Shown here in pieces: positions 1 to 50,452 of a DNA stretch of 50,452 bases. The notes below the pieces were generated by a model. The model had not been told where the DNA came from. It did no database searches and was given only the letters and a program-made list of their open reading frames with translations. This stretch comes from Candidatus Kryptoniota bacterium (GTDB lineage Bacteria; Bacteroidota; Ignavibacteria; Kryptoniales; JAKASW01), in contig JAHECO010000029.1 in assembly GCA_024641705.1 (NCBI GenBank), positions 1 to 50,452 on the forward strand. Direction: 5' to 3'. The translations under genes were made by a program, and so were the position numbers. The first letter of the stretch is position 1, and the number at the start of each line of letters is the position of its first letter.

Positions 1-48
1 TATGCCAAGTTCTTTTATAAATTCATTGTCGAGAATAGAGTAACATAA

Positions 49-3000
49 ATGTTCCTTTCCAAGCTAGAGCTGCTGGGTTTCAAATCGTTCGCCACAAAAA
101 CCGAATTGACATTCAACGGGGGGATTACTGCCGTGGTCGGCCCTAACGGCTGCGGCAAAACCAACGTACTGGATTCGATACGCTGGGTGCTCGGCGAGCA
201 GCGCACGAGCATGCTGAGAAGCGACTCGATGGAGAACGTAATCTTCAACGGCGCGAAGAAGAGAAAACCCCTCGGGATGGCCGAGGTTACCATAACCATC
301 AAGAACGACAAGGGGGTCCTTCCGGTCGATTACACGGAAGTCAGCATTACCCGCCGGGTGTTCCGGTCTGGAGAGAGTGAGTACTTCATCAACCGCAATC
401 AATGCAGGTTGAAGGACATACAGGATATGCTGATGGATTCCGGAATGGCGGCGACGGCATATTCGGTTATCGAACTCAAGATGGTCGAGGACATCCTCCG
501 CGAAAACACGGACGAGAGAAGGAAGATGTTCGAGGAGGCCTCAGGGGTTACCAAGTACAAGGCGAGACGCCGGGCGGCCCTCGGCAAGCTGGAGGACGTG
601 CAGCGAGACCTTCTCCGTGTAAACGACCTCATCTCGGAAATAGAAAAGAAGGTGAACTCGCTCGAACGCCAGGCTAAGAAGGCGGAACAATACAAGAGAT
701 TCGTCGACGAGCTCGGCTCGCTGGAAAGACAGTACCTCTTCTCGGAGTACTACTCGATCAGAGGGAAGGTCGGGCCGCTGAAAGAAAGCCTCTCGATGAA
801 CGAAAGCGAGAAGGCCGATGCGCTGAGCAAACTATCCCATGAAGAAGAGCTGTTGAGACTTGTCCGCTCCGAGATCGAGGAGGTGGACAAGAGCCTCTCG
901 GCCGTGCGACTCCAGCGGTCGGACAAACAGGGAGAGCTTCACGGGATAGAAGAAGAGATTGCGGTCCTCATGGAGCGCAAGAGGGGACTCACCGAGAACA
1001 TCGCAGCCATGGAAGGGCGCAAGGTCGACCTCGCAAAAAAGAACGAAGCCCTCGCGACTCAAATCGAAGAGCTCAAGTTAAGCCAGGCCGAGACTGAAGA
1101 AGAGGAAAGGAACATGTCGGTCACTCTATCGGCCGAGCAGGAAAACTTCAAGAATTTCGAAAGGCAGCTCTTCTCCGCAAGGGAAAAATCGAATACGAGT
1201 CATGAGAACCTGATCAAGATTCTGAACGATTTGGCTTTGAAACAGAACGAGAGAGAAAGAGCGCATGCGAGGCTCGAACGGGTCCGTTCCCATGACGAAG
1301 AGTTGATGGCGAGGAAGAGCCAGGTAGAGGAGGAGAAGGCGCAGCTTCTCGACAAGTTGCAGACCTCCCGGACGGAGAAAGAGAAGTTCTCGTCGCAGAT
1401 AGAGAGTGAGAAAGCGAAGCTGAGCGACCTCGAGCGCCACAGAGAAGGACTCTTCAGCGAAGTCGACCACAAGAAATCCGACGCCCAGAAACTTAGAGAC
1501 ACGATTCAGGCGAACGATGCACGCATCGACTTCCTCAACGGGCTTGTCGAGCATCTTGAGGGAGTACCGGATGGGGCCAAGGCCCTTGCACGCGGCGAAA
1601 TAAGCGGCCTGCCGAAGTTCGACATCCTGAGTGATGTCTTCTATGTCGAACCCGAGTACAGAATAGCCGCCGAATCGATCCTGGGCGATGCATCCAATTT
1701 CCTCGTGTCCCCGGACGAGCACGTCGCACTAAGCGCCGTCGATGCCCTGCGAAGCCATGACCTCGGTAAAGTCACTTTTGTCTGCCTTGACCGTCTCCAG
1801 AAGGGCGGGCCCCGGCAGAGCAGTATTGCGTTCAAGAGACTGCTCGATCACGTCCAGATGAGTTCGGAGCACGAGCCGTTGGGGAAGTATTTCTTCGAGA
1901 ATGTTGCTATCGTCGAAAGCTTCTCCGAGGCGGAGAAAATCCTGAGGGAAGATCCCGCCGTCCTGTGCGTGAACTTCACGGGGGACGTGTACTCGGCAAA
2001 GGGTATCATCCGGGGCGGCAGCACGAGGAGAACCGAAGGCGGAAGGGTCGGAAAACTGCGACAGCTCGAAGAACTCAAGGGCGAACAGTCGAGGCTTGTG
2101 CAGGAACTGTCCGGGCTAGACAAATCCATCGAAGTTCTCCAGAAGGAGATAGATTCACTGCCGATAAAATCGGGGAACGAGACTCTGAGGACTCTCGAAC
2201 TGCAGCTTGCCCGCGTGGAGCAATCCAGCGTTGAGAGCGAGCACAGCCTTCAGAACCTCGAAACGCAGCTCGCCGACATGGAAGCCCGCTTGTCCAAGCT
2301 GAATGCGGAGCTGACCGAAGCCCAGGCCGAACTCGATTCAGTGGAACACGTTCTTACCGAACTCAATTCCGTCAAGAGCTCCGCCGACCGCGAGTACCAG
2401 GCTTCTCTGGAAGAGCTGAAAGTAATCGAAGACGAATATCGTCTCAAGAATGAACAACTCAGAGATGCTCAGGCTCAACATATCGAATGTATAAACAAAC
2501 TTAATTTCCTGAAACGGGAAGTCGAGTCTTCCCAGGAACAGGTCAGCACCAATCTTGACGGGATATCAAGGGCCGACGAAGATATCAATTCCGCAAGGCT
2601 TGCCATCGAACAACTGCAGCAGAAACTCACCGAACTTGAAGAAGGCAGGGGAAATCTGAGGCACGAGATCGAGGCACTTGACGGACAGGCAAACGAGTTC
2701 GGAATGAGGCTCGCTGAAAAGAAATCAGCCGAAGAGGGCGAAGAGAACAAGCTGAAGGAAGCCCGTTCGAGCCACGACTCCGCGGTGGAGGCGGTGCATC
2801 AGGTAAGCCTCAAGATAAGCGAACTCGAAGCGCAGGCCAGGGGAATTGTAGAGCGCGCCCAGGAGGAGTTCAATTTCGATATCACCCAGCAGTCTGCCGA
2901 ATCGATGAACCTCCCCGCCGATTTCGACATAGGTGCCGCGCGGGAGAGGGTGAACTACCTCCGAGGAAGGGTGGAGTCTTTCGGCCCGGTAAACCTCGTC

Positions 3001-3594
3001 GCTTTTTCCGAGTACAGCGAGGAAAAGCAAAGATACGATTTCCTGGTGGCCCAGAGGACCGATTTACTGGAGGCGGAAAAGACGCTGAGCACGACCATCG
3101 ACGAGATAAACCACACTGCCCATCAGAAATTTCTCGAGACTTTCGAGCAGATCTCGGAAAACTTCAAGACTACCTTCCAGAGTCTGTTCGACGGAGGGGA
3201 GGCCGACCTGAGGCTCGAGCCGAACATCGACCCGCTGGAGGCAAAGATAGAAATCATAGCGAAGCCTGCAGGCAAGCGGCCGCAGTCGATAGACCTGTTG
3301 TCGGCCGGTGAAAAGACGCTTACCGCAATTGCTCTCCTTTTCGCGATCTACCTCGTCAAGCCGAGCCCGTTCTGCATCCTAGATGAAGTCGACGGCCCGC
3401 TGGACGACAACAACACCGACAATTATGTCAGGATGATAAGGAAGTTCTCTAACGACACCCAGTTTATTGTCATTACACATAACAAACGCACGATGGAAGC
3501 CGCCGACACACTCTACGGTGTTACCATGGAAGAGCAGGGCGTCTCGAAAGTAGTTGCCGTGAGGTTTGTGGACGACTGGGTGATGAACCAGTGA
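49..3594 (+). CDS. smc: Chromosome segregation protein SMC
   Basis: Full-length SMC ATPase of 1181 residues that organises and helps segregate chromosomal DNA, normally with ScpA and ScpB, neither of which is in the window. The N-terminal head has Walker A GPNGCGKT at residues 31-38. Two long charged coiled coils flank a hinge around residues 505-670. The C-terminal head has the signature LSAGEKTLTAIALL starting near 1084 and Walker B FCILDEVD with D1112 and E1113. The signature reads LSAGE rather than the usual LSGGE, and the D-loop reads DGPLDDNN. The gene starts with ATG after a short AT-rich leader and ends in a GTGA overlap with the next gene, so it opens a tightly coupled run. Confidence 0.97.
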   Translation: MFLSKLELLGFKSFATKTELTFNGGITAVVGPNGCGKTNVLDSIRWVLGEQRTSMLRSDSMENVIFNGAKKRKPLGMAEVTITIKNDKGVLPVDYTEVSITRRVFRSGESEYFINRNQCRLKDIQDMLMDSGMAATAYSVIELKMVEDILRENTDERRKMFEEASGVTKYKARRRAALGKLEDVQRDLLRVNDLISEIEKKVNSLERQAKKAEQYKRFVDELGSLERQYLFSEYYSIRGKVGPLKESLSMNESEKADALSKLSHEEELLRLVRSEIEEVDKSLSAVRLQRSDKQGELHGIEEEIAVLMERKRGLTENIAAMEGRKVDLAKKNEALATQIEELKLSQAETEEEERNMSVTLSAEQENFKNFERQLFSAREKSNTSHENLIKILNDLALKQNERERAHARLERVRSHDEELMARKSQVEEEKAQLLDKLQTSRTEKEKFSSQIESEKAKLSDLERHREGLFSEVDHKKSDAQKLRDTIQANDARIDFLNGLVEHLEGVPDGAKALARGEISGLPKFDILSDVFYVEPEYRIAAESILGDASNFLVSPDEHVALSAVDALRSHDLGKVTFVCLDRLQKGGPRQSSIAFKRLLDHVQMSSEHEPLGKYFFENVAIVESFSEAEKILREDPAVLCVNFTGDVYSAKGIIRGGSTRRTEGGRVGKLRQLEELKGEQSRLVQELSGLDKSIEVLQKEIDSLPIKSGNETLRTLELQLARVEQSSVESEHSLQNLETQLADMEARLSKLNAELTEAQAELDSVEHVLTELNSVKSSADREYQASLEELKVIEDEYRLKNEQLRDAQAQHIECINKLNFLKREVESSQEQVSTNLDGISRADEDINSARLAIEQLQQKLTELEEGRGNLRHEIEALDGQANEFGMRLAEKKSAEEGEENKLKEARSSHDSAVEAVHQVSLKISELEAQARGIVERAQEEFNFDITQQSAESMNLPADFDIGAARERVNYLRGRVESFGPVNLVAFSEYSEEKQRYDFLVAQRTDLLEAEKTLSTTIDEINHTAHQKFLETFEQISENFKTTFQSLFDGGEADLRLEPNIDPLEAKIEIIAKPAGKRPQSIDLLSAGEKTLTAIALLFAIYLVKPSPFCILDEVDGPLDDNNTDNYVRMIRKFSNDTQFIVITHNKRTMEAADTLYGVTMEEQGVSKVVAVRFVDDWVMNQ

Positions 3595-4304
3595 CGGGTT
3601 TGACTCCCAAGGTGTTCGTCGATTTTGACGGGACCATCACCAGGGTCGACGTCGGAAATTCGTTCTTCCGGAAGTTCGGCAACGAAGAAGAATCCCTGAA
3701 GGCGGTAGCGAAATGGAAGAGCGGCGAACTTTCAGGGAGCGGGCTACTCGTGAAGGAAGCCGAGTATGTCGATGTCAGTGAAACGGAAGCGCGTGAGTTT
3801 TCCAGGTCCTGTGAGATCGACGCGGCCTTCGCAAAGTTCCGTTCCCTGTGCACCGATCACGGTATCGAAATCACGATACTGAGCGACGGCCTGGATTTCT
3901 ATATCGCAGAGATACTGGAAGCAAACGGACTGAGCGGAATACCGTTTTACTCCAACAGCGTCCGATTCGACACGCGCAAAATCAGCGTCGAGCTTCCGTA
4001 CGAATCAGGCTGCACCAAGTGCGCCAACTGCAAGGGCCACCAGATCCTGATGAGGACCGGCCCCGACGACGTTGTCGTGTATATCGGCAACGGATTTTCC
4101 GACCGTTGCGCGGTGGAGTACGCCGATATGGTTTTTGCCAAGGACGACCTCCTGAAATACTGTGAAGAGAACAACATCACCTATTATCCCTACCAGAGTT
4201 TCGACGACGTACTGGCGAAATTCGGCAAAGCCGTGATGTCCGGGACTTTTCGCAAACGACATCGCGCCGAATTGAAGCGAAGAGAGGCCTACTTAACAGA
4301 GTGA
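3591..4304 (+). CDS. HAD-superfamily (MtnX-like, HAD-IB) phosphatase
   Basis: Predicted cytoplasmic phosphoserine-phosphatase-like hydrolase of 237 residues. Motif I is FVDFDGT with nucleophile D11 and acid/base D13. Motif II is LSDGLDFY, and motif IV is IGNGFSDRCA. A small cysteine cluster C141-x2-C144-x2-C147 lies in the region where MtnX proteins also carry cysteines. MtnX dephosphorylates a methionine-salvage intermediate, but no other salvage gene is nearby. The neighbours are smc and a lipid-type membrane methyltransferase, so the substrate is open. The start is GTG, overlapping the smc stop as GTGA, which implies coupled translation. Confidence 0.8.
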   Translation: MTGLTPKVFVDFDGTITRVDVGNSFFRKFGNEEESLKAVAKWKSGELSGSGLLVKEAEYVDVSETEAREFSRSCEIDAAFAKFRSLCTDHGIEITILSDGLDFYIAEILEANGLSGIPFYSNSVRFDTRKISVELPYESGCTKCANCKGHQILMRTGPDDVVVYIGNGFSDRCAVEYADMVFAKDDLLKYCEENNITYYPYQSFDDVLAKFGKAVMSGTFRKRHRAELKRREAYLTE

Positions 4305-4900
4305 CAGATAATCCTTCAAATAGGAATTGGAGAAATTACCTGTTTACCTACCGCAGTTACACACCGATTCCATTTCTGCTCGTCATGCTCTTCTTCGCGA
4401 AGCCGACGCCTCTGTCTCTTGCCCTCGGTTTCATTACCGCACTCCTGGGAGAACTGATCCGCTTCTGGGGCGTCTCATACGCGGGAAGCGAAACACGGAC
4501 GACGGGAACTGTTGGCGGAACCCAGCTCGTAACGAGCGGTCCCTATTCTTATCTAAGGAATCCGCTGTATCTCGGTAACATACTGATGTACCTCGGCATA
4601 GGGATTATGTCGAATGCGCTCATGCCGTATCTCCCTCTCGTAGCGCTGGTCTATTTCATCTTCCAGTATTCGGGAATCGTTACACTTGAAGAAGAATACC
4701 TGGCCCGGACTTTCGCCGACTGGGACGAATACAGAAGGCATGTCGGGAGATTCCTCCCGCGGATGAAGCGCTTTCGCGCCGGCGCTGCACTCGAGCCCGA
4801 TTATTTGCGGGCACTTCGTTCGGAGCGGTCTTCGCTTCTGGCGTTGAGTTCCATCTCCATTATCCTGGTGCTCTTGTTCGTGTTGAGAGGTGCAGCTTGA
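4301..4900 (+). CDS. Isoprenylcysteine carboxyl methyltransferase (ICMT/PEMT) family membrane protein
   Basis: Integral membrane protein of 199 residues with about four or five hydrophobic segments. It carries the family signature SGPYSYLRNPLYLGN near residues 84-98, and the later EEEYLARTFADWDEY stretch also matches bacterial ICMT/PEMT-like proteins, which use S-adenosylmethionine to methylate lipids or other small substrates at the membrane. A last hydrophobic helix ends the protein. The start is GTG, overlapping the previous stop, and the stop overlaps the TTG start of lpxB. Sitting between a phosphatase and lipid A genes suggests a lipid substrate, but this is inference. Confidence 0.82.
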   Translation: MTDNPSNRNWRNYLFTYRSYTPIPFLLVMLFFAKPTPLSLALGFITALLGELIRFWGVSYAGSETRTTGTVGGTQLVTSGPYSYLRNPLYLGNILMYLGIGIMSNALMPYLPLVALVYFIFQYSGIVTLEEEYLARTFADWDEYRRHVGRFLPRMKRFRAGAALEPDYLRALRSERSSLLALSSISIILVLLFVLRGAA

Positions 4901-6039
4901 GTAGGACAATGATGATAATTGCCGGCGAGGCATCGGGCGACAAACATGCGGCGCACCTGGTGGAGAGCCTGAAGAAGAAGGAAGATGTCAGGCTGATCGG
5001 CATCGGCGGCGACAAGATGAAGGATGCCGGCGTGGAACTTCTGCATCATGCCGGCGAAATGTCCGTCATGGGTTTCTCGGATATCGTTTCGAAATTGCCC
5101 TTTCTCAGGAGGGTAAGGAAAGACCTGCTGAACTCAATTAAAACAGAGAAGCCTTCCGCCGTGATACTTGTCGACTACCCCGGTTTCAACCTTAGGTTCG
5201 CAAGCCTCGCGAAAAAGAACGGGCTTAAGGTCATCTACTTTATCAGCCCGCAGATTTGGGCGTGGGGAAAGAAGCGAATCGAGAAAATCAGGCAGACGGT
5301 CGACCTGATGCTGACGATCTTCAAGTTTGAAGAAGACATGTACAGACAGGACGGTGTAGACGCCCACTTCGTAGGTCATCCACTAATGGATGAGATGCCT
5401 TCCCATACGGCATCGGAGATCGAAGATTTTCGGCGGTCCTTTTCGGTGGCTAACGACGAGAAGCTGCTGGCACTCTTTCCCGGGAGCAGGCTGCAGGAAG
5501 TTAATCGCATCCTTCCGGTTATGCTGGAATCCGTTGGGATGCTTGGAAAGGAATTACTGTCGTCGGGCACCAGGCTGAAGGTGGTTATCGGTTGCGCGCC
5601 TGGAATTGAACATGATATCTATGAGGGGATAGTGAAGAAGTCGGGCGCAGATGTGCGGTTCAGCCGCGACCCCGATTTGTTGATGAGTGCTGCCGAGGCA
5701 GGCATGGTCAAAAGCGGCACGGCCACGCTGGAGTCGGCACTCCACGATCTCCCGATCGTAGTCGTTTACAAAACGAGCTGGTTTAATTATCTGATCGGGC
5801 GTATGCTCGTAAAACTGAAATCTATCTCGCTTGTGAACATAGTTGCCCGCAACATGATCGTCGAGGAACTGGTTCAAAGCGACTTCACAGCCGCGAGGGC
5901 GGCATCAGTAGCAGGAGACCTTCTCACCAGGAAAGATATCGTGGACGACATACGGCGTAAATACTCCGGGCTCAGGGCTGTAATCGGAGGGAAGGGCGCA
6001 TCTGATCGTGCCGCCGAGTTGATTCTGAAATCGATCTGA
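4897..6039 (+). CDS. lpxB: Lipid-A-disaccharide synthase LpxB
   Basis: GT19 glycosyltransferase of 380 residues that joins UDP-diacylglucosamine and lipid X to make the lipid A disaccharide at the inner membrane. Visible family motifs are IAGEASGDKHAAHLV near the N-terminus, ISPQIWAWGKKRI, LFPGSRLQEVNRILP and SGTATLESALHDLPIVV. Length is normal. The chosen start is TTG at 4897, overlapping the upstream TGA as TTGA; an ATG at 4909 is possible but would trim only four residues. lpxK follows after four bases, so consecutive lipid A steps are encoded together. Confidence 0.96.
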   Translation: MSRTMMIIAGEASGDKHAAHLVESLKKKEDVRLIGIGGDKMKDAGVELLHHAGEMSVMGFSDIVSKLPFLRRVRKDLLNSIKTEKPSAVILVDYPGFNLRFASLAKKNGLKVIYFISPQIWAWGKKRIEKIRQTVDLMLTIFKFEEDMYRQDGVDAHFVGHPLMDEMPSHTASEIEDFRRSFSVANDEKLLALFPGSRLQEVNRILPVMLESVGMLGKELLSSGTRLKVVIGCAPGIEHDIYEGIVKKSGADVRFSRDPDLLMSAAEAGMVKSGTATLESALHDLPIVVVYKTSWFNYLIGRMLVKLKSISLVNIVARNMIVEELVQSDFTAARAASVAGDLLTRKDIVDDIRRKYSGLRAVIGGKGASDRAAELILKSI

Positions 6040-6043
6040 ATAA

Positions 6044-7096
6044 ATGCATCAAAGTGTAAGGAACATATTGCTTCCTGTCAGCGCACTCTACGGAGGCGCC
6101 GTTGCGGTACGCAATTTCAGTTATGACAGGGGACTCCTGAAGGTGAGGAAGCTACCTGCCCTGGTCGTTTCGGTGGGCAATATCTCGGTGGGCGGGTCTG
6201 GAAAGACACCGTTTGCCATGTACCTCGCCGATAAACTGCTTCTTCTCGGGAAAAGGCCTGCCGTCCTGTCAAGGGGGTACAAGCGCCTGACCGACGAGCT
6301 TGTCGTTGCCTGCCCGGAGAAGGGTTACCAGGCCGACGCCGAGACGATGGGGGATGAGCCGATGCTGATCTCACATCGATTGCCGCAGATACCTGTAGCG
6401 GTTCACGCGGATAGATACCGGGCGGGGATGGCGGTCCTCGAGCGATTCGGCGCAGACGTATTTATCCTTGATGACGGGTTGCAGTACCGGGAGCTGCACA
6501 GAGATCTCGATTTTGTTCTGATGAACCACGCGCTGTCCGACCTGAACGACACGTATTTGCCCACCGGCAACCTGAGGGATTCGAAGAGACGTTTGATGCA
6601 GGCGGACGTTGTCGTCCTTACAGCTCACACGAGTTTTGCGGCCGGCGCAGACCGGACGAGCATCCTGGCCCGTTACACAGGTGCTCCTGTTTCGGGAATC
6701 AGTTTTGTTGCCTCGGATCTGTCCGACCATGCAGGGGTGCGCGTCGCGGTTGAGACCCTGCGGGACAAGGAAGTAGTCGGTTTCTGCGGAATCGCGAACG
6801 CCGGGCCGTTCCATGAAACCCTGAATGACATTGCCGGGAAAACCGTACCACTCAAGGGATTCCGTGACCACCACTGGTACGACGAGTACGACATAGATGA
6901 GGTGTTTGAGGGTAACGACGAGAGAATTGCCGTCACGACGGCAAAGGACGCGGCGCGCATTTTCGGGAACGAAGAGTTCGCTGAAATGGATGAGATGAGA
7001 CGCATATACTCGTTGAACGAAAAGGCGGTCGTAAATTTCGGTGCTGAACACATAGACAAGGCGCTGAGCGAAGTATTCGGGAATGTTTATGCATAG
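6044..7096 (+). CDS. lpxK: Tetraacyldisaccharide 4'-kinase LpxK
   Basis: Inner-membrane-associated kinase of 350 residues that adds the 4'-phosphate to the lipid A precursor made by LpxB. The N-terminus holds a membrane-facing helix and then VGNISVGGSGKTP, with the P-loop at residues 49-55. FILDDGLQYRELHRDLD around residues 141-157 is the conserved LpxK motif that includes the catalytic aspartates. The C-terminal half has the usual VTTAKDAAR stretch. The gene follows lpxB by four bases and its last 14 bases overlap the next gene. Confidence 0.95.
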   Translation: MHQSVRNILLPVSALYGGAVAVRNFSYDRGLLKVRKLPALVVSVGNISVGGSGKTPFAMYLADKLLLLGKRPAVLSRGYKRLTDELVVACPEKGYQADAETMGDEPMLISHRLPQIPVAVHADRYRAGMAVLERFGADVFILDDGLQYRELHRDLDFVLMNHALSDLNDTYLPTGNLRDSKRRLMQADVVVLTAHTSFAAGADRTSILARYTGAPVSGISFVASDLSDHAGVRVAVETLRDKEVVGFCGIANAGPFHETLNDIAGKTVPLKGFRDHHWYDEYDIDEVFEGNDERIAVTTAKDAARIFGNEEFAEMDEMRRIYSLNEKAVVNFGAEHIDKALSEVFGNVYA

Positions 7097-7787
7097 AATC
7101 GGTATGTCGGATTGCGGAGCGAAGAACGATATGTATCGGAAGTTTCTGCTGAGACTTCCGGACTCCGAAGTCGTTGTCGTCGGAAAGGGGAACGAGAACG
7201 AGCTCGAGAATTGTGAAGGACTTGTTCTGACGGGCGGCGAGGATGTGGCCCCCGAGTTATATGGAGACTGGTCGGACGAGACCGTCCACCTAAATCCTGA
7301 ACGCGATGGAGTGGAATTCAAACTCATTGATACGGCGGTCCGGATGCACCGGCCGATACTAGGCATTTGCAGGGGCCTGCAGGTGCTCAACGTATATTTC
7401 GGCGGGACGTTGGTTATAGATCTTGAAAAATATTACGGCAGGAATCACAAAGCCCCGTCGGAAAATGAAGACGGACGTCACGGCGTCAGACTTTCCGCGG
7501 GCACGAATCTCATGACATTCATCAGGCAAGAGTCGGGAGAGGTGAACAGCGCGCACCATCAGGCGGCCGACAGGATCGGCAGCGGGTTGAAAGTCGCCGC
7601 GAGAGCGGAAGACGGGACTGTTGAGGCGATCGAAGGAAACGATGATTTACCGAGCCGAATTATCTCGGTACAATGGCATCCGGAGAGAATGCAATTCGAG
7701 TCCCCGTTTGCGCGGGGAGTGCTCGACATGTTCGGCTCTTGCCTTTCAAATAATCATAACTCAGAAAAATATGCACATGGAGGTTAG
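7083..7787 (+). CDS. Class I glutamine amidotransferase, peptidase C26 (gamma-glutamyl-GABA hydrolase-like)
   Basis: Cytoplasmic gamma-glutamyl hydrolase of 234 residues. TGGEDVAPELYGD near residue 51 is the C26 signature. The nucleophile is C96 in GICRGLQVLN, and the His-Glu pair is H199 and E201 in VQWHPER. Members of this family (PuuD and relatives) hydrolyse gamma-glutamyl amides in putrescine degradation or similar pathways. No other puu gene is present. The ATG start lies inside the end of lpxK (14-base overlap), so it is probably translated by coupling. ppdK follows after three bases. Confidence 0.86.
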   Translation: MFMHRIGMSDCGAKNDMYRKFLLRLPDSEVVVVGKGNENELENCEGLVLTGGEDVAPELYGDWSDETVHLNPERDGVEFKLIDTAVRMHRPILGICRGLQVLNVYFGGTLVIDLEKYYGRNHKAPSENEDGRHGVRLSAGTNLMTFIRQESGEVNSAHHQAADRIGSGLKVAARAEDGTVEAIEGNDDLPSRIISVQWHPERMQFESPFARGVLDMFGSCLSNNHNSEKYAHGG

Positions 7788-7790
7788 AAA

Positions 7791-10577
7791 ATGAGTAAGG
7801 TAAAGTACGTTTATTTCTTCGGCGGCGGAAAGGCCGACGGGAAAGCCGAGATGAAGAATCTCCTCGGGGGAAAGGGGGCGAACCTCGCGGAAATGACCAA
7901 CATTGGTCTGCCCGTTCCTCCGGGATTCACCATCACGACGGAAGTCTGCACCTATTACTATGCCAACAAGAGAACCTACCCGAAGAGCCTGAAAGATGAC
8001 GTCGCAAAATCGATGAAGCGGCTGGAGGCGGCGGTCGGCGCGAAGTTCGGAGACCGGAATAACCCTCTCCTCGTCTCCGTAAGGTCCGGAGCGCGGGCGT
8101 CGATGCCGGGGATGATGGATACGATCCTGAACCTCGGAATAAACGACAACGTTGTCGAAGGCCTGGCAAAGAAGACAAACAACATGAGATTTGCATACGA
8201 TGCGTACAGGCGTTTCGTCCAGATGTACGGGGATGTGGTGCTCGGGCTTAAGCCGACACACAAGGACGAGATAGATCCGTTCGAGCTGATCATAGAGAAG
8301 AAGAAGAGGGAGAGGGGCGTTCACAACGACACAGAACTGACTGCTGAAGACTTGAAGGACCTCGTCGCGCAGTTTAAGAAAGCGATCAAGGAGAAAACCG
8401 GCCACGATTTTCCCGAAGATCCTATGCAGCAGCTCTGGGGCGCTATCGGAGCCGTGTTCGGGTCGTGGAACAACGACCGCGCGATCGCCTACCGGAAGAT
8501 GTACGATATCCCGGAATCGTGGGGAACCGCGGTCAGCGTCGTAGCGATGGTGTTCGGAAACATGGGCGAGTCCTCCGGAACCGGCGTCGCGTTTACCCGC
8601 GATCCTGCCACCGGGACTAACGCCTTCTACGGTGAGTATCTGATGAATGCGCAGGGAGAGGATGTGGTTGCAGGAATAAGAACCCCGATCCCAATCTCCG
8701 AGCTCAGGAAGGAAAACCAGAAAATATACGACCGCCTCGAGAAAATCCGCAAGACTCTGGAGAAGCATTACAAGGACATGAACGACATAGAGTTCACGAT
8801 CCAGGAAGGCAAGCTTTACATGCTCCAGTGCCGCGTCGGAAAGAGGACGGCGTTCGCCGCGATAAAGATGGCGGTTGACATGGTCGAGGAAGGGTTGATC
8901 AGCGAGAAGGAAGCCCTCAGCAGGATAGAGCCCGACCAGCTGAACCAATTGCTGCGTCCGGTTTTCGACCTGAAAGAGAAAGACGCGGCGGTGAAGGGCG
9001 ACAGGCTTCTTGCGAAGGGTCTCAACGCCGGCCCGGGTGCCGCCACCGGCCGGGTCGTCTTCAACGCTCCTGACGCCGAAGAATGGAACCGGCGCGGAGA
9101 AACGGTGATACTGACACGCATCGAGACCTCCCCGGAAGACATCAGAGGAATGGACGCCGCTGTCGGTATACTTACCGCCAGGGGTGGAATGACTTCGCAC
9201 GCCGCTCTTGTCGCGAGACAGATGGGCAAAGTCTGTGTGGCGGGTTTCTCGTCACTGGAGATCGACTATTCGACTCACACTATGAACGTCAACGGGAAGG
9301 CGATAAAGGAAGGCGACTGGATTTCGATCGACGGCACAACCGGTGAGGTCATCGAAGGGAAGGTCCCGACGAAGCCTTCGGAAGTTCTCCAGGTTCTCAT
9401 CGATAAGACGCTTGATCCGAAGGATGCCCCTGTTTACCAGGAGTTCGCCAAAGTCCTCAAATGGGCTGACAAATACAGGACGCTGAAAATTCGGACAAAC
9501 GCCGACCAGCCGGACCAGGCTTCGAACGCCGTCGCCTTCGGTGCTGAAGGCATCGGCCTTTGCAGGACCGAACACATGTTCTTCGGGGAAGGCAAGATCG
9601 GGCCGATGCGTGAGATGATCCTTGCCGACGGGCTCGAAGCGAGGAAAGCCGCGCTGGCAAACCTCCTTCCTCTTCAGCGTGCAGACTTCGAAGGCATTTT
9701 CAAAGCGATGGGTGGAAGGCCCGTTACGATAAGAACGCTTGACCCGCCCCTGCATGAATTCCTGCCGCATGAAGAGAAAGCGCAGAGAGAGCTTGCGGCC
9801 CAGATGGGAATCAGCTACGAAAAAGTGCACCAGCGAGTGGAAGACCTGCACGAATTCAACCCGATGCTCGGTTTCCGCGGATGCAGGCTCGGCATTATCT
9901 ATCCCGAGATAACCGAGATGCAGTCCCGAGCTATTTTCGAGGCTGCCGCGAACGTCCAGAAGCAGGGGACGAAAGTGGAGCCCGAAGTCATGATCCCACT
10001 CGTCGGCAACGTCAAGGAGCTGGAAAACCAGGCTGCGATTGTCAGAAAGGCTGCCGATGAGGTCATGAAGGAGTACGGCGTGAAGTTCAATTACCACGTC
10101 GGCACGATGATCGAGATCCCCCGCGGCGCAATCACCGCCGATGAAATAGCGAAGGTCGCCGAGTTCTTCAGCTTCGGAACAAACGACCTGACGCAGACTA
10201 CGCTCGGTGTGAGCCGCGATGACTCCGCAAGATTCCTGGTCCCCTACACCCAGAAGGAAATCTACGCGAAGGATCCTTTCGAAGTGCTGGATCGCGATGG
10301 AGTCGGCTCTCTCATGAAGATCGCCAAGGAGAAGGGCCGCTCGGTAAAGCCGGATCTCAAGCTCGGCATCTGCGGCGAGCACGGAGGTGACCCGTCGTCG
10401 GTTGAGTTCTGCCACATGATCGGCCTCAACTACGTTAGCTGTTCTCCATTCAGGGTTCCGATCGCGCGTCTGGCAGCAGCCCGCGCCGCGATGAAGTACC
10501 CCGTTACGGCTTCACCCGCGCTGAAGAAGGCTGCGAAGAAAACGGCCAGGAAAGCCGGGAAAAAATCGAAAAGGTAA
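7791..10577 (+). CDS. ppdK: Pyruvate, phosphate dikinase PPDK
   Basis: Enzyme of 928 residues that interconverts pyruvate, ATP and phosphate with phosphoenolpyruvate, AMP and pyrophosphate. It has the N-terminal ATP-grasp-type domain, the swivelling phosphohistidine domain with H470 in [11 protein letters not shown], and the C-terminal PEP barrel with C861 in [12 protein letters not shown] strong Shine-Dalgarno (GGAGGT) precedes the ATG. The protein is longer than the usual ~880 residues because of a C-terminal Lys/Ala-rich tail (about residues 910-928, ending [17 protein letters not shown]). It is the last gene before a strong hairpin and likely supports gluconeogenic or pyrophosphate-linked glycolytic carbon flow. 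Confidence 0.97.
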
Positions 10578-10592
10578 GAAAACCGTAGTCCC

Positions 10593-10621
10593 GTCCCGGT
10601 CCCGCAACACGGGACCGGGAC
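10593..10621 (+). terminator. Strong hairpin after ppdK, terminator without U-tract
   Basis: A perfect 12-base-pair GC-rich stem (GTCCCGGTCCCG paired with CGGGACCGGGAC) with loop CAACA lies 15 bases after the ppdK stop. It is not followed by a run of T, so it may act as a transcript-end stabiliser or a Rho-independent terminator of the T-poor kind. It separates the smc-ppdK run from queA. Confidence 0.7.
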
Positions 10622-10649
10622 TTACGAAATCAAATAAAGGGATTAGGTA

Positions 10650-11690
10650 ATGATGAAACTAACAGACTTCAAGTACGCAGTTCCCCGCAATCTCGTTGCG
10701 AAGAATCCCGCGCAGCCGCGGGATCACGCCCGGATGATGGTGCTGGACCGGAAGACGCAGCAGATCGAAGACCGCGTCTTCCACGACATCGCCAGCTACT
10801 TCCAGAAGGGCGACTCGCTCGTCGTGAATGAGACCAAGGTCTTCCCGGCCAGGTTGCTTGGCAGAAAAGAAAAAACCAACGCGAAGATCGAGGTGCTGCT
10901 CCTCAGAGAGCTGAATCACGAGGAGGGAATATGGGATGTAGTCGTCGAACCGGCCCGGAAAGTCAGGATCGGAAACAAGATCTACTTCGACGACGAGAAG
11001 ATCCATGCGGAGGTTATCGACAATACAACGAGCCGCGGGAGAACAATCAAGTTCAACTACAAAGGCGATATCTACAAGATCCTCGATAAGATCGGACAGA
11101 TGCCGCTCCCGCACTACATAAAGCGCGACCCGACCGAGAAGGACAAGGAAGACTACCAGACCATCTACGCAAAGGTCGTCGGTGCCGTTGCCGCCCCCAC
11201 TGCCGGGCTCCATTTTACGAACCGGCTGTTCACGAGACTCCACAAGAAGGGGGTGAAGATTCTCCCGGTTGTGCTTCACATCGGCATCGGTACGTTCAGG
11301 ACGGTTGATGTCGAGGACCTGACCAAGCACAGGATGGACTCGGAATTTTACGAGGTCCCGCCCGAGACTGCGAAAGCTATAAACCAATCCATCGATTCAA
11401 AGAAACATGTCTTCGCTGTGGGGACGTCGGTCGTTAGAGTTCTTGAATCGAACGTCACAACGGACAACCACGTGAAAGCCGGAAGAGGGTGGACAGACAA
11501 GTTCATTTATCCTCCTTATGATTTCAAGATTGTCGACCATCTCGTGACGAACTTTCACCTTCCGGAAACGACGCTCATAATGCTCGTCAGCGCGTTCACG
11601 GGCCACGACTTCATGATGAAAGCTTACAAGAAGGCGATAAAAGACGACTACCGGTTCTATAGTTACGGCGACGCAATGCTTATACTGTAG
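10650..11690 (+). CDS. queA: S-adenosylmethionine:tRNA ribosyltransferase-isomerase QueA
   Basis: Enzyme of 346 residues that transfers and isomerises the ribosyl part of SAM onto 7-aminomethyl-7-deazaguanine in tRNA, giving epoxyqueuosine. Motifs include AVPRNLVAKNPAQPRDHARM at the N-terminus, IGQMPLPHYIKR, AAPTAGLHFT and the C-terminal VTNFHLPETTLIMLVSAF. Length matches the family. The start is one of two adjacent ATGs after an AAAGGGATTAGG stretch. No other queuosine gene is in the window. The stop is directly followed by the ispD ATG, so the two are probably co-transcribed. Confidence 0.96.
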   Translation: MMKLTDFKYAVPRNLVAKNPAQPRDHARMMVLDRKTQQIEDRVFHDIASYFQKGDSLVVNETKVFPARLLGRKEKTNAKIEVLLLRELNHEEGIWDVVVEPARKVRIGNKIYFDDEKIHAEVIDNTTSRGRTIKFNYKGDIYKILDKIGQMPLPHYIKRDPTEKDKEDYQTIYAKVVGAVAAPTAGLHFTNRLFTRLHKKGVKILPVVLHIGIGTFRTVDVEDLTKHRMDSEFYEVPPETAKAINQSIDSKKHVFAVGTSVVRVLESNVTTDNHVKAGRGWTDKFIYPPYDFKIVDHLVTNFHLPETTLIMLVSAFTGHDFMMKAYKKAIKDDYRFYSYGDAMLIL

Positions 11691-12377
11691 ATGTCACGTA
11701 GAATCGGCGTAATAATTCCTGCGGCGGGCGCGGGGAAGCGTCTCGGCGGAGTCTCCAAGCCCCTGATAGAGATAGGCGGCAAGCCGGTTATCCTCAGACT
11801 TATCGGTCTCTTCGCCGGCCTGCCGGATGTTCACCGAGTCTGCATAGCAGTGCCTTCGGTGGGTGTCGCTGACTTCAATCGGGTAATCGAGACCTCGGGT
11901 TTCCGTGAATTGACGGAGATCGTGGAAGGCGGTGCCGAACGCCCTCAGTCGGTGAGGAATGCTTTTATGTCGATCAGACGGCTTCTATCCGATGACGATC
12001 TCGTTTGTATTCACGATGCCGCGAGACCGCTCCTTTCCGGCGAAGACCTCAACGGGGTCGTGGCGGCAGCATGGGAACATGGTGCGGCTCTTCTCGCATC
12101 TAAGGTTAAGGATACGCTGAAAGTGGTAAACGCAGGGAGTTTCTGTGAATCTACCATTGACCGCTCAAAGATATTTGCCGCCCAAACGCCTCAGGTCATG
12201 AGGGCCGGCCTTTTGTCAAAGGCCTATGGAAATGTGGAAGACCTCTCGGATGTCACCGATGAGATAATGCTCATGGAGAGAATCGGCGTGAAAGCCTTCG
12301 TCGTGGAACCCCGCCACCCCAATCTCAAGATCACCACGTCAGAGGATCTGGACCTCCTCCGGAAGATCATTTCTTGA
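11691..12377 (+). CDS. ispD: 2-C-methyl-D-erythritol 4-phosphate cytidylyltransferase IspD
   Basis: MEP-pathway enzyme of 228 residues that makes CDP-methylerythritol from MEP and CTP for isoprenoid synthesis. The nucleotide-binding N-terminus IIPAAGAGKRLGG is clear, though the usual PKQ is replaced by SKPL. GGAERPQSVRNA (near 83-94) and HDAARPLLS are also diagnostic, as is the C-terminal TDEIMLMERIG. The ATG abuts the queA stop. The last 11 bases overlap the end of a convergent gene on the other strand, so no terminator fits between them. Confidence 0.95.
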   Translation: MSRRIGVIIPAAGAGKRLGGVSKPLIEIGGKPVILRLIGLFAGLPDVHRVCIAVPSVGVADFNRVIETSGFRELTEIVEGGAERPQSVRNAFMSIRRLLSDDDLVCIHDAARPLLSGEDLNGVVAAAWEHGAALLASKVKDTLKVVNAGSFCESTIDRSKIFAAQTPQVMRAGLLSKAYGNVEDLSDVTDEIMLMERIGVKAFVVEPRHPNLKITTSEDLDLLRKIIS

Positions 12378-13035
12378 TATACTTCGCGCTCAGATAGTCG
12401 GAAGGTAGTGCGTTTCTGCCGTCACTGAGAGCGCGGCCGAATTCCTGCCCCAGGCTGTTCGCAAACAAATCCCTCGGATCCGCAGCCGTGTCCAGTTTCA
12501 GGGCCACCTCTCCTTTCTCGACAAACTTGCCCACGGCCTCCGGGATCGGCCTCGCACCCGACTCGTATGTGAGGTATGCCGAACCGAAGAAGTGGACGAG
12601 CTTATCACTGTCACCCCACTTGTCCTGCGGCGAGTCGGGAAATATATACCTCGGCAGCTTATCGATGCGGGTGGCTGCGCCTGCGGAATCTTCAGCAGGG
12701 AGCGGAAGCGTCACGATTCCCAGGAGCGGAAAGGTTGGCTTTATGTCCGTCCGATTGAGTACCGCGATGGATGCCGCAAGGAGTGCCGTGCTTACATGAC
12801 GGCGTGAGAGTTCCATGGCCTTCAGATATATCAAGTCTATATCGTGTAGCTCCGACTCCCGGTCGTGGCTGACGGGTGGAAGTTCCGTCCTGATGTAGGT
12901 CCGCAGATCCCTGGTAACGCTGAATACGGGAGGTTCAAAGATCTTTCGCAGGAAGTCAAACTGAGCGTGCGCCTTCCCGGTAAAAGAGAAGAGCAAAGCT
13001 GCTGTGGCGAAGATCTGAACCGCGCGGAACTTCAA
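12367..13035 (-). CDS. Secreted protein of unknown function (YfiM/VanZ-reminiscent motif)
   Basis: Protein of 222 residues with a clear N-terminal signal peptide ending near AHAQ (residue 25), so it is likely periplasmic or outer-membrane associated. I do not recognise the family with certainty. The stretch DKLVHFFGSAYLTY near residues 141-155 recalls the DK-x2-H-F pattern seen in YfiM-type (DUF2279) and VanZ-like proteins; a conserved-looking LGQEFGRALSDGR follows. The ATG overlaps the stop of the upstream carboxyltransferase gene by four bases, so both are expressed together. Its 3' end overlaps convergent ispD by 11 bases. Confidence 0.75.
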   Translation of the reverse strand: MKFRAVQIFATAALLFSFTGKAHAQFDFLRKIFEPPVFSVTRDLRTYIRTELPPVSHDRESELHDIDLIYLKAMELSRRHVSTALLAASIAVLNRTDIKPTFPLLGIVTLPLPAEDSAGAATRIDKLPRYIFPDSPQDKWGDSDKLVHFFGSAYLTYESGARPIPEAVGKFVEKGEVALKLDTAADPRDLFANSLGQEFGRALSDGRNALPSDYLSAKYIKK

Positions 13036-14699
13036 GTCTGAATTACGCCGACGTTAAAATGCTGAAAGTTTGAGTTGCTATTCGCGATTTGAATGCCGAG
13101 TGAGATAAACTCTCTTGTGTCCTTCGGATCGATTATCTCGTCTACCCATAGTCTCGAAGCCGCGTACGTCGGATCCATTTCGGTCTCGTAGCGGTCCTGT
13201 ATTTCCTGAAGGAGCTTTGACTGATCCTCTTTTGTAATCTTCCTGCCGTCCCGTTCCATTTGCTGCAGCTTGATGCTGAGAAGCGTCTGGCTTGCTTGGT
13301 CGCCCCCCATGACCGCTATCCTCGCGGAAGGGAAGGCGAAGATGAGCCGGGGGTCGTATGCCTTTCCGCACATCGCGTAGTTCCCGGCGCCGAAGCTGTT
13401 CCCGACAATGAATGTCAGCTTTGGCACAGTTGAGTTGGAAACTGCGTTTACCATCTTTGCACCGTCCTTTATGATCCCGCCTCTTTCGGCTCTTGTCCCA
13501 ACCATGAAACCTGTCACGTCCTGGAAGAATACGAGCGGAATCCTCTTCTGGTTACAATTCATGATAAACCGTGCCGCCTTGTCGGCGCTGTCGGAATAGA
13601 TGACTCCGCCTATTTGCATCTCGGAAGAATTGTCCGGCCGTTTGGACCTGACAGTCGTACGCTGGTTGGCGACGATTCCCACGGCCCAGCCGTCGACCCT
13701 GGCATACGCACAAATGATCGACTTACCGTAGCCTGCCTTGTATTCGTCGATTTCGCTGTCATCGACTGTTCTCGCCAGCACCTCGTACATATCGTAAGGT
13801 TTCGTCCGGTCTGCCGGGATTATCCCGAATATCTCGACGGGATCGAACCTCGGAGGCTTTGCCGCGATCCTGTCAAAGCCAGCCGCCGGGGGAGCGCCCA
13901 TCTCCGACACAAGATTGCGGATGAGGCTCAGCGCCTCCGCATCCGATTTCACCGAATAGTCGGTGATTCCTGAAATTGAAGAATGTGTTTCGGCTCCGCC
14001 GAGTTTCTCTACGTCGGTGTCTTCGCCGATTGCGGCTTTGACAAGATAGGGCCCCGCCAGAAAAACGCTTCCCGTGCCCTCGACGATTATCGACTCGTCG
14101 CTCATTATGGGAAGGTAAGCTCCCCCCGCCACACACGGTCCCATGACGGCGGCGATTTGCGGGACACCGAGCGAGCTCAGCATGGCGTTGTTGAAAAAGA
14201 TTCTGCCGAAGTCATCCTTGTCCGGGAATATTTCGGATTGCATCGGAAGGAACACTCCGGCCGAATCGACGAGGTAGATTATGGGGATCCTGTTCTGTAT
14301 TGCGATCTCCTGGGCGCGAAGGTTCTTCTTAATCGTGATAGGGAAGTAAGCTCCAGCTTTGACTGTCGAATCGTTTGCGACGATGACGACGCTTCTCCCG
14401 TGGATCGTCCCTATTCCTGTAACAATGCCGGCCGAGGGAGCGCCGCCGTGTTCCTCGTACATGCCGAGTGCAGCAAATGTTCCCAGTTCGTGAAAACGGG
14501 AGCCGCTGTCGATGAGGTTATAGACGCGCTCGCGGGCCAGCATTTTGCCGCGCTTCTTCTGACGCGCTGCTGCCGCTTCTCCGCCTCCACTGCGGATGAC
14601 GTCGGCCTGCACCTTCAGCTTCCGAAGCAGACCCTTGTTAGTTTCCTCGTTCGTGTTGTAGTGTGTGTCGTGTTGGATCCTACTCCCGAAGTGTTTCAT
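13032..14699 (-). CDS. Acyl-CoA carboxylase, carboxyltransferase (beta) subunit, methylcrotonyl/propionyl-CoA type
   Basis: Carboxyltransferase of about 555 residues that moves the carboxyl group from biotin to an acyl-CoA. The N- and C-terminal crotonase-fold halves are complete. LVDSAGVFLPMQ, EIFPDKDDFGRIFFNNA and LGGAETHSSISG resemble methylcrotonyl-CoA carboxylase beta subunits most; propionyl-CoA use cannot be excluded. The ATG at 14699 has AAGGAA six bases upstream; a longer frame from 14777 adds an unlike N-terminus. No biotin carboxylase or biotin carrier gene is adjacent, so partners must lie elsewhere. It probably serves branched-chain amino acid or propionate metabolism. Confidence 0.9.
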   Translation of the reverse strand: MKHFGSRIQHDTHYNTNEETNKGLLRKLKVQADVIRSGGGEAAAARQKKRGKMLARERVYNLIDSGSRFHELGTFAALGMYEEHGGAPSAGIVTGIGTIHGRSVVIVANDSTVKAGAYFPITIKKNLRAQEIAIQNRIPIIYLVDSAGVFLPMQSEIFPDKDDFGRIFFNNAMLSSLGVPQIAAVMGPCVAGGAYLPIMSDESIIVEGTGSVFLAGPYLVKAAIGEDTDVEKLGGAETHSSISGITDYSVKSDAEALSLIRNLVSEMGAPPAAGFDRIAAKPPRFDPVEIFGIIPADRTKPYDMYEVLARTVDDSEIDEYKAGYGKSIICAYARVDGWAVGIVANQRTTVRSKRPDNSSEMQIGGVIYSDSADKAARFIMNCNQKRIPLVFFQDVTGFMVGTRAERGGIIKDGAKMVNAVSNSTVPKLTFIVGNSFGAGNYAMCGKAYDPRLIFAFPSARIAVMGGDQASQTLLSIKLQQMERDGRKITKEDQSKLLQEIQDRYETEMDPTYAASRLWVDEIIDPKDTREFISLGIQIANSNSNFQHFNVGVIQT

Positions 14700-14845
14700 G
14701 ACGTTTCCTTGCATTTTTTCCGGCGCAGGTAGCGGCAGACAGCCGGAGACTTTCGACGCTTCGCTGTTGTGGATCATGCTGTTGCGAGGCCTTCATGGAA
14801 CAGAAGGCGGCGCGCCGGTGGAAAGCCGCGCCTGCATCTGCGCTG

Positions 14846-14859
14846 CAATAACGTTATTG
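14846..14859. promoter_or_regulatory. Perfect 14-base palindrome, possible operator
   Basis: CAATAACGTTATTG is a perfect palindrome about 150 bases upstream of each of the two divergent start codons. AT-rich palindromes of this length are typical of dimeric repressor sites. A chance 14-base perfect palindrome in about 300 bases is unlikely (order of 2%). No regulator gene is adjacent, so the factor is unknown. Confidence 0.45.
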
Positions 14860-14966
14860 AATATGGGGCCATTTTTCAAGAACAGATCTGGAGCCGTTGT
14901 GCGGTCGAAGGGGTAGCCAGACCTCATAAGGCCTCGGACCGCCGGTTCTTAGGTCGATAGTGTTCA

Positions 14967-14997
14967 TTGACATTCTGGACTCCTCTCTCTATATTTG
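14967..14997 (+). promoter_or_regulatory. Consensus promoter for M23-bactofilin(-atp) run
   Basis: TTGACA at 14967-14972, a 17-base spacer and TATATT at 14990-14995 form a near-perfect housekeeping promoter. The bases TATATTTG (14990-14997) also fit the Bacteroidota TAnnTTTG element. The predicted transcript start near 15002 leaves only about seven bases before the ATG at 15009, so the message is almost leaderless. This argues against the in-frame TTG at 14967 being the start codon. Confidence 0.75.
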
Positions 14998-15008
14998 TAC
15001 TCGTTAAC

Positions 15009-15887
15009 ATGCAACACAAATCTCTGCACGATAAGACGGCGTCAGCAAAGCTGACGTTTGTTGTATTATCCGATACAGAGAAGCCGTCACGGAGTTTCAA
15101 AGCGTCCAGGTTGCAGCTGGCGCTCATCGTTCTTTTTGGAATTGGAGCAATCGGGGCGCTCAGCGTGGTTGTACTGATAAATACTCCCCTCGGCAAGCTG
15201 ATCCTGCCGTCGTACTTCAGCACCCAGGAAGAGCAATTGCAGAAGATCCGGGTGCTGGAATCAAAGGTCGATTTGGTCCAGCGGCAATTGACCTACCTGA
15301 CAGCTTACAACATAAAACTAAGAAGTGCGCTGGGTGACACGATGACCAGCGATGCCGGCACTCAGGAAACGAGGGAGCAGCCGATCACAGCGAGCAAGCT
15401 GTCCCCGGAGGAGAAGGCGGGAGAAGAAGGGGCAAACGCCTACACACAGCCTTTGCAAACACAGCCGCCGGCATCTTATGCCCTTGCGCAGTTGAGAGGA
15501 GCCGGACAGGATATTTTTCCGCTGATGATGCCGGTACAAGGATTCGTGACGAGAGGCGTCAACTACCCGATACAGCACTACGGCATCGATATCTCTGCCC
15601 AGGTGGGAGAACCCGTCGTGGCCCCCGCACCCGGCGAAGTGGTCTTTTCGGACTGGACGCTTACGGGAGGGAATACGGTCATCATAGCTCATCCGGGAGA
15701 TTTCATGACTGTGTACAAGCACTGTGAACGCATTCTAGTCCCGGTCGGCGCGGAAGTATCGAGAGGCGAGGCAATAGCACTCGTCGGTTCAACGGGCACG
15801 ACCAGCACCGGTCCGCATCTTCATTTTGAATTGTGGCATGATGGAAAGAATTTGAATCCAGAGAACTACTTACTAACAAAGAACTGA
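15009..15887 (+). CDS. M23 (LytM-type) metallopeptidase, membrane anchored
   Basis: Cell-wall endopeptidase or regulator of about 292 residues. A single transmembrane helix (about residues 38-60) is followed by a short coiled coil and a low-complexity linker. The C-terminal M23 domain keeps all zinc ligands: H190 and D194 in HYGIDIS and H272 in HLHF, with H270 before it, so it should be active in the periplasm. The start was placed at ATG 15009 because the only earlier in-frame start is the -35 box of the promoter. A bactofilin gene begins one base after the stop; M23-bactofilin pairs are a recurrent cell-shape module. Confidence 0.88.
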   Translation: MQHKSLHDKTASAKLTFVVLSDTEKPSRSFKASRLQLALIVLFGIGAIGALSVVVLINTPLGKLILPSYFSTQEEQLQKIRVLESKVDLVQRQLTYLTAYNIKLRSALGDTMTSDAGTQETREQPITASKLSPEEKAGEEGANAYTQPLQTQPPASYALAQLRGAGQDIFPLMMPVQGFVTRGVNYPIQHYGIDISAQVGEPVVAPAPGEVVFSDWTLTGGNTVIIAHPGDFMTVYKHCERILVPVGAEVSRGEAIALVGSTGTTSTGPHLHFELWHDGKNLNPENYLLTKN

Positions 15888-15888
15888 C

Positions 15889-16254
15889 ATGGCTAAAGAA
15901 GAAGCACAGATCAACATAGTCGCGCACGGCACGCGCTTCGAGGGAAAAGTCACGAGCCCCGGAAGTTTGAGAGTCGATGGCCAGGTAAATGGAGATGTCT
16001 CTCTTACAGGCGACCTGGTTATCGGAGCCAACGGCGAAATCAACGGTAACATAGATGCGCAGACCGTGACGGTCGGCGGGAAGATTACCGGGAACATCGT
16101 TGCGAAGGCGAAGCTGGTACTCGAGAACAAGGCGAGAATAAAAGGCGACATACGCGCTTCCAAACTGGTTATCGATGAGGGTGCCGTGTTCGACGGCAAG
16201 TGTGAGATGAGCGGAGACAGGCGGCCGGACCAGAAGAGCGAGCTCTTCAGGTGA
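15889..16254 (+). CDS. Bactofilin, polymer-forming cytoskeletal protein
   Basis: Small cytoskeletal protein of 121 residues. The core from about residue 15 to 105 is a run of hydrophobic/glycine turns (GSLRVDGQVNGDV, GEINGNIDAQTVTVGG, KARIKGDIRAS) typical of the bactofilin beta-helix. Bactofilins polymerise without nucleotide on the inner membrane and recruit cell-wall enzymes. It directly follows an M23 peptidase gene, the classic partner. The tail (about residues 108-121) is charged. The next gene, an ATPase accessory gene, starts four bases later. Confidence 0.93.
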   Translation: MAKEEAQINIVAHGTRFEGKVTSPGSLRVDGQVNGDVSLTGDLVIGANGEINGNIDAQTVTVGGKITGNIVAKAKLVLENKARIKGDIRASKLVIDEGAVFDGKCEMSGDRRPDQKSELFR

Positions 16255-16257
16255 GCC

Positions 16258-16521
16258 GTGCCCGGTATCAAGAAGAAGCGTAGTTTTGGAGAGAGTTTAG
16301 GTGAGACGTATAGGCAGCTTGGACCCTATATGGGACTCGGTACAGAGTTGGCTGCGTCTGTTGTCGGTATGCTTTTGGTCGGCTACTTTCTTGACCAGCA
16401 TTTCAATACATCGCCGTGGTTGCTCCTGACAGGAGCACTTGTTGGAATGATCGGCGGTTTCTACAATTTTTTCAGAGAAGTACAAAAGTTAGGTAAGATT
16501 GGCACGAGGAAAAGAGGCTGA
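16258..16521 (+). CDS. AtpZ/AtpI-type small membrane protein (F0F1 ATPase accessory)
   Basis: Protein of 87 residues with two transmembrane helices (about 24-43 and 51-73) joined by a short loop with DQHFNTSPW, the pattern of the AtpZ/AtpI-type subunits found ahead of atpB. YRQLGPYMGLGTELAAS precedes the first helix. Such proteins assist c-ring assembly or ion handling. The start is GTG, four bases after the bactofilin stop. Its end overlaps the next gene if that gene begins at TTG 16499. Confidence 0.82.
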   Translation: MPGIKKKRSFGESLGETYRQLGPYMGLGTELAASVVGMLLVGYFLDQHFNTSPWLLLTGALVGMIGGFYNFFREVQKLGKIGTRKRG

Positions 16522-16936
16522 GCTCCCGCTCCAAGCGATGCGTCGGAAGATGGTCAAAACTGTTTCGGCCGTCGTCATTGCTTGCGGGTTTGTTTCGGCT
16601 CTCGTGATCTGGAAGTACGGCACGGGTGATTTTGCAGGGTCGTATTTACTGGGCGCGCTGCTGGGAGTCCTGAACGGTGTGATCGGATTCCTTACCATCG
16701 AGAAGTTCATCGATAGGAGCGCGATCGTCTTTCTGAAAGGAGTATTCCTCGGAATGGGTGTGCGGCTCGCACTCCTTCTCGGAGTCTTCGTGCTGCTTAT
16801 CGAAGTGGCTCACGTACATATCGTCGGTTTGGTAAGCGGTCTATTGATATTCTACTTCACTATGACCATTCTCGAGGTAATTTTCCTGAATAAAAGGATC
16901 GAATTAAGAAAGGCAATGAAAGCGAACAAGCAGTGA
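16499..16936 (+). CDS. AtpI-like ATP synthase membrane accessory protein
   Basis: Hydrophobic protein of up to 145 residues with about four transmembrane helices, positioned directly ahead of atpB, where FCB genomes carry a poorly conserved ATP synthase subunit I. Function is inferred from position and topology. The TTG start at 16499 has a TTAGGTAAGA stretch before it; an ATG at 16538 would give 132 residues and would still include the first helix. Its stop overlaps the GTG start of atpB. Confidence 0.7.
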   Translation: MARGKEAELPLQAMRRKMVKTVSAVVIACGFVSALVIWKYGTGDFAGSYLLGALLGVLNGVIGFLTIEKFIDRSAIVFLKGVFLGMGVRLALLLGVFVLLIEVAHVHIVGLVSGLLIFYFTMTILEVIFLNKRIELRKAMKANKQ

Positions 16937-17859
16937 TGGTTGGACTACTTTCGGATTCCACAGCCGGCTCGGTTGGGATGCACGCTGCCAGGGTAATTGC
17001 CGATACGGGAAGGGTAATTGCCGACACGGCAAACGCAGTTGCGGCTCACGGCGGAGATGCTTCGAACGGGAACTGGATCATAGAGCACGTCTCCAATTCT
17101 CGTACATTGAATTTTCTTCCCTTCGGAGAAATCCATCTTCCCGTTTTTCCCCCGTTTCATATCGGCGGTCTGACGCTGGACATGTCGATCACCAAACATG
17201 TGGTGATGCTCTGGGCCGTGGCTATCCTCGTCTTCATAGTAATGAAGATCGTGGCAAGAGGATACAGGAAATCGCTGATCCCGGGGAAGTTTGCGAGCGC
17301 CGTGGAAATGGTCATCCTCTTCATCCGGGACGACGTCGTCATACCGGCGATGGGTGAGAGGGGAAGGAAATACCTCCCTTATTTCCTTACGCTCTTCTTC
17401 TTCATCTTGTTCTCCAACTTTTTCGAACTTGTTCCGTATGCTTCTACTCCCTCCGGCAATATCAGCGTGACGGCGTCGCTCGCTATCATAGCGTTTCTCG
17501 TCGTTCAGATCTCGGGGATAAGGCAGTATGGACTGTTCGGTTATTTCAAGGGTCTTGTGCCGCCGAACATACCGCTGTTTGCCATACCGATAATTGCGAT
17601 CGTTGAGATTCTCGGCCTGTTCACCAAGCCGTTCGCCCTGTGTGTTCGTCTTTTTGCGAACCTGGTCGCGGGCGACATCGCGATTTATTCTTTCATCGGG
17701 TTGATATTCGTATTCGGAACGGTGCTGGTAGCGCCACTTGCTATAGGGTTCGCGCTCTTCATAGAGATTCTGGAAGTACTGGTATCGTTTATTCAAGCTT
17801 ACATATTCACGATCCTGACGGCATTGTTCGTCGGGATGGCAATTCACCAAGAACACTAA
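16933..17859 (+). CDS. atpB: F-type ATP synthase subunit a
   Basis: Membrane stator subunit of 308 residues that forms the two ion half-channels next to the c-ring. The essential arginine is R239 in CVRLFANLVAGD, followed by the usual C-terminal helices ending AYIFTILTALFVGMA. About 80 residues precede the first helix, and this region contains a duplicated seven-residue unit encoded by a 21-base tandem repeat. The start is GTG 16933 or ATG 16936, both overlapping the previous stop. atpE follows after 23 bases. Confidence 0.96.
   Translation: MMVGLLSDSTAGSVGMHAARVIADTGRVIADTANAVAAHGGDASNGNWIIEHVSNSRTLNFLPFGEIHLPVFPPFHIGGLTLDMSITKHVVMLWAVAILVFIVMKIVARGYRKSLIPGKFASAVEMVILFIRDDVVIPAMGERGRKYLPYFLTLFFFILFSNFFELVPYASTPSGNISVTASLAIIAFLVVQISGIRQYGLFGYFKGLVPPNIPLFAIPIIAIVEILGLFTKPFALCVRLFANLVAGDIAIYSFIGLIFVFGTVLVAPLAIGFALFIEILEVLVSFIQAYIFTILTALFVGMAIHQEH
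16990..17031 (+). repeat. 21-base tandem duplication inside atpB
   Basis: Two adjacent 21-base copies (16990-17010 and 17011-17031) differ at only two positions, both C/T or A/G-type single changes near the copy ends. They encode RVIADTG then RVIADTA in the non-conserved N-terminal part of subunit a, and keep the frame. Confidence 0.85.
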
Positions 17860-17882
17860 AATTAGGATTACAGGAGGTTTCA

Positions 17883-18113
17883 ATGCCAACAGAAGGACTG
17901 ATTCACCTGGCTGCGGGTATCGCGGCGGGACTAGCTGTTATCGGCGGCGGTCTGGGCATCGGCAAGCTCGCGGCGGCCGCGCTCGAAGCGAGCGGACGTC
18001 AGCCCGAAGCGCAGGGCGACATAAGGACGACAATGATCATAGCCGCTGCTCTGATCGAAGGCGTCACGCTCTTCGCGGAAGTCATAGCAATCATTATGGC
18101 CCTGAGGCCCTAA
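17883..18113 (+). CDS. atpE: F-type ATP synthase subunit c
   Basis: Proteolipid of 76 residues, two helices joined by the polar loop RQPEAQGD at residues 39-46. Helix 1 has the glycine-rich face GGGLGIGK. The ion-binding carboxylate is E59 in ALIEGVTLF. The residues after it (G60, V61) are not the Ser/Thr pair of sodium c-rings, so protons are the likely ion. A second acidic residue, E66, sits two turns on in the same helix and is unusual. A strong ribosome site (AGGAGG) lies six bases before the ATG, in line with the high copy number needed. Confidence 0.96.
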   Translation: MPTEGLIHLAAGIAAGLAVIGGGLGIGKLAAAALEASGRQPEAQGDIRTTMIIAAALIEGVTLFAEVIAIIMALRP

Positions 18114-18114
18114 G

Positions 18115-18153
18115 AGCCGGGGGAGCGCTCTCCGGCTGGCCGGATTCGCCGGC
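18115..18153 (+). other. Tandem hairpins between atpE and atpF
   Basis: Two GC-rich inverted repeats follow the atpE stop at once: AGCCGG (18115-18120) with CCGGCT (18132-18137), which encloses a GAGC/GCTC inner stem, and GCCGG (18139-18143) with CCGGC (18149-18153). The position after the high-demand c subunit fits a transcript stabiliser or a partial terminator that raises atpE over downstream genes. Confidence 0.55.
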
Positions 18154-18188
18154 GTCCGGTAAGCTTCCCACTACAACAGGAGACAGAT

Positions 18189-18677
18189 ATGCTTGTGCAA
18201 TTGGATCCCGGCGTCATAATTTGGACTGCCTTAACTTTCGGGCTCCTACTCTTTGTCCTTCGCAAAACCGCATGGAAACCCATTCTCAAGGCTCTCGACA
18301 CCAGAGAGGAATCGATCAGGCAATCGATAGAAAGGGCGGAAGAAGCGAAGAAGGAATCCGAGAAGATTCTCGAGGAAAACCGTAAGAACCTCGCCAGAGC
18401 CGAGGAAAGAGCCCAACACCTCATCAAGGAGGCGAGGGAACTTGCAGAGAAGGTGAGAAACGAGTCGGTTGGCAGGGCGAACGCCGAGGCGAACAAGGTC
18501 CTGGAGAGGGCAAGGGAAGAGATCGAGCGCGATAAGCAGCAGGCGATCTCGCAACTCCATGGATTAGTCGCTGAACTTGCCGTGAAAGCCGCCGAGAAGA
18601 TACTTGACGAAGCGATAGACGAATCCAAACAGAAGAAACTTGTCGACAACTTCCTTAACTCGCTGAGAAAGAACTAG
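18189..18677 (+). CDS. atpF: F-type ATP synthase subunit b
   Basis: Peripheral-stalk subunit of 162 residues. One N-terminal transmembrane helix (about residues 7-24, IIWTALTFGLLLFVLRK) is followed by a long charged coiled coil rich in Glu, Arg and Lys through residue 125, and a C-terminal part that contacts subunit delta. AGGAGA lies about six bases before the ATG. Only one b-type gene is present, not a b/b' pair. Confidence 0.94.
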   Translation: MLVQLDPGVIIWTALTFGLLLFVLRKTAWKPILKALDTREESIRQSIERAEEAKKESEKILEENRKNLARAEERAQHLIKEARELAEKVRNESVGRANAEANKVLERAREEIERDKQQAISQLHGLVAELAVKAAEKILDEAIDESKQKKLVDNFLNSLRKN

Positions 18678-18684
18678 GCCGACC

Positions 18685-19239
18685 GTGAAAGGATCAAGAG
18701 CATCCAGGAGATACGCCGGCGCCCTGCTCGAGCTCGCGGCCGAATTGAAGAAGGTGGATGAGGTTGCCCGCGACATGCGGCTTATCCAGGACGCTGTCGC
18801 GGTCTCTCACGATCTTGCACTATTCTTCGCGAGTCCTGTCGTCGACCGGTCAAGGAAGAGAAACGTGGTGACGGCATTGTTCGGGGGCAAGATCGACAAG
18901 ATTACCCTGAGCTTTCTCCTTCTTCTCGTCGAGAAGGGAAGGGAGAGCCTGATTCCCGGGATCGTTGTCGAGTTCGGGGCTTTGCTCGACAAGATGATGG
19001 GGATAGTAAATGCGGACCTGAAGGCTCCATTCGAATTCGACAAGAAGAATACCGAAAGGGTCCGATCGAAGCTGGAGGAAATTACGCAGAAGAAAGTGCG
19101 GGTGTCTTTCTCTCTCGACAAGAGTCTTGTGGGCGGTTTTCTCGCACAGATCGGCGACACGGTTTATGACGGCAGCGTCCGCCGCCAGCTGGAGCTCCTG
19201 AGGCGCCAGTTGTCGGAAAACGTGTCTTTCAGCAGTTGA
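18685..19239 (+). CDS. atpH: F-type ATP synthase subunit delta
   Basis: Stalk subunit of 184 residues that connects the b dimer to the top of the alpha-beta hexamer. SRRYAGALLELAAE at the N-terminus and the C-terminal LVGGFLAQIGDTVYDGSVR block match the OSCP/delta family well. The start is GTG at 18685, seven bases after the atpF stop. Length is normal. Confidence 0.94.
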   Translation: MKGSRASRRYAGALLELAAELKKVDEVARDMRLIQDAVAVSHDLALFFASPVVDRSRKRNVVTALFGGKIDKITLSFLLLLVEKGRESLIPGIVVEFGALLDKMMGIVNADLKAPFEFDKKNTERVRSKLEEITQKKVRVSFSLDKSLVGGFLAQIGDTVYDGSVRRQLELLRRQLSENVSFSS

Positions 19240-19275
19240 TGAAAGCAATGAAATTGAATATCGAAAGAGGATCTC

Positions 19276-20832
19276 ATGCCTGAAGTAAGACCAGATGAAA
19301 TTACTGCGATTCTGAGAAAACAAATTTCCGGGTTCGAGCGGGAAGCCGACGTATATGATGTCGGAACCGTGCTCCAAGTCGGAGACGGGATCGCCAGAGT
19401 GTACGGCCTTCAGAAGGTGATGGCGAGCGAGCTGATCGAATTCCCCAGCGGAGTGTTCGGCATGGCGCTCAACCTGGAAGAGGACAACGTCGGGTGTATA
19501 CTTTTTGGAAACGACACACTCGTTAAGGAAGGCGACCAGGTCCGGCGTACCGGAAAGGTCATGTCGATGCCGGTCGGCGAGGCCATGCTTGGCCGCGTCA
19601 TCAACCCCCTCGGTCAACCGATTGATGGCAGAGGCGCCATCGAAACGGACAAGGTTTTGCCCGTGGAGCGGAAAGCGCGCGGTGTGATTTCGAGGAGCCC
19701 CGTGAAGCAGCCTCTTAACACCGGCCTTAAGGCTATCGACTCGATGATACCGATCGGCCGCGGACAGAGAGAGCTTATCATAGGCGACCGGCAGACCGGC
19801 AAGACGGCCATAGCCGTCGATACGATACTTAACCAGAAGTACACGCACACTGAAGAGGCCAAAGACAGAGGGATCAAACCGGTCTACTGTATTTATGTGG
19901 CGATCGGCCAGAAGGCTTCGACGGTCGCCCAGTTCGTGGCGAAACTGGAAGAAGAAGGAGCCATGGAGTACACGACGGTTGTATCCGCAACTGCCGGGGT
20001 ACCTTCTCCAATGCAATTCATCGCCCCGTATTCGGGATGTACCCTCGGAGAGTTCTTCCGCGACAGCGGCAGGGATGCGCTTGTGGTTTACGACGACCTT
20101 TCGAAGCACGCTTGGGCTTATCGTCAGGTGTCGCTTCTTCTCCGGAGGCCGCCGGGACGCGAAGCTTATCCAGGAGACGTATTCTACCTCCACAGCAGAC
20201 TTCTGGAGAGGGCCTCTAAACTCAGCGACGAAGAAGGAGGCGGCAGTCTCACGGCTCTTCCTATTATCGAAACGCAGGCGAGCGACGTGTCGGCATATAT
20301 CCCGACTAACGTCATCTCGATCACGGACGGCCAGATATATCTCGAACCGGGTTTGTTCAATTCCGGTGTCAGGCCGGCTATCAACGTCGGCATTTCCGTA
20401 TCGCGTGTCGGCGGGAACGCTCAGATAAGGGCGATGAGAAAAGTGGCGGGCGGACTTCGCCTGGATTTGGCTCAATTCCGCGCTCTTGAAGCTTTCATAA
20501 AATTCGGGTCTGACCTCGACAAAGTTACACAGGCACAGATAAGAAGAGGGCAGAGGCTCGTCGAGATTCTGAAACAGAACCAGTACCAGCCGATGCCCGT
20601 GGAGAAGCAGGTCGTCCTCATATTTGCCGGTACAAACGGATACCTCGACGAGCTGCCGGCGGAAAGTGTCCAGAGGTTCGAGAAGGAATATCTGGAGATG
20701 ATGGACTTGAAGCATCAGGATATCCTGCAAAAGATCGCCCAGAAGAAGGACATCGATATCGAGACAGACAAAAGGCTTCATGAAATCAACCGGGAATTCA
20801 TCGCCTCTTTCAAGGCATCAGTGCAGGAGTAG
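19276..20832 (+). CDS. atpA: F-type ATP synthase subunit alpha
   Basis: Non-catalytic nucleotide-binding subunit of 518 residues in F1. Walker A is GDRQTGKT at residues 170-177; [33 protein letters not shown] is split here only by description and matches the alpha-subunit core, including the RRPPGREA segment and the [10 protein letters not shown] block. The protein keeps the arginine-finger region near the C-terminal side. An AGAGGATCTC ribosome site precedes the ATG. No catalytic beta subunit gene (atpD) follows in this operon. Confidence 0.97.
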
Positions 20833-20835
20833 ACC

Positions 20836-21747
20836 TTGGCCACGCTTCGCGAAATAAAGAGACGCATTTCGGGCGTTAAGAGCACGGAGAAGATAACCAA
20901 AGCCATGAAGATGGTTGCGGCGGCGAAGCTTCGGCGTGCACAGGGTGCGTTGCTGGCAGCGAGACCCTACTCCAGGAAGCTCGGTGAATTGATGAGACAT
21001 CTGGCCGGAGGTTTGGAACTGGACGAGAATCCGCTCATCCAGGAAAGACCGGTCAACGGCGTGGCGATAATCGTGGTAGCAGCGGACCGCGGCTTCTGCG
21101 GGGCGTTCAATTCCAACATTATGAAAGCCACCATCGATCATGTGAGGACCAACTATTCAAAACTCGAAGCCGCTGGACGGGTGAAATTGTTCACCGTCGG
21201 CAAGAAATCGACGGATTTCTTCACGAAGCGGAATTATGCGATAGCCGGCAGTTATCCGGGGTTGTTCCATGACCTGAAGTACACCACGGCAAAAGCCATA
21301 ACGGCCGAAGTCGTGAAAGGATATTTCGACGGCACGTACGACAGAGTAGATGTTGTATACAATGAGTTCAAAAGCGTTATCCAGCAGAGGCTTGTTGTCG
21401 ACCGGTTCCTCCCGATACCGAAAGAGAATTTGAATGCCGGAGAGCCGTCGGAGAAGGAAGAACACGCCAGACATCTCGAGCTTGAGTATATCTATGAGCC
21501 GAGCATTGCGTCGATTCTGGAGTTATTGATACCAAGGTACCTGGAGTTTCAGGTTTGGAGGATGCTCCTTGAAAGCAATGCGGCGGGAGAAGGCGCAAGG
21601 ATGGCCGCAATGGACAGTGCGAGCGAGAACGCGACAGAGCTGATCTCCACGCTCTCGCTACAGTACAACAAGGCGCGCCAGGCGGCGATTACCAAAGAAT
21701 TGCTCGAGGTCGTTTCAGGAGCCGAAGCGCTAACGGCCGCAGGCTAG
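20836..21747 (+). CDS. atpG: F-type ATP synthase subunit gamma
   Basis: Central rotor shaft of 303 residues. The N-terminal helix LREIKRRISGVKSTEKITKAM and the C-terminal ASENATELISTLSLQYNKARQA are the paired shaft helices of the family. VVAADRGFCGAFNSN is the conserved middle motif. The start is TTG at 20836, three bases after the atpA stop; no ATG lies upstream of the conserved helix. It is the last gene of the atp run, with atpD and atpC absent downstream. Confidence 0.96.
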   Translation: MATLREIKRRISGVKSTEKITKAMKMVAAAKLRRAQGALLAARPYSRKLGELMRHLAGGLELDENPLIQERPVNGVAIIVVAADRGFCGAFNSNIMKATIDHVRTNYSKLEAAGRVKLFTVGKKSTDFFTKRNYAIAGSYPGLFHDLKYTTAKAITAEVVKGYFDGTYDRVDVVYNEFKSVIQQRLVVDRFLPIPKENLNAGEPSEKEEHARHLELEYIYEPSIASILELLIPRYLEFQVWRMLLESNAAGEGARMAAMDSASENATELISTLSLQYNKARQAAITKELLEVVSGAEALTAAG

Positions 21748-21802
21748 ACGCACTCACCGAACATACGTTTGACATGAAGGAGGCTGTCCAGAAAGTCTTG
21801 TC

Positions 21803-21884
21803 TGTCATGCTGAACGAAGTGAAGCATCCATTTTTCAGAACGAATAAGTGGATTCTTCAGTCGCTCCGCTCCTTCAGAATGACA
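21803..21884. repeat. Imperfect dispersed palindrome between convergent genes
   Basis: The left arm TGTCATGCTGAACGAAGTGA (start 21803) and right arm (21851-21884, ending CTTCAGAATGACA) are inverted copies of the widespread GTCATTCTGA...GAAGTGAAGAATC element seen scattered in many bacterial genomes. Arms are degenerate and the middle is AT-rich. It sits in the 193 bases between convergent atpG and the arginine decarboxylase gene and could form a hairpin that ends both transcripts. The rest of the gap (21748-21802, 21885-21940) shows nothing more. Confidence 0.75.
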
Positions 21885-21940
21885 TTTTCCTTGTTTTGGG
21901 ACAACCTCTTGCTTTCTGTCGACTCACACAAAGAATTAGA

Positions 21941-22486
21941 TCAGGGAAGGAGGATGCCCGCGGCAACGACCGTGGTCCAGATACCTCGCCTGTCCCCTTC
22001 GGCCGATTGAGTTATGTTGAATGTTCTGACGATCTTACCGCTCATCTTGTAAACCTTTTCGCGCTCATCCCAGTCCGCGTTCGGATCGAACTCGATACCT
22101 AGCGTTGTGGCAAGCATCGTGGCGGCCAGGTCCTCCGCATATTCACCGGCCTTTTCGTCAGTTTCCCCAAAGGGATGATGCTCGGACAGATATCCGTACT
22201 GTGCCGATTCGTTCGGAGTGGCGACACCTATGGATGCTGCGACGAGCCTGTTCGGCTCATTGGTGGAATTCCTCGCCATCACGCAGAAAGTTATCTGGCC
22301 CGGCTCAAGGAGCTTTGTTCCCTCGTCGAGCGGAATGCGCTTACATCCTGCAGGGTAGATACTGGAGACAGTCACCAGATTACATTTTTCTATCTTCGCA
22401 TCGCGCAGCGCAAGCTCGAACGACTGCAGGTAGTCGCGGTGGCGTCCTACCCCTTTTGTAAAGAATATCTTTGTCGGGACATACAA
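21941..22486 (-). CDS. pdaD: Pyruvoyl-dependent arginine decarboxylase
   Basis: Small self-processing enzyme of about 181 residues that converts arginine to agmatine, the entry to spermidine synthesis. The Ser-Ser processing site is S41-S42 in TVSSIYPAG; cleavage would make the pyruvoyl cofactor on the second serine. [17 protein letters not shown] near the C-terminal half also matches PdaD. A TTG at 22486 was chosen because AAAGGAGATG lies eight bases upstream; a longer frame from 22537 would run through the tyrS stop. It follows tyrS by 16 bases and is likely co-transcribed. Confidence 0.9.
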
Positions 22487-22502
22487 TTTCACATCTCCTT
22501 TT

Positions 22503-23717
22503 TCAACGTCTGATCTTGTAGAATTTACGCTTTCCAACTTTCAGAATGAAGGGTGCGTCGCTATTTACGGGAGCGTTGGGGTCGGCCACCTTTGAGCCGT
22601 CTATGGATACGCCCCCCTGGTTAACCAGACGCCGTGCTTCGCCATTTGACTTTGCCGCACCTACACTGACCAGCAGCTGGAAGACTGTCAGCGGACTGGC
22701 GTCGTCTGCTATAAGGAACTCCTCGACTTCATCGGGCACTTCTTTGCGGATAAATACCCGGTCAAAATCATCTTCCGCCTCCGCTGCCGCCCCGTCGCCA
22801 TAATAAAGTGTCACGATCTCTCTCGCGAGCCTTCTCTTCAAGTCTCTGGGGTTTATGGACTTCGACTCAAGCTCACTCTTGATCCTCGCAATATCCGATT
22901 CGGGAATGTCTGTCGTGAGCACAAAATAGTCGTAGATGAGGTCGTCCGGTATAGACAATGTCTTCCCGTACATTTCGGCGGGAGGATCGGTTATGGCTAT
23001 GTAGTTTCCGAGGGATTTCGACATTTTCTCGACTCCGTCGGTTCCGACAAGAAGAGGCATTGTCAAGATAATCTGTGGTTCCATTCCGAATTCCCGCTGA
23101 ATATCACGGCCGACCAGCAGGTTGAACTTCTGGTCTGTACCTCCCAGTTCGATGTCGGCTTTAATTGCAACGGAGTCCATCGCCTGGGCAAGAGGGTATA
23201 AGAATTCATGTACGCTGATCGGCTCCTCGGCGTGGAAGCGCTTCTCAAAGTCGTCCCTCTCCAGCATGCGTGCGACCGTATACTTGCTTGCAAGCTTGAT
23301 TACATCCTGGAACGACATTTTCCCCAGCCAGTCTGAATTGTAGACTATCTGAAGATTGTCTTTGGAGAGAATCCTCGATGCCTGCGAGAAGTACGTTTCA
23401 CCGTTCTGCCTGGTCTCCTCGAGCGTCATCGAAGGACGAGCTTTGTTCCTTCCCGAGGGGTCGCCGATCATACCTGTAAAATCGCCCACGATGAGTATCG
23501 CCGTGTGGCCGAGGTCCTGGAACTGCCGCAATTTGCGGAGGACTACTGAATGACCGAGGTGCAGATCCGGCCTGCTGGGGTCACAACCCAGTTTGACCCG
23601 AAGAGGGGTCTTCTCCTTGATCGCCCTCTCGATTTTCCTGGCCAGCTCTTCTTCGGGGATAATTTCTGCGGTGCCGCGCTTGATGTGGTCTAGTTGCTCA
23701 TTAAGTGGTGGAAACAA
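22503..23717 (-). CDS. tyrS: Tyrosyl-tRNA synthetase
   Basis: Class I aminoacyl-tRNA synthetase of 404 residues that charges tRNA-Tyr. The ATP motifs are HLGH at residues 53-56 and KMSKS at 231-235. A C-terminal S4 RNA-binding domain ([16 protein letters not shown]) ends the protein. The start is TTG at 23717; an in-frame stop lies just upstream, and an AGGAG stretch lies rather far (about 14 bases) before it. The gene is preceded by smpB and followed by pdaD on the same strand. Confidence 0.96.
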
Positions 23718-23770
23718 CCCTAACTATCTCTCTCCTCAAGAATGTGATGGGTGTGCATTGAAAGGACGTG

Positions 23771-24226
23771 TCACGCGTCCACGTCGCGCTGACGGAACTC
23801 ACGCTCCTGATCGCGCTGCTTTATCGTCTCGCGTTTGTCGAACGACCGTTTGCCTTTCGCGATGGCGAGTTCCACCTTGGCGAGCCCGTGCTTCCAGTAC
23901 AGCCTGATCGGCACAAGGGAAAGACCCTTCTGGCGGATCTTGCCGATCAGCTTCCTGATCTCCCTTTTGTGAAGGAGGAGCTTACGGGTCCTCCGTGGAT
24001 TGTGGTTGAAGGGGCCCGCATTCTGATACGCCGCAACATGCATGTTATGCAGCCAGACTTCACCGTCTTTCACGGAAGCGAAACAGTCGGAGATGTCCAC
24101 CTTTCCCTGACGAACCGATTTCACCTCGCTGCCCTTGAGGACAATCCCTGCTTCGGTTGTCTCCAGGATTTGGAACTCAAACCGCGCACGCCGGTTCTGA
24201 GCTACCGTTTTTTCCTCTGGCTCCAT
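23771..24226 (-). CDS. smpB: SsrA-binding protein SmpB
   Basis: Small RNA-binding protein of 151 residues needed with tmRNA to rescue stalled ribosomes. NRRARFEFQILETTEAGIVLKG is split across its first strands and matches the SmpB fold; LLLHKREIRKLIGKIRQKGLSLVPIRLY follows in the middle, and the tail is basic and ends FDKRETIKQRDQEREFRQR. AAGGTGA lies just before the ATG. No ssrA gene was seen in the adjacent gap. The promoter is not obvious. Confidence 0.96.
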   Translation of the reverse strand: MEPEEKTVAQNRRARFEFQILETTEAGIVLKGSEVKSVRQGKVDISDCFASVKDGEVWLHNMHVAAYQNAGPFNHNPRRTRKLLLHKREIRKLIGKIRQKGLSLVPIRLYWKHGLAKVELAIAKGKRSFDKRETIKQRDQEREFRQRDVDA

Positions 24227-24363
24227 TTCACCTTTCCATCTTTATGATTGCAATGTGGGCGCTCACCCTCTTTTTACCATCCGAGATCTCAGCCGTCGCC
24301 CGACTGCGATTAAAAATGCTAAATATTACCTTTTAAAGTCAAGACGATGCTGAAAAATTTTTG

Positions 24364-24377
24364 CCGGGAAGTCCCGG
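24364..24377. promoter_or_regulatory. Inverted repeat in smpB-glyS gap
   Basis: CCGGGA and TCCCGG are separated by two bases in the 252-base divergent region (24227-24478). A longer GCCGG/CCGGC pair (24363-24386) encloses it. The two-base spacer suits a dimeric protein site more than an RNA hairpin. Chance occurrence in this gap is roughly 6%, so the evidence is weak. Confidence 0.3.
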
Positions 24378-24430
24378 GAAAACCGGCGTCGCATATGCCG
24401 AGGGAAAGCCCATCACGGCAGGGGGTTCCT

Positions 24431-24458
24431 TTGTCAATTGAGCCCGTTTTCATATATT
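24431..24458 (+). promoter_or_regulatory. Promoter for glyS operon
   Basis: TTGTCA (24431-24436), a 16-base spacer and TATATT (24453-24458) fit the housekeeping pattern used elsewhere in the window. The predicted start near 24465 gives a leader of about 14 bases before the ATG at 24479. The leader is A-rich and lacks a clear ribosome-binding site. Confidence 0.6.
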
Positions 24459-24478
24459 GACTGAAAAAAGCGAAAAAA

Positions 24479-25957
24479 ATGGCTCACCCTTCCAAAGCAG
24501 ATGTAACGCTAGATAAAATCGTATCGCTCGCCAAGAGAAGAGGCTTCGTATTCCAATCCAGCGAAATTTACGGCGGCCTGAACGGCTGCTGGGATTACGG
24601 CCCGCTGGGAGTAGAACTCCTGAGAAACGTGAAGGACGAGTGGTGGAAATCCATGACCCTCAGGGACAATATCGAGGGAGTCGATGCCTCGATCCTGATG
24701 CACCCCCGCGTTTGGGAGGCGTCCGGTCATGTCGAGAACTTCACGGACCCGATGGTGGACTGCAGACAATGCAAGGCAAGGTACAGGATCGATGTTCTTC
24801 TCGACGAGCTGTCGCTGAAAAAGAAGAAGGAACTGCTGCGCGAACTCGACCCCGAGAAATTTGCGGGGCAGCAGAAGGATGAATATATCGAACAGGAGTT
24901 CTCGAAGCTACTGGACTCGGATCAACAGTCCGCGAAGATGGTGTCGATGGTCGCCTGTCCGGCATGCGGCAACAAGGGGACATTCACGGAGGCCAGAAGA
25001 TTCAATCTTATGTTTAAGGCCTTCGTCGGTCCGGTCGAGGATTCTTCGGCCGTGGTCTACCTTCGTCCGGAGACTGCCCAGGGAATCTTTGTCAACTTTC
25101 AGAACGTCATGGCGGCCTCGCGGCAGAAGCTGCCCTTCGGCATAGCGCAAATCGGGAAGGCTTTCCGGAACGAGATCAATACAAAGAATTTTCTTTTCCG
25201 CACCAGGGAATTTGAACAGATGGAGATGCAGTTTTTCGTCAAGCCAGGAAGCGACGACGAATGGTTCGAATACTGGCGCGGGGAGAGAATGAAGTGGTAC
25301 GTGAATCTAGGGATGAAACCCGAACAGCTCAGGTGGCACCAGCACCCCAAGGAGAAGCTCGCTCACTATGCAAAGGACGCCTACGATATCGAATTCCTGT
25401 TCCCGTTCGGCTGGGGCGAAATTGAGGGTGTCCACAACAGAACGAACTTCGATCTCTCGCGACACGAGGAGTATTCCGGCAAGTCCATGAAATATTTCGA
25501 CGAAGAGACGAAGGAGAAATACACGCCGTACGTGATCGAGACATCCTCCGGGGCAAGTCGTTCATTCATGGCATTCCTGACAGGATCATACTTTGAAGAA
25601 GAGGCACCGACTGCCGACGGCAAGACGGAGACTCGGGCCGTGATGAAGTTCCAACCGAGGCTGGCTCCAATAAAAGTAGCCGTCCTGCCGCTGGTTAACC
25701 GCGACGGCATGCAGGAAATCGCCCACAAGATAGAGGACGACCTCCGGGGGCAGTTCAGAGTATTTTACGACGACAGCGGCGCGGTGGGGAGGAGATACCG
25801 CCGGCAGGACGAGGTCGGGACACCTTACTGCGTGACTGTCGATTCACAGACTCTTCAGGACCAGACCGTCACCGTGAGAGAAAGGGATTCGATGCAACAG
25901 GAGCGTATTGCTTCTGCGCAGGTGCCCGGTTATGTGGCCGACAAATTGAGACGATGA
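24479..25957 (+). CDS. glyS: Glycyl-tRNA synthetase, alpha2 (archaeal/eukaryotic) type
   Basis: Single-chain class II synthetase of 492 residues that charges tRNA-Gly. GGLNGCWDYGPLGVELL near the N-terminus, RPETAQGIFVNFQNV and GKAFRNEIN are family motifs. Four cysteines, C95/C98 and C160/C163, look like a split zinc site. The C-terminal anticodon-binding domain ends in SAQVPGYVADKLRR. This dimeric type contrasts with the two-subunit GlyQ/GlyS enzyme of many bacteria. The stop overlaps the next start as ATGA. Confidence 0.96.
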   Translation: MAHPSKADVTLDKIVSLAKRRGFVFQSSEIYGGLNGCWDYGPLGVELLRNVKDEWWKSMTLRDNIEGVDASILMHPRVWEASGHVENFTDPMVDCRQCKARYRIDVLLDELSLKKKKELLRELDPEKFAGQQKDEYIEQEFSKLLDSDQQSAKMVSMVACPACGNKGTFTEARRFNLMFKAFVGPVEDSSAVVYLRPETAQGIFVNFQNVMAASRQKLPFGIAQIGKAFRNEINTKNFLFRTREFEQMEMQFFVKPGSDDEWFEYWRGERMKWYVNLGMKPEQLRWHQHPKEKLAHYAKDAYDIEFLFPFGWGEIEGVHNRTNFDLSRHEEYSGKSMKYFDEETKEKYTPYVIETSSGASRSFMAFLTGSYFEEEAPTADGKTETRAVMKFQPRLAPIKVAVLPLVNRDGMQEIAHKIEDDLRGQFRVFYDDSGAVGRRYRRQDEVGTPYCVTVDSQTLQDQTVTVRERDSMQQERIASAQVPGYVADKLRR

Positions 25958-26721
25958 AGAAGGCGAAACCCCTGAAGACGCAGAAGACCGACGGAGACCT
26001 TGAGTTCAAAGGGTTTTCAAAAGAGACCTTCAAATTCTTCGGCCAGCTTTACCGGCACAATTCCGTGATCTGGTTCCGGAAACACAGAGAAGAGTACGAA
26101 GAGTATCTCATGAAGCCCGCCCGCTCGTTCGTCACTGCTATAGGTCCGTTCATAAAGTTCATCGACCCGACCTTCGATACTGAACCGAAATTCAACCGCA
26201 CGCTTGTCCGTCTCAACCGCGACATGCGTTTCGCGAAGAAGCCGTACAAGGATTTCTTCCTCATACGTTTCGGCAAATCGAAGTGGGATTCCGAACTGTT
26301 CCTGTATCTCGACAGAAACGGGATGGAGATCGGCGCCTTCGTCAACAACGAGAAGAGCGAGGGTCGCAGGCTCTTTGAAGAGAACATTGCCAACCATAAC
26401 GAGGCGTTCGTGCGAGCCTGCAGGACCTACAAAATCGGGGGAGAGTTTTCCGCCTACGAACTCAACAGTGGAAGAGAGCCGATCGCGAAGAAATTCAGCG
26501 CCGGACGAGACAGCGCCAAGTTCAAGGACATCGATTACATCATATTCGGAAGGGAAGTGGACGGCGCGACGCGTACGTCCGCTGACAGACTTCTTGCAAC
26601 GGCGATGAAGACATTCAACAGGCTGTATCCTCTATACATTTTTTCGACTTCAAGTAATCCGGTCGCCGACCTCGAATCTTACAATGAGCGGATTGGCTTG
26701 CTGAAGATCTCGAGTAAATGA
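25954..26721 (+). CDS. DUF2461 (TIGR02453) family protein
   Basis: Conserved cytoplasmic protein of 255 residues whose function is not known. FKGFSKETFKFFGQLYRHNS near the N-terminus, then FNRTLVRLNRDMRFAKKPYK and KDIDYIIFGREV are the recognisable blocks of the family. A basic 15-residue extension precedes the domain. Members are widespread in bacteria and fungi. The gene overlaps glyS and the glycerate kinase gene by four bases each, which makes it an obligate member of this operon. Confidence 0.88.
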   Translation: MKKAKPLKTQKTDGDLEFKGFSKETFKFFGQLYRHNSVIWFRKHREEYEEYLMKPARSFVTAIGPFIKFIDPTFDTEPKFNRTLVRLNRDMRFAKKPYKDFFLIRFGKSKWDSELFLYLDRNGMEIGAFVNNEKSEGRRLFEENIANHNEAFVRACRTYKIGGEFSAYELNSGREPIAKKFSAGRDSAKFKDIDYIIFGREVDGATRTSADRLLATAMKTFNRLYPLYIFSTSSNPVADLESYNERIGLLKISSK

Positions 26722-28052
26722 AGGAACATCAAGGCGCCTTTGCGGAATTACTCCTGCGGAGAGTGGTCGAGAGGTCGATCAACTCGGTCAAACCCGCGAC
26801 ACTGTTCGAGGAATCATTTCGCCTCTCCGGCTCCGACCTGGACGTATTTGGAATCCCTGTCGACTTGGGCAATTACGCGAAAATACGATGCGCAGCGCTG
26901 GGAAAATCGGCGGAGGCCATGGCTTTCGAGGTGCGGAAGAAACTTGGAGATCGGGTAAGCGGAGTTGTGGCTACCCCGGTCCCAAAACATCTCGGGCTCG
27001 AAGGGTTTGAATTCTTCAGGACCGGACACCCGCTTCCGGATAACAATAGCTTGAAAGCCGGAGAGGCCGTCGGACGACTCGTCTCCGGAGCCGGTAAGAA
27101 TGAGCTCGTTCTCTTCCTGATCTCAGGAGGCGGCAGCGCCTCGGCATTCGTTCCCATCGAAGGGGTTACCCTTGAGGAAGCGAATCGCCTGCTGGGGCTC
27201 ATGTTCGATGAGGGGGTGCCGATCGGCAAAGTGAACCTGGTTAGACGGCATCTCTCCAGGTACGGAGGTGGAAAACTTGCTGCACTCGCCTTGGGCCGTA
27301 AGAAGATTTCGCTCGTGATTTCGGACGTTGTCGGAGATGAACTTTCCGCGATCGCCAGCGGACCGACCGTGCGTGACGAGACCACACCGGCCGACGCTCT
27401 TCTCTTACTTGAACAGAGAGGGTTGCTGCCGAGGGTACCGATATCTGTGTGGAAGGCACTGGCGAAACTGCCGGCGGCTCGTGCGCAAGGTAATCAGGAA
27501 GAAAGCATCGTTAGAGTAATCGCGTCCAACCAGATAGCTCTTCGCGCGGCGGAGACAGCAGCCATCGAGAGCGGCTACAATACGTCAGTACTGACGAGAT
27601 TCTGGGAGTCGGATGCGGACGAAGCTGCGAGGATGCTCGTCTCGATTGCCAGGTCTGTCGAGCTCGATGGTGCTCCCGTTGCCCGGCCGGCATTTGTCCT
27701 GATGGGTGGTGAGACGACGGTGAGGCTTTCAGGCGGCGGTAGGGGCGGGCGGAACCAGCATCTGGTCCTCTGTGCCTTGAGGGAGCTTGTCGGGTTGGAC
27801 ACGAAAGGAGTTTCACTGAATCACACAACCGTCTTCTCGTTCGGCACGGACGGCAAAGATGGTAACAGCGATGCTGCGGGGGCGCACGCTTCACTCTCCA
27901 CAGTCGGTCGGGCTGAAGGCAACTCGGGTGAGATCGATGATCACATTACCCGGTTCGATTCTGACTCCTTTTTCAGCAGATACGGCGGCTTGATAACAAC
28001 AGGCCCCACCGACACAAACGTAATGGATATCTTTGGGATAATAGTCGCATGA
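26718..28052 (+). CDS. Glycerate 2-kinase, MOFRL/GckA family
   Basis: Enzyme of 444 residues that phosphorylates D-glycerate to 2-phosphoglycerate, which feeds enolase and, through PPDK, phosphoenolpyruvate metabolism. The N-terminal DUF4147 part has GKSAEAMAFEV and FLISGGGSASAF; ISDVVGDELSAIASGPTVRD lies in the middle. The C-terminal MOFRL part has LMGGETTVRLSGGGRGGRNQ. It is tightly coupled to its neighbours by ATGA overlaps. Confidence 0.93.
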   Translation: MKEHQGAFAELLLRRVVERSINSVKPATLFEESFRLSGSDLDVFGIPVDLGNYAKIRCAALGKSAEAMAFEVRKKLGDRVSGVVATPVPKHLGLEGFEFFRTGHPLPDNNSLKAGEAVGRLVSGAGKNELVLFLISGGGSASAFVPIEGVTLEEANRLLGLMFDEGVPIGKVNLVRRHLSRYGGGKLAALALGRKKISLVISDVVGDELSAIASGPTVRDETTPADALLLLEQRGLLPRVPISVWKALAKLPAARAQGNQEESIVRVIASNQIALRAAETAAIESGYNTSVLTRFWESDADEAARMLVSIARSVELDGAPVARPAFVLMGGETTVRLSGGGRGGRNQHLVLCALRELVGLDTKGVSLNHTTVFSFGTDGKDGNSDAAGAHASLSTVGRAEGNSGEIDDHITRFDSDSFFSRYGGLITTGPTDTNVMDIFGIIVA

Positions 28053-29464
28053 TTTCGCGGGACGAAGTTTTAGAATTGAAAATTGAATCGGTGGCCTTCG
28101 AAGGGAAGTCGATAGCCAGAGTAGACGGCTTCGTGGTTTTTGTGGCCGGCGGCGTGCCAGGCGACGTAGTCAAGGCCAGGGTCTACAAGAAGAAGAAAGA
28201 CTACGCCGAGGCAAAGATCGTGGAAATTCTGTCGCCTTCCGCGCACCGTGTCGAGGCTCCCTGTGATTACTTCGGATACTGTGGAGGCTGCCGTTGGCAG
28301 CACCTCGACTATGCCGAACAGCTCCGCTTCAAAAGGCAGCATGTCATCGATGCGCTCGAGAGGACGGGAGGTCTTAAGATCGAAGTTGATCCGATAATCG
28401 GTGCTGAGGAGGTATACCGGTACCGCAATAAGATAGAAGTGACCTTTTCCGGGCGCCCGTACTGGATTCACGAAGGTGATCCTGCCACCGTGGCTCTTGG
28501 ATTCCATGCCCCGGGTCGTTTTGACAAGACCATCGACATTCGGCACTGCCACCTTGCCGACGAGAACATTAATGCGATTCTCAACTGGTTCAGGGAGGCA
28601 ATCGATCCTCAGTCAAATATCAACAGGGAATTCGAGCTGACAATTTACGATTCCATGCAGCACGCAGGTCTTCTTCGTTTTCTCACTATCCGGAAGTCGT
28701 TCGACAGCGGGGAGTACATGGTTAACCTCGTCGTGCTGGAGGAGGAAGAAAGAATTGGTCGTCTTGCTGAAATGCTTCACCGGGACCTGCCGTTCGTATC
28801 CACTTTCGCGACGATAGTCAATCGGTCGCGTGCACAGATAGCCACGGGGGAAGTCGGACGCGTTCATTTCGGAAGCGGATACATCACGGAAAAGCTTGGC
28901 AAATACCGATTCAGAATCTCACCGCTCTCCTTTTTTCAGACGAATACGCTACAGGCAGAGAAACTCTACGGCGCGGCGCTGGAGGGTGTGGGCCAAAAAC
29001 AGGAAGTCATCTACGACCTTTACAGCGGCACAGGAAGTATCTCGATATATCTTTCGGACATTGCCGAGAAGGTTTACGGTTTTGAATTGATAGAGTCGGC
29101 AGTGAAGGATGCCGAGGAGAACTCGAGACTTAACGGGGTGTCGAACGTAAGGTTTTTCCGGACCGATCTGCTGGACCTTTTCAAGGGAAGCGATCCCGTC
29201 GGAAATTTCGGGGGCTTGGGAATACCGGAGCCCGACCTGATACTTCTCGATCCTCCAAGAAGCGGTTTGCACCCAAAGATTGCCTCGAACCTTCATCTTC
29301 TTGGCGCTCAAAAGATAGTCTATGTCAGCTGCAACCCGATGACTCAGGCAAGGGATGTGAAGGAAATTGTCTCGCACGGATATGCCCTTGTTAGTTCTCA
29401 GCCGGTCGATATGTTTCCGCAGACCTACCATATCGAGAACGTCTTGACACTTCGGAAGGTTTGA
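28049..29464 (+). CDS. rlmD: 23S rRNA (uracil-5-)-methyltransferase, RlmD/RumA family
   Basis: RNA m5U methyltransferase of 471 residues. An N-terminal TRAM domain (about 1-60) is followed by an iron-sulfur site formed by C72, C78, C81 (C-x5-C-x2-C) and probably C167 in IRHCHLADE. The Rossmann SAM domain has DLYSGTGSISIYL, and the catalytic cysteine is C428 in VSCNPMTQARD. The presence of the cluster supports RlmD or RlmCD rather than TrmA, but the exact uridine is not certain. Last of the four-gene coupled operon. Confidence 0.92.
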   Translation: MISRDEVLELKIESVAFEGKSIARVDGFVVFVAGGVPGDVVKARVYKKKKDYAEAKIVEILSPSAHRVEAPCDYFGYCGGCRWQHLDYAEQLRFKRQHVIDALERTGGLKIEVDPIIGAEEVYRYRNKIEVTFSGRPYWIHEGDPATVALGFHAPGRFDKTIDIRHCHLADENINAILNWFREAIDPQSNINREFELTIYDSMQHAGLLRFLTIRKSFDSGEYMVNLVVLEEEERIGRLAEMLHRDLPFVSTFATIVNRSRAQIATGEVGRVHFGSGYITEKLGKYRFRISPLSFFQTNTLQAEKLYGAALEGVGQKQEVIYDLYSGTGSISIYLSDIAEKVYGFELIESAVKDAEENSRLNGVSNVRFFRTDLLDLFKGSDPVGNFGGLGIPEPDLILLDPPRSGLHPKIASNLHLLGAQKIVYVSCNPMTQARDVKEIVSHGYALVSSQPVDMFPQTYHIENVLTLRKV

Positions 29465-29473
29465 ACCACGCGG

Positions 29474-29495
29474 GAGTCTCGGATGTGACTCTTTT
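29474..29495 (+). terminator. Weak hairpin after rlmD
   Basis: GAGTC (29474-29478) and GACTC (29487-29491) form a five-base stem with an eight-base loop, followed by TTTT. It lies ten bases after the rlmD stop and just before the convergent glycosyltransferase end. The stem is short, so the call is tentative. Confidence 0.35.
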
Positions 29496-29526
29496 CGGCG
29501 GGCCGCGGCGCATTCCGGTGAGCCTG

Positions 29527-30681
29527 CTACTTTGGCGCGGCTGCTAGTTCAAGTACCTTCTCATGCATCCGGTCCAGATCTAGCATCGAAATGCATTCGA
29601 GGTTATGTGGACAAGATCTCTTCCAGCAAGGGGAACAGAATAGTCCTTCAGGTATGAACTTCTCTCCTCTGCCGTAAAGGTCGATTTCTTCCGGACAACT
29701 TACCCCGAACCACACAATTACCTTCTTCTTCAAGCCGATCGCCAGGTGCATCCCGTAGCTGTCGCCTGTAATGATGACGTCTGCTGCATTCTCATAGACA
29801 ATGCCTTTCCTTAGTCCTTCGTCGGAAGGGGTATCGAACAATCTCGTTGTCAGATCCGGTATTCGTTCGATGGCTCTGTTGTACATTTCCCGGTTGCGTT
29901 CCGTGTCTTCGCGCCCTCCGAGCAGCAGCATCCTGATGTCCTTCTCCGCGGAGAACATTTCGATCAGTCTGAGGTGCTGTTCGATGGTCATCTTCTTGTT
30001 CGGGTAGAGGTTGGAACAGCCGGTATTGAAACCGATGACCAAATGCTCATCGGAGATGCCCTTTGATCGGCGGTATGCCTGGGTCAGGGCAGTTTCCTCT
30101 TCGGTCAGGCAGAGGACGTATTCATCCCTTTCGTAGGGAAGCCGGAATGTTTCGGCGAGAATGTCCTGGCCCGTGCGTTTGTTCACCCTAAACTTCAGAT
30201 AATCGTCGATGCCGAGCTTGTAATTGTACACAGCTTCTTTGTTGAGAGGCACGATCTGTCCGTTCGCGTTGAGTCCGAATCCGAGCTTCTCTTCCGCGTC
30301 GAGCTTCATGGTCAGTGCGGCCGATCTTCTCGATTTGTCGGCGTTCAGGACGAGGTCGAACTTCATTTGTTCAAGCACGAGCCAGCTTTCGGCGTCCCAT
30401 GAAAATACATCGTCGATATAGGGATTGTTCGCGAGCAGGGGAGTCGCGGGTTTCAAAGTTATCCATGCGACGTAGCTCTCGGGATACCTCCTCTTCAACC
30501 CCGGCAATTGCGCGGTGGTCATCAGGACATCACCCATGGCGTCCAGGTTGATGATGAGGATCTTCGTACCGAACGGTTTATCCGGACGCGCGCAGCCCTC
30601 ATAACAGGTCTTGTAAGGGAGACACGGCTTGTATCCGCCGAATCTCTTGCATTCGGGAATTTCCAGGTCAAAGACTTTCAT
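29527..30681 (-). CDS. GT9 glycosyltransferase (heptosyltransferase-like) with N-terminal cysteine cluster
   Basis: ADP-heptose:LPS-type transferase of about 384 residues. KILIINLDAMGDVLMTT is the acceptor-side start of the GT9 fold, and DVIITGDSYGMHLAIGLKKKVI is the nucleotide-sugar site. The C-terminus has C-x2-C-x4-C-x5-C, shared with the next gene. Ahead of the fold is an extra cluster C11, C20, C26, C30 in the first 30 residues, unusual for heptosyltransferases. ATG 30681 was chosen; an in-frame ATG at 30708 adds nine residues. It overlaps the upstream GT9 gene by about 14 bases. Confidence 0.85.
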   Translation of the reverse strand: MKVFDLEIPECKRFGGYKPCLPYKTCYEGCARPDKPFGTKILIINLDAMGDVLMTTAQLPGLKRRYPESYVAWITLKPATPLLANNPYIDDVFSWDAESWLVLEQMKFDLVLNADKSRRSAALTMKLDAEEKLGFGLNANGQIVPLNKEAVYNYKLGIDDYLKFRVNKRTGQDILAETFRLPYERDEYVLCLTEEETALTQAYRRSKGISDEHLVIGFNTGCSNLYPNKKMTIEQHLRLIEMFSAEKDIRMLLLGGREDTERNREMYNRAIERIPDLTTRLFDTPSDEGLRKGIVYENAADVIITGDSYGMHLAIGLKKKVIVWFGVSCPEEIDLYGRGEKFIPEGLFCSPCWKRSCPHNLECISMLDLDRMHEKVLELAAAPK

Positions 30682-31753
30682 TTGTTTTGGCGGCTCCTTT
30701 GTCCGCAATCGGTGTCACCGCAGGTTCTGCCTTGTCCAGCATCGAGACCAGATCAAGCAGACTTTGGAAGACGGCCTCGGGTTCAAGTTCGTTCATGCAG
30801 AGATTCCCGATCGGGCATTTTGTCAAGTTGCATTCGAGGCAATCGAGCTTCTCGTTCCGGACGATTACAGACACGTTTCCGAATGGGCCCTGGAGATGCG
30901 GGCTCGTCGGTCCGAAGATGGCGAGGATCGGGACTCCGAGCGCGGCGGCTATATGCATCGGCCCCGAGTCGTTGCTCACAAGGAGACGCGAAGCTTTGAG
31001 GACGGCCCCCATCTGCTTGAGCGATGTATCGGGGGCGAGTATCGCGCCCGAGGAAAGACATATCTGCTCCGCCTCTTTTCTTTCCGACGGGCCGTAGAGA
31101 ACGACGACCTGCTGTCGGAGCTGGGAGGTGATCATCCGTGACAGGCTGATGAACTTCTCAGCGGGCCACCTCTTTATCTGCCATCCTCCTCCGACATTGA
31201 ATGCGATGAAGTTGCCGGGGCGCAAACCGGCAGAAGACATGAACCCCTCCGCGAAAGTCTCCGATTCTCCGTCCAGGAAAAACGACGGAGTGGCGCTGTC
31301 GACAGATATGCCGACGCGCCGCAGGGCGTCAAGGTTGAACTGTACGTTGTGCACGCTGCCACTCCTCGGAGGAACCAGAATGTTGTAGGCGACACGTCTC
31401 CACTTAAACGGGAATCCGACCCTGTATTTCGCCCCGCTGAACAGTGTTATTATCGCCGTTCGCGGATTGGCAAATAGGTCGAAGACCAGGTCATAACGGC
31501 CTCTCCTGGTCCCGGCGATTATGGAGAACGGGGAGTCTGCTTTCGCTTCATACGAGATGATGTTGTTTATATAGGGATTGCCTTCAAGAACCGGGGAAGC
31601 GAATGACTCTACCAGGAAATCGATGCGGGCATCGGGGAACGCCTTCCTCAGATTCGGAAGAACCGCAGTCGAAAGGATGACATCGCCGATTGCGCGAGGT
31701 TTGATTACAAGTATCCTGTTGATCCCGGCTTTGTCCAGAGTGATTTCTTTCAT
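30668..31753 (-). CDS. GT9 glycosyltransferase, ADP-heptose:LPS heptosyltransferase-like
   Basis: Transferase of about 361 residues that probably adds a heptose or related sugar to the LPS core at the inner face of the membrane. RILVIKPRAIGDVILSTAVLPNL opens the fold; FNVGGGWQIKRWPAEKF and SNDSGPMHIAAALGVPILAIFGPT are classic heptosyltransferase motifs. A C-x2-C-x4-C-x5-C group lies in the last part. ATG 31753 begins right before the conserved start; a longer frame from 31816 would run into the divergent porQ leader. Confidence 0.9.
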   Translation of the reverse strand: MKEITLDKAGINRILVIKPRAIGDVILSTAVLPNLRKAFPDARIDFLVESFASPVLEGNPYINNIISYEAKADSPFSIIAGTRRGRYDLVFDLFANPRTAIITLFSGAKYRVGFPFKWRRVAYNILVPPRSGSVHNVQFNLDALRRVGISVDSATPSFFLDGESETFAEGFMSSAGLRPGNFIAFNVGGGWQIKRWPAEKFISLSRMITSQLRQQVVVLYGPSERKEAEQICLSSGAILAPDTSLKQMGAVLKASRLLVSNDSGPMHIAAALGVPILAIFGPTSPHLQGPFGNVSVIVRNEKLDCLECNLTKCPIGNLCMNELEPEAVFQSLLDLVSMLDKAEPAVTPIADKGAAKTNESL

Positions 31754-31823
31754 GAAATTGCTAGAGAATATAAGCAATAAGGGTGGTCTTGAAAAAGTAG
31801 ATTGTCGCCGGTACATTCAAAAA

Positions 31824-32753
31824 ATGAAATCGATATGTTTCGCGGTCATTCTGCTTGTGGCGGGCACCGCAACGGGCCAGAGTGTGTATCAGTTTCTCGA
31901 TCTCGATGCAAGCGCGAGAGAGGCATCGCTTGCCGGCAGTGCCCTGGCACGGACCGACGACCCGAGCGCTTTTTACTATAACCCCGCCCTCACGGTATCA
32001 TCGCAGGACCGGGCCGTGACCTTTGGATATCTCAAGCACATCCTCGACTTCAACGGGGGATATGTCTTCTCGACGTTCCATCTGAAGAAAGAAGGCTACT
32101 TCGGAGTGGGCATCGGTTACCTTAACTATGGCTCATTCGAGAAGACTGATGGGGCGGGTAACCAGTACGGTACCTTCAGTGCAGGCGACGCATTTCTGGC
32201 ACTGAATTACTCGAACTATCTCGCGAAGGATTTCAGCTACGGTGTCAACGTCAAAGGGATATTCTCGTCCATAGATATCTACAGCTCTTCGGCGCTCGCG
32301 CTTGACTTCGGATTGTATTACGATTTCCCGGACAACCTCATGGGAATCGGATTCTCGGTTGTGAACGCTGGCCGGCAGCTGAGCTACTACGACGGCGTAA
32401 GGGAACCTCTCCCCTTCGACGTAAGACTGGGAATCTCGAAACAGCTGGAGCACCTCCCGCTTATCATGAATCTGGCATTTCAAAGGCTGGGAGATCCGGA
32501 GCTCAGCTTTACGGACAAACTCCGGTCTTTCGTCATTGGAGGCGAGTTCCTGCTTTCGGACAATTTCCACGTGCGGATCGGCTACAACAACCTCGGTCAT
32601 CAGCAGATGAAGATCGGTCTGAGTTCGGGAATCGAAGGTCTCTCCTTCGGGATGGGTCTGAAATTCTTCGGGTACGGTTTCGATTACTCTTATTCTTCCT
32701 GGGGACCTAAGATCGGCGGTCTCCACCGTATTAATGTTACGACCTCATTCTGA
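31824..32753 (+). CDS. porQ: PorQ-like outer-membrane protein (type IX secretion family)
   Basis: Secreted beta-barrel protein of 309 residues. A signal peptide (about 1-19, ending ATG-Q) precedes YQFLDLDASAREASLAGSA, the hallmark start of the PorV/PorQ branch of the FadL-like barrels, and YYNPAL in the next turn. The remainder alternates Gly/aromatic strands and ends in a short strand with a terminal Phe. In Porphyromonas PorQ is needed for the type IX secretion system. No other Por gene is present. It starts only 70 bases from the divergent GT9 gene, so they share a control region. Confidence 0.85.
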   Translation: MKSICFAVILLVAGTATGQSVYQFLDLDASAREASLAGSALARTDDPSAFYYNPALTVSSQDRAVTFGYLKHILDFNGGYVFSTFHLKKEGYFGVGIGYLNYGSFEKTDGAGNQYGTFSAGDAFLALNYSNYLAKDFSYGVNVKGIFSSIDIYSSSALALDFGLYYDFPDNLMGIGFSVVNAGRQLSYYDGVREPLPFDVRLGISKQLEHLPLIMNLAFQRLGDPELSFTDKLRSFVIGGEFLLSDNFHVRIGYNNLGHQQMKIGLSSGIEGLSFGMGLKFFGYGFDYSYSSWGPKIGGLHRINVTTSF

Positions 32754-32856
32754 TATAGATTTCATCTCAAGCGATATCGCCTGTTTAGCAAGCGTGATAT
32801 AAATCCGATCGCGGTTTGAGAGACAACATGTTATTGAGGCACAGGAACGGTTGACA

Positions 32857-33927
32857 ATGCGGGAGTCCGACAAGAATCATTTCGTCTTTGTCGTCAACAC
32901 AGGTTCGACGTCGACGAAGTTGGCTTTCTTCTCAAATACAGACGTGGTTTCGTCCGCCGCCATACGGCACAAGCAGGAGGAGCTGGAGAAATTCCACAGC
33001 ATCTGGGAGCAATTTGAGCTCCGTGCAAGTATAGCGTCCAACTGGCTCAGCGAACTCGAGCAGCCCCCTTCGGCGGTTGTCGCTATCGGCGGATTGTTGA
33101 GGCCGGTGGTGGGCGGCACTTACAGGGTGAACGACCGAATGATTGCAGACGCTCGCTCAAATCTGCAGGGTGAACATGTCTCCAACCTGGCTTGCGCCAT
33201 CGCAAAAATGATTGCGGACGAGTACGACTGTCCGGCCTTCACCGTCGACCCGGTGTCTGTGGATGAATTTGAAACACCTGCCAGGTACTCCGGGCATCCG
33301 ATGGTCACTCGCAGGAGCCTTTCGCACGCGTTGAACATTCATGCCGTTACCCGTTTCGCCGCCGCGAAGATCGGGAAGAGTGTTCAGGAGTCAAATTTCG
33401 TGGTTGCTCATCTTGGCGGAGGAATTTCAATTGTGCCCGTGAAGCACGGCAAAATAGTGGATGCAAACGACGCGTCCAGCGATGGACCTTTCTCTCCGGA
33501 AAGAACCGGCGGATTGCCCCTTCAGCAATTTATCGGAGTCTGTTTCTCCGGGGATTTTTCCGAGGAGGAAGTGAGAAAGATGGTAATGGGGAAGGGCGGC
33601 CTTTCCGCGTACCTCGGCACGAATTCGGCGCGTGATATCGAGGATCTCATTAACAAGGGGGATTCGGACGCGCGGGAAGTATATCATGCCATGGCGTATC
33701 AGATCGCTAAGGAGATCGGAGCAATGGCTACCGTGTTGAAAGGGGAAATCGATGGAATTGTGCTGACAGGCGGGTTAGCCTCCTCGAAGATTCTTGTCGG
33801 CTGGATTGATGAGCGAGTCAAGTTCATGGCGCCTGTCTATGTCTTCCCGGGTGAGGATGAGATGAAAAGCCTTGCACTCGGAGCTCTGCGGGTCCTTCGC
33901 GGAGAGGAAGAAGCGCTGGAGTACTGA
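32857..33927 (+). CDS. buk: Butyrate kinase
   Basis: Acetokinase-family enzyme of about 356 residues that makes ATP and butyrate (or a branched-chain acid) from the acyl phosphate. FVVNTGSTSTKLAFF is the first phosphate motif; GHPMVTRRSLSHALN and VAHLGGGISIVPVKHG in the middle and DGIVLTGGLA near the end are butyrate kinase motifs. ATG 32857 was chosen over a TTG at 32851 because AGGAACGG lies at a suitable distance. Paired with phosphotransbutyrylase, it gives substrate-level ATP from butyryl-CoA or from branched-chain amino acid acyl-CoAs. Confidence 0.93.
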   Translation: MRESDKNHFVFVVNTGSTSTKLAFFSNTDVVSSAAIRHKQEELEKFHSIWEQFELRASIASNWLSELEQPPSAVVAIGGLLRPVVGGTYRVNDRMIADARSNLQGEHVSNLACAIAKMIADEYDCPAFTVDPVSVDEFETPARYSGHPMVTRRSLSHALNIHAVTRFAAAKIGKSVQESNFVVAHLGGGISIVPVKHGKIVDANDASSDGPFSPERTGGLPLQQFIGVCFSGDFSEEEVRKMVMGKGGLSAYLGTNSARDIEDLINKGDSDAREVYHAMAYQIAKEIGAMATVLKGEIDGIVLTGGLASSKILVGWIDERVKFMAPVYVFPGEDEMKSLALGALRVLRGEEEALEY

Positions 33928-34866
33928 ATGGGAAGAGTTCCTGTATTGAATTTCGACAACCTTCTTGAAACTGCCGTAGGCCTGCCACCCAAGACGGTTG
34001 CAGTCGTTTATCCGAACAACTCCGAGACATTTTCGGCGATCGCCGAGGCATGTTCGGTGATGAAGACCAAATTCGTGCTCTTCGGCGACCAGACCATTGT
34101 GGACGAGCGGCTCAGGACTTTTCCTGAAGATTCGCTGTCGAGGATCAGAGTTGTCGGCGTCGACGATGTCAGCTATGCCCTCAGAAAGGCAATCGAATCG
34201 GTGAGGGATGGGGAGGCAGACATTTTATTGAAAGGCGGCATCGATACTTCTACTATGATGAAGGGCGTGCTTGCCGATCAGAGTGGTCTGAAGACCGGAC
34301 GCCTTCTTACGGATATCTTCGTCCTCGAGTATCCAACCCGGCAGGAGAACCAATTCATCATGATAACTGACGGCGGCATGACGCTCGCGCCGGACCTGAA
34401 GAACAAGGTGGAGCTGATAAACAACGCTGCGGAAGTCGCTCATGCGCTCGGAAATCCCAATCCACGTGTTGCTATCCTTTCAGCCACAGAATTTGTCATG
34501 CCTAACCTGCAGTCCACAATAGACGCCGCTGCACTGTCCAAGATGAACGAAAGAGGGCAAATAAGAGGATGCGTCGTGGACGGGCCTCTTGCCCTGGACA
34601 ACGCGCTCTCGATGGAGGCTGCCGAGGAGAAGGGAATCAAGTCTCCCGTCGCCGGGAGGGCGGAAATACTTGTGGCTGCAAATATCGAATCCGCGAACAG
34701 CCTCGCCAAGAGCACGACGTACTTCGCGAACCTCAGGCTCGCTCATGTGATCGTCGGCGCAAAGGTGCCGATACTGATCCCGTCACGTGCCGACAGGATG
34801 GAGGCAAAGCTGCTCTCCATCGCTCTGGCCAGTATCGTCATCGAGGCGGCATCGGATGGCCGGTAG
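33928..34866 (+). CDS. ptb: Phosphate butyryltransferase (phosphotransbutyrylase)
   Basis: Enzyme of 312 residues that exchanges CoA for phosphate on butyryl-CoA, feeding the kinase encoded just upstream. DILLKGGIDTSTMMKGVL and MITDGGMTLAPDLKNKVELI are the recognisable phosphotransacylase motifs, and CVVDGPLALDNALS lies in the C-terminal half. The ATG immediately follows the buk stop. The order buk then ptb is reversed relative to the familiar clostridial operon. Confidence 0.93.
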   Translation: MGRVPVLNFDNLLETAVGLPPKTVAVVYPNNSETFSAIAEACSVMKTKFVLFGDQTIVDERLRTFPEDSLSRIRVVGVDDVSYALRKAIESVRDGEADILLKGGIDTSTMMKGVLADQSGLKTGRLLTDIFVLEYPTRQENQFIMITDGGMTLAPDLKNKVELINNAAEVAHALGNPNPRVAILSATEFVMPNLQSTIDAAALSKMNERGQIRGCVVDGPLALDNALSMEAAEEKGIKSPVAGRAEILVAANIESANSLAKSTTYFANLRLAHVIVGAKVPILIPSRADRMEAKLLSIALASIVIEAASDGR

Positions 34867-34900
34867 CACGGACATTTCAAGCCTGGATATGTACGAAATC

Positions 34901-34929
34901 TTGATATTAATTCCCCCGAAGGATAGATT
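34901..34929 (+). promoter_or_regulatory. Promoter for PASTA-rpe genes
   Basis: TTGATA (34901-34906), a 17-base spacer and TAGATT (34924-34929) make a good promoter. The predicted start near 34936 leaves about five bases before the ATG at 34941, and AGGAG abuts the ATG directly, too close for normal use. The message is therefore likely read as nearly leaderless. Confidence 0.55.
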
Positions 34930-34940
34930 CTAATCAGGAG

Positions 34941-35723
34941 ATGAGCAGTAACCGTAGCCTTTTATCCAGAATATTCTGGTCGCATTTAGCAAAGAAATTC
35001 TATGCATGGTGTGCAATCCTGATAGGCTTGTTCTCACTTGTGAACTGGGTTGTGATGCCGTGGTACGTGCACGACGGTGGAACAGTGACTGTCCCTGACG
35101 TTGTCGGGATGCAGTCCTCCGCTGCAAAAGATGTACTCGATACTGCCGGACTGCAGTTCGAGCTCGGAGGGACGAAGTCGAGCAAGCTTGCGACCAACAC
35201 TGTCCTTGCCCAGAACCCGGAGGCCGGTTCAATAGTCAAACACGGCAGAAGAATTTACATGATACTGAGCGGCGGCTCGGAGAAGGTCCAGGTCCCGAAT
35301 CTGATCGGACATTCGCAGCGCGAGGCGCAGTTCATGCTCGAGCGCGTCGGATTTCGTCTGGGTACCGTCACGTCCGATTCATCCAGCGAGTTCCCGCAGA
35401 ACGTCGTGATGTCCCAATCGATCCAGCCCGGCGGAATGTCGACGACAGGTTCTTCCATTTCGATCGTCGTATCTTCAGGGCCCGTCGAGGCCGGAGAGGT
35501 CTCCGTCCCGAATCTCGTCGGTCGTCCGCTCTCGGAAGCTCAGAGGCTCATCCTCAATTCCAACCTCGTCCTTGGAAACATAAGCTTTCAGCCGAGTAAG
35601 AAACTCGTTCCGAATACCGTTCTTGAACAATATCCGCGCGCGAAGGACATCGTCCCGAAGGGGACAGCCGTCAATCTTTACGTGTCTTCCATCGGCCAGC
35701 AGACGCAGGGCCCGGAGAACTGA
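34941..35723 (+). CDS. PASTA-domain membrane protein without kinase domain
   Basis: Protein of 260 residues. A short basic N-terminus and one transmembrane helix (about residues 22-42) are followed by three PASTA domains in the periplasm, at about 48-112, 113-183 and 185-252 (each begins with a PD/PN-V/L-x-G motif such as VPDVVGM, VPNLIGH and VPNLVGR). PASTA domains bind cell-wall fragments in PknB kinases and PBPs, but here no catalytic domain is present. Such stand-alone proteins are common in FCB genomes. The stop overlaps the rpe start by one base. Confidence 0.92.
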   Translation: MSSNRSLLSRIFWSHLAKKFYAWCAILIGLFSLVNWVVMPWYVHDGGTVTVPDVVGMQSSAAKDVLDTAGLQFELGGTKSSKLATNTVLAQNPEAGSIVKHGRRIYMILSGGSEKVQVPNLIGHSQREAQFMLERVGFRLGTVTSDSSSEFPQNVVMSQSIQPGGMSTTGSSISIVVSSGPVEAGEVSVPNLVGRPLSEAQRLILNSNLVLGNISFQPSKKLVPNTVLEQYPRAKDIVPKGTAVNLYVSSIGQQTQGPEN

Positions 35724-36367
35724 TGCCTCTGGCCGCTCCTTCGATTCTTGCCGCGGATTTCGCCGAGCTGCAGGAACAGGTCGCGCTTGCCGACAAGAGC
35801 GGCGCCGACTGGATCCACGTTGACGTGATGGACGGGCACTTCGTTCCGAATATTACTTTCGGCCCGTTGCTCGTCTCCGCCGTCAACAGGATAACCGAAC
35901 GTTTCCTTGATGTCCATCTGATGATAGAAAACCCGGACTTCTTCCTGGAGGATTTCGCTAAAGCAGGAGCGGATTCCTTGATTGTCCACTATGAAGCCGT
36001 TGTACATCTCAACAGGACGATCCATGCCATCAAAGATCTGGGTCTGAAAGCGGGTGTGGCCATCAACCCATCGACGCCCACCGAAATGCTGAAGGAAATC
36101 ATAAACGACGTCGATTTGGTTCTCGTTATGTCGGTCAATGCGGGGTTCGGCGGGCAGAAGTTCATCGAAAGCTCCTACCGCAGACTGTCGGAGGTGAAGG
36201 CGCTGATTCCCAAAGGGAGGGAAGTGCTGGTCGAAGTCGACGGAGGGGTGACGCCTGAAAATGCGTCGAAGCTTGTCAAAGCCGGCGCTGACGTCCTCGT
36301 CGCCGGTACATCGGTCTTCCGCTCGGGAGACATACCGGGCGCGATCAAGAAACTGAAGTCCGCCTAG
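35723..36367 (+). CDS. rpe: Ribulose-phosphate 3-epimerase
   Basis: TIM-barrel enzyme of 214 residues that interconverts ribulose 5-phosphate and xylulose 5-phosphate in the pentose phosphate pathway. APSILAADFAEL, WIHVDVMDGHFVPNITFGP, VMSVNAGFGGQKFI and VEVDGGVTPENA are complete, including the metal-binding His and Asp residues. The ATG overlaps the last base of the PASTA gene stop. A short GC-rich hairpin follows the stop. Confidence 0.97.
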   Translation: MPLAAPSILAADFAELQEQVALADKSGADWIHVDVMDGHFVPNITFGPLLVSAVNRITERFLDVHLMIENPDFFLEDFAKAGADSLIVHYEAVVHLNRTIHAIKDLGLKAGVAINPSTPTEMLKEIINDVDLVLVMSVNAGFGGQKFIESSYRRLSEVKALIPKGREVLVEVDGGVTPENASKLVKAGADVLVAGTSVFRSGDIPGAIKKLKSA

Positions 36368-36376
36368 GAGCTCTGC

Positions 36377-36390
36377 GGCGGTTTGCCGCC
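36377..36390 (+). terminator. Short hairpin after rpe
   Basis: GGCGG (36377-36381), loop TTTG and CCGCC (36386-36390) lie nine bases after the rpe stop, within a longer GC-rich stretch that can pair further. There is no T-run. It probably ends the PASTA-rpe transcript before the promoter of the TPR gene. Confidence 0.45.
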
Positions 36391-36441
36391 TGCCGCCGAC
36401 CGGCTCAGTGATTTCCAATCCGTTCTATACCTCTACCAGGG

Positions 36442-36451
36442 TATAATTTTG
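36442..36451 (+). promoter_or_regulatory. -10 element of the TPR gene
   Basis: TATAAT at 36442-36447 is a perfect -10 hexamer, and TAATTTTG (36444-36451) also fits the Bacteroidota TAnnTTTG element. No good -35 box is seen 16-18 bases upstream. The start codon GTG at 36469 is about 20 bases downstream. Confidence 0.5.
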
Positions 36452-36468
36452 CCCCTCATTGTTACTCT

Positions 36469-38349
36469 GTGAACGTGAAACTAAATTCAAACGTGCAGAA
36501 GAAAGTTATATTCATCGCGATCATCGTCGCAGCTTGGTCGGTCGCCGCTCGATCCCAGTCTGTGGACGAGATGAACAAACTGAGGATCGCCCAGGTACTC
36601 GAACAGGCAGGCGAATTCGGGAAAGCCCAGGATTTCTACAAACAGCTCCATGATTCGAATCCCGTCAACTTCGTCTACTTCGACGGTCTTCGTCGTTGCT
36701 ATATAAACTTGAAAGAATACACATTGGCCGAGGGTCTGATTCGCGCGAGGATCGAGACAGATCCGGCTGACGTTATGCTTTACTGCGAGCTTGGCGATGT
36801 TTTTTACAAGGAAGGGAATGCCGACTCTGCTTCGATGGCCTGGAACAGGGCGATAGAGGCAGATCCGAAGAACGTCGGTACCTACATGGCGGTCGCCGAT
36901 ATCATGGCAAAGAACCGCCTCTTCGATAAGGCTATCGAGGTCTACAGGAAAGGTGAGGATGCAACCAACTCAAAGTCGGGTTTCATCATACAAATTGCCA
37001 GACTCTATTTCTACAATCTGAATTACAGCGAGTCGATGCGTGAGCTGTTGAAACTCCTCCAGTCCGACAACAAGAGCTCGGCCATGGCTTACATACAATC
37101 GCAGCTCGGTGCATACAGCTCCAGCAGCGAAGCCGTAGATCAATTCACTTCGGAAATGAAGAAGCAGGTTGAGGATAACCCTGACGACATTTATTACAGG
37201 CATCTATTGGCTTTTCTGTACATGGAACAGAAGGATTACCCGGCAGCGTATAAGGTGTACAAATGGTTGGACGAACGCTCCGGCGCGAAGGGGATCGAGC
37301 TTCTGTCTTTCGCGGAGAGGGCTTACAACGATGAGGCTTACGATGCCGCTGCAGGCGCATACAGGGAAGCATCCCGGTTATCGAGTGCGAGGGAGGTGAT
37401 CGCTCAATCGCTGATGGGTTATGCGAATTCCCTGCGGCGGCTAGGGGAGAAGGTCTATGAGGAGGACGATCGTCCCTGTGTCACGAGCGACACGTTGAAC
37501 ATCTTGAGCTCGTCACTTGCCGCATATGGCAAAGTAATCAACGGCTACCCGGAGACTCGGTACCTCAATCCCGCAATTTTGAATTCGATCGATATCGAGA
37601 TGAACTATTTTCATGACCTCAAGGGAGCGGAGAGGCTATTCTCGGAGCACGCCGAATTCTCACCGGAGTTTGTGCATGATGCGACTCTCGCGAGGATCAG
37701 GCTGTATATCATGGGAGGGAGATTCAACGACGCGCTCACGGAAGCGCTCGGGCAGCTTCCCACTGATACGCTGGGTCGAAAGGCTGCCGTCGCCGACAGC
37801 TATCTCGACAGGATCAGGTTCGAGGCGGCCCGGTCTCTTTACTACATGGGGAATTTCGACAGTGCCGCAGTGTACCTGGAGCAGATCACTTCCGACCCTA
37901 TGTCCGACGCGGCCAATGAGGCGATCCAATTGCTGAATGTCATATCGAGCAACAAAGCGATCCCGGGGGCATTGAAAGACTACGCGGCGGCGGCGGCGAT
38001 GGAGGTGCAAGGGCGGATCCCCGAAGCCGCAGCCCAACTTCTGGAAATAACAAATGTGCATCAACAGCTTCCGCTTGCGGACAACGCGCGCTTCGATCTG
38101 GCGGCCGCCTACTGCACGATGGGAAAGGTCGGTGACGCCCTGAAGTATTACTCGCAGCTCGTCGCAGACAGCACGGGGATATTTGCAGACAGAGCCCAAC
38201 TAAGGATCGCGAGTATTTACCGGTGGACATTGCACGACACGACCAGGGCAATAAAGGAATATGAGAGCTTCCTGGCGAGATTTCCTAATTCGATTTATCA
38301 GGACAGGGTTCGAGACATTCTGAGGAACTTGCTCGGGAACAATTCATGA
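36469..38349 (+). CDS. Secreted tetratricopeptide-repeat protein
   Basis: Protein of 626 residues with a signal peptide (about 1-30, cleavage near SQS) and tetratricopeptide repeats through most of its length, clear at about 38-200 and 480-620. The pattern of paired helices (for example LYCELGDVFYKEGNADSASMAW) resembles periplasmic scaffold proteins of the FCB group. No enzyme domain is visible. The start GTG lies close to a -10 box. The next gene follows after 27 bases on the same strand, so the two likely form a unit. Confidence 0.88.
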   Translation: MNVKLNSNVQKKVIFIAIIVAAWSVAARSQSVDEMNKLRIAQVLEQAGEFGKAQDFYKQLHDSNPVNFVYFDGLRRCYINLKEYTLAEGLIRARIETDPADVMLYCELGDVFYKEGNADSASMAWNRAIEADPKNVGTYMAVADIMAKNRLFDKAIEVYRKGEDATNSKSGFIIQIARLYFYNLNYSESMRELLKLLQSDNKSSAMAYIQSQLGAYSSSSEAVDQFTSEMKKQVEDNPDDIYYRHLLAFLYMEQKDYPAAYKVYKWLDERSGAKGIELLSFAERAYNDEAYDAAAGAYREASRLSSAREVIAQSLMGYANSLRRLGEKVYEEDDRPCVTSDTLNILSSSLAAYGKVINGYPETRYLNPAILNSIDIEMNYFHDLKGAERLFSEHAEFSPEFVHDATLARIRLYIMGGRFNDALTEALGQLPTDTLGRKAAVADSYLDRIRFEAARSLYYMGNFDSAAVYLEQITSDPMSDAANEAIQLLNVISSNKAIPGALKDYAAAAAMEVQGRIPEAAAQLLEITNVHQQLPLADNARFDLAAAYCTMGKVGDALKYYSQLVADSTGIFADRAQLRIASIYRWTLHDTTRAIKEYESFLARFPNSIYQDRVRDILRNLLGNNS

Positions 38350-38376
38350 TCGATGTGAAAGAGCAGGAAAAGTAGG

Positions 38377-39642
38377 ATGAAAAGACTTGTTTTCGTTATC
38401 CTCATGATGCTTACCACGGTGAGCCTTGCACAGAACAAGCTGTTCATATACATGGACTTGAAGCAGACGAACGATCTTAAGGCATACGGCGTAGCCTACT
38501 ACGCGCTTCAGCATGGAATAGAGGTAGACTGGCTCCTGAACTACAGAGGCGGTTCATTCATGATGAACTATAACGACGTAATCGCAAACGAGTGCAGGAT
38601 ACGCGGAGTCGCGTTTGACGAGATCTCCGGGATACAGGCCTCCCGGATCTACGCTACCGTTCAGGACGTCGACAACAACATGGACGTCGTGCGTCTCGAG
38701 AAGGCGCCGAAGATAGCGGTGTATATCCCGCCTAATTACAAGCCCTGGGACGACGCCGTGACTCTCGCTCTGAATTATGCTCAGATACCGTATACGCAGG
38801 TCTGGGACGAAGATGTGCTCGACGGCAAGTTATCCCAGTACGATTGGCTTCACCTCCACCATGAAGACTTCACCGGTCAGTACGGGAAATTTTACGGTGC
38901 ATTTGCCAATGCTCCATGGTACATACAGGAAGTGGCTACATATGAAAAAGAGGCGCACAGGCTCGGGTTCAAGAAGGTATCCGACGAGAAGAAGGCAGTA
39001 GCGGTTGCAATCAAGAAGTTCGTCGGCAGGGGAGGATTTTTGTTCGCCATGTGTTCCGCAACTGAGACACTCGATATCGCTCTGGCTTCCCAGGATGTAG
39101 ACATCTGCGATGCAGTGTTCGACGGTGACCCGCCTGACCCCGATGCGCAGGAAAAGCTCGACTATTCGCAATGTCTGGCGTTTCAGAACTTCAAGATTAT
39201 TGAGAACCCGTACGTCTACGGCTTTTCGGACATAAACGACCCGGCGAACAACCAGGTGCCGTTCCGCGATCCGTCTACAGATTATTTCACTCTCTTCCAG
39301 TTCTCGGCGAAGTACGACCCCGTACCTACGATGCTGACCCAGGACCAGGTTAACGTCATCCATAACTTCATGGGGCAGACCACTTCCTTCAGGAGGAGCC
39401 TGATAAAGCCCGATGTCATAATCATGGGAGAGAAGCAGGGCACTGATGAGGTGAAATACATCCACGGCGACTACGGCAAGGGGACGTGGACATTTCTAGG
39501 CGGGCACGATCCGGAAGCTTACGAGCATCTCGTCGGCGACCCCCCGACCGACCTCTCCCTCCACAAGAACTCGCCCGGCTACAGGCTGATTCTCAACAAC
39601 ATTCTTTTCCCGGCAGCAGAGAGGAAGCCGCAGAAGACCTGA
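38377..39642 (+). CDS. Secreted conserved protein with class I amidotransferase-like features
   Basis: Protein of 421 residues with a signal peptide (1-18, ending SLAQ). As I recall, relatives in Bacteroidota databases carry the name asparagine synthetase B, but neither the N-terminal glutaminase nor the synthetase domain is present, so that name should not be used. The fold looks like a class I amidotransferase or ThuA type: KIAVYIPPNYKPWDD opens an alpha/beta core, C226 in FLFAMCSATETLD resembles a nucleophile elbow, and H377 with E380 in GGHDPEAYEHL could complete a triad. It is likely exported, co-transcribed with the TPR gene. Substrate unknown. Confidence 0.8.
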   Translation: MKRLVFVILMMLTTVSLAQNKLFIYMDLKQTNDLKAYGVAYYALQHGIEVDWLLNYRGGSFMMNYNDVIANECRIRGVAFDEISGIQASRIYATVQDVDNNMDVVRLEKAPKIAVYIPPNYKPWDDAVTLALNYAQIPYTQVWDEDVLDGKLSQYDWLHLHHEDFTGQYGKFYGAFANAPWYIQEVATYEKEAHRLGFKKVSDEKKAVAVAIKKFVGRGGFLFAMCSATETLDIALASQDVDICDAVFDGDPPDPDAQEKLDYSQCLAFQNFKIIENPYVYGFSDINDPANNQVPFRDPSTDYFTLFQFSAKYDPVPTMLTQDQVNVIHNFMGQTTSFRRSLIKPDVIIMGEKQGTDEVKYIHGDYGKGTWTFLGGHDPEAYEHLVGDPPTDLSLHKNSPGYRLILNNILFPAAERKPQKT

Positions 39643-39647
39643 AATAA

Positions 39648-39754
39648 AGTCAACAGTCAAAGGTCAAAAGTACAAGTCAAAACCCAAATCTGTCTGGGGC
39701 GGTTCTTACTTTTGAGTTGTGGTTTTCAACTTTGACTCCTGAAATGTGACTTTG
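39648..39754. repeat. Inverted array of GTCAAA-type motifs between convergent genes
   Basis: The left side (39648-39692) repeats short GTCAA(A) units, and the right side (39706-39754) carries the same unit inverted (TTTGAC, TTTTGA). TCAAAAGTA at 39664-39672 pairs exactly with TACTTTTGA at 39707-39715. It fills nearly the whole gap between two convergent genes and may act as a bidirectional terminator. Similar GTCAAA-rich spacers occur scattered in many genomes. Confidence 0.65.
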
Positions 39755-39762
39755 CCTCAGCA

Positions 39763-40185
39763 TCACCTTAGTAGCCGCCGGTGTTCCACCATTATACACC
39801 GGTTCATCACGACACGCAGCCCAGCGTCGGCGGCGATACGGGCGGCGTTTTCGTTTTCGATTCCGAGCTGCATCCACAGGACGCTAGCCTTTGATTGAAC
39901 GGCATCGAGGGCGGTCTCTTCGAGAAACTCGCTCCGTCTGAAGACGTCGACAACGTCAACTTGTTTGCCTATATCGGCAACCGTTGGGTAACACTTTGCG
40001 CCGAAGACTTCGGTGTATTTGGGGTTCACGGGTATGACTTCATATCCGTGTTTGATGAGAAACTGTCTGATGATATAACTGTCGCGAGAAGGATTGGTCG
40101 ATGCGCCGACGAGGGCGATGACCCGAGCGTTCCTCAATATCTCCTGAATTTGAGAGTCTTCTTCGACGGTCAGCGAGGGGCTCAT
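39763..40185 (-). CDS. CoA-binding domain protein (YccU-like)
   Basis: Small Rossmann protein of about 140 residues. [21 protein letters not shown] is the nucleotide-binding start; [31 protein letters not shown] and [12 protein letters not shown] are family motifs of the YccU/CoA_binding_2 group, homologous to the CoA-binding part of succinyl-CoA synthetase alpha. The biochemical role is unknown. The ATG at 40185 overlaps the gcvPB stop as ATGA, preferred over a TTG at 40197. Confidence 0.9.
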
Positions 40186-41627
40186 TCCTTGAAACAAACA
40201 TTTACGTTGCGGGCAGCGTGCGCGTCGTCGAGCCTTCTGACGGGAGAAGTACTCGGGGCGGACCTGACGACATCCGGCATCGATTTAGTCTCTTCGTCGA
40301 TTTTGAGCAGGGCATCTGCGAAGGCATCGAGAGTCTCCCTGGTCTCGGTCTCGGTCGGCTCAATCATCAATGCCTCGTGAACGATCAACGGAAAGTACAC
40401 AGTCGGGGCATGATAGCCGTAATCGAGGATCCGCTTGGCTATGTCCAGCGTCTTGACGCCGCGCTCCTTCTGTTTGTCTGCAGACAACACAAACTCATGC
40501 ATCGGTCTTGCTTTATATGGTAAAATGAACGCGCCGCGCAACCTGCTCAGCAGGTAGTTTGCATTGATGACGGCATTGGTACTGTTTCCTCTGAGTCCAT
40601 CGGGACCGTGGGAAAGGATGTACGTGTAAGCGCGGACAAGCATCCCGAAGTTGCCGAAGAAGGAGTGGATCTTTCCTATGCTGTTCGGCTTGGTGAAATC
40701 GAGGACAAACTTATCGCCCTTCTTTTCGACAACCGGAACAGGGAGAAAATCCTTCAGTTTGTCGTTAACCGCGACCGGTCCTGAACCGGGTCCGCCGCCT
40801 CCATGGGGTGTAGAAAAAGTCTTATGAAGGTTGATATGTACGACGTCGAAGCCCATGTCGCCGGGTCTCACAAGCCCCACGATCGCATTGAGGTTCGCGC
40901 CGTCCATGTACATCAGCCCGCCGACGTCGTGAACCATCTTGCATATCTTTACGATGTCGGTTTCGAAAATGCCGAGAGTGTTGGGATTTGTCAGCATCAT
41001 TCCCGCGACTTCGTCATCAAGATGCTGCTTGAGATCCTCGAGGTCGACGGTACCGTTCTCGTTGGACTTTATGCTGACGGCTCTGTATCCGCTTATTGCC
41101 ACGCTGGCCGGGTTCGTTCCGTGAGCGGAATCGGGAACCAGTATCTTGCTGCGTACCTTACCTTTGGACTCGTGGTACTTCCTGATAAGCATTATGCCTG
41201 TAAGCTCTCCCTGCGCGCCCGCGGCCGGCTGCAGAGAGACTGCGGTCATGCCGGCTATTTCGCGAAGCATATCGGCAAGGTTGTACATGAGCTCGAGAGC
41301 GCCCTGGATGGCCTCCTGCGGCTCGAGAGGGTGTATGTCTGCGCTTCCCGGCATCGCTGATGTCTTCTCGTTTACCTTCGGGTTGTATTTCATTGTGCAG
41401 GAGCCGAGAGGATAGAAGCCCTTGTCGATGTGATAATTCATCGTCGACAGTCTGACGAAATGGCGTACCACTTCATTCTCGCTGACTTCAGGTAGCTCAG
41501 CGGGGACCCGCCGTATCAACTTCACCGGTATAGAGTTGCTCTCCGAAGAGGCAGGAACATCGTTGGATGGGAGAGTATAACCTTTGCGGCCGTTGCGCGA
41601 TAATTCAAATATCAGTTTCTCTGGCAT
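40182..41627 (-). CDS. gcvPB: Glycine dehydrogenase (decarboxylating) subunit 2, glycine cleavage P-protein beta chain
   Basis: PLP enzyme half of 481 residues. With GcvPA it decarboxylates glycine and loads the aminomethyl group on the H protein. The PLP lysine is K269 in [32 protein letters not shown] and [20 protein letters not shown] are also characteristic. gcvPA, gcvT and gcvH are not in the window, so the split enzyme is encoded at separate loci. A promoter with a short leader can be read upstream. Confidence 0.96.
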
Positions 41628-41647
41628 TACGCTATCTCTTTTTCACC

Positions 41648-41676
41648 AAATTAAGAGTCGGCAGCAGATGAAACAA
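41648..41676 (-). promoter_or_regulatory. Promoter for gcvPB
   Basis: Read on the reverse strand: TTGTTT (41676-41671), a 17-base spacer, and TAATTT (41653-41648). The predicted start lies about 14 bases before the ATG at 41627. No glycine riboswitch core is present in the 224-base gap. Confidence 0.55.
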
Positions 41677-41769
41677 GGTGCTGTGATTGCAGGTAAGGGT
41701 GAGGTCATCGTTAGAAGAGGGAGGAATTCGAGATACGATACTCTACACCCTGGAACGAAGATGCTGAGA

Positions 41770-41792
41770 GCTGACCGGAGACCGCCGTCAGC
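41770..41792. other. Hairpin in gcvPB-lemA divergent gap
   Basis: GCTGAC (41770-41775) and GTCAGC (41787-41792) pair, with CGG/CCG extending the stem around an AGA loop with a two-base bulge. It lies just ahead of a TATAAT (41794-41799) and the lemA promoter. It could be a regulatory structure or an operator. No known riboswitch fits. Confidence 0.4.
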
Positions 41793-41800
41793 TTATAATC

Positions 41801-41829
41801 TTGAGTTTCAAGCGACCCTTATCTAAATT
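41801..41829 (+). promoter_or_regulatory. Promoter for lemA operon
   Basis: TTGAGT (41801-41806), a 17-base spacer and TAAATT (41824-41829). AAAGGAG then lies about seven bases before the ATG at 41852. The same TTG/17/TAAATT arrangement precedes htpX. Confidence 0.6.
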
Positions 41830-41851
41830 ATAGTAAACAAAGGAGTCATCT

Positions 41852-42457
41852 ATGTCGCGTGGAGCGATTATTGCCCTTTCAATATTGGGCGTTTTCATCC
41901 TTCTCTGTCTTGCCATCGCAGGGTGGGGGTTCGGAGTATATAACAAGCTTGTCTCGTACGATGAAAATGTCAAGCAGTCGTGGGGGCAGGTAGAGAACCA
42001 ATACCAGCGCCGGTTCGACCTCATCCCGAATCTTGTCGAGACCGTAAAAGGTTATGCGAAACATGAGGCGGATGTATTTGAGAAGGTCGCCGAAGCGCGC
42101 TCCAGTGTCGGCAAACTGACCGTTACTCCACAAGTGCTCGAAGACCCCCAGGCGTTTAAGCGATTCCAGCAGGCGCAGGACGCGTTGAGCTCCGCGCTGT
42201 CGCGACTCCTTGCCGTGTCTGAGAATTATCCCAACCTGAAGGCGAACCAGAACTTCCTTTCTCTGCAGGCTCAACTCGAGGGGACTGAGAACAGAATCGC
42301 CGTGGAGAGAAGGCGATTCAATGAAGCGGTTCAAGGGTTCAATACGCTTGTTCGCACCATGCCTGCGGCCATAATAGCATCGATGACCGGCTTCCACGAA
42401 AGGCCATACTTTGAAGCGGTCGAGGGCGCAAATGTCGCTCCGAAGGTGCAGTTCTAG
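41852..42457 (+). CDS. lemA: LemA family membrane protein
   Basis: Protein of 201 residues: one N-terminal transmembrane helix (about 5-27) and a long helical domain. YNKLVSYDENVKQSWGQVENQYQRR (split over residues 30-55) and RFNEAVQGFNTLVRTMPA are the LemA hallmarks. The function is not settled; the partner is usually a TPM-domain protein, encoded here directly after with no gap. AAAGGAG precedes the ATG. Confidence 0.94.
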   Translation: MSRGAIIALSILGVFILLCLAIAGWGFGVYNKLVSYDENVKQSWGQVENQYQRRFDLIPNLVETVKGYAKHEADVFEKVAEARSSVGKLTVTPQVLEDPQAFKRFQQAQDALSSALSRLLAVSENYPNLKANQNFLSLQAQLEGTENRIAVERRRFNEAVQGFNTLVRTMPAAIIASMTGFHERPYFEAVEGANVAPKVQF

Positions 42458-43258
42458 ATGCTCCGCAGGAAGTCCCTCAGTTTTGCGTCGCTGGCACTTG
42501 TTGCGCTCCTCTGTCTGAGTGCGGTATCGTTTGCGCAGTCGGGTGGCAGCACCTCAGCCGGCATCCCGAACCTCACGCAGTTTGTGACCGACCAGGCGGG
42601 CGTTTTGACACCGGATCAACTCGGTGCCCTTAACTCATGCCTCAGGACCTACCAGGACACGACATCTAACCAGATCGTCGTACTGATAGTAAACTCCGTC
42701 CCGGACGGTGATATCGAAACTTACTCGATCGATGTCGCTGAGAAGAACAAGATCGGCCAGAAAGGGAAGGACAACGGCCTGTTGTTCACCGTCGACGTGG
42801 GCGACCACAAGACCAGAATCGAGGTCGGTTACGGGCTTGAAGGCGCCGTTACAGATGCGTACTCCAGCTACATACTGAATGAAATTGTAATCCCCCAGTT
42901 CAGGAACGGCGACTACTACGGAGGGATTGATAAAGGGATTACCGCGCTTGCGGCGCTCATCGGCGGTACGTTCCATGCCGACATCAAGAAGCATCGCGAC
43001 AACAAGAATTTTCTCCCGCTGATCATCTTCCTCATCGTCTTCATTTTCCCGCTCCTGTTCGGCAACCGCAGATACTCAGCCACGTCGCGCGGTGCAAGGG
43101 CCGGCTGGCTGTTTCTACCTCCGTTTCTCGGAGGGTTCGGCGGATTTCGCGGAGGCGGCGGATTGGGCGGGGGAGGATTCGGTGGTGGTGGAGGCTTCGG
43201 TGGTTTCAGCGGAGGCGGCGGTGGCTTCGGCGGCGGCGGTGCAAGTGGAGGCTGGTAA
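42458..43258 (+). CDS. TPM-domain (YgcG-like) membrane protein with glycine-rich tail
   Basis: Protein of 266 residues: signal peptide (about 1-27), a TPM domain (about 40-165) with VTDQAGVLTPDQLGALN and GLLFTVDVGDHKTRIEVGYGLEGAVTD, one transmembrane helix near 188-205, and a glycine-rich cytoplasmic or external tail (from about 222 to the end, mostly Gly with Phe). This is the standard partner of LemA. The ATG abuts the lemA stop. Confidence 0.93.
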   Translation: MLRRKSLSFASLALVALLCLSAVSFAQSGGSTSAGIPNLTQFVTDQAGVLTPDQLGALNSCLRTYQDTTSNQIVVLIVNSVPDGDIETYSIDVAEKNKIGQKGKDNGLLFTVDVGDHKTRIEVGYGLEGAVTDAYSSYILNEIVIPQFRNGDYYGGIDKGITALAALIGGTFHADIKKHRDNKNFLPLIIFLIVFIFPLLFGNRRYSATSRGARAGWLFLPPFLGGFGGFRGGGGLGGGGFGGGGGFGGFSGGGGGFGGGGASGGW

Positions 43259-43276
43259 AATCTTTCCAGGGTTGCT

Positions 43277-44293
43277 ATGCTGATCATCATGGACAAAACC
43301 GCGTCGGACGAACAGATCGAAGTCGTCGAGGACAAAATCAGATCAATGGGTTGGACGCCTCACGAGATTCCCGGTTCGTTAAGGATCGCGATCGGAATAA
43401 CGGGGAACAAGGGGGCTGTCGACCCGAGCCTTTTCTCGAATCTCACCGGTGTTGTCGAGTGTATTCCTGTCAGCAAGCCGTACAAGCTTGTCAGCCGCGA
43501 CGTCAAGCCAGAGGATACCATTCTGAATCTTTCCAACGCCACGATAGGCGGGAAGGACCTGGTGCTGATGGCGGGCCCTTGCTCGGTAGAGAGCAGATCA
43601 CAAATAATGGAAGTTGCGGAGTTCGTGAAGTCACAGGGTGCACAGGTGCTGCGGGGCGGAGCTTACAAACCGAGGACATCTCCGTACTCCTTTCAGGGCT
43701 TAAAGGAAGAAGGACTAAAGTACCTGCGTGAAGCGGCGGACAAATTTGACATGAGTGTAGTGACCGAGTTGAAGGATACCGAGACTGTCGAGCTTGTAAG
43801 CGAGTACGCGGATATGCTTCAGATCGGGGCCAGGAATATGCACAATTTCTCACTCCTCGAGGCGGTCGGGAGGACAAACAAACCGGTCCTGCTCAAGCGC
43901 GGGCTTGCCGCCACGATCGAAGAGTGGCTGATGGCCGCCGAGTATATAGCTTCGCAGGGGAACTACAACATCGCCCTTTGCGAACGTGGTATAAGAACGT
44001 TCGAGACATACACTCGCAACACGCTCGACCTCAATGCCGTCCCCATGGTAAAACAGCTTTCGCACCTCCCGATAATCGTCGACCCGAGTCACGGTACCGG
44101 CAGCTGGGAGCTGGTAACCCCGATGGCGCTCGCAGCCGTTGCGGCGGGCGCGGACGGACTCCTTATCGAGGTCCATCCTCATCCGGAGAAGGCGTTGTCC
44201 GACGGGAAGCAATCCCTCCGTCCTGAGACATTCGCGGAACTGGTGGACAGGCTCAAGAAAATAGTCCCTGCATGCAGAAGGAATTTCAACTAG
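43277..44293 (+). CDS. aroF: 3-deoxy-7-phosphoheptulonate synthase (DAHP synthase, type I beta with N-terminal regulatory domain)
   Basis: First enzyme of the shikimate pathway, 338 residues, condensing PEP and erythrose 4-phosphate. A ferredoxin-like N-terminal domain (about 1-67) probably binds an aromatic feedback inhibitor. The barrel begins [16 protein letters not shown] and includes [17 protein letters not shown], and IVDPSHGTG near the end. It is placed between two TPM genes of a LemA cluster, an unusual location. PEP supply links it to ppdK in the same window. Confidence 0.94.
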
Positions 44294-44295
44294 TG

Positions 44296-44742
44296 ATGAT
44301 CGAAAAGATACTGAACAAGGAAGAGCTGAAACGACTCAGCGAGCAAATAGGCGAAATCGAGAAGAAGACTTCGGCGGAAATACGCGTCGTGGTCAGACAC
44401 AGGAGACACTGGAGCGAGAGAAAGTTGTCCCCGCGGCAGGTCGCTGAACGGGAGTTTATGGCACTCGGGATGACCAAGACCAAACAGGGAACCGGTATCC
44501 TGGTGTTCATTCTCGTCGGGGAAAGGAAATTTGAGCTGATGGCGGACCACGGTATTATCAAAGTCCTGCCCGAGGAATTCTGGACAAGTCTGGCCGGCAA
44601 GCTCTCCGATCATTTCTCAAAGAAGAATTTTTTCCAGGGACTCACCGTATCTCTTGCGGAAATCGGTGAGGTGCTCGAGAGCAAGCTCCCGCCGAGCGGT
44701 GCTAACCCGGACGAGCTGCCAAACGATATCATCGAGGAATGA
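44296..44742 (+). CDS. Small TPM-domain protein
   Basis: Protein of about 148 residues made only of a TPM domain, without signal peptide or helix, so probably cytoplasmic. KKTSAEIRVVVRHRRHWSERK and GTGILVFILVGERKFELMAD match the TPM fold. It resembles the second TPM gene usually found in LemA clusters. ATG 44296 was chosen just after the aroF stop (GTG 44293 also possible); a longer frame from 44272 would begin inside aroF. The stop overlaps the next ATG as ATGA. Confidence 0.85.
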   Translation: MIEKILNKEELKRLSEQIGEIEKKTSAEIRVVVRHRRHWSERKLSPRQVAEREFMALGMTKTKQGTGILVFILVGERKFELMADHGIIKVLPEEFWTSLAGKLSDHFSKKNFFQGLTVSLAEIGEVLESKLPPSGANPDELPNDIIEE

Positions 44743-45590
44743 ACTTGGGTAAATTTAAGATTGCACTTGCTCAGATCAGGCCCCGGCTCGGTGACCTTAA
44801 ATGGAATCTTGAGCATCACCTTGAAGCTGCGGAACGCGCACTGAAGTCGGGGGCAGGCATCGTCGTCTTTCCGGAATTGAGTATGACAGGTTACTCGGTT
44901 CGCGACCTGAATGCCGAGCTCGCGATGTCGCGCGACGATAAGTTCTTTGAGCCGATAAGGTCGTTGAGCAGGAAGGTCTCGATAGCGGTGGGATCAATAA
45001 TCAGGGACGATGCCGGCGGTATCCGCAACGCCCTCATGTATTTTGAGGACGCAAGTCTCAAACATGTCCATTTCAAGATGTACTTGCCGACTTACGGCAT
45101 CTTCGAGGAACAGAGGTACTTTCTGCCGGGAAAGAAGGTTCAGGCTTTCGATACCAAGTTCGGGAGGATCGGCCTTCTGGTGTGCGAAGATCTTTGGCAC
45201 GTCTCGTTGCCGTACCTGCTTGCCGTTCAGGGGGCCAGGTTGATTCTGGGAGCGGCGGCGAGTCCGACTCGTCTTTCAGGGGGCGCCGAATCCCACCCCG
45301 GATTTGAAGCAAACAGCGAGCAGCACAAGAGTTTTGCCCGGTTGCTGAGTGTCTATCTCGCTTTCGTCAACAGGGTAGGTTTTGAAGACGGCGTTAATTT
45401 CTGGGGCGGCTCGGAGATTATCTCGCCTCACGGTGAAAGCATAGCCAGAGGAAAGTTATTTGACGAGGAATTGATGCTTGGTGACGTAGACCTTGCCGAA
45501 GTGGACAGGGCTAGACTCTTTGCCAGACATTTCCTGGATGAAGACCCCGCCCTCCTTGCATCCCATCTCAGGGATCTCGGCTTCCGGTAG
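44739..45590 (+). CDS. Carbon-nitrogen hydrolase (nitrilase superfamily), stand-alone
   Basis: Amidase of 283 residues with the full catalytic triad: E46 in VVFPELSMTGYS, K113 in HFKMYLP and C149 in LLVCEDLWH. LAQIRPRLGDLKWNLE at the N-terminus resembles the glutaminase half of NAD synthetase, but no synthetase domain follows. It could hydrolyse an omega-amide, an N-carbamoyl compound or supply ammonia. It overlaps the TPM gene by four bases. Confidence 0.88.
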   Translation: MNLGKFKIALAQIRPRLGDLKWNLEHHLEAAERALKSGAGIVVFPELSMTGYSVRDLNAELAMSRDDKFFEPIRSLSRKVSIAVGSIIRDDAGGIRNALMYFEDASLKHVHFKMYLPTYGIFEEQRYFLPGKKVQAFDTKFGRIGLLVCEDLWHVSLPYLLAVQGARLILGAAASPTRLSGGAESHPGFEANSEQHKSFARLLSVYLAFVNRVGFEDGVNFWGGSEIISPHGESIARGKLFDEELMLGDVDLAEVDRARLFARHFLDEDPALLASHLRDLGFR

Positions 45591-45669
45591 ACGCCTCAGG
45601 CTCCCTTTCAAGGTTTAACTGACGCCCGCAATCGTCTTAATCACCGTCGTTTAGGGGAATGATCCTGCC

Positions 45670-45698
45670 TTGCAAGTCCTCAATCGCCTTGATAAATT
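45670..45698 (+). promoter_or_regulatory. Promoter for htpX
   Basis: TTGCAA (45670-45675), a 17-base spacer and TAAATT (45693-45698). GGAGG follows about 11 bases before the ATG at 45726. The arrangement matches the promoter of lemA. Confidence 0.55.
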
Positions 45699-45725
45699 AT
45701 TCCACTAAAGGAGGATGTGTATTAT

Positions 45726-46586
45726 ATGAAGAACACTATGAAAACGGTCTTCCTGATGACTTTGATGATGGTGTTGTTCCTGTTGATAGGCGAATTGATC
45801 GGCGGTAAGACCGGTCTGACGTACGCGTTTCTTTTCAGCCTAGCGATGAATTTCTTTGCGTATTGGTTTTCCGATAAAATGGTCCTGGCAAGCTACCGAG
45901 CGAGACAGGTGAATGAAGCCGAAGCGCCGAGGCTCTATTCTATGGTTCACCGTCTTGCCACACGTGCAAATATTCCGATGCCGAAGCTTTACGTTGTTCC
46001 CACTGAAACACCCAATGCATTCGCGACGGGAAGGAATCCGCAGCATGCTGCGGTCGCGGTGACGGAGGGGATAATGAAAGTCCTGAATGATGAAGAACTC
46101 GAAGCGGTGATCGGTCACGAACTGTCGCATGTATTGCACAGGGATATTCTGACTTCGACGATTATCGCCACCTTTGCCGGTGCCATAGCTTACCTCGCTC
46201 AGATGCTCAGCTGGTCAATGTTCTTTTTTGGCGGCAGAGGGACGGACGATGACAGTTCCTCTCTTATAGGAGAACTGCTTGTGATTATAGTGGCGCCCGT
46301 GGCGGCAATGATGATACAGATGGCAGTTTCACGATCGCGCGAGTACAAGGCCGACGAGGGAGGAGCGAAGCTCTCCATGAAGCCCCTTTCGCTGGCCAGT
46401 GCGCTGAGCAAACTCCAGGCGGGAGCACAGCAGATACCGATGCAGGCGCAGCCCTCTACCGCGCATCTCTTCATCGTGAATCCATTGAATGCCCAAAGAT
46501 TTGCCAAACTATTCAGCACGCATCCTCCGACGGAGGAGCGTATTGCCAGGCTTGAAGCGCTGGCGGCCGGCAAGAATCTCTACTAA
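45726..46586 (+). CDS. htpX: Membrane zinc metalloprotease HtpX
   Basis: M48 protease of 286 residues in the inner membrane that cuts misfolded membrane proteins. Two N-terminal transmembrane helices are followed by the zinc site H131-E132-x2-H135 in GHELSHVLHRD, two more helices, and SREYKADEGGAKLS with the third zinc ligand. ATG 45726 was chosen because a GTG at 45717 would start inside the ribosome site. Confidence 0.95.
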   Translation: MKNTMKTVFLMTLMMVLFLLIGELIGGKTGLTYAFLFSLAMNFFAYWFSDKMVLASYRARQVNEAEAPRLYSMVHRLATRANIPMPKLYVVPTETPNAFATGRNPQHAAVAVTEGIMKVLNDEELEAVIGHELSHVLHRDILTSTIIATFAGAIAYLAQMLSWSMFFFGGRGTDDDSSSLIGELLVIIVAPVAAMMIQMAVSRSREYKADEGGAKLSMKPLSLASALSKLQAGAQQIPMQAQPSTAHLFIVNPLNAQRFAKLFSTHPPTEERIARLEALAAGKNLY

Positions 46587-46600
46587 AACACAGGAGAATT

Positions 46601-47884
46601 ATGGACACGGTCACGTACAAAGAACCGGCCCCGATTCTGGACAGGGAGAACCCCTTCGAATCGATGATGGAACGGTTTGATGTGGCAGCAGAACTACTTG
46701 AACTTGAGAGAGGCGTCTATGAATACCTCAAGACGCCGGTGAAACAGGTGACTGTTTCAATACCTATTCAAATGGACAACGGTGAAATCGAAGTGTTCGA
46801 AGGGTACCGCGTGATTCACAACGATGCCCTCGGACCATCAAAAGGCGGCATCAGGTATGCACCGGACATCACGATAGACGAGATCAAAGCCCTCGCCGCG
46901 TGGATGACCTGGAAATGTGCCATCGCCAATATCCCTTTCGGCGGCGCGAAAGGCGGAGTGAAGTGCGATCCCGGAAGGCTTACCCAGGTCGAACTTGAAA
47001 AGATAACCCGCAGGTTCACGGCCAACATGCTCGATGTATTCGGCCCCGATAAGGACATCCCGGCCCCCGACATGAACACCAATGAGCAGATCATGGCGTG
47101 GATAATGGACACGTACAGCATGCATACGCGAAGGACGGAGAATGCCGTGGTGACCGGCAAGCCGCTCATCATCGGCGGTTCTCTCGGCAGGCGGGAAGCC
47201 ACCGGCCGCGGCGTAATGGTCGCTACGTTTGCAGCTATGGCGAAGAAGGGCCTGAATGCGAAGCAAGCTACATGCGCCGTCCAGGGTTTCGGAAACGTCG
47301 GATCCGTATCTGCGAAGCTGCTCAGCGAGCAGGGATTGAAAGTCCTTGCGGTGAGCGACGTAATCGGCGGCTATTACAATAAGAAAGGCATTAACGTCAA
47401 CCAAGCGATCGAGTGGGTTCAGAAGCACAGGACCCTAGAGGGGAGCGGTATCGGCGACCCGGTCACGAACGAGGAGTTGCTTGAGCTCGAGGTGGACATC
47501 CTTGTCCCCGCCGCCAAAGAAGACCAAATTACTGCCAAGAACGCAGGCAAGATCAAGGCGAAGATAATCGTGGAAGGCGCGAACGGTCCCACGACTGCGA
47601 AGGCCGATCCCATTCTGGACGGCAAAGATATCCTCGTCGTGCCGGATATCCTGGCGAACTCGGGCGGCGTCACGGTTAGCTACTTCGAATGGGTTCAGGA
47701 CCGCCAGGGCTTTTTCTGGACGCTCGACCGGGTCAATCGCAGGCTTGAGAGGATGATGCACGACGCTTTCAACAACGTGTTTCGCACAGCCGAGAAGTAT
47801 AAGGTGTCGATGCGTCTGGGCGCCTATATTCTCGCAATCGACAAAGTGGCGAAGACTCTAAAAGTCCGCGGAATATATGCCTGA
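46601..47884 (+). CDS. gdhA: Glutamate dehydrogenase
   Basis: Glu/Leu/Phe/Val dehydrogenase of 427 residues that interconverts glutamate and 2-oxoglutarate plus ammonia. PFGGAKGGVKCDP carries the catalytic lysine; the NAD-binding GFGNVGS is in the C-terminal domain. The length and motifs match the bacterial hexameric NAD-type family. Coenzyme use is inferred. AGGAG precedes the ATG. The stop overlaps the next ATG by one base. Confidence 0.95.
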   Translation: MDTVTYKEPAPILDRENPFESMMERFDVAAELLELERGVYEYLKTPVKQVTVSIPIQMDNGEIEVFEGYRVIHNDALGPSKGGIRYAPDITIDEIKALAAWMTWKCAIANIPFGGAKGGVKCDPGRLTQVELEKITRRFTANMLDVFGPDKDIPAPDMNTNEQIMAWIMDTYSMHTRRTENAVVTGKPLIIGGSLGRREATGRGVMVATFAAMAKKGLNAKQATCAVQGFGNVGSVSAKLLSEQGLKVLAVSDVIGGYYNKKGINVNQAIEWVQKHRTLEGSGIGDPVTNEELLELEVDILVPAAKEDQITAKNAGKIKAKIIVEGANGPTTAKADPILDGKDILVVPDILANSGGVTVSYFEWVQDRQGFFWTLDRVNRRLERMMHDAFNNVFRTAEKYKVSMRLGAYILAIDKVAKTLKVRGIYA

Positions 47885-48495
47885 TGAGGAATCAGCCGTT
47901 GTTTGGAACACTATTGCTGGCGATCGCACTTTTGGCAAACAGCGGCCCTCAGAAGGAAAGAAGGACAAATTACGAGATTCTGAACGCTCAGGTTGACACG
48001 CTGGCTCTTGCGGTGTCAACAGCCCTTACTCATGAGCCTGCTACTTCAGTCAGCCTGATAACCGGTCCCCTCGAGGTGGATGCGTTCGTGCGTCAGAGAC
48101 TCCTCGAGAGTCTCATCGGGCGGAAGTTCCGGGTGATTGATGATTCCACGGTTTCGAATGTAGTCCGGGTAGTAGTTCCGCTTGTCGAAGTGGCATATTC
48201 TGCACCCGTATCGTCGCACATCTTCGGATCTTCAGACGTCGTCAGGACCGTGCGGTCCGACTACGAAGTGGAGATCTCCGATAGCGGGCGGATTGACTAC
48301 GCGAAATCGTTTTCGCTAGTTTTCAGCGACACCGTGTCGGAAAGTGAGATACCCGACCTCGAGTCGGGGTCTTACTCGTTCCTGCATGGAAGGCTCGAAT
48401 CCAAAAATTTGTTCGACACGATCCTGCAGCCGTTGCTTTTTGCGGCGTCTGCGGCTGTAATTGTCTATCTTTTCTTTACATTGAGAGGATCCTGA
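47884..48495 (+). CDS. Unknown envelope protein with C-terminal membrane anchor, coupled to bamD
   Basis: Protein of 203 residues that I do not recognise. It has a hydrophobic N-terminus (about 6-20) like a signal peptide and a C-terminal transmembrane helix (about 179-198) followed by Arg-Gly-Ser. The middle alternates beta-like stretches (VVRVVVPLVEVAY, RSDYEVEISDSG) that recall lipoprotein-type domains with a conserved strand. Its start overlaps the gdhA stop by one base and its stop abuts the bamD ATG, so it is probably made together with BamD. A role in outer-membrane assembly is only a guess. Confidence 0.8.
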   Translation: MRNQPLFGTLLLAIALLANSGPQKERRTNYEILNAQVDTLALAVSTALTHEPATSVSLITGPLEVDAFVRQRLLESLIGRKFRVIDDSTVSNVVRVVVPLVEVAYSAPVSSHIFGSSDVVRTVRSDYEVEISDSGRIDYAKSFSLVFSDTVSESEIPDLESGSYSFLHGRLESKNLFDTILQPLLFAASAAVIVYLFFTLRGS

Positions 48496-49278
48496 ATGAG
48501 ACTTAAGTATCTGGTAACGGTGGTCGGAATCTTCATGCTCGGATTTATCATCGCTTCGTGCACATCTACCCAGGAAATCATCGTGCAGGGGGCCGGCGAG
48601 ACGTTCCGCGAAGGACTCAGCCTGCTGAACGAAAAGCAATACGAGAAGGCACGATCGGAGTTCGATATTGTGGTAAAGCAATATCCCGCGAGCGCATATG
48701 CTGATAGCTCGCAGTTCTATCTTGCGGAAACGTATTACTCGACGGAGGAGTACCTGACCGCCGCCTTCGAATTCGGCAACGTTTATCGCAACTATCCCTC
48801 ATCCAGGCTTGCCCCGGAGGCGAGGTTCAGAATAGCAGAGTGCTACGCGGCGCAGTCGCCTCGCGTGCAACTCGATCAGGAAAATACCCGGAAGGCGATA
48901 GATGCTTTTCAGAGCTTCATAGATTACTATCCCGGCAGCCCGTTGGTGCCCAAAGCAGAACAGGAGATAATGAATCTCAGAAACAAGCTTGCTCAAAAGA
49001 ATTTCGAAATCGCGAGCATGTACACAACCCTCGGCTACTATAAGGCCGCGATAGTATATTACGATGTCATACTTGACCAGTACCACGATTCTGACGTCGC
49101 CGACAAAGCGGCTCTCGGCAAGGTGAAAGTACTGATAAAGCGCCACAGGGAAGGAGAAGCTCGGACCGCTCTCGAGAAGTTCTACTCCGGCTTTCCTCAT
49201 TCGACATTGAAAGACGAGGCGGACGAACTTGCCCACACCCTTAATCTGGACCCGGGCAAATTTGAGAACTTGAATTGA
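48496..49278 (+). CDS. bamD: Outer-membrane assembly lipoprotein BamD
   Basis: Lipoprotein of 260 residues of the BAM complex, which inserts beta-barrels such as PorQ. The lipobox IIASC places the lipidated cysteine at about residue 22. Tetratricopeptide pairs run through the rest: GLSLLNEKQYEKARSEFDIV and QFYLAETYYSTEEYLTAAFEF in the N-terminal half, and YKAAIVYYDVILDQY near the C-terminal half. The length and repeat order match BamD (YfiO) of FCB genomes. Confidence 0.92.
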   Translation: MRLKYLVTVVGIFMLGFIIASCTSTQEIIVQGAGETFREGLSLLNEKQYEKARSEFDIVVKQYPASAYADSSQFYLAETYYSTEEYLTAAFEFGNVYRNYPSSRLAPEARFRIAECYAAQSPRVQLDQENTRKAIDAFQSFIDYYPGSPLVPKAEQEIMNLRNKLAQKNFEIASMYTTLGYYKAAIVYYDVILDQYHDSDVADKAALGKVKVLIKRHREGEARTALEKFYSGFPHSTLKDEADELAHTLNLDPGKFENLN

Positions 49279-49321
49279 CCGGAGGAGATACGGGATCGTA
49301 TTTGCAGAAGAAAGGCGACGG

Positions 49322-49849
49322 GTGAAAACGGGCATGACGGAGTTGAAAGGAAAACCGGTAAGAGAATCTCAGGTTGAAATGGTGGAGATGGTGCTGCCAA
49401 ACGATACCAACCAGCTCGGGAACCTGCTCGGGGGAAGGCTCATGCACTGGATCGATTTAGCCGCTGCGATGGCTGCGACCCGGCATTCGAACCATGTCTG
49501 CGTCACGGCGGCAGTCGACGGAATAAGCTTTCTCCAGCCGATCAGACTTGGGGAACTTGTCGTGCTGAAAGCCAGCGTCAACAGAGTGTTCAATACTTCT
49601 ATGGAAATCGGGGTGAAAGTTTATTCTGAGAATTCTCTTTCGGGTGAAAGAAGTCATTCGAATTCGGCATTCCTCACGTTCGTGAGCATTGACAACGAAA
49701 GGAAGCCGGTCCAGTCGGTCCCGGTGGTGCCGGATTCGCCGGAGGAAATCCGCCGCTACGAGCAGGCATTGTTCAGGCGGGAGCAGCGTCTCAAGCACCG
49801 CGAAGAAGCGAAGAGACTTTGGGCTGAAGGATCCAACAAAGAGGGGTGA
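49322..49849 (+). CDS. Acyl-CoA thioesterase, hotdog fold (YciA-like)
   Basis: Enzyme of 175 residues that hydrolyses acyl-CoA. NLLGGRLMHWIDLAAAMAA carries the hotdog active-site helix, and VTAAVDGISFLQPIRLGELVVL is the next strand pair. The C-terminal tail is rich in Arg and Glu (about 145-175). Start GTG 49322 has GAAAGG six bases upstream; ATG 49334 is an alternative. The stop codon lies in the loop of a small hairpin (AGGGG TGA CCCCT). Confidence 0.9.
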   Translation: MKTGMTELKGKPVRESQVEMVEMVLPNDTNQLGNLLGGRLMHWIDLAAAMAATRHSNHVCVTAAVDGISFLQPIRLGELVVLKASVNRVFNTSMEIGVKVYSENSLSGERSHSNSAFLTFVSIDNERKPVQSVPVVPDSPEEIRRYEQALFRREQRLKHREEAKRLWAEGSNKEG

Positions 49850-49860
49850 CCCCTATCGAG

Positions 49861-50452
49861 ATGAAAGACATTGCCGGACACGAACTCGGGCAAATGCCGA
49901 AGCGGCTCCTCATCCAACTTCTGCTGCTGGCCGTCCTGGCGCAGGTCGGCGTCGGACAGTCTTATAATCCCATCTTTAAATCCGTCGAGATGCAGGCGAC
50001 AATCGCGCCGCTGGGCGGAATGGTGGAAGGCGTCTTTTTCGGACACCGAAGCATCGCGGCGATCTCGAAATCGGAAAGAGCGATCTATTTCTTCGAACCC
50101 GACTCGCTCGAAAATCTTATCCTGACAAACGTCGTCAGCCTCCCAGACACGCCGGTGGCAATATCGAAGGGAAGGGAGGTTTTCATCGAGAGCGGCGGTC
50201 ACAGGAATCTTATGGATAGGCTGGTTGTCCTGATGAAGCCTCACTATGCCGTCCTCGTTTCGTTCGGAAGTGACGGGCAGCCCGAAATATCTGAGAGGGT
50301 ATCCGTTGATCCATATTCGACCGGCGTAAGGGCGGTCGACCTGGAAACGGCAGGAAGCCTCGATCTGATTGCTTTCGGGAAGTTTTCGCTCGGATTGTCC
50401 GTCGAGAAGAGCGTGGCAGGGGGGCGTTTCCAACAGGTCCAGCCGATGCAGG
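49861..50452 (+). CDS. Secreted protein, partial at the window end
   Basis: The frame is open from ATG 49861 to the window edge (197 codons, no stop). A signal peptide is clear: the hydrophobic run LLIQLLLLAVLAQVGVGQ follows MPKR; the ATG at 49894 would give a shorter n-region. The mature part has alternating hydrophobic strands (for example AIYFFEPDSLENLILTN, DRLVVLMKPHYAVLVSF) that may be a beta-propeller or FG-GAP-type surface protein. I cannot name a family from this fragment. Confidence 0.75.
   Translation, partial: MKDIAGHELGQMPKRLLIQLLLLAVLAQVGVGQSYNPIFKSVEMQATIAPLGGMVEGVFFGHRSIAAISKSERAIYFFEPDSLENLILTNVVSLPDTPVAISKGREVFIESGGHRNLMDRLVVLMKPHYAVLVSFGSDGQPEISERVSVDPYSTGVRAVDLETAGSLDLIAFGKFSLGLSVEKSVAGGRFQQVQPMQ

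Follow-up and report, generated by a model that had tools for sequence, protein, structure and literature searches.

The question raised by this locus is what eight cysteines, gathered in two clusters of four near the two ends of a glycosyltransferase of family 9 (GT9), are doing there. The protein, P0001 (Table 1), is encoded on the window, by which we mean the whole stretch of 50,452 nt of Candidatus Kryptoniota bacterium DNA that was analyzed, and a preliminary description had supposed a metal or Fe-S site in a family not known to need one. The N-terminal cluster, said there to precede a normal GT9 fold, occurs in P0001 with exactly the spacing given, the translation of the ORF beginning MKVFDLEIPEC11...C20...C26...C30, and the protein is modeled with a GT-B fold. 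The C-terminal cluster of P0001 is CSPCWKRSCPHNLEC, and the same pattern, which had been claimed for both GT9 proteins of the locus, is indeed read in the second one, P0002, as CLECNLTKCPIGNLC, the N-terminal cluster being absent from P0002. Because no methionine occurs between M1 and M49, which lies inside the fold, because a possible Shine-Dalgarno sequence precedes the ATG, and because the relatives of P0001 carry the same C-x8-C module at their start, the annotated start is secure and does not lie downstream of C30.

P0002 scored 114.5 bits against Glyco_transf_9 (PF01075; cut-off 22); its open frame is shown from 31780, and the first ATG of the ORF is at 31816. Of the 80 related loci, 64 also have a GT9 ORF just upstream on the same strand, and among the other 16, 12 had room for one and showed a different gene.

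Table 1. Coordinates of the features discussed, in positions of the window.
Feature	Position	Strand	Basis or remark
P0001, GT9-fold glycosyltransferase of the eight-cysteine branch	29527..30681	-	384 aa; Pfam, AlphaFold2, fold alignment
N-terminal cluster of P0001, C11-x8-C20-x5-C26-x3-C30, with G-x-x-P-C turn (G16, P19)	30592..30651	-	sequence, alignments, module search
C-terminal cluster of P0001, C349-x2-C352-x4-C357-x5-C363	29593..29637	-	sequence, alignments
Possible Shine-Dalgarno sequence AAAGGAG	30694..30700	-	by eye; 12 nt before ATG at 30681
P0002, second GT9, directly upstream of P0001	30668..31780	-	14 nt overlap; C-terminal cluster only
C-terminal cluster of P0002, C-x2-C-x4-C-x5-C	30797..30841	-	sequence

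P0001 itself scored 45.8 bits against PF01075 (cut-off 22). Its AlphaFold2 model, built with 80 aligned sequences (P0001 and 79 of the 80 related loci, L090 being left out), had a pLDDT of 91.5, with blocks of 67-81 in the first 40 residues and of about 77-88 in the C349-C363 loop, and its first strand comprises residues 39-44. When the N-terminal 45 residues were folded alone the pLDDT was 58 (blocks 54-63); this part is thus modeled better in the whole protein than by itself, as expected if it is packed on the enzyme. Fold alignment of the model gave Z 31.9 with 3tov_B, 28.2 with WaaF (1psw), 26.2 with WaaC (2h1h_A), and 20.7 with TibC (4rap). The GT9 heptosyltransferases WaaC, WaaF, and Veillonella 3tov share the whole GT-B fold with P0001 (Z 25.8-31.9 over 288-321 residues), and their Gly-Asp motif and H312 region are kept in it, while the listed GT9 structures align only from P0001 residue 35-39 onward and have no counterpart to the N-terminal module. 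Chains of the plant NDH-PSI supercomplex (9grx_1, 7wff_a, and 7f9o_6) also align with the model at Z 21-22, above general GT-B enzymes, and would represent a glycosyltransferase-like plastid subunit.

The cysteine pattern was sought in GT9 homologs and is conserved, and the observation holds more strongly than the preliminary description claimed. Among 96 distinct ortholog ORFs from loci L001-L118 (at least 380 bits, identical ORFs counted once), C11, C20, C26, C349, C352, C357, and C363 are each cysteine in 95, and the fourth N-terminal cysteine occupies column 30 in 13 and the position after it in 83. The misses are L090, which has an assembly gap at the N-terminal cysteines, and L036, which ends at about residue 207 of the query at a contig edge. 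Two further cysteines, absent from the preliminary description, are conserved in the orthologs, C222 (95/96) and C329 (88/96). In 22 diverse members, down to 23% identity, C11, C20, C26, C30, C349, C357, and C363 are invariant columns together with G16 and P19, and the eighth cysteine shifts by one residue in the types with a CxC end. Neither His nor Asp ever replaces Cys at the fully aligned cysteine columns of 142 rows from the branch, an alignment in which C11, G16, P19, and C20 are kept by construction, its rows having been trimmed at a C-x4-G-x2-P-C match that no ORF failed. Nothing corresponding to the N-terminal module was found in Pfam, NCBIfam, or the literature searched, and the eight-cysteine GT9 is a real, conserved variant that is undescribed within these sources.

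Related proteins with 48-76% identity to P0001 were found at 80 loci, the best 80 of 92 confirmed in a scan of genome contigs. The window's genome encodes a second such protein (L119, on contig C18), which with its relatives has the spacing C-x8-C-x9-C-x2-C and mostly a CxC-type end. A profile of the 37 module positions alone matched 92 of 395 Bacteroidota genomes, namely 79 of the 98 in the window's class and 13 of the 297 outside it, two of the latter weakly, and the reading frames matched are mostly 355-440 aa long, the size of a GT9 protein. Both clusters are also present on one Flammeovirga plasmid and two Streptomyces plasmids; the two Streptomyces plasmids represent Actinomycetota, the only other named phylum met in the analysis, whose genome survey covered Bacteroidota. 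The module was seen only on GT9 proteins, since all 163 module ORFs of the loci collected match a GT9 profile that itself includes the module, and a core-only GT9 profile from which the cysteine clusters were excluded also matches 142 distinct module rows. With P0001 as query the viral scan gave no relative, phage records searched by tblastn gave no match, and plasmids searched at the DNA level gave nothing similar; PHROGs has no family for the P0001, L175, or L176 proteins. With profile A2 the viral scan returned three loci, L175 and L176 with both clusters and L177 with the C-terminal cluster only.

The C-terminal cluster by itself is ordinary in GT9. After 5 ORFs had been removed for their length, the set examined contained 252 GT9 ORFs that scored 60 bits or more and measured 300-520 aa. 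Both clusters are present in 138 of them, the N-terminal module without the full C-terminal pattern in 2, and the C-terminal pattern by itself in 66, one of which is L090 with its N-terminal assembly gap; the remaining 46 show neither cluster. The C-terminal pattern is therefore present in 138 of 140 module carriers vs. 66 of 112 ORFs without the module (Fisher p 5e-17, ignoring relatedness). As for the two exceptions, L154 has all four cysteines with a longer last loop, and L167 is without the fourth C-terminal cysteine only. The spacings of the two clusters are also coupled: of the 43 classified rows with a long-spaced N-terminal module, 36 have a CxC end, and all 96 rows with a short-spaced one have CxxC.

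In a tree of the core columns, from which the cysteine clusters were left out (95 rows left of 265 after reduction at 60% identity; quick search, rooted at the midpoint), the rows with the N-terminal module form one branch of 30 rows plus L177, with an SH-aLRT support of 99. The module label changes twice on this tree and the C-terminal pattern six times, which makes the C-terminal cluster the older or the more freely gained one, and most simply the N-terminal module would have been gained once by a line that already had the C-terminal cluster. L177 (2382-3248), the GT9 of a viral contig lying inside the branch, keeps the C-terminal cluster, and the module is absent in the three frames read; it is either a loss or a misplaced long branch.

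Among the matches listed in a literature search for metal, Fe-S, or cysteines in GT9, only the paper on TibC dealt with GT9 metal sites. TibC holds Fe(III) by Cys339, Cys342, Cys358, and Cys370 in an "iron finger" of the C-lobe, as judged from an anomalous signal and, in a companion paper, ICP-MS; the site is mononuclear (1Fe-0S) and about 20 angstrom from the cleft, and loss of any one of the four cysteines abolishes color, dodecamer, and activity (PMC4358343). In the back-to-back contact one protomer's iron finger meets the N-terminal barrel of its partner, and GT-B glycosyltransferases are described as metal-independent for catalysis (PMC4358343). Because TibC holds ferric iron in a Cys4 site, the phrase "not known to need one" was only partly right, and many GT9 proteins have a C-terminal cluster (66 of 112 ORFs without the module); the other part of the supposition stands, in that two near-invariant clusters point to a bound metal in what looks like a cytoplasmic enzyme.

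TibC, a bacterial autotransporter heptosyltransferase (BAHT) with distant similarity to P0001, has the GT-B heptosyltransferase fold in common with it, and in both the four cysteines open with CxxC and lie in the C-lobe near the C-terminal helix (PMC4358343). The spacing differs, being x2-x15-x11 in TibC by its published residue numbers and x2-x4-x5 in P0001, and so does the N-terminus, which is a 97-residue beta-barrel in TibC and a 38-residue cysteine module, with no barrel in the model, in P0001 (PMC4358343). A PDB profile search with P0001 gave no sequence match to TibC. On account of the spacing and the missing barrel we do not file P0001 as a BAHT; in a Pfam scan of ten neighbors, no autotransporter gene was found next to it. 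The end of the P0001 model aligns to TibC residue 394, which puts C363 21 and TibC C370 24 residues from the aligned end. Judging from these range ends of the fold alignment, the C-terminal cluster probably lies at about the place of the iron finger, a likeness of position in the fold and no proof of homology. The zinc knuckle, C-x2-C-x4-H-x4-C, has nearly the ligand spacing of the C-terminal cluster, which however has four cysteines, no histidine, and a place within an enzyme, so that the likeness is one of spacing only.

Building on the observed conservation, co-occurrence, single branch, fold, and neighbors, we lean slightly toward the prediction that P0001 is a transferase of the nucleotide-heptose type from a GT9 branch with two separate Cys4 sites, in which zinc or iron would have a structural role. 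The C-terminal site would close a short loop leading from the last C-lobe strand to the C-terminal helix, at about the iron finger's place, and the N-terminal site would make a compact strap, packed on the catalytic domain, out of the 38 residues ahead of the first strand; each would hold one metal ion on four cysteines. Both would fix the ends of the enzyme, a dimer contact, or the acceptor-binding face, while sugar transfer would proceed by the usual metal-free GT-B mechanism from a nucleotide-heptose-type donor. The metal, its mononuclear type, the structural role, and the donor are predictions here: the analogy to TibC argues for a metal at the C-terminal site, and the co-occurrence together with the better modeling in context argues for one at the N-terminal site. 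Either zinc or iron would suit the predicted sites, and the compact spacing and near-absolute cysteines would also suit [4Fe-4S].

It is accordingly worth weighing a reading in which an iron-sulfur cluster, [4Fe-4S] or [2Fe-2S], is bound at one of the cysteine clusters or at both, where it would play a structural part or would sense oxygen or iron and thereby switch the synthesis of surface sugars. Each cluster offers four near-invariant cysteines with little substitution by His or Asp, and the compact C-x2-C-x4-C-x5-C is spaced much like the tight Fe-S loop in endonuclease III, while the branch has plasmid members from Streptomyces and Flammeovirga, which are aerobic, and the neighborhoods read show no conspicuous gene for Fe-S assembly or redox chemistry. 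TibC can be cited on both sides, as iron is the only metal known in a similar fold but its site is mononuclear (PMC4358343), and we judge an iron-sulfur cluster to be rather unlikely.

The coupling between the two clusters raises another alternative, namely that the eight cysteines form one joint site, or two touching ones, that clamps the N-terminal strap to the C-terminal loop, either within one chain or between dimer partners. Every protein found with the N-terminal module has three or more of the C-terminal cysteines, the spacings vary together as described, and the iron finger of TibC touches the N-terminal barrel of its partner (PMC4358343). The C-terminal cluster, however, is widespread without the module and evidently can exist by itself, the coupled spacings run along subfamily lines and may reflect common descent, and L177 sits in the branch without the module; we consider a joint site quite unlikely. 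Disulfides, or catalytic or redox thiols, would account for the cysteines without any metal. However, P0001 has no apparent signal peptide or membrane stretch (the Kyte-Doolittle score of a 19-residue span peaks at -0.06 within the first 40 residues) and GT9 enzymes operate in the reducing cytoplasm, so that a non-metal role seems very unlikely, and two structural metal sites are the reading we favor.

D51 of P0001 is the Asp of the Gly-Asp motif, at the position of the base in WaaC and TibC; in WaaC this is Asp13. The D51 column of the 142 branch rows holds Asp in 98, Asn in 32, Ala in 8, Thr in 3, and Ser in 1, and the 44 non-Asp rows, among them L046, L066, L089, L104, and L111, all belong to the P0001-like short-spaced group. 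The near-invariant cysteines are thus under stricter conservation than a residue with a presumed catalytic role. In TibC the corresponding Asp-110 is the likely base and is required for activity (PMC4358343), and the part of the branch in which D51 is replaced may use another base or have an altered activity. The D307 column is Val in 38 of the 142 rows, 37 of them with a CxC-type end and one, L167, without the full C-terminal pattern; all 38 (L119 and other CxC types) have a long-spaced or unclassified N-terminal module and an intact D51, and a change of donor is possible in them.

P0001 falls far below the cut-offs of the models for LPS heptosyltransferases I, II, and III (TIGR02193, 50.7/185.3 bits; TIGR02195, 52.9/134.6; TIGR02201, 40.1/170.2), and its exact substrate therefore cannot be named from them. 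The Streptomyces members adjoin a carbamoyltransferase, an NAD-dependent sugar enzyme, and a single gene that fuses GmhA-, HldE-kinase-, and HldE-adenylyltransferase-like domains (domain scan on L140) and is annotated rfaE2 at both L140 and L141; these neighbors may resemble the bleomycin sugar genes BlmC/D/E/G, a likeness on which the literature search gave no paper. At L176, an IMG/VR contig, an HldE-kinase-like gene, an epimerase, and a carbamoyltransferase surround the eight-cysteine GT9. In the window's own genome, an HldE adenylyltransferase domain exceeds its cut-off, and GmhA-like proteins score 200.6 and 192.8 bits, just under theirs of 209.45. With heptose-synthesis genes both beside relatives and in its own genome, a nucleotide-heptose is our best guess for the donor of P0001.

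These neighborhoods also hold some details of their own. The L140 and L141 clusters, on plasmids pFRL3 and pFRL5, are alike, with radical SAM, P450, and SHMT genes, the eight-cysteine GT9, the carbamoyltransferase, the GmhA-HldE-like fusion, and the NAD-dependent enzyme, and look like clusters for a sugar-bearing natural product. L175 and L176, on IMG/VR contigs listed as viral, both combine sugar-synthesis genes, including epimerases, with the eight-cysteine GT9, and L175 has a PEP mutase. At L119 and L139 a second glycosyltransferase gene lies directly downstream.

A wider proposal, which we hold to be doubtful, is that the N-terminal module defines an undescribed, multi-phylum GT9 subfamily in which two metal sites, perhaps Fe-S, tie the glycosylation of surfaces or natural products to iron, zinc, or redox state; as these sites are conserved more strictly than the Asp presumed to be catalytic, they would serve in the working enzyme beyond scaffolding. 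If the metal reading is true, metal sites have been built onto the GT-B fold in lineages far from TibC. The branch, currently annotated just as "glycosyltransferase family 9 protein," would then offer an easy biochemical handle (color, ICP-MS), and some of its members may, as a warning, have another residue in place of the catalytic Asp.

On the opposite strand of the window, 31578-32753 (+) encodes the type IX secretion protein PorQ (NF033711, 240.7 bits, cut-off 220); since the listed ORF runs from a TTG into the P0002 region, its true start is probably further in. At 32851-34866 (+), a butyrate kinase gene (over cut-off) precedes a phosphate-butyryltransferase-like gene (below the equivalog cut-off).
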